A stretch of 20,276 bases of DNA from a virus, in IMG/VR virus record IMGVR_UViG_3300042691_027090, positions 1 to 20,276 of that record; one strand, given 5' to 3'. The notes below the pieces were generated by a model. It ran no database searches. It saw only the letters and a program-made list of their open reading frames with translations, and was not told where the DNA came from. Positions 1 through 20,276 of this stretch are shown one piece after another. The position numbers were made by a program, and so were the translations under genes. The first letter of the stretch is position 1. Each line of letters begins with the position of its first letter.

Positions 1-2
1 CA

Positions 3-80
3 CGCCAGGCGTTGAGTCACGAATTGGAGCAGCTTGGCTGCGATCTCACCATGCTCAATGCCCTCTACGGAACATCATGA
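3..80 (+). CDS. C-terminal end of an upstream gene (partial)
   Basis: An open frame enters from the left edge and ends in TGA at 78-80. The readable 25 codons end in ...MLNALYGTS. The stop overlaps the next ATG in an ATGA arrangement, which is how most genes in this region are joined, and that is the main reason to believe the frame is real. No domain is recognisable in such a short tail and no function is proposed. Confidence 0.5.
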   Translation, partial: RQALSHELEQLGCDLTMLNALYGTS

Positions 81-487
81 CCACCGCCCCCTCTGACACC
101 CCGGATCACACTCTTGAACACTGGATGCGTATGCTCCAGCAGATCAACGAAGCCCCCACTCCCAAAGCCAAAGCCGATCTGCGCCTGATCATGCAGCACG
201 CCGTGCGACTGCAGGAGCGCATGACGCAGACAGTGCACGCGCATCGCTACCGCAATACGCTTCTCGCGGAGATGCGGAGAGCCGGGGCTCACGGGTACAA
301 CCTGGAGACGTCACGTTCTTTCGCTGTCCGCGCCGTCCTCGGGGGCATCCCCCGTGCGCGTGTGGATGAGATCCACACGGAGATCATCCGTGAGCACCAG
401 CCCCCATGGGCGAAGCTCATTGACGACCCGGACTGTTACATCGACGGTCGCCCTGCATCCTTCAAACTCAACCACCTTGGAAGGTAA
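77..487 (+). CDS. Hypothetical phage protein, 136 aa
   Basis: I do not recognise this protein. It starts at ATG 77, overlapping the TGA of the preceding frame by four bases, and ends in TAA. It is soluble-looking, with no membrane segment or signal peptide. Residues 15-60 are rich in charged and helical residues (LEHWMRMLQQINEAPTPKAK onward), suggesting a helical N-terminal half. The C-terminal part contains FAVRAVLGGIPRARVDEI, which could be a small helix-turn-helix-like segment, but this is only an impression. The next gene follows after 5 bp, so it is probably co-transcribed with the dNTP hydrolase-like gene downstream. Function unknown. Confidence 0.65.
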   Translation: MTTAPSDTPDHTLEHWMRMLQQINEAPTPKAKADLRLIMQHAVRLQERMTQTVHAHRYRNTLLAEMRRAGAHGYNLETSRSFAVRAVLGGIPRARVDEIHTEIIREHQPPWAKLIDDPDCYIDGRPASFKLNHLGR

Positions 488-492
488 CTCCG

Positions 493-1293
493 ATGCCTGA
501 AGACTTTTCTGTGATTCCCCCTGATAACCTGATGCGGAAGTGGCGCATAGGCGCGACCCGCCTCATGGGCGGCGACGGTAGCACTTATGTCGACTCAGAC
601 GCAGTCGCGCGTGCCGCCGCTACTTGGGGATGGCAGGAGCGGGAGCGCACCACCCTCCCCACCGCACCGCCAATCTTCGATGAGCCTGCCGGCGAAGCCC
701 GCAAGTCCGCTGAGTCAGCAAACAAGACTCGTTGGGACTTGGTTCCATCAGCCGCAGTTGCGGAGATCGCTGAGGTTCTAGCCTTCGGCGCGAAGAAGTA
801 CAGCGCGAATAACTGGTGCCGAGGCGCGGCCTGGCATCGCTACTTCCGCGCCCTCATTGATCACTGTTTTCACTGGTGGCGCGGCCAGGATCGCGACCCC
901 GAGACCGGTCTCAGTCACCTCGCCCATGCCGGCTGCTGCTTGCTCTTCCTCATGGAATACCAGCGCAACGGTTGGGGCACTGATGACCGCTTTCGCGGGC
1001 CTGATGCTGAGAAGTTCATCAAGCACGACGGAGCCGGGGAGGATCCCCCACGAGAACAAGTCAAAGCCCACTACCCCACCTCCCCTCAAATGGAAACGCA
1101 AGTAGCGCCTCCGGCGGGCGCTCCGCACTATCCCGCGAATACGACGTGGGAAGACCGTCTCGCTATTTGCATTGAGCATGAACTCACCTATGGTGGTAGT
1201 GCCAAAGCATGCGCAGCAGCGATCGTCCGTGACATGCATGAAAGCTGGATCGTGCCCCCTTTCAACCTCTCCTTCGGCCGGAGGCCGCGATGA
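493..1293 (+). CDS. MazZ/DUF5664-like dATP/dGTP diphosphohydrolase
   Basis: The central part (residues about 78-155) matches the pattern I know for the phage family DUF5664 (dATP/dGTP diphosphohydrolase N-terminal domain, MazG/MazZ-type nucleotide pyrophosphohydrolases). Visible elements are KTRWDLVP, EIAEVLAFGAKKYSANNW, and RGQDRDPETGLSHLAHA. E91, E94, D135, E137, H142 and H145 are candidate metal and substrate residues. Family members remove pyrophosphate from dATP or dGTP to give the monophosphate, altering the dNTP pool. The usual GE before the DxE motif is GQ here (Q132). About 75 N-terminal and 110 C-terminal residues lie outside the domain and are unrecognised. The gene overlaps the next by ATGA. 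No PurZ- or DatZ-like gene is in the window, so a role in 2-aminoadenine DNA is not shown. The family call is fairly sure; the substrate is inferred. Confidence 0.8.
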   Translation: MPEDFSVIPPDNLMRKWRIGATRLMGGDGSTYVDSDAVARAAATWGWQERERTTLPTAPPIFDEPAGEARKSAESANKTRWDLVPSAAVAEIAEVLAFGAKKYSANNWCRGAAWHRYFRALIDHCFHWWRGQDRDPETGLSHLAHAGCCLLFLMEYQRNGWGTDDRFRGPDAEKFIKHDGAGEDPPREQVKAHYPTSPQMETQVAPPAGAPHYPANTTWEDRLAICIEHELTYGGSAKACAAAIVRDMHESWIVPPFNLSFGRRPR

Positions 1294-1841
1294 ACAGCTA
1301 CCGCGAACAACTAGAACGCCTGCTCCGCGCAGCGATCGAGTTCCGCCTGGGAGTCATCAGCGCTGAGGAACTCACGTTCTACGAGAATCGCGCGGAGATT
1401 CAACTCAAGAATCCCCCACGTCACGCGGCTCTCGCTGAGCGCCTCCGCGAACTGGCTCACGCCGTTACCCAAGGACCCGACGCTGTGCGCCGAGCGTTCT
1501 ACATGAGCGTCCCGGCTCGCCCCGAGCACGATGCGGACCTTGTCCTCAGCACCGCCGCAGGTATTGCTTTGGATGCTGATGCCCGCGAGGCGGCCGACGA
1601 AGTCCGCACCGCGATTCCTGTCTCAGAACGCCTTCCCGCCCCCAAAGACTGCCTAGGCCGTCCGACTGAAGCGTCTGATGGGGGTTGGTGCTGGGTCTAC
1701 TTCAGTAGCGCCGAACTATGGCGCTTCACATGCGTGATCACTCATGAGCTTTACGAGGTCACGCATGTGCATATGCCGCCTGGAGCCACACACTGGCTCC
1801 CTCACTACGTCAAGCACCTCCCCGCGATGCGCCCGGAATGA
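1290..1841 (+). CDS. Hypothetical protein with DUF551-like C-terminus, 183 aa
   Basis: Start ATG 1290 overlaps the previous stop (ATGA) and has GGAGG at 1280-1284, five bases upstream. Residues 1-105 are helical and unrecognised. Residues 109-183 carry the signature of the phage DUF551 family: IPVSERLP near the beginning, a CWVYFSS strand, and GATHWLPHYVKHLP at the end. These correspond to the W/I-x-V-x-x-RLP ... THWxPLPxxP pattern of that family. DUF551 proteins are common in phage early regions and have no established activity. The gene overlaps the next by four bases, suggesting translational coupling. The domain assignment is from pattern memory; the function is unknown. Confidence 0.7.
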   Translation: MNSYREQLERLLRAAIEFRLGVISAEELTFYENRAEIQLKNPPRHAALAERLRELAHAVTQGPDAVRRAFYMSVPARPEHDADLVLSTAAGIALDADAREAADEVRTAIPVSERLPAPKDCLGRPTEASDGGWCWVYFSSAELWRFTCVITHELYEVTHVHMPPGATHWLPHYVKHLPAMRPE

Positions 1842-2101
1842 CACTCTCCGCAGCCCCCACGGGTACCCCCTTCATCCTCCGCTGTGCCGGCGTTGCCGGG
1901 GTTACTTTCGACAACTGCATCGAAACCGATTTCGGTACTACATCCTACACTTACCGCTGCAAAAAAGGCTTATGGTCGGTAACGAGCACAGACCAGCACT
2001 ACGCCCGAGGTCAAGCCCTTCACTACTGGATCCAGTACCTCATCGACGGTGCATACGGCGATGTGGAAGCCATAGCCGAGTACGGACCTTCTGCACGATG
2101 A
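1838..2101 (+). CDS. Hypothetical phage protein, 87 aa
   Basis: The gene begins at ATG 1838 inside the previous stop (ATGA) and ends in TGA 2099-2101, which overlaps the next ATG. It is a small protein with the strand-like pattern TPFILRCAGVAGVTFDNCIE followed by a Cys-containing TYRCKKGLW segment. The layout (PFxLR...G...C.ET...) loosely resembles the start of the 77-aa product of 5285-5518 (PYVIRDANGVELEHLVSCNT), so the two may be distant relatives. This similarity is weak and judged by eye. No function is proposed. Confidence 0.65.
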   Translation: MTLSAAPTGTPFILRCAGVAGVTFDNCIETDFGTTSYTYRCKKGLWSVTSTDQHYARGQALHYWIQYLIDGAYGDVEAIAEYGPSAR

Positions 2102-2319
2102 AACTCTCACTCCTTAATCTCTCAGATTCCGTCCGTTATCTCTACCACCGCATCCGCGTGTGGTGGTTGTGCCGCGACGCCCCCAACCACGGCCCCTGCG
2201 CCGTGTGCGGGAAGCCCGTCAGGCACTACTACCCCTGGTTTACCAGCAACCCCAAACAAGGCGGCAGGCCACTGCATGACCGCTGTGTTCACACTCATTG
2301 GAAGGAGGATCATCCATGA
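2098..2319 (+). CDS. Small putative zinc-binding protein, 73 aa
   Basis: ATG 2098 overlaps the preceding TGA, and the stop at 2317-2319 overlaps the next ATG, so the gene is embedded in the coupled chain. The frame is open further upstream, but the ATGA junction fixes the start. The protein has C34-x2-C37 (CAVCGKPV) and H60-x2-C63 (PLHDRC). This spacing fits a treble-clef or zinc-ribbon-like site. The N-terminal 25 residues are hydrophobic/basic (YLYHRIRVWWL). A nucleic-acid-binding role would be typical of such folds but is only inferred. Confidence 0.65.
   Translation: MKLSLLNLSDSVRYLYHRIRVWWLCRDAPNHGPCAVCGKPVRHYYPWFTSNPKQGGRPLHDRCVHTHWKEDHP
2303..2308 (+). promoter_or_regulatory. Shine-Dalgarno sequence selecting ATG 2316
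   Basis: AGGAGG lies seven bases before ATG 2316. It decides between this start and an in-frame TTG at 2298, and it lies inside the end of the upstream gene. Confidence 0.8.
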
Positions 2320-2642
2320 CTGATCAGAGAGAAGGGGCTTTGCCCCCGCAAGGGTCACTACGCACCGTCCATGTTATGGAGAGAGTGTACGTCGCGGGGT
2401 ATAACATACCAACCTCACCCGGCGACATTGGAGGGTATGTTCCACCTTACTATGACATGGTCGATCAAGGCTTCGCCGCGTTTCACGGCTTCGGCAGTGA
2501 ATACGAGGAGTTTGAAAACGGCGTGGGTAACGCTACAGTAGCCATTGTCGAGTTCCCTGACGGAACGGTGCGTACAGTCCTGCCCAACGCCATCCGCTTC
2601 ATTGAGCCCAGTATTGCCAGCCCTGACGGAGGTGGGCTATGA
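2316..2642 (+). CDS. Hypothetical phage protein, 108 aa
   Basis: Start ATG 2316 is chosen because of the AGGAGG at 2303-2308 and because it overlaps the previous stop (ATGA). The frame stays open to a TTG at 2298, which has no such support. The product contains a beta-rich C-terminal half, NATVAIVEFPDGTVRTVLPN, that looks like a small barrel or SH3-like strand pair. The middle is aromatic and Gly-rich (GGYVPPYYDMVDQGFAAFHG). No transmembrane segment is seen. I do not recognise the family. The stop overlaps ATG 2639. Confidence 0.7.
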   Translation: MTDQREGALPPQGSLRTVHVMERVYVAGYNIPTSPGDIGGYVPPYYDMVDQGFAAFHGFGSEYEEFENGVGNATVAIVEFPDGTVRTVLPNAIRFIEPSIASPDGGGL

Positions 2643-2695
2643 CTGACACCATGCGCAACGCCGTGGAGGCGTGGATGGAGGTACCACATGTTTAG
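2639..2695 (+). CDS. Very short coupled ORF, 18 aa
   Basis: ATG 2639 overlaps the preceding stop (ATGA) and has a well-placed GGAGG at 2628-2632, six bases away, so ribosomes should start here. The frame reads MTDTMRNAVEAWMEVPHV and stops at TAG 2693-2695, overlapping the start of the next (broken) gene. It may be a leader peptide that couples translation, the remnant of a longer gene damaged by the same change, or simply a fortuitous reading frame. The initiation signals are clear; the function is unknown. Confidence 0.4.
   Translation: MTDTMRNAVEAWMEVPHV
2677..2681 (+). promoter_or_regulatory. Shine-Dalgarno sequence before ATG 2688
   Basis: GGAGG lies six bases before ATG 2688. It supports that ATG as the original start of the frame that is interrupted five codons later. 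Confidence 0.65.
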
Positions 2696-2930
2696 CGTTT
2701 GACAGAAGCGAGAGATCGCCAACAAGATCCAGCAGATTCTCCGCGATACTCAACACCCCGAACTCCCACCCGGCGAGATTAGCTTCCATCTCCACGTAGA
2801 TGGTGCTGAACAGTGGTCGTGGGCCGACATCCGTAACAACGGGTCCGTTCCTACACCCAGAGTTAACGCATGGAACGAAAGGCAGGACCCAGCAGGAGCC
2901 TACCCGGGCGATCCCCCCGAGGCCGTATGA
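2688..2930 (+). pseudogene. Small gene interrupted by in-frame TGA at codon 5
   Basis: ATG 2688 has an ideal GGAGG at 2677-2681. The frame reads MFSV, then TGA at 2700-2702, then continues open for 75 codons (QKREIANKIQQILRDT..., ...SFHLHVDGAEQWSWADI...) to TGA 2928-2930. The final TGA overlaps the next ATG exactly as every other junction in this chain does. The downstream part looks coding, with a helical start followed by a strand-like HLHVDG segment. There is no ATG, GTG or TTG in frame near the stop to restart. A TGG-to-TGA change (Trp5) would explain it. Alternatives are a sequencing error, a nearby indel, stop read-through, or a rare ATC/ATT start. TGA is used as a normal stop by most neighbours, so recoding is unlikely. 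Confidence 0.6.
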
Positions 2931-3154
2931 AATCCTGCAACGGCTGCGTTCACGCCGACTGGCACCGCACATCCGCCGGCCGCCTTCACCCCAGCGGCGA
3001 TGGGCGCTGCAAGAAGGAGATCAAGATCCCAGAACTTCCTCAGGCTTTCTACTGGGGGCCTGGGCTACGCCAGATCCCCAGGCCTTACGGAGGTCACATC
3101 AACCGCAGGCAGGAGCATGAAGACCACTGCGTTTATTGGGAGAAAGCACAATGA
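2927..3154 (+). CDS. Cys-rich putative zinc protein, 75 aa
   Basis: ATG 2927 overlaps the stop of the interrupted gene upstream (ATGA), and the stop at 3152-3154 overlaps another ATG. The protein starts MKSCNGCVHADWHR and carries C4-x2-C7, C28 and C68, a likely four-cysteine metal site. It also has the conserved-looking stretches ELPQAFYWGPGL, PYGGHINRR and EDHCVYWE. I recall this layout from small uncharacterised proteins of many tailed phages, without a known role. It is soluble and highly charged. The assignment as a genuine gene is good; the function is unknown. Confidence 0.7.
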   Translation: MKSCNGCVHADWHRTSAGRLHPSGDGRCKKEIKIPELPQAFYWGPGLRQIPRPYGGHINRRQEHEDHCVYWEKAQ

Positions 3155-3189
3155 ATGACCCTTCTGCATTGGTGGAGGGGTTTTCGTAG
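3151..3189 (+). CDS. Very short ORF (12 aa), possible gene remnant
   Basis: ATG 3151 overlaps the preceding stop (ATGA) and has GGGAGA a few bases upstream, so initiation is plausible. The frame encodes only MNDPSALVEGFS before TAG. The following 46 bases up to the next gene show no convincing coding continuation. This looks like the truncated head of a lost gene or a coupling ORF. It is listed because of its initiation context, not because of any product. Confidence 0.25.
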   Translation: MNDPSALVEGFS

Positions 3190-3203
3190 CTGATCCTCTC
3201 CAC
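3172..3203 (+). other. Inverted repeat / hairpin
   Basis: GTGGAGGGG (3172-3180) and CCTCTCCAC (3195-3203) can pair over nine positions with one G-U wobble around a 14-base loop. No T-tract follows, so it is not a standard terminator. It sits at the only visible break in the coupled gene chain, before ATG 3236, and may process or stabilise the message. Confidence 0.35.
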
Positions 3204-3235
3204 TAACACACCCCCATCTACCCCCGACACCGCTC

Positions 3236-4003
3236 ATGACTGATTCACCCACAACCCCCACCGCCGAAGACTGGGAGAGAGTACGCAGCGAGGCTAACCG
3301 TTTCGGCGGTGCCTACAAGTGTATCCTCGACCACGAACGCCGCATTGAAACTCTGGAGGCGCAGATTAAATCGCTTCAGCAGTGCCTCAGTGAAGCTGCC
3401 AAACAGATCACTACACCCGAAGATCCTCCCTTCGTCCACCCCGAACCTGGCACTGGCTTCTTCGATATCACGGGCTTCACCCACAAAGCCTTTGTGGATA
3501 TGGTGTGGAAGGCCGCGTGCACCGTGGACAATGGCGTGGAGTTCATGGACCTCGCTACCTTCCGGAAGGCCGCTGCGGACATCCGCGAGCACGCACTGCG
3601 CCGCGCGTGTGTGACGATGGAGTGCGGTGACTCTATCGAGCTACTCTCGCTCCCTATCCCCTGCGCCCCTCCCCCCGAGCCCGTCTCCGACAAAGCTGGC
3701 TCTGCCGGCAAAGCCGACAACTCATGCACCGCACCACCGTACAACTGTGCAGTGCGCATGAAGCTTGAAGGGAAACCCCGCCCACGCGGTAGTTGCAGTG
3801 CTTGCGGGCCGATGGCGCCCAAAGCTGAACAATGTGGGGCACAACTGGCGCAGCCGCCGCTGCACCTCAGACAGATCATCTGCAACGCCGCAAGCGACGC
3901 GATCGGAAGCCGCTGCGCGGGGGAGGTCGGCATGGCTATCGCCGCATGGTTTAGAGCTAAAGGGTGGAGCGGCGCCGCCAAGTTCTTAGAGGAGCATCTC
4001 TAA
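3236..4003 (+). CDS. Hypothetical protein with coiled coil and Cys-rich segment, 255 aa
   Basis: I do not recognise this protein. ATG 3236 has no clear ribosome-binding site, and the stop TAA 4001-4003 overlaps the next ATG (TAATG). Residues about 32-58 (ERRIETLEAQIKSLQQCLSE) form a probable coiled coil. Residues 85-125 look like a compact helical domain (HKAFVDMVWKAACTVDNG). Between about 146 and 210 there is a Pro/Cys-rich stretch with six or more cysteines, possibly a disordered linker or a metal site. The C-terminus (ICNAASDAIGSRCAGEVG onward) is helical again. Modular small proteins of this kind are typical of phage accessory regions. Confidence 0.65.
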   Translation: MTDSPTTPTAEDWERVRSEANRFGGAYKCILDHERRIETLEAQIKSLQQCLSEAAKQITTPEDPPFVHPEPGTGFFDITGFTHKAFVDMVWKAACTVDNGVEFMDLATFRKAAADIREHALRRACVTMECGDSIELLSLPIPCAPPPEPVSDKAGSAGKADNSCTAPPYNCAVRMKLEGKPRPRGSCSACGPMAPKAEQCGAQLAQPPLHLRQIICNAASDAIGSRCAGEVGMAIAAWFRAKGWSGAAKFLEEHL

Positions 4004-4215
4004 TGCTCAACAAATGGCTCAACACGACGCAATCCGTCGCTACCCGCAGGTTCATCATTCTATTAGGGTGGGTGTCTCTTTTCACCTGGGTGCCTGTAGC
4101 GTACATCGCAGTTACGCTCGCTGCCGATGTTAAGGCTATGGCAACCTTCATACACGATGGAGTGGTGGTCATGCGCAAGCTCACACAATCATTCTGGAAC
4201 ACCCCCAATGAGTAA
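4003..4215 (+). CDS. Small membrane protein, 70 aa
   Basis: The start is ATG 4003, within the TAATG junction with the upstream gene, helped by GAGGAG about eight bases upstream. A longer in-frame start at 3964 would only overlap the upstream gene. Residues 17-40 (FIILLGWVSLFTWVPVAYIA...) form one transmembrane helix preceded by TRR. The C-terminal 30 residues are amphipathic. It could be a host-membrane protein acting in superinfection control or lysis, but nothing identifies which. The gene overlaps the next one by eight bases. Confidence 0.6.
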   Translation: MLNKWLNTTQSVATRRFIILLGWVSLFTWVPVAYIAVTLAADVKAMATFIHDGVVVMRKLTQSFWNTPNE

Positions 4216-4492
4216 CCCTTCCGACCAGTCCGAATTGAGCAGCGACGCAGAAGCGCTCCTCGCCGCCGCGCATGAAGTCAACCTTGACTTCGATGAAGAA
4301 AACACCGCCCTGCTCATCGCCTTTCTCCGCACCAGGGCGGACAGTATGGACGCGAACCGCGCCGAGGTGCTAAAGGCGATCGAGCGCGAGCATGACCTAT
4401 TCATGAGCCCCTCTTCTATCTTCATGAACGGCTACGCCTACGCCGCAGTAGAACTCCGCGAACTCGCCACTGAATTGGAGGCACACAGCTAA
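4208..4492 (+). CDS. Hypothetical acidic helical protein, 94 aa
   Basis: ATG 4208 lies just before the stop of the upstream membrane-protein gene. The frame is open further 5', but an earlier start would be buried in that gene. The protein is acidic and predicted all-helical, for example ALLAAAHEVNLDFDEENTAL and YAAVELRELATELEAHS. No motif is recognised. It ends in TAA at 4490-4492, sharing a base with the next ATG. Coupled expression with its neighbours is likely. Confidence 0.6.
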   Translation: MSNPSDQSELSSDAEALLAAAHEVNLDFDEENTALLIAFLRTRADSMDANRAEVLKAIEREHDLFMSPSSIFMNGYAYAAVELRELATELEAHS

Positions 4493-5115
4493 TGCCTAAG
4501 ACTTTCACCACCGCTGATGAAGCCTTCGCCGACGCCTGCCGCGAATGGCTGAAAAGTTGCTCATGCGCTCCACCGACCAAGCCGCACAAATGCAAGGAAT
4601 GCACGAAGGCGTTCTTGAAAGCTGTGCGCAAACGCGCGAAGATGTTTGATGCGGCCACTGGGGAGAATTCGCTGCGTGCAATCTCCGCGCGTGGTAGCGC
4701 TCTAGTGAATGCAGTCTCTGACCGCGCACGCGCTCAAATGCCTAGAATGCCTAGGCTGACAATGCTCGGACACCCCACCATCGTCTGGCGCGATGGGTTA
4801 ACTGCTGATTTCTACCCCAACGGGCTAACTGCAAAGGCTGTCGCCTCGTGGTTTGCTGAGCAGCAAGCGAAAGGCATCAAAGCCGTCGTAGACCGCAGCT
4901 TCGTTAATCAGGATAGCCGCACTCTCGATATGGGTCACTCAGCCCTGATAGCCGACCCGCAGCTTGGTGACGATGTGCTTATCGTTGACTACCGCGCAGG
5001 AGGCATCACCGGTCCACAGGATCGAGTGAAGCTAACCTCCAGAAGCATGCACCCGGACGGTTCTATCCGCTGGGGGTATGACCCGATTGTCGACTCTACC
5101 GACACATCCAGATAG
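4492..5115 (+). CDS. Hypothetical protein, 207 aa
   Basis: ATG 4492 is in a TAATG junction with a GGAGG about ten bases upstream. Residues 23-37 hold a C-x-C ... C-x2-C cluster (CSCAPPTK...CKEC), which may bind zinc. Residues 50-85 are helical and basic. The second half contains beta-like segments (HPTIVWRDGLTADFYPNG, DDVLIVDYRAGGITG). I do not recognise the family. The last 20 bases overlap the end of a small minus-strand gene, so the two are convergent. Confidence 0.6.
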   Translation: MPKTFTTADEAFADACREWLKSCSCAPPTKPHKCKECTKAFLKAVRKRAKMFDAATGENSLRAISARGSALVNAVSDRARAQMPRMPRLTMLGHPTIVWRDGLTADFYPNGLTAKAVASWFAEQQAKGIKAVVDRSFVNQDSRTLDMGHSALIADPQLGDDVLIVDYRAGGITGPQDRVKLTSRSMHPDGSIRWGYDPIVDSTDTSR

Positions 5116-5230
5116 CGTGCCACGTCCCCGCGAGCAGTATCAACCCTAACATTCCGGACCACAACGCCACGCGCAATTCATGCGCCCGCACCGCCTGGTC
5201 GATCAGTAGTTGTACTTGCTCTCGGTCCAT
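5096..5230 (-). CDS. Small minus-strand membrane protein, 44 aa
   Basis: This is the only credible minus-strand gene. From ATG at 5230 (reading leftward) it encodes MDREQVQLLIDQAVRAHELR followed by a transmembrane helix at residues 22-40 (ALWSGMLGLILLAGTWHAIW) and a stop. The soluble helix plus single hydrophobic helix is the layout of many small phage inner-membrane proteins. The frame is open to another ATG at 5305, but the extra 25 residues look non-coding. The plus strand here (5116-5284) has no other gene, which supports this one. It is divergent from 5285 and convergent with 4492-5115. Confidence 0.5.
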   Translation of the reverse strand: MDREQVQLLIDQAVRAHELRVALWSGMLGLILLAGTWHAIWMCR

Positions 5231-5284
5231 GCCGCCATCGTAGACCGACTCTTCGCCTCCGCCACAGCTTGTCCCCAAATCACA

Positions 5285-5518
5285 ATGATCATCGACGCAC
5301 GCCAAGGCTGTCCCCCATACGTCATACGCGACGCCAACGGTGTTGAGTTAGAACACCTCGTGTCCTGCAACACCGCCACAGGAGAGATCTGCCGCTTTAA
5401 GCTCAACCCTGATGGAAGTTTCGCCCGCTTTCCTCAATACACGGATGCCCTTATCGAAGAACGTCTCTACGTCCCCGCTCCCTTGCAAGTCTTTCTCAAT
5501 GACCGTCGCGTCTTCTAA
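5285..5518 (+). CDS. Hypothetical phage protein, 77 aa
   Basis: ATG 5285 begins the convincing part of a frame that is technically open from 5210. The product starts MIIDARQGCPPYVIRDANGV and continues with strand-rich sequence (LEHLVSCNTATGEICRFKLN). The pattern of a short beta protein with PxVIRDxxGxE...SC.T.TG resembles small uncharacterised phage proteins and, weakly, the product of 1838-2101. The downstream gene starts 20 bases before its stop. No function is assigned. Confidence 0.6.
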   Translation: MIIDARQGCPPYVIRDANGVELEHLVSCNTATGEICRFKLNPDGSFARFPQYTDALIEERLYVPAPLQVFLNDRRVF

Positions 5519-5939
5519 GTTCACCCCCACCCTAACTCAAGCCGACAAACGCTTACGCATCGCCAAGGCCAACAAATTCATCCGCGTTATCGCGGAAAAC
5601 GGCCGAAAATTCCTCTCCTACAACGGCGAAGCCGGCTATCTCTTTGCCGATGTCAACGGGCACATTCGCTACCACGACCCGTACTCCAAAGCCGACATCT
5701 ACACCTACAGTTCTCGCCATTGGAACGGTTTCTCCTGCGGAGGTACAATGCGCAGACTACTTATCTGCCTCCGGCAATACATTCAAGGCATCCACCGTAC
5801 TGGAGACGATCTACTCCTGAGTCTCCCTCTATACCGTAACCGCCCGACAAACCTACTCCCCGAACACCCTTGGGCCTACGGCGAAGCCATGGACATCGTC
5901 ATCACATCCGCTCATCGTATCTTCACCTCCTCTGAATGA
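5499..5939 (+). CDS. Hypothetical phage protein, 146 aa
   Basis: The start is set at ATG 5499, since the upstream open extension (from 5412) lies inside the preceding gene. The N-terminal half contains FIRVIAENGRKFLSYNGEAG and YLFADVNGHIRYHDPYS. These look like a beta-sheet core followed by an aromatic Gly-rich loop (SSRHWNGFSCGG). The C-terminal half is helical and basic. The arrangement is familiar from small phage proteins, but I cannot name a family. It is the last gene before the promoter-like box at 5958, so it probably closes the first transcription unit. Confidence 0.6.
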   Translation: MTVASSKFTPTLTQADKRLRIAKANKFIRVIAENGRKFLSYNGEAGYLFADVNGHIRYHDPYSKADIYTYSSRHWNGFSCGGTMRRLLICLRQYIQGIHRTGDDLLLSLPLYRNRPTNLLPEHPWAYGEAMDIVITSAHRIFTSSE

Positions 5940-5957
5940 TCCGTGCTCCACCCCGTG

Positions 5958-5963
5958 TAGGAT
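5958..5963 (+). promoter_or_regulatory. Putative -10 box TAGGAT
   Basis: TAGGAT lies 43 bases before ATG 6007, in the gap after the first gene cluster. No clear -35 hexamer is visible. It belongs to a set of similar boxes at 7435, 9685, 14718, 14999, 15852 and 18677. Confidence 0.4.
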
Positions 5964-6006
5964 GTACAGGGAGCGCACCGCGCACCTTCCCTAACCGGGC
6001 CGCTCC

Positions 6007-6342
6007 ATGCTAACTCTTCTCAAGCTTCTCTCTACCCTTTTTCTCACCATGAGCCTCCTGCTCTCCCGCTTCCTCTCCATCTCCGCTCGCAGTGCCGCTC
6101 TGCTCGCCGCCAAGGACAAGAAGATCGCCGACCTCAGCGAACAACTGGCCGCCGCCACCGCCGCCGTAGCCGCCGCCACCGCCGCCGTAGCCGCCGCCGC
6201 CGCCGCGGTTGCCGCCGCCGCCCAGGCCAAAGTCGCCGAACTGGAAGGCGTTGTCCAGGAAGATGTCCAGGAAGATACCGAACTCGACGCTGCCCTCACC
6301 GAGGAGGAAGACAAGCTCGATGAACTGGAAGCCGCCGGCTGA
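6007..6342 (+). CDS. Alanine-heptad coiled-coil protein, 111 aa
   Basis: The product has a hydrophobic N-terminus, then KDKKIADLSEQL, then three alanine-rich heptads (AAATAAV, AAATAAV, AAAAAAV; residues 48-68), then an acidic helical tail (VAELEGVV..., ...EEEDKLDELEAA). The whole is likely one long Ala-type coiled coil. A second in-frame ATG at 6049 (MSLLLSRFLSIS) may be the true start. The 42 bases between them are pyrimidine-rich and could be untranslated leader, and neither start has a Shine-Dalgarno. The gene has its own upstream promoter-like box and a strong terminator directly after it, so it appears monocistronic and probably abundant. A structural or membrane-associated role is possible; I do not recognise the family. 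Confidence 0.65.
   Translation: MLTLLKLLSTLFLTMSLLLSRFLSISARSAALLAAKDKKIADLSEQLAAATAAVAAATAAVAAAAAAVAAAAQAKVAELEGVVQEDVQEDTELDAALTEEEDKLDELEAAG
6148..6210 (+). repeat. 21-bp tandem repeat encoding alanine heptads
   Basis: Two identical 21-base units (6148-6168 and 6169-6189) and a diverged third (6190-6210) encode AAATAAV, AAATAAV and AAAAAAV. The period equals exactly seven codons, so unit gain or loss would preserve the coiled-coil register. Confidence 0.85.
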
Positions 6343-6369
6343 CCCGCTTCGCGGCGGACTTCGTCAACT

Positions 6370-6402
6370 ACCCCGGAGGCTCACACCCTTCCGGGGTTTT
6401 TT
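6370..6402 (+). terminator. Rho-independent terminator
   Basis: ACCCCGGAGG (6370-6379) pairs with CTTCCGGGGT (6388-6397) over ten positions with one G-U pair, around an eight-base loop, followed by a run of six T (6397-6402). It lies 28 bases after the stop of the coiled-coil gene and is the clearest terminator in the window. Confidence 0.9.
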
Positions 6403-6413
6403 CTTTACTACCA

Positions 6414-6788
6414 ATGGGCTACCAACCGCAACACCAACGCCCGTGGGCCACCTCCAGCCCACCCCGCCCGACATTCCCCGAGAACGCCACAGCCTTCCTG
6501 GAGGACTGCGAAGCCTGGTGGGCCTGGTTGAAGGTGGCCACCCCCGAGCAGATCGAAGACGAGCCCGCTTCCGGCCACCGCTGGCTGCGCTCGATGGGCT
6601 GGCAGCCCCCGCACCTCCTGACCCCCGTGGGGATCGGCATGTCCGGGGTCGAACTCATAATTCCGGAGCCCCCGGCGATACCAAAGTCACACCGCGTGCG
6701 GTACATGATGAAAACAGGTATGAACCTCCCTACCAAACCACCCATCATCCCCAAAGGTCAATGCTCCCCTCCTCCACGCGATCCCTGA
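6414..6788 (+). CDS. Hypothetical proline-rich protein, 124 aa
   Basis: ATG 6414 begins 11 bases after the terminator T-tract with no evident Shine-Dalgarno, so expression may rely on read-through. The product is rich in Pro and Trp. It has an acidic helix NATAFLEDCEAWWAWLKVAT, then GHRWLRSMGWQPPHLLTPVG and GVELIIPEPPAIP. The codon choice and lack of membrane segments suggest a genuine soluble protein, but I do not recognise it. The last 28 bases overlap a small membrane-protein frame. Confidence 0.5.
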   Translation: MGYQPQHQRPWATSSPPRPTFPENATAFLEDCEAWWAWLKVATPEQIEDEPASGHRWLRSMGWQPPHLLTPVGIGMSGVELIIPEPPAIPKSHRVRYMMKTGMNLPTKPPIIPKGQCSPPPRDP

Positions 6789-6868
6789 TCTTCGACGCCA
6801 TGTGCGTTATTGCTGTTCTGTTCCCCGTCGTTCTCGCGGCCTACCTTGTTGATCTTTCTCATCGTTAG
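6761..6868 (+). CDS. Small single-pass membrane protein, 35 aa
   Basis: A short frame from ATG 6761 to TAG 6866-6868 encodes a nearly pure membrane helix (MCVIAVLFPVVLAAYLVDLS) flanked by RSLIFD and HR. AAGGT lies four bases upstream and could act as a weak ribosome-binding site. The same frame is open further 5' but only as a shadow of the coiled-coil and proline-rich genes. Small membrane proteins of this size are common in phages and are often missed. Role unknown. Confidence 0.4.
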   Translation: MLPSSTRSLIFDAMCVIAVLFPVVLAAYLVDLSHR

Positions 6869-6883
6869 TGGCAAACTTCCTCC

Positions 6884-7216
6884 ATGGACCGCATCCCTCA
6901 CTTCTTCCCCTTCAGATGCGCCTATGAGATAGGTGTTAACTTCCCGCTGTGCCAAGTCGCCTACACCCGCGTTAACGAACACAAGTACCTACTTGGCGTA
7001 GACAGCACCGCTACACACCCCATCTACACCCGTGTCATGTTTCAAGTAACCATCGACATGGAGTACATTGAAAAGACCTACGAGGAACCCGACGCATGTC
7101 TAGCGGATTTCATGGCAAAGATCATCGAGACCATGAGACGTCGTCTTCGCCCGAACCTCAGCGAAGCGACGCTCAAAAGGTACGCTCCTTGGATGACCTT
7201 GCCCAACTTTTCGTAA
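6884..7216 (+). CDS. Hypothetical protein, 110 aa
   Basis: ATG 6884 follows a 15-base gap. The product begins MDRIPHFFPFRCAYEIGVNF and ends in a basic helical stretch (FMAKIIETMRRRLRPNLSEA). No domain is recognised. Its last 121 bases overlap the beginning of the next frame as drawn, which is unusually long for this genome. Either the next gene starts later or one of the two is not real. The amphipathic pattern and lack of low-complexity sequence favour a real gene. Confidence 0.5.
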   Translation: MDRIPHFFPFRCAYEIGVNFPLCQVAYTRVNEHKYLLGVDSTATHPIYTRVMFQVTIDMEYIEKTYEEPDACLADFMAKIIETMRRRLRPNLSEATLKRYAPWMTLPNFS

Positions 7217-7437
7217 CTGCATCACAATCCCCAACCACCAACCAGCACTTCGCTACAGGCGTGCACGCCGGCCTCGCCGCAATCCTGCAGGAACTGGTCT
7301 CATGCGGCCACTCGATCTGCGCTCACCGCATCGACCGCTTCGACCACAGGTCGCTATGGGAGTTCACAGCCGATCTGGACCGCGTCTCGCGCCTCCCGCT
7401 GCCCCCCGAGGACGAAATCCCCGGTAAGGGCCTGTAG
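7096..7437 (+). CDS. Hypothetical protein upstream of terminase, 113 aa (start uncertain)
   Basis: The region after residue 32 looks convincing (DDLAQLFVTASQSPTT, TGVHAGLAAILQELVSCGHS, HRSLWEFTADLDRV, LPLPPEDEIPGKGL): two helices and an acidic tail. The first 31 residues (MSSGFHGKDHRDHE...) read like out-of-frame sequence and overlap the upstream gene. The true start may be the in-frame TTG at 7189. The stop TAG at 7435-7437 is part of the TAGACT box that precedes the terminase genes. Function unknown. Confidence 0.55.
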   Translation: MSSGFHGKDHRDHETSSSPEPQRSDAQKVRSLDDLAQLFVTASQSPTTNQHFATGVHAGLAAILQELVSCGHSICAHRIDRFDHRSLWEFTADLDRVSRLPLPPEDEIPGKGL

Positions 7438-7440
7438 ACT
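7435..7440 (+). promoter_or_regulatory. Putative -10 box TAGACT before terminase genes
   Basis: TAGACT overlaps the stop codon of the preceding gene and lies 32 bases before GTG 7473. An identical hexamer, also overlapping a stop codon, precedes the holin-like gene (14999-15004). No standard -35 is visible. Confidence 0.45.
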
Positions 7441-7472
7441 CACAGCGGAATGCACCCCTCCAGGGTCTCGCA

Positions 7473-8015
7473 GTGACCGCTGAAATTACCTCTCCACTCA
7501 CCGGGCTTACCGTCAAGCAACAGCTTTGTATCGAGGCCATCATCGAGGGCTGCACGCTGACAGAAGCGGCCCGTCGAGCCGGCGTCACTGGTAAGACCGT
7601 GTGGAACTGGCGTCAGACCGCCCACTTCATGGCGGCGATCGACAGGAAGATGCAGGAGCGCAGCGACGCCTCCGGCACACAAGGATTGACCCTTGTCCCT
7701 GAGTGCATCAAGGTGCTGAAGACGATCATGCAGGATCAGAACGAAGAGGCGGCTGATCGCATCCGCGCGGCCTCGGTCATCATGGCATCCGCGAACACGT
7801 TCAAAGAGCAGCGAGAGCTTGAAACGTACGTCGCTCACCTGGAGGCCCGTCTTCGGGTTATCACCAGTGCCACCAGCAATACCCACATCGAGCGCATCAA
7901 CGAGATGCACGCTGCCGGCGAAAGCGATGAACAGTTTGTCACTCGCCGGGTCACTGGGCTGAAGCAACTCCAGTCCGCCGCTGTCCCCGAGGGCGACGCT
8001 GAGGAAGTTGAGTGA
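7473..8015 (+). CDS. terS: Terminase small subunit
   Basis: The small terminase recognises phage DNA and hands it to the large subunit for packaging. Residues 27-48 (CTLTEAARRAGVTGKTVWNW) form a clear helix-turn-helix of the kind found at the N-terminus of small terminases. The rest is helical, with a probable oligomerisation coiled coil at about 105-135 (FKEQRELETYVAHLEARLR). Length (180 aa) is normal. Its position immediately before the large subunit confirms the call. GTG 7473 is the start; an eight-codon ORF (ATG 7450) ends in a TGA that overlaps this GTG and may couple translation. The stop overlaps the GTG of the next gene (GTGA). Confidence 0.85.
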   Translation: MTAEITSPLTGLTVKQQLCIEAIIEGCTLTEAARRAGVTGKTVWNWRQTAHFMAAIDRKMQERSDASGTQGLTLVPECIKVLKTIMQDQNEEAADRIRAASVIMASANTFKEQRELETYVAHLEARLRVITSATSNTHIERINEMHAAGESDEQFVTRRVTGLKQLQSAAVPEGDAEEVE

Positions 8016-9508
8016 GAGTAGGCCAGTCTCTAAAAGTTCGCATTGCGAAACTAGAGGCTGAGATCAGCCGGCACGAGGAGGCAGCGCTCTCGCACGCCAG
8101 TGCCAAGCTTGTCACCACGCTCCCCTCCGTCAAAGACTGGGAAAAGTTCGCACCGCTTACATGGATCAAAACCGGCGACGAAGCCGGCGCCTCCGTTGAG
8201 CAGTTCCACCCCTATGATTTCCAGAAAGAATTTATCGCGCGACTGCATGTCTCGCAGACGATCCAGGTACTGAAGTCTCGTCAGATCGGTATCTCTGAAG
8301 TTATATGTAACTACCTGCTTAACCGTGCGCTAACTGAACCCGGCTTCACCGCAGTAATTGTATCTAAAACCGGGGACGACTCCGCAGAACTCGCCAAACG
8401 GGTCCGCTTCATGGCGGAATCGATTAAAGGCGAGAAACTGATATGGCTTTCCAACAGCGATAGGCGGCTCTCTTGGAAAGGGCGCGGAACGCTCCATTTC
8501 ATTAACGCAACTGGCAGAGGAGCCCGTGGTATCCCGGCTTGTTCTGTCCTCTTCCTGGACGAAGCGGCCTTCATCGAAGGTGTCAAGGACATCTATCAAG
8601 GCGCCAGCCCCTCGCTGATGAAGCTGGGCAAGGCCGGCAAGATCATCATCGTCTCCACCCCCGACATGGAGGCGGATTGGTACGGTGAGATGTGGACGGA
8701 CGGGCTCCCGTCTGACTGGTACGACTACGTCGAACGTCGTGACTTCGAAGGGCTGCAAGCTGTCCTGGATGAGGTTGAGAAAGAAGACCACTGGACCCGC
8801 ATCGCGCTCCACTACTCGATGCACCCCGAGTACGGTGCCGATCCCGAGTGGCCTGAGCGCTACCGCAAGCTGCGCAAGCTGACGAAGAACCAGTGGGCGG
8901 CTGAGTTTGATCTCAAGTTTGGGGCCACCGGCAACGCCATTTACCCGAGTGATCTTGTTAAGAAGGTTTCAGTCGGCCGTTTGTCCGAATGTGGTATGGC
9001 GAACCGCGTGTACTCGATGGGGGTTGACCCCAACGGGGGCGGGGATGACTATTTCACCGCGATCGTCTTGGACATCACATCCAAACCCTGCAGTGTCGCC
9101 GCCATATACCGGGAGCACAATAGGTCTACTCCATACAGTGTTAAGAAAGTCAATGATCTCATCGAAAGCTACATGCCGTCCAAGGTGATCATCGAAAAGA
9201 ACTCGATGGGCATCACCGTCTCTGAAGCCATCGCCTTACAGAACACAGGATATGAAATTGAGCTTGTCTATATGTCCGATGTCATCAAGAACGCGATCAC
9301 TGATCGCACTCTGTACATGATGGAGGATGATGATCTCATTTTCCCGGATGGCATTATCGCAACAGAGCATCGAGCATTCCGCAAGGATGAGAAGGGCAAG
9401 CGGAGCGCGGGGGGTTCACATCATGATGATACCGTTATAGGGGTGGCCCTCGCCGCCATGGCTGCGCCAGGATCGGTGGATCTCCTCGGGTTCCTGAAGG
9501 CTGCGTGA
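8012..9508 (+). CDS. terL: Terminase large subunit
   Basis: This is the ATP-driven DNA-packaging motor and headful or site-specific nuclease. The ATPase domain shows a variant Walker A at residues 88-95 (LKSRQIGIS), Walker B at 178-184 (SVLFLDEAAF, catalytic E184), and a coupling motif IIIVSTPD around 211-218. The C-terminal RNase H-like nuclease shows its acidic residues in YSMGVDPNGGGDDYF (D339), KVIIEKNSMG (E395) and HHDDTVIG (D472/D473). At 498 aa it is full length. GTG 8012 overlaps the TGA of the small subunit, and GAGGAAG upstream supports it. A repeat array follows. The family assignment is secure; the packaging type cannot be deduced by eye. Confidence 0.95.
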   Translation: MRVGQSLKVRIAKLEAEISRHEEAALSHASAKLVTTLPSVKDWEKFAPLTWIKTGDEAGASVEQFHPYDFQKEFIARLHVSQTIQVLKSRQIGISEVICNYLLNRALTEPGFTAVIVSKTGDDSAELAKRVRFMAESIKGEKLIWLSNSDRRLSWKGRGTLHFINATGRGARGIPACSVLFLDEAAFIEGVKDIYQGASPSLMKLGKAGKIIIVSTPDMEADWYGEMWTDGLPSDWYDYVERRDFEGLQAVLDEVEKEDHWTRIALHYSMHPEYGADPEWPERYRKLRKLTKNQWAAEFDLKFGATGNAIYPSDLVKKVSVGRLSECGMANRVYSMGVDPNGGGDDYFTAIVLDITSKPCSVAAIYREHNRSTPYSVKKVNDLIESYMPSKVIIEKNSMGITVSEAIALQNTGYEIELVYMSDVIKNAITDRTLYMMEDDDLIFPDGIIATEHRAFRKDEKGKRSAGGSHHDDTVIGVALAAMAAPGSVDLLGFLKAA

Positions 9509-9524
9509 CAGAATCCGCATGGTG

Positions 9525-9666
9525 ACCCTACACAACCGTCCATACCCCTACAAAACCGACCGCAACCCCGCAAAACCGACTGGAACCCTCAGAAAGCGCA
9601 CACTCCCACCCCTCAGAAACCGACCGAAACCCTGCAAAACCGACCGAAACCCTCAGAAAACGCGGA
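9525..9666 (+). repeat. Array of about seven degenerate 20-bp direct repeats
   Basis: Between the terminase and portal genes lie consecutive units starting near 9525, 9544, 9565, 9585, 9608, 9629 and 9649. They approximate ACCCTNCAAAACCGACCGAA; for instance 9629-9648 matches fully and 9565-9584 closely. Units 4 and 7 are more diverged (ACCCTCAGAAA...). The strand is strongly A/C-biased. No frame through it is convincingly coding. Likely roles are a protein-binding site, such as a packaging site for the terminase next door, or a replication iteron. Confidence 0.85.
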
Positions 9667-9669
9667 TCC

Positions 9670-9683
9670 CCCCGAGCACGGGG
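9670..9683 (+). other. Short GC hairpin after repeat array
   Basis: CCCCG (9670-9674) and CGGGG (9679-9683) can form a five-pair stem with a four-base loop. No T-tract follows, so it is at best a weak terminator or a processing signal. It sits one base before the promoter-like box of the portal gene. Confidence 0.35.
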
Positions 9684-9684
9684 C

Positions 9685-9698
9685 TACTCTGATACCAT
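9685..9698 (+). promoter_or_regulatory. Putative portal promoter boxes TACTCT / TGATACCAT
   Basis: TACTCT (9685-9690) fits the TAnnCT pattern seen before other late genes. It is followed by TACCAT (9693-9698), which has a TG two bases upstream in extended -10 style. The portal GTG is at 9711, so the leader would be only a few bases long. Confidence 0.4.
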
Positions 9699-9710
9699 CA
9701 GCAATCCAGT

Positions 9711-11567
9711 GTGGAACAACAGTCTTCCGCCATTACCGCAAACTCCACGAATGCTGACATTCGCGCGGATGGGGAAGATGCACGCAGTGACGGTGCCCTG
9801 GTAAACGCCCTCACGGGTATGGGTGTCTACGGGAAGGACAAGACCCAGCACACCCGGATCAACTTCTCCCCGATGTTGTCGCATCCGGAGTTGGAAGCTC
9901 TCTACACGATCGGGCTGCCCCGGCGTTATGTCGACGCAATCGCCGACGCAGTCCTAAAACACAGAGCAACTATTACCCTTGGTGGGGATAAGTCTGAAAA
10001 AGAAGTCGATCAGATCAAGAACTTTGAAGCGTATCTCAAAGATCTCAAGGTCTACCGCAAGTATGCAGAAGCCATCCGCCTGCAGAGGTTGTATGGCGGG
10101 TCCACCCTTATCATCCTCGCCGACGATGGGATCGAAGACTTCTCCCAGCCCCTCAACGAGAACAACATACGTTCCATTCGCGGACTTTGTGCGCTCTCGC
10201 GTCACGAAATCTTCCCTCTCGACCTCTCCGTCATGGACTGGGAAAGCCCTGAACTTTATCGAATCACCACGAATAAGAAGCTTGATCCTTCTCAAACGGC
10301 GCCTGTAACCAATCTGGAGATCCACGCCTCACGTGTGATCCGCTTCGACGGGCTTTATCTCCCCTGGAATCAACGTCAAAAGAACAACGGCTGGGGGCAA
10401 GCACCTCTCCAGGTGGTGTTTAACGCCTGGCGCACTTACGAAAGCGCAATCCGTGGGCTGGAGAACACTATCACCGATGGTTCAGTCTTCTGGCATAAAA
10501 TCCCCGGCATGATGAACATGGTCAAGGCGGGTAACTCCGCTGTGCTCATGAAGCGGATGGAGATCAACAATCTCGCCCGCTCTGTCTACGGAGGGATGCT
10601 GCTCGACAAAGACGAAGAGATTGGCTTCTCTGAGCGCACGCTGGCCAACATGACAGCAGCGACGACCCCCTTTGCGGAGTACATGCAGGCGACCACAGGC
10701 TGGCCCGCTTCGATCCTCATGGGCACAAGCCCTGGCGGTTTAGGTAAAGAAGGTCGCTTTGAAGAACGTATATGGGCGTCCCTTGTCGAAGACTGGCAGA
10801 CTGTCTATTGCCAGGAGCCCCTCTCCGACCTCTTCCGCATCCTGATGCTGGCCAAGGACGGCCCCATGGGCGGGAAAGAGCCAGACTCCTGGGAGATCTC
10901 CTTCCCCTCGGTCTTCACAGAGACAGAGCTTGAACAGATAGAGGTGCGCAAAGGGCAGGCTGAAGTGGATCAGATTTACGCCGGCCTCACGGTCATTAAC
11001 CCACTGGAGATCCGCACCAACCGCTTCGGCGCGACCGAGTACAGCAGCGAAACCGTGCTCGATGAAAATGTATCCGCCCAGATGGAGATGCAGGCGGATG
11101 CCACGTTTGAGAGCAATATGAACCAGCTTCAGTCGCAGTCCCTGGCGGCTCAGGGCCTCGGGCCGGACGGTGCTCCTATCCCCGACCCCAACGCTCCCCC
11201 ACCGGGCGAGGATCCTGCTGCAGCGCCCTCGGGGGGATCGGAACCCGCAGCGGCCAAGCCCAAGGCGGCGAAGAAGACCGACTCAAACGAAATCATTGTA
11301 AAACAGATAGGTGATATGACCATGGTCCGCCGCGACGATGCCCCCGAGGGCGATCTGACAGCACTCACACTTAGCGGCCCTCACAATGCCCGCAGGCTGA
11401 CAATGTACAAATCCCGCATCCAGACAAATACGGACGCAAAACCGGTGATTCTGGCGGGGCCTCAGGTAACTGGGTTCGCTTCCATGCGGGCCGCCCGCCG
11501 AGGTTTGGCTGCTTTCCTCCCTCCCCAGACTGTCTTCACGCTTTCCGTATCCCCCGAGGCCGATTGA
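9711..11567 (+). CDS. Portal protein (DUF1073-like)
   Basis: Portal proteins form the dodecameric ring at the capsid vertex through which DNA enters and leaves. The N-terminal 450 residues match the DUF1073 portal family: GLPRRYVDAIADAVLKHRAT, then KYAEAIRLQRLYGGSTLIIL at about 117-136, later ASILMGTSPGGLGKEGRF. Residues about 482-524 form a Pro/Ala-rich linker (GAPIPDPNAPPPGEDP). An extra C-terminal segment of about 90 residues (NARRLTMYKSRIQ..., ...ASMRAARRGLAAFLPP) is unassigned. There is no sign of the anti-CBASS nuclease domain sometimes linked with this family. GTG 9711 is the start and lacks a Shine-Dalgarno. The stop overlaps the next gene by one base. Its place after the terminase agrees with the assignment. 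Confidence 0.88.
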   Translation: MEQQSSAITANSTNADIRADGEDARSDGALVNALTGMGVYGKDKTQHTRINFSPMLSHPELEALYTIGLPRRYVDAIADAVLKHRATITLGGDKSEKEVDQIKNFEAYLKDLKVYRKYAEAIRLQRLYGGSTLIILADDGIEDFSQPLNENNIRSIRGLCALSRHEIFPLDLSVMDWESPELYRITTNKKLDPSQTAPVTNLEIHASRVIRFDGLYLPWNQRQKNNGWGQAPLQVVFNAWRTYESAIRGLENTITDGSVFWHKIPGMMNMVKAGNSAVLMKRMEINNLARSVYGGMLLDKDEEIGFSERTLANMTAATTPFAEYMQATTGWPASILMGTSPGGLGKEGRFEERIWASLVEDWQTVYCQEPLSDLFRILMLAKDGPMGGKEPDSWEISFPSVFTETELEQIEVRKGQAEVDQIYAGLTVINPLEIRTNRFGATEYSSETVLDENVSAQMEMQADATFESNMNQLQSQSLAAQGLGPDGAPIPDPNAPPPGEDPAAAPSGGSEPAAAKPKAAKKTDSNEIIVKQIGDMTMVRRDDAPEGDLTALTLSGPHNARRLTMYKSRIQTNTDAKPVILAGPQVTGFASMRAARRGLAAFLPPQTVFTLSVSPEAD

Positions 11568-14500
11568 TGGACAATATCCGTGCCGCCGCCTATCTTCACA
11601 CCCGGATTCGCCTCGACGCGAAGCGCAAGACTTCGTCTACGATTAAATGTAAGCCGCCGAATAAAGTATGTGGGCGCCGCTGCATCCCTCCTTCCTGGGA
11701 TTGCCGCCTGAAAGGGGAAGGTCATGACACACATCAGCGGGCTACTGGGTTCGATCCACTAAGCGGCGCCGCCAACATTCAGCGTGGTGTGAAGCGCGTC
11801 GCCAAAGGCGTGGTCACAGGCAATGTCTCCGAAGTGGAAGGCGGCACCCGCGCGATCAAACGCGGCATCGTCAAAGCCACTCCCGGTGACATCGAGAAGA
11901 AGAAGAAAGTCCGCGAGACTCTCGACAAGAACACCCGCAACATCACCATCGGCCTTGCTTTAGTCACTGGTGGCTTTGCCCTGCACAACGTGATGAAGCG
12001 CGGCTGGCCGGCTTATGCCAATGGCCCTGGCCGGCAGTTGGATGACAGCGTCCGCGCAGGGGTCTCTGCAGTCATGGACCGTGTCCCTGGTGTAGGCGGA
12101 ATCCGCGCTGAGCAACGCAGGGCTGCTGAAGGTGCGGCCCTGGCCACCTCCTATCGCATCAACGTCACTCAGCAGAGTGGCCCTGATGCGCTGACGCAGC
12201 AAGCCGCTGAAGTCCCCGGCACCATCCGCAACGGTGGGTACGGGAATGCCAGCAGGCAGAAGGTGGGGCAGGCCCTCAACGACGCTGAGCGTGAGGCCCA
12301 GGCCGGCGGCTACCCCGAGGACGAATGGAAGCGCGTCAGCCGCGAGAAGATGTGGTCTGCCACGGTTGCCGGCCGTAGCGTGTTCGCTGATGACGCGACG
12401 TACCAGTTCCTTGCCCAGCAGCACGGCCTCGCTGGGCAACGCACCGGCATCTTGAGGGATGACATCAAGTTCCTGGAACAGCGCATCGCCGGCAGCCTCT
12501 CGCTTCAATCCAGAGCACTGCGCCAGGACGCGGTCAATCAAGGTTTTGCGATTAGCGCCAACGGCAGAGGCCAAGGTGGTAAGCGGGCTCAAGCCAAAGC
12601 TCAGTATCTCGACCAGATCATCAACCGGGACTTCGCTGGCGCTCCAGTGCAGTTCCAGAACTCCCTGCGCACGCAGCTTAAAACACTGCTTGATGCGCCC
12701 GATGGGCATGACTTCAGCAGCGAAGCCAGGGCTGTCTACCGTGACACGCTCAATCAGTTCGACGCTCACTTCAAATCCATTGCGGATTTCGCCGCTGTGC
12801 CCTCTGGTGATCGCGTTCGCCCTGAGCAGCGCAATCTGGTGGAGCACATGAACATTGGGCACGCCCAAGCGCTGCACACCCGCATGCAGGGCAACCTTCG
12901 CGACATCCAGATCGCCGGCCCTAGCCACGCGGAGTTTACACAAAAGTACGTCTTCGACACCAAAGTCAACGGTCGCCCGACATCTTCCCCCTCCAACCGC
13001 GTCATTGTCTCGGCGGCCTCGGAGATGTCCGGCCAGGCGTACACCAATGTCAACGCCGCGAGGGATTACCTTATCGGCCAGGGCTATTCCAAGCTGAGCA
13101 GGGTCGCTCCGGCGGAAGCCCCTACCCCTCCTCCGGCCCCCACCCCTGGCTCCAGGCCCCGGCGCAACAGGCGTGTCCAGCGGTCGTATAACGACATCGT
13201 GGCAATGTTGACTCGCGGAGGGCTCTCCCCCGAGGCCGCCCAGACGGAAGCTCGCAGGATCATCGAACGGCGTGGGGATGCTGATGATGAGACGTTCAAC
13301 GTCTACATGGCAACCTATTTGGCTCAACTGCAGCGCCTCGATGCTGGCAAAGGCAAGCCGTGCGGGGAGAGCTACATCCCCAAAGCGCACAAGTGCGGGA
13401 AGCAGTCTGTAGCCGCCTCTGCAAAGCGCACTGAAGTGCTTTCGGATAAGCACGACGCGAAGTACCGCGCGAGGATGCTGGGTAGTCTGATCGCCCGTGT
13501 GGGGCTGACTGCAGGCGCAGGCATTCTTGCGTACAAGGCAGCGGAAGATATGCTTGAAAACGGGCACAAGTATAGTAGTGATCAAATGAAAGGTGCCTTC
13601 TACACAACTATCGGGCTCAGTGCTATCGCCGCTGTCGGGGTTGGCAGCATCCTCCGCGAACAGAAAGTAACCAAAAACTCCAAGCAACTCACTGCTGAGA
13701 TCGAGAAGCTCAAAGCCGCCAAAGGTGTAGAGCCTGAAACCATCGACAAGGTCAATAAGTTCATTACTGAGACGGACATGGACGTGCAACGTGTAGGCGC
13801 GATGTACGTTCTCATGGGTATGGGTGGGTACTTCACCACTGATCAGCCCAATCGTGTCCACACAATCGGGGGTTCGCCTACTCACGACCGCACCTACAAC
13901 AGCAAAGACCCTATCGACGCGCTCGATAACGGGCTTAATCGGTATATGCAGGATCGCGCTAAGCTCTCCCCACGCCAACAGGACGCACGTAACATCAAAG
14001 ACCTGGACACCATGAAGCGCAACTTCAGCGTGGCCGGCTACGTCGGCAACTCCAAAGCCGCGTCCACCGCCATTACCCTGCACGAAATCGGCCACGCCAT
14101 CCACTACAGGGGTGATTTTGCTACTCCTGTCTCCGTCACGGTCAAAGGCAAGAAGTACGAAGGTGATGAACTCCAGGCCGAACTCATGCGCTCTTCCAGC
14201 ATCTACGGGCAGAGCGACATCCGTAAGGCGGCTCGTCCTGCTGCTGGTGATTACTACTCCCAAGGCAACCGTCTGGAGACTTTCACCGAAAACTTCGTGC
14301 TCTACGCCGCCAACGGCAAAAACATGAAGGAACAGTTTCCCGTATCTTACGCATGGACTAAGGCTACTGTAGACTATTCCCTGTCGAAACCTGCAGCTAA
14401 GCCCGCTCGCCCCATGGCGGACGTGATCGAGGAACTCGCGGCAGGCGCGGAACGTTTTGATCCTAAGAAAACACAGCGCAAACCCAAAACCGTGGCTAAG

Positions 14501-14686
14501 ACAGACAGTGAGGATGCCTCGCAGTTCTTCGCCCTGTACGAGGAGATGCGCGAAGCGGCGACCTCGGGGGACCTGTTGCAGGCCATCGCCACCATGGCCA
14601 AAGCTCAAGCCCTGCCCCGCGAACAGCGCTTCATGATCGCGTCCTTGATGGAAACCGCTGCGATGTACCGCACGATGCCGCAGTAA
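11567..14686 (+). CDS. Large virion-locus protein with zincin-like metallopeptidase domain, 1039 aa
   Basis: The start is ATG 11567, inside the portal stop (TGATG). The protein appears to be two tagged modules fused. Residues 1-50 hold RLDA and four cysteines (C28, C35, C39, C46: KVCGRRCIPPSWDC). After a basic stretch, 126-143 is hydrophobic, and 150-520 is a helical region I do not recognise. A Pro-rich linker is followed by QRLDAGKGKPCGESYIPKAH at about 590 (C599 and C610), which repeats the tag of the downstream genes. Hydrophobic segments follow at 640-657 and 678-697. At 836-846 ITLHEIGHAIHY is a clear HExxH zinc site (H839, E840, H843). LETFTENFVLYA at 903-914 supplies a likely third ligand, E908 or E904. 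Such zincin domains occur at the ends of phage minor head proteins. Targets are unknown; a host protein or a virion protein are both possible. Confidence 0.75.
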   Translation: MDNIRAAAYLHTRIRLDAKRKTSSTIKCKPPNKVCGRRCIPPSWDCRLKGEGHDTHQRATGFDPLSGAANIQRGVKRVAKGVVTGNVSEVEGGTRAIKRGIVKATPGDIEKKKKVRETLDKNTRNITIGLALVTGGFALHNVMKRGWPAYANGPGRQLDDSVRAGVSAVMDRVPGVGGIRAEQRRAAEGAALATSYRINVTQQSGPDALTQQAAEVPGTIRNGGYGNASRQKVGQALNDAEREAQAGGYPEDEWKRVSREKMWSATVAGRSVFADDATYQFLAQQHGLAGQRTGILRDDIKFLEQRIAGSLSLQSRALRQDAVNQGFAISANGRGQGGKRAQAKAQYLDQIINRDFAGAPVQFQNSLRTQLKTLLDAPDGHDFSSEARAVYRDTLNQFDAHFKSIADFAAVPSGDRVRPEQRNLVEHMNIGHAQALHTRMQGNLRDIQIAGPSHAEFTQKYVFDTKVNGRPTSSPSNRVIVSAASEMSGQAYTNVNAARDYLIGQGYSKLSRVAPAEAPTPPPAPTPGSRPRRNRRVQRSYNDIVAMLTRGGLSPEAAQTEARRIIERRGDADDETFNVYMATYLAQLQRLDAGKGKPCGESYIPKAHKCGKQSVAASAKRTEVLSDKHDAKYRARMLGSLIARVGLTAGAGILAYKAAEDMLENGHKYSSDQMKGAFYTTIGLSAIAAVGVGSILREQKVTKNSKQLTAEIEKLKAAKGVEPETIDKVNKFITETDMDVQRVGAMYVLMGMGGYFTTDQPNRVHTIGGSPTHDRTYNSKDPIDALDNGLNRYMQDRAKLSPRQQDARNIKDLDTMKRNFSVAGYVGNSKAASTAITLHEIGHAIHYRGDFATPVSVTVKGKKYEGDELQAELMRSSSIYGQSDIRKAARPAAGDYYSQGNRLETFTENFVLYAANGKNMKEQFPVSYAWTKATVDYSLSKPAAKPARPMADVIEELAAGAERFDPKKTQRKPKTVAKTDSEDASQFFALYEEMREAATSGDLLQAIATMAKAQALPREQRFMIASLMETAAMYRTMPQ

Positions 14687-14717
14687 CGACGACTACAGCG
14701 CGATCCCGCAGCAGCAC

Positions 14718-14723
14718 TACGCT
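14718..14723 (+). promoter_or_regulatory. Putative -10 box TACGCT
   Basis: TACGCT lies 23 bases before ATG 14747 in a 60-base gap after the zincin gene. It is weakly supported alone and matches the TAnnCT pattern of the other late-gene boxes. Confidence 0.3.
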
Positions 14724-14746
14724 AATCCAACTGTGACCTCGTCCTC

Positions 14747-15001
14747 ATGTCTTCACCGCTGCCGCTGGACCTCACCACCCACCAGAAGTTTGAACAGGAG
14801 CGGCTGCTTCGTGCCATCAACACCCTTGCCGCCAACAAGGACATCGAAGCTCTGCGCACCATGGCCGCCCAGTTCGTCCGTGGCTTCATGACGCAACGAG
14901 CCGCCGCGCATTGGGCCTTGAGGCAGAGCATGGAGCCTGTCTCCAGCTACAGGCCGGCGGCGGTTCCTGGTATCAGTGGCGCTGCCCCCGAGGTCGGGTA
15001 G
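14747..15001 (+). CDS. Small helical phage protein, 84 aa
   Basis: The product is mainly helical (HQKFEQERLLRAINTLAANK, EALRTMAAQFVRGFMTQRAA, HWALRQSMEP) with a flexible Gly/Pro C-terminus. The pattern of QKFEQExLRR...QRAAxxWALRQ is one I associate with small uncharacterised proteins in cyanophage structural regions, but I am unsure. There is no membrane segment and no Shine-Dalgarno. The stop TAG is part of the TAGACT box before the holin-like gene. It could be a small virion or chaperone protein. Confidence 0.6.
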   Translation: MSSPLPLDLTTHQKFEQERLLRAINTLAANKDIEALRTMAAQFVRGFMTQRAAAHWALRQSMEPVSSYRPAAVPGISGAAPEVG

Positions 15002-15004
15002 ACT
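14999..15004 (+). promoter_or_regulatory. Putative -10 box TAGACT before holin-like gene
   Basis: TAGACT overlaps the preceding stop codon and lies 19 bases before ATG 15024. It is identical in sequence and in stop-codon overlap to the box at 7435-7440, which argues against chance. Confidence 0.45.
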
Positions 15005-15023
15005 GACCCATCGCCACCTACAC

Positions 15024-15269
15024 ATGAGCCAGCCCTCTCCCCCGCCCCCTTGGATCCCCCTCTTCGGCGGGATGCTCGCTGTCACCGCTTCCATCGTTTC
15101 CTCCTCACAGGCGGATTCCACCGCCATCAACTGGCTGGCGATCTTCTTCGCGCTCACCACGTTCTATTCCGAAATCCTCGCAGCAGTTCCCACACTCAAG
15201 TCCAACGCGATCTACCAACAGATCGGCTCTCTGCTTAACACAGCCGCCCGCATGCTGTGCACCCGATGA
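15024..15269 (+). CDS. Two-helix membrane protein, holin-like, 81 aa
   Basis: The start is ATG 15024; the frame is open further 5' but only in the tail of the previous gene. After a proline-rich N-terminus there are two hydrophobic segments, about residues 10-27 (WIPLFGGMLAVTASIVSS) and 35-55 (INWLAIFFALTTFYSEIL), followed by a polar C-terminal helix. Size, two helices and position directly before a peptidase gene resemble a class II holin. No sequence signature confirms this. The stop overlaps the next ATG (ATGA), so it is translationally coupled to the C39-like peptidase. It could alternatively be a virion membrane-interacting protein. Confidence 0.55.
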   Translation: MSQPSPPPPWIPLFGGMLAVTASIVSSSQADSTAINWLAIFFALTTFYSEILAAVPTLKSNAIYQQIGSLLNTAARMLCTR

Positions 15270-15841
15270 CCGGCGCCCTCTCCCCCACCAAAGAGTGGAA
15301 GACCGACGTTCACGCGCTGAACCTCTCTCAACCTGACGCTCACACCTGTCAGGCGGCGTGCATCGCCATGGCCGTGGGGGACAAGAGCGTTCTCGGGGTC
15401 CGCCGCAAGCTGGACAAGCTGCCAGGTGCGGCCGGCTCGACCACCAACATGGGGGCGGTCATCAAGTCCTATATCGGCAAGCGCTACGTCTACAACCACG
15501 CAGCTTCGCTTTATGAAATCAGCGAGTGGCTGAAAGGCGGGGAACTGCTGATCACCCACGGCTATTTCACAGGATCCGGCCACGTCATCATCCTCGACGG
15601 GCTCAAAGACCCCAGCAACGGCCCTGATCTGTTCAACGTCAAGGACCCCTGGTCCGAATTCGACGGCCCAAGCTGGTCTTACAACAACCCTGGAGTGCAG
15701 TTCTACGACGGGTTCTACTCCGCGCACATCATCTACGCCGCTTGCGTCGCCAGTGAGAGTGTTTGGCAGGCCTCTCGCCTATACAAAGCCCCGCTCGACT
15801 ACACCAAGAAAGGCGCCTGGGTTCACCGCATCATGCCGTAA
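15266..15841 (+). CDS. C39-like cysteine peptidase, 191 aa
   Basis: ATG 15266 in the ATGA junction is preferred to a GTG at 15257. The protein shows papain-like C39 features: LSQPDAHTCQAACIAMAVGD (Q22, nucleophile C28), SGHVIILDGL (H106), and NVKDPWS (D127), in the right order and spacing for the Peptidase_C39_2 type. Such domains cleave peptide bonds after double glycine in exporters, or peptidoglycan or protein targets in phages. There is no signal peptide or cell-wall-binding domain. Coupling to the holin-like gene suggests a lysis role; its position among head genes equally allows a virion-associated lysin or processing enzyme. C32 is an alternative nucleophile. The fold is fairly certain; the substrate is unknown. 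Confidence 0.78.
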   Translation: MTGALSPTKEWKTDVHALNLSQPDAHTCQAACIAMAVGDKSVLGVRRKLDKLPGAAGSTTNMGAVIKSYIGKRYVYNHAASLYEISEWLKGGELLITHGYFTGSGHVIILDGLKDPSNGPDLFNVKDPWSEFDGPSWSYNNPGVQFYDGFYSAHIIYAACVASESVWQASRLYKAPLDYTKKGAWVHRIMP

Positions 15842-15851
15842 ACCCCCGCGA

Positions 15852-15857
15852 TAGCCT
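15852..15857 (+). promoter_or_regulatory. Putative -10 box TAGCCT
   Basis: TAGCCT lies 28 bases before ATG 15886 in a 44-base gap following the peptidase gene. It would drive the three tagged genes 15886-18649, which all overlap one another. Confidence 0.4.
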
Positions 15858-15885
15858 GGGAAGACGCAGTTCTCCCGCCCAGGCC

Positions 15886-16779
15886 ATGCCGTTCCCCGTG
15901 AAGAAGAAGGCCTCCGAGGAGAGCCCCGCTGAGGAGGAGATGAACGAAGCCCCCGAGGCCGGGGAAGCCAAGAAGCCTTGCGCCAAGTGCAAGAAGAAAG
16001 GCAAGAAGTGTTCCGGTGACTGCGGTTGCAGCGGCGCGGCCGGCAAAGGGAAGATGGATGGAGCCCTCACTCCGCAGGAGTACCTCGACGCATGTGATCT
16101 GGGGATCCAGCGACGCAGCGCTGCCTATGTGCGTGCACGCCTCGACGCTATGAAGGGAGGCACGAAGTGCGGTAACGGTTACATCGGGCGGGGGAAGAAG
16201 TGTAGGATCAATCAAGGACGCTTGGCGAGCAAGGCTCCTACTGGAGGCACACGCAAAGCCACAGCCGGTAAATGGTTAGGTAGAGCCGCCTCGACAGGGG
16301 GTCTGATTAGCAGCGGAATGTCTATCGGGTCACTACTCAAAGGCGATTTTCGCAAAACCAATCGTTACACCGCGGCGGCTGCAGGCTTCCACGCCCTAGG
16401 TGGCGCCGCTAACAAGCTGGAAGCTTCCGGGACGGCAGATAAGCGAAAAGCTAGCGACCTTCGTTCCCAGGGCAATGTCAAACTCTACCAAGGTGCACTA
16501 TTAGGTGGACTGGCTCTTCTCCAAAGTGGGGACCTACAGCGCGTTGGAGGTATCCCTCGCGATGTTGCTACGGGCTTCAAGCGTGCACAATCAAAGCGCA
16601 CTAAGCTCAACACCATGACTAACGAGCAGTATCAGGCCGCTAAGGTCGCCACTGGTCGCACCACATCCGGTTTCCGCGAAAACGCCCGCAAAGGGGCCGC
16701 ACGCGCCTGGAATCGTGCTCGCAGTCGAAATACCACAGCGCGTTCCCTCACCGCAGGCTTACTGCGCGGCCGTTCATGA
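15886..16779 (+). CDS. Cys-tagged basic virion-locus protein, 297 aa
   Basis: ATG 15886 is chosen because the open frame upstream only shadows the peptidase gene. The N-terminus is acidic (EESPAEEEMNEAPEAGEAKK), then a Lys/Cys cluster at 32-48 with five cysteines. Next comes LTPQEYLDACDLGIQRRSAA at 61-80, followed by the shared tag YVRARLDA...KCGNGYIGRGKKC (C95 and C106). The remainder is basic and Gly/Ala-rich with weakly hydrophobic stretches (GGLISSGMSIGSLL, LYQGALLGGLALLQSG) and an Arg-rich C-terminus suited to binding DNA. The gene overlaps the next by ATGA. I infer an internal head protein. No enzyme motif is visible. Confidence 0.65.
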   Translation: MPFPVKKKASEESPAEEEMNEAPEAGEAKKPCAKCKKKGKKCSGDCGCSGAAGKGKMDGALTPQEYLDACDLGIQRRSAAYVRARLDAMKGGTKCGNGYIGRGKKCRINQGRLASKAPTGGTRKATAGKWLGRAASTGGLISSGMSIGSLLKGDFRKTNRYTAAAAGFHALGGAANKLEASGTADKRKASDLRSQGNVKLYQGALLGGLALLQSGDLQRVGGIPRDVATGFKRAQSKRTKLNTMTNEQYQAAKVATGRTTSGFRENARKGAARAWNRARSRNTTARSLTAGLLRGRS

Positions 16780-17603
16780 CACTAACAGCATCCCAATTCC
16801 GCGCTGACGCCAGCGTCAAATGCGGCGCCGGCTACATCACCCAAGGCAAGAAGTGCCACAAAGGCGTCGGCGCCCCCAAGGCCCTGGCCACCGCCCCCAC
16901 TCCCCCGAGGCCGAAACCCGGCACCTCCCGTGGGCGCAAGCTCGCCCTCGGAGCAGCAGCCGCTGGTGCAGTCGCCCTCGGGGCTGGGCTTACCCTGGCC
17001 TCCTCCCGGAAGCAGATCCTGCGCTCCCCCGGCCTGGTCCGCCGCGCCGCGAGCAAGGGCATCAACGACATCGTCTACCGGGCTACGTCGAAGCCCGCAA
17101 CGATGACCTTTCGCGGGAAAGGGATGAAGAAAATGACCAAGGATCTCCGTAAACGCAGTTTGCGGCGTAAGGCCATGCTGACCGCAGAAGCGCTTCGGCG
17201 TAAGCATGAGCCTGGGTACCGCAAGCCTCGGTTCCCGGATAAGCGCAGAGACGGCCTTCTTCGCGCTGACGCCTTCGTCGGCAACGACAAGAAGCTCACA
17301 CCACTCACCATCCGCCTCGACAACAAGTCCCCCGCCTGGCAACGCAAGGAAGGTAAGAACTCCGAGGGCGGCCTGAACGCCAAGGGTATCGCCTCCTACC
17401 GCCGGGAGAATCCAGGCTCCAAGCTCTCCCTGGCTGTAACCTCGGACCCCTCCAAGCTCAACCCTGACTCCAAGAAAGCGAAGCGCAGGAAAGCCTTCTG
17501 CTCCCGCATGTCGGGGATGAAGCGGAAGTTGACCAGCGCCGCTACCGCGAATGACCCCGATTCTCGGATCAACAAGTCGCTGCGTAAATGGAACTGCAAC
17601 TGA
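16776..17603 (+). CDS. Cys-tagged protein with DUF6321-like C-terminal domain, 275 aa
   Basis: ATG 16776 overlaps the previous stop. Residues 9-27 carry the shared tag in its shortest form (RADASVKCGAGYITQGKKC; C16 and C27), followed by a Pro-rich linker and a hydrophobic Ala/Gly helix at 56-76. A very basic middle (KKMTKDLRKRSLRRKAM) precedes a C-terminal domain from about K184: KSPAWQRKEGKNSEGGLNAK and AFCSRMSGMKRKLTSAATAN, then NDPDSRINKSLRKWNCN. I know this domain from many large and marine phages and recall it as DUF6321, of unknown function. The name is from memory. Strong basic charge suggests contact with DNA in the head. The next gene starts 16 bases before its stop. Confidence 0.75.
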   Translation: MTLTASQFRADASVKCGAGYITQGKKCHKGVGAPKALATAPTPPRPKPGTSRGRKLALGAAAAGAVALGAGLTLASSRKQILRSPGLVRRAASKGINDIVYRATSKPATMTFRGKGMKKMTKDLRKRSLRRKAMLTAEALRRKHEPGYRKPRFPDKRRDGLLRADAFVGNDKKLTPLTIRLDNKSPAWQRKEGKNSEGGLNAKGIASYRRENPGSKLSLAVTSDPSKLNPDSKKAKRRKAFCSRMSGMKRKLTSAATANDPDSRINKSLRKWNCN

Positions 17604-18649
17604 CCGCAGCGCGAATGCGCCTTGACAAGAAGTGCGGGAAATCTGGCATCGCCGACAACAAGAAGTGCAGTAAGAAGACAACCCCCGCACCCTCTCCCCG
17701 GATCACCCCGAGCCTGATCGCCAAAGTCGCACTCGGGGCAGGGGCAGTGGCTGGCACCGCCGCCATCGGTCTGGCCGCACAACGTCGCTTCGGCCGCCGC
17801 GATCCCAACTTCAAGGCCTTCACCTCTCCTGGCGAAGACTGGGATCGGATTGAAGCCGAGGCCCGCCAGGGCGGTAAGACGTGGAAGGTGTTTGAAGACA
17901 ATAAGAAGGCGGTAGCCGCTGCATGCGCGAGCGCGAAGATCGATCACTATATCCGAGAGGACGTCTTTGTCCCTGTTCCTCGCTGCGCTCAAGGACGCGG
18001 AGCTTATGGCTACTACGTCGTACACCCCTCTGGTAAGTACGGCATCAAGTACGCGCACAACGAAGGCAGCCCTCCCACAGAATCATTCTTTAAATCCAAA
18101 GACAGTCTGCTTGAAGAAGGCCAAGTTCTCCTCCACGCGAATAGGAGCGGTGTGCCCACACCCAAAGTGCTGAAGGTTACAGAAGACGTCCTCGTAATGG
18201 AGCACCTGGGTGACTTCGTCCCGCTGCACAAGACGCGCAGCGGGTTCAATGGGTACTCTCTCGACAGAGACTCCCCGATACAGCTAAGGCGCAATCTGCT
18301 CAGCGCATTTGAGACCATGCACACTGCGGGTATAACGCACAACGATGTTCACTTCAACAACATTCTAGTAAACCCCACAAACAAAGAAGTCCGAATCATC
18401 GACTTCGGCATCGCAGGCTTCGCTTCGCAAGAGCCTTGGATGTTCACAGAAGAACTCCAGCGAGTGCCGTATCTAATCGGGCTCCGTAATGTCAGAAACT
18501 TTGAGCGGAGATGGGATCCTCAGATGAAGCGCGTAGAAAAACATCTCTCTTACGAAGAGGGTCGTAAGAGTGCAGCCATAGTCAATGGCTACTACAAAAG
18601 CCTGCGCTTCTACATGGAGCACGAACACAGCAAATACACAAAAGCATGA
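17588..18649 (+). CDS. Cys-tagged protein kinase, 353 aa
   Basis: Residues 11-27 are the shared tag (RLDKKCGKSGIADNKKC; C16 and C27). A hydrophobic helix follows at about 43-64. Residues 130-345 form a compact protein kinase of the RIO/Bud32/ABC1-like group. It has a Gly-rich loop GRGAYG (136-141), the ATP lysine K154 in YGIKYA, a helix-C Glu near 176/177 followed by HANRSGVPTPKVL, a hinge at VLVMEHLGDF, the catalytic loop HNDVHFNN (D253, N258), and IIDFG with D272. All key catalytic residues are present, so it should be active. Known phage kinases such as T7 gp0.7 are early proteins. This one sits between portal and protease-scaffold genes and overlaps a tagged gene, pointing to a virion component. 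Protein versus small-molecule substrate cannot be told. Confidence 0.85.
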   Translation: MELQLTAARMRLDKKCGKSGIADNKKCSKKTTPAPSPRITPSLIAKVALGAGAVAGTAAIGLAAQRRFGRRDPNFKAFTSPGEDWDRIEAEARQGGKTWKVFEDNKKAVAAACASAKIDHYIREDVFVPVPRCAQGRGAYGYYVVHPSGKYGIKYAHNEGSPPTESFFKSKDSLLEEGQVLLHANRSGVPTPKVLKVTEDVLVMEHLGDFVPLHKTRSGFNGYSLDRDSPIQLRRNLLSAFETMHTAGITHNDVHFNNILVNPTNKEVRIIDFGIAGFASQEPWMFTEELQRVPYLIGLRNVRNFERRWDPQMKRVEKHLSYEEGRKSAAIVNGYYKSLRFYMEHEHSKYTKA

Positions 18650-18676
18650 GCGACTAAGCCGCCTAAACGCCGGTCC

Positions 18677-18682
18677 TACACT
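18677..18682 (+). promoter_or_regulatory. Putative -10 box TACACT, possibly leaderless start
   Basis: TACACT ends five bases before ATG 18688. If it is a -10 element, transcription would start at or within the start codon, giving a leaderless message. There is no Shine-Dalgarno upstream. Confidence 0.4.
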
Positions 18683-18687
18683 GGCTC

Positions 18688-20007
18688 ATGACCACAGCCA
18701 CCCGCTACGACTTCGCGACCGTCCCCATCACGGACAGCGAGATCGACCCGGAAACGGGTTTCCTCAAGGTCTGGTGCAGGGCTGCCCGCACCGGAACCCA
18801 GCGATACCGCCGCGCTGACGGCTCGATCGCCACGGAGTACCGCCCCGAGGCCGAAGTCTCCAAACCCGAGACTCTCAGTTCCTTTGGGATGAAACCTGTT
18901 ACCTGGCATCACCCTCCCGTTCTTCTCGACGCAGAAAACACGAAGATGTACCAAGTCGGCCACGCCGGCTCTCAGGTGCGCTTCAGTGACGGTTTTGTTG
19001 AAGTTGCCCTTCTCGTCACGGATAAGAAGGTCATCGAGAATGTCCACAACAAAGACTCGGCTGATCACGCAGTCGAAGTCTCCGCTGGATACCGGGTTGA
19101 TTACGACCCCACCCCAGGTAAAACGCCCTCCGGCGAAGCCTATGACGGTGTCCAACGCAACATTCGGGTCAACCACATCGCCATCGTCCCGAAAGGGCGC
19201 GCAGGCCCTGAAGTCCGCCTCCTTCTCGGTCGGCTCGATTCAACGGCAGCCGTATCCTGTGATGAGGAACTTCTTCCCCCCGAGCCCGCCAATCCCCCCG
19301 CAATTCCCGTTATGGCCACTGTCCGAATCACGCTCGATGGGGTGGACGTTGAAGTCGCCTCGGAGGTCGCGCCCCTCATTCAGGGCTATGTGCGCGACAG
19401 CAAGAATGAAATCACCGCGCTGACGACCAAAAACACCGCTCTGACCGAAGAACTCGCGGAACTCAAGGCGGACTACGACGACCTGGAGCAGCAGAAGGAG
19501 ACCGCTGAAGGTCGTGCGGATGGCTTGCAAGCTGCCCTGGATGAAGGCGGTGCAGGTGAAATCAAGCTCGATGAAGACAACATCGATGAGATCCTCGCTC
19601 AGATCCCCGCCGAGCGGATCGATGCACTCGTTGCTGCCCGCCTCGACACCCTCAGCAAACTGGCCCCCGCGTTTGACGACGACTTCGTCTTCGACGGTGT
19701 CCCCGACGAGGATCTCTACATCGCCGCCTACGAGAACCTCTTCGGCGAAGCCCCTGACGAGGACATGTCCCCCGATCTCCTCCAGGGTCGTGTCGAAGGC
19801 GCCCTCGCCGCGCTCGATTCCGACGACACCCAAGAACCGGCCCCCGAGCCCGCCCGCAAGGACAGCGCCGAATCCGACTCCACCAAACCCCTGCGCACCG
19901 CCCTCCGTGGTGTGCAACGCCGGGACGCATCCGCCGCTTCGGCCAATTACGAAGCACAGGTCACCAAGAACTACCAGAAGCCTCTCTCCGCTTCCCGTAA
20001 GCGGTAA
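18688..20007 (+). CDS. Prohead protease-scaffold fusion (DUF2213-like)
   Basis: The N-terminal 185 residues match DUF2213, a prohead-protease-like family found just before capsid genes. Visible pieces are MKPVTWHHPPVLLD (H75 candidate), DHAVEVSAGYRVDYDP (S132 in an S-x-G-Y motif as in HK97-type proteases), and DGVQRNIRVNHIAIVPKGRA. After a Pro-rich joint the C-terminal part is acidic and helical, with a coiled coil at about 235-285 (ALTEELAELKADYDDLEQQK). This is typical of scaffolding, and the very end is basic (QKPLSASRKR). Such fusions template capsid assembly and are digested during maturation. An in-frame ATG at 19312 (M209) at the domain boundary could start a separate scaffold. The catalytic residues are inferred by analogy. 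Confidence 0.8.
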   Translation: MTTATRYDFATVPITDSEIDPETGFLKVWCRAARTGTQRYRRADGSIATEYRPEAEVSKPETLSSFGMKPVTWHHPPVLLDAENTKMYQVGHAGSQVRFSDGFVEVALLVTDKKVIENVHNKDSADHAVEVSAGYRVDYDPTPGKTPSGEAYDGVQRNIRVNHIAIVPKGRAGPEVRLLLGRLDSTAAVSCDEELLPPEPANPPAIPVMATVRITLDGVDVEVASEVAPLIQGYVRDSKNEITALTTKNTALTEELAELKADYDDLEQQKETAEGRADGLQAALDEGGAGEIKLDEDNIDEILAQIPAERIDALVAARLDTLSKLAPAFDDDFVFDGVPDEDLYIAAYENLFGEAPDEDMSPDLLQGRVEGALAALDSDDTQEPAPEPARKDSAESDSTKPLRTALRGVQRRDASAASANYEAQVTKNYQKPLSASRKR

Positions 20008-20059
20008 CCCTTTCTCCCTGCATCACCCATCCCTTTCCTGAGGTTCGCCCTCTCCGCTC

Positions 20060-20276
20060 ATGGCTCCTGTCGCTTTCACCCCCACCACTGTTACTAACCC
20101 GATCGGCGTGCAGGGCTCCTACCCCTTCACTTCTGTGGCCGCGCATGAGGGCATGCTGGCCAACATGAACTCCTACGACACGCTCTCGGGGATCAACCAG
20201 TCCAGCGCCGCCCTGCCCTTTGGTGCTCTGATCCAACTCGACACGACCGGTGGTCGGGAAGAGAACGCAGTCATCC
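20060..20276 (+). CDS. Capsid cement/decoration-like protein (partial)
   Basis: An open frame starts at ATG 20060 and runs off the right edge after 72 codons. The product begins MAPVAFTPTTVTNPIGVQGS and includes NQSSAALPFGALIQLDTTGG. This resembles the 'A-x-x-PFG-x-x-V' segment of head decoration or structural-cement proteins (Gp24 or DUF2190 type) that commonly lie between the protease-scaffold and the major capsid gene. The major capsid protein itself is an alternative, though the sequence start looks less like one. There is no Shine-Dalgarno and no clear -10 box in the 52-base gap upstream. C-terminus not seen. Confidence 0.6.
   Translation, partial: MAPVAFTPTTVTNPIGVQGSYPFTSVAAHEGMLANMNSYDTLSGINQSSAALPFGALIQLDTTGGREENAVI

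Follow-up and report, generated by a model that had tools for sequence, protein, structure and literature searches.

In a large group of uncultivated aquatic phages, nearly all genes that separate the portal from the capsid protease carry the same short protein module, an R-x-D motif followed by a cysteine pair in a conserved frame and usually by a hydrophobic stretch. Judged by its sequence, the module is a previously undescribed protein tag for which Pfam, NCBIfam and PHROGs hold no model, and its bearers are probably carried in the virion and pass into the host. Very few short sequences are known to direct proteins into the phage head.

Four tagged genes between portal and protease

The window, as we call the whole 20,276-base stretch of a virus record analyzed here, encodes in order the small and large terminase subunits, the portal, six ORFs (five larger and one small) and a DUF2213 protease; all features located below are on the plus strand. 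The portal protein (9711–11567; Phage_portal_3, Pfam PF06381, E = 5e-53; phrog_146, E = 6e-77) has an N-terminal RADGEDARSDG (9762–9794), and the DUF2213 head maturation protease (18688–20007; PF09979, E = 4e-42; phrog_530, E = 2e-74) has an N-terminal RYDF (18703–18714). An Rfam search of the window returned no match.

Four of the intervening ORFs carry the module. The first tagged protein (11567–14686), the start of which overlaps the portal stop (ATGA), is composed of a four-cysteine module, a helical core of about 540 residues, a two-cysteine module, a hydrophobic segment and a zincin-like domain. As noticed in the initial annotation, a four-cysteine relative of the module opens this protein, with C-x6-C-G-R-R-C-x6-C after RLDA at residues 15–46 (RLDA plus C-x6-CGxRCIPPxWxC, 11609–11704; HMM, 17 bits). 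The two-cysteine copy is internal (CGESYIPKAHKC, copy 1 with RLDA, 13334–13396; HMM, 47.8 bits; core 13361–13396, C599/C610) and is followed by a hydrophobic Ala/Gly segment (13475–13555, residues 637–663), assigned from the sequence and from the group statistics given below, and by the zincin-like active-site region (14081–14296), in which HEIGHAIH precedes LETFTENF. The second tagged protein (15886–16779) has a conserved N-terminal part of about 80 residues that matches 65 ORFs, then copy 2 with RLDA (CGNGYIGRGKKC, 16138–16203; HMM, 40.8 bits; core 16168–16203, C95/C106) and a hydrophobic and basic C-terminal part; the choice of its start codon is backed by homologues that open with MPIP. 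The third (16776–17603) joins copy 3 with RADA (CGAGYITQGKKC, 16800–16856; HMM, 46.2 bits; core 16821–16856, C16/C27) and a hydrophobic segment (16941–17006, residues 56–77) to a DUF6321 cargo (17352–17591; PF19846, E = 8e-17; phrog_727, E = 3e-37). The fourth (17588–18649) joins copy 4 with RLDK (CGKSGIADNKKC, 17618–17668; HMM, 46.5 bits; core 17633–17668, C16/C27) and a hydrophobic segment (17711–17782, residues 42–65) to a protein-kinase-like cargo (PF00069, E = 9e-10; RIO1, E = 3e-7), in which the motifs HNDVHFNNIL and IDFG are kept.

The initial annotation had reported CG-x2-[YG]-I-x4-KC at these four places, each behind RLDA or a variant of it, and both observations were borne out. A six-frame scan of the window, even with a looser pattern, gave no CG-x2-[YG]-I-x4-KC beyond the four, 5000 residue shuffles of its ten annotated proteins gave no pattern match, and the reversed DNA pattern matched nowhere in it. 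The cysteines, described as exactly 11 positions apart, are so in their numbering but not as a gap, which comprises 10 residues. The hydrophobic Ala/Gly segment is clear in the three proteins for which it had been claimed (the 11567, 16776 and 17588 products), and that of the 15886 product is weaker (residues 130–151). The tagging of neighboring genes holds for four ORFs but not for the entire interval: the 84-residue ORF at 14747 has no module, nor has the ORF at 15257–15841, a C39/papain-like cysteine peptidase-like gene by a sub-threshold match (PF13529, E = 0.009) that is kept in the same place in relatives. Untagged genes such as this C39-like ORF indicate that the tag is not required for a place in the interval.

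A module family in environmental viruses

A scan of IMG/VR with a DNA pattern gave seven contigs with true copies, one to seven per record and on a single strand, with no match to the reversed pattern; behind every copy, as in the window, came a polar linker and then a run of hydrophobic residues. Three more patterns and then profile HMMs enlarged the set to 609 copies in 440 ORFs, distributed over 191 partly overlapping stretches from IMG/VR, phages or genomes; group statistics on module loci exclude known duplicates. The consensus reads R-x-D, 2 to about 20 residues, then C-G-x-[SG]-x-I-P-x-x-x-K-C. Among 372 distinct cores chosen by the pattern C-[GA]-x3-[IVLMF]-x5-C, the glycine is unreplaced in all 372 and the isoleucine is present in 367, and in an alignment of 95 tagged proteins, in which column identity averaged 5%, no columns but the C, G, I and C of the core were near-invariant. 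The portals of the module contigs range down to 36–38% identity with that of the window.

The first copy lies within the first 60 residues in 267 of 383 module ORFs and between residues 60 and 200 in a further 112. Expressed as relative position in the protein, the module has a median of 0.13 and an upper quartile of 0.5; extra internal copies are common, and some proteins, with lengths up to 1722 residues, hold three or four tags. No Pfam or PHROGs match displayed for the window proteins covers the module, and no Pfam, NCBIfam or PHROGs family matches more than nine of the 95 tagged representatives. BLAST searches of 50,697 phage records with the short tag, the four-cysteine region or the whole zincin protein found no significant relative. 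One of 386 cyanobacterial genomes, a Thermosynechococcus MAG, has the module, and the same MAG was the sole match in a scan of the genome collection; one of its module contigs also bears a portal and a terminase.

A fixed slot downstream of the portal

In module-selected loci that include a portal, every module ORF (304/304) is located downstream of the portal and shares its strand. In loci with both portal and protease, 116 of 117 module ORFs lie between them, the exception being gp044 of Aphanizomenon phage CL131; in loci with a protease and no portal, 49 of 52 lie upstream of the protease, and the three exceptions all belong to one 134-kb record (G005). In 86 of 112 loci, the start codon of the first tagged ORF overlaps the stop codon of the portal gene. 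Because these loci had been found via the module, a second set was picked by portal alone, comprising 57 newly retrieved loci that extend 1.5 kb or more beyond the portal; its contigs partly overlap the earlier ones, so that selection is controlled and the sample is not fully new. The module is present in 56 of these 57 loci, which together hold 164 module ORFs after the portal and in its orientation, none in the 260 kb upstream of it and none on the opposite strand.

A lack of positional preference in an HMM search had been named in advance as a possible refutation of the tag; the search found the preference in the portal-selected and the module-selected loci alike. In long records (40–134 kb), all module copies form one cluster per record. 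Tagged genes off the usual slot are those of CL131 and G005, which lie downstream of the protease and capsid genes, and those of the Thermosynechococcus contig, which lie away from the portal.

A predicted cysteine hairpin next to a hydrophobic segment

The four-cysteine form corresponds to the two-cysteine form with two more cysteines, one within the core and the other seven residues ahead of it. Across the 372 cores, 281 have neither of these extra cysteines, 91 have both and none has a single one (298, 78 and 0 with a looser anchor); gained or lost as a pair, they suit two independent disulfides and suit a zinc site less. All four cysteines of the four-cysteine module are invariant in 52 homologues. 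In an AlphaFold2 model of the 11567 protein (52 sequences, mean pLDDT 84), the four-cysteine and two-cysteine copies are both predicted as short beta-hairpins, at moderate local confidence, with the strands of copy 1 at residues 598–600 and 603–605.

A hydrophobic segment, defined as a 17-residue window with a Kyte-Doolittle value of at least 1.2 no more than 60 residues after the module, follows 67% of two-cysteine and 80% of four-cysteine copies, compared with 2% of non-module stretches in the same proteins; one third of the two-cysteine copies have no clear segment. The best PDB profile match, a weak one (E = 0.02), is to the N-terminal half of an LDL-receptor class A repeat, which has the same four-cysteine spacing, C-x6-C-x-x-x-C-I-P-x-x-W-x-C, and in which C1–C3 is the equivalent disulfide. 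The repeat, however, has a fifth and a sixth cysteine and an acidic calcium site, whereas the module is basic after its last cysteine. As the rest of the LDL-receptor class A domain is missing, we regard this as likeness and not membership, most likely the outcome of convergence.

Interchangeable cargo

That a shared tag is carried by unrelated cargo, as the initial annotation had it, is upheld across the family: kinase, J-domain, zincin-like, ADP-ribosyltransferase, lipase and DUF6321 cargo accompanies the near-invariant C-G-I-C core. Pfam assigned kinase-like domains to about seven of the 95 tagged representatives, DnaJ to seven, DUF6321, DUF5872, LRAT and Lipase_3 to two each and an ADP-ribosyltransferase domain (ADPrib_exo_Tox) to one; it detected no MuF or portal domain in these representatives or in the tagged proteins of the window. 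Several tagged families have no recognizable enzyme domain. Kinase homologues occur across the set, most of them with the module. In the window and in locus L081 the tag and DUF6321 share one ORF, whereas DUF6321 forms a separate untagged ORF in L079, L110, L111 and others, which is direct evidence of recombination between cargo and carrier.

In the zincin-like domain of the 11567 protein, HEIGH/HELGH and a downstream Glu (LETxxENF) are invariant in six homologues, each of which matches ATLF below threshold (best E = 1.6e-4), the window protein likewise falling under the curated cut-off. The AlphaFold2 model of this domain (mean pLDDT 59) had no fold match in Foldseek or VIA-align, which is not proof of a new fold. 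The 540-residue helical core of the same protein is kept in 107 loci and also lacks a convincing Foldseek or VIA-align match, which does not make its fold new.

Links to cultured phages

By portal, the nearest cultured relatives are S-CBS4 and CL131. The sole module that we found in a cultured phage, R-A-D plus four cysteines, is in CL131 gp044 (ATW59312.1); it was detected by HMM alone (E = 9e-12) and missed by BLAST of the 50,697 phage records. Like the tagged genes of the window, gp044 sits in a structural-gene region; unlike them, it is fused to a THNHP-motif domain and comes after the capsid gene, not in the portal–protease slot. LC-MS/MS of the CL131 virion identified 23 proteins (PMC6293099).

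The one experimental hint of a virion location is indirect: the DUF6321 homologue of cyanophage S-SCSM1, SSCSM1_29, is annotated as a “virion protein,” and 45 virion proteins of this phage were identified by MS (PMC9602691); we infer that the label rests on this experiment. Marine virus AG-345-E15 has a DUF6321 that is 77% identical to that of the window, with no module in the stretch of its sequence read. The literature searched contained no mention of DUF6321. As a sign of a cyanobacterial host, psbA was sought in 26 records and was absent from them.

R-x-D in other head proteins

R-x-D also lies near the N terminus of other head proteins: in all 34 DUF2213 proteases (34/34, against 9.0 expected from shuffling), all 25 major capsid proteins (25/25, against 4.4) and 62 of 92 portals (against 15.1), with terminase barely enriched (15 of 56, against 10.3). 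The portal and major capsid protein of S-CBS4 have it, in a phage with no cysteine module in the region read, as do the portal, protease and major capsid protein of CL131. From its distribution, R-x-D may serve head proteins in general as a signal, perhaps one addressed to the protease, to which the cysteine hairpin and helix would add a delivery part. The pattern was noticed post hoc and each head family is one lineage, so that we treat it as a lead.

A putative label for virion cargo

Given the strict slot, the exchange of effector-like cargo and the hydrophobic segment, the module is best read as a virion-cargo tag, and we lean, with moderate confidence, to the view that the cargo is packed with the genome, leaves at infection and is delivered into the host via the hydrophobic segment. 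During head assembly, proteins with R-x-D and the cysteine hairpin, with or without a hydrophobic helix, would be drawn into the prohead, to judge from gene position probably at its portal end, and would be packed along with the genome. At infection they would exit with or before the DNA, and the hydrophobic segment beside the hairpin would lodge in the host envelope, both steps being suggested by the hydrophobic segments themselves. The attached enzyme (in the window the zincin, the DUF6321 protein and the kinase) would then reach or cross the inner membrane and, as the domain names suggest, act as an effector in the host. Large multi-tag proteins would be concatenated cargo units. The single cluster per long record, the near-absence of the module from cellular genomes, the overlap of the first tagged ORF with the portal stop and the S-SCSM1 label also speak for this reading. 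Against it stand the third of two-cysteine copies that have no clear hydrophobic segment, the frequent internal copies, the untagged genes of the interval and the tagged genes off the usual slot in CL131, G005 and the Thermosynechococcus contig.

Two known systems offer comparisons. The T4 capsid-targeting sequence of IPI-III and Alt is likewise a short sequence shared by unrelated proteins encoded among head genes, and an ADP-ribosyltransferase cargo recurs in both. In T4 the signal is confined to the N terminus, is cut off by the head protease and is not known to have cysteines or a hydrophobic helix beside it; the present tag, in contrast, is often internal, is repeated and is built on a cysteine hairpin. 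By analogy, the tag would work like a capsid-targeting signal, yet it is not that of T4. The capsid-targeting or ejection tag proposed in the initial annotation therefore fares well on context, namely the portal–protease slot and the interchangeable effector-like cargo, but not as a simple N-terminal signal of the T4 kind, given the many internal copies and the three or four tags of some proteins. Polyvalent proteins and MuF/portal fusions, conceptually the nearest match, carry interchangeable effector domains (zincin, ART and others) beside portal and terminase genes and have been predicted to enter the particle and be injected (Iyer et al., 2017; PMC5512222), in a survey whose main text does not contain the word “cysteine.” The tagged genes resemble them in placing effector domains (kinase, DnaJ, ADPrib_exo_Tox, Lipase_3, LRAT, zincin-like) within the virion cluster; the difference is that polyvalent proteins and MuF fusions ride on a whole MuF or portal domain, whereas here a module of about 30 residues is attached to separate genes.

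The internal and multiple copies make a carrier unit or a processing signal real alternatives. If the tag were a cleavage or docking site, the DUF2213 protease would recognize R-x-D and the hairpin, trim head proteins and cut multi-tag polyproteins into cargo units. What makes this a live rival is that R-x-D also opens the portal, protease and capsid proteins, with little enrichment in terminase, and that it recurs in the head proteins of S-CBS4 and CL131; in proteins of up to 1722 residues, moreover, the modules stand between domains. R-x-D is short, however, and the head families compared are single lineages in a post hoc comparison; a cleavage site needs no invariant cysteine pair, and many tags sit at residues 9–16 of small single-cargo proteins. 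On balance we judge a processing signal unlikely, though it is the strongest of the rival readings. Such processing would also fit inside the cargo-tag explanation, as one of its steps. The ejection proteins of short-tailed phages provide the model for a different and, to us, improbable role, in which the tagged proteins would assemble on the portal into an inner core or a conduit for ejection, with the hairpin as assembly contact and the enzymes as secondary passengers. A first tagged protein that is large, all-helical (pLDDT 84) and kept in 107 loci would suit such a structure, as would the hydrophobic segments throughout and the tagged families in which no enzyme domain is recognizable, but free swapping of cargo between genomes is unlike a stoichiometric core, and the fold searches turned up no ejection protein, a negative that does not rule out such a fold.

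We think it very unlikely that the module is a metal- or DNA-binding knuckle, with cysteines (and some histidines) binding zinc and a basic tail binding DNA so that the proteins ride the genome. Histidines at +4 and +9 give C-H-H-C in 44 of the 372 cores, the flanks are rich in lysine and the GAL4 zinc cluster ranks third among PDB profile matches (E = 0.11); yet most two-cysteine cores lack the extra ligands, the all-or-none extra cysteines (281/91/0) suit two independent disulfides, and the better-ranked LDL-receptor class A half (E = 0.02) has a C1–C3 disulfide. Mere paralogy, by which the four genes would be decayed tandem duplicates retaining an ancestral N terminus with no present function, is scarcely credible in spite of their tandem arrangement on one strand: C, G and C are invariant in 372 of 372 cores (which were selected on them) and I is kept in 367, across contigs with portals at 36–38% identity and with unrelated cargo, and drift would not retain such a core.

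The virion-cargo reading can be carried further, to a version that we find tenable though on the whole doubtful. The module would here be a self-contained label for effector delivery, in which a disulfide-locked hairpin and R-x-D admit any protein to the prohead and the hydrophobic helix threads the envelope, and by which a clade of uncultivated aquatic phages swaps kinases, J-domains, ADP-ribosyltransferases, peptidases and lipases in a fixed portal–protease slot.

With a tag of about 30 residues, the question of what admits proteins to phage heads becomes testable. Its simple pattern, found in hundreds of copies, flags functionally uncharacterized genes whose products are likely virion cargo, and candidate phage effectors may in this way be listed from sequence alone.

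Module variants and cargo in the window and related loci

Among the 372 distinct module cores compared across related loci, 44 carry histidines at positions +4 and +9 of the core, and this subgroup of two-cysteine cores, exemplified by CGESHIPKAHKC, is spread over many loci. These histidines could form a C-H-H-C metal site with the two cysteines. Two tagged proteins, in L092 (3946-4941, minus strand) and L249 (7808-9142, plus strand), end in a J-domain (DnaJ), which suggests that they recruit host Hsp70.

The second tagged protein of the window (15886-16779, plus strand) also has a dense cysteine run near its N-terminus, CAKCKKKGKKCSGDCGC (15979-16029), which is distinct from the module. An ORF resembling C39/papain-like cysteine peptidases (15257-15841) lies between tagged genes, lacks the module and is kept at the equivalent position in nine stretches. 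Further upstream, the ORF at 6007-6342 encodes a hydrophobic start, a long Ala-rich ATAAVAAA repeat and an acidic helix, and its product is possibly a lysis or membrane protein.

Head proteins

In L081, a 113-aa opposite-strand ORF amid the cargo genes (11609-11950, plus strand) gives a partial match to the major capsid protein profile (E about 1e-20); L110, L111 and L128 likewise carry such an ORF between cargo genes. The R-x-D motif that precedes the Cys module is also found close to the N-terminus of the DUF2213 protease (18703-18714 in the window), the major capsid protein and most portals (9762-9794 in the window) in related loci. In this phage group, R-x-D may be a signal shared by head proteins in general.
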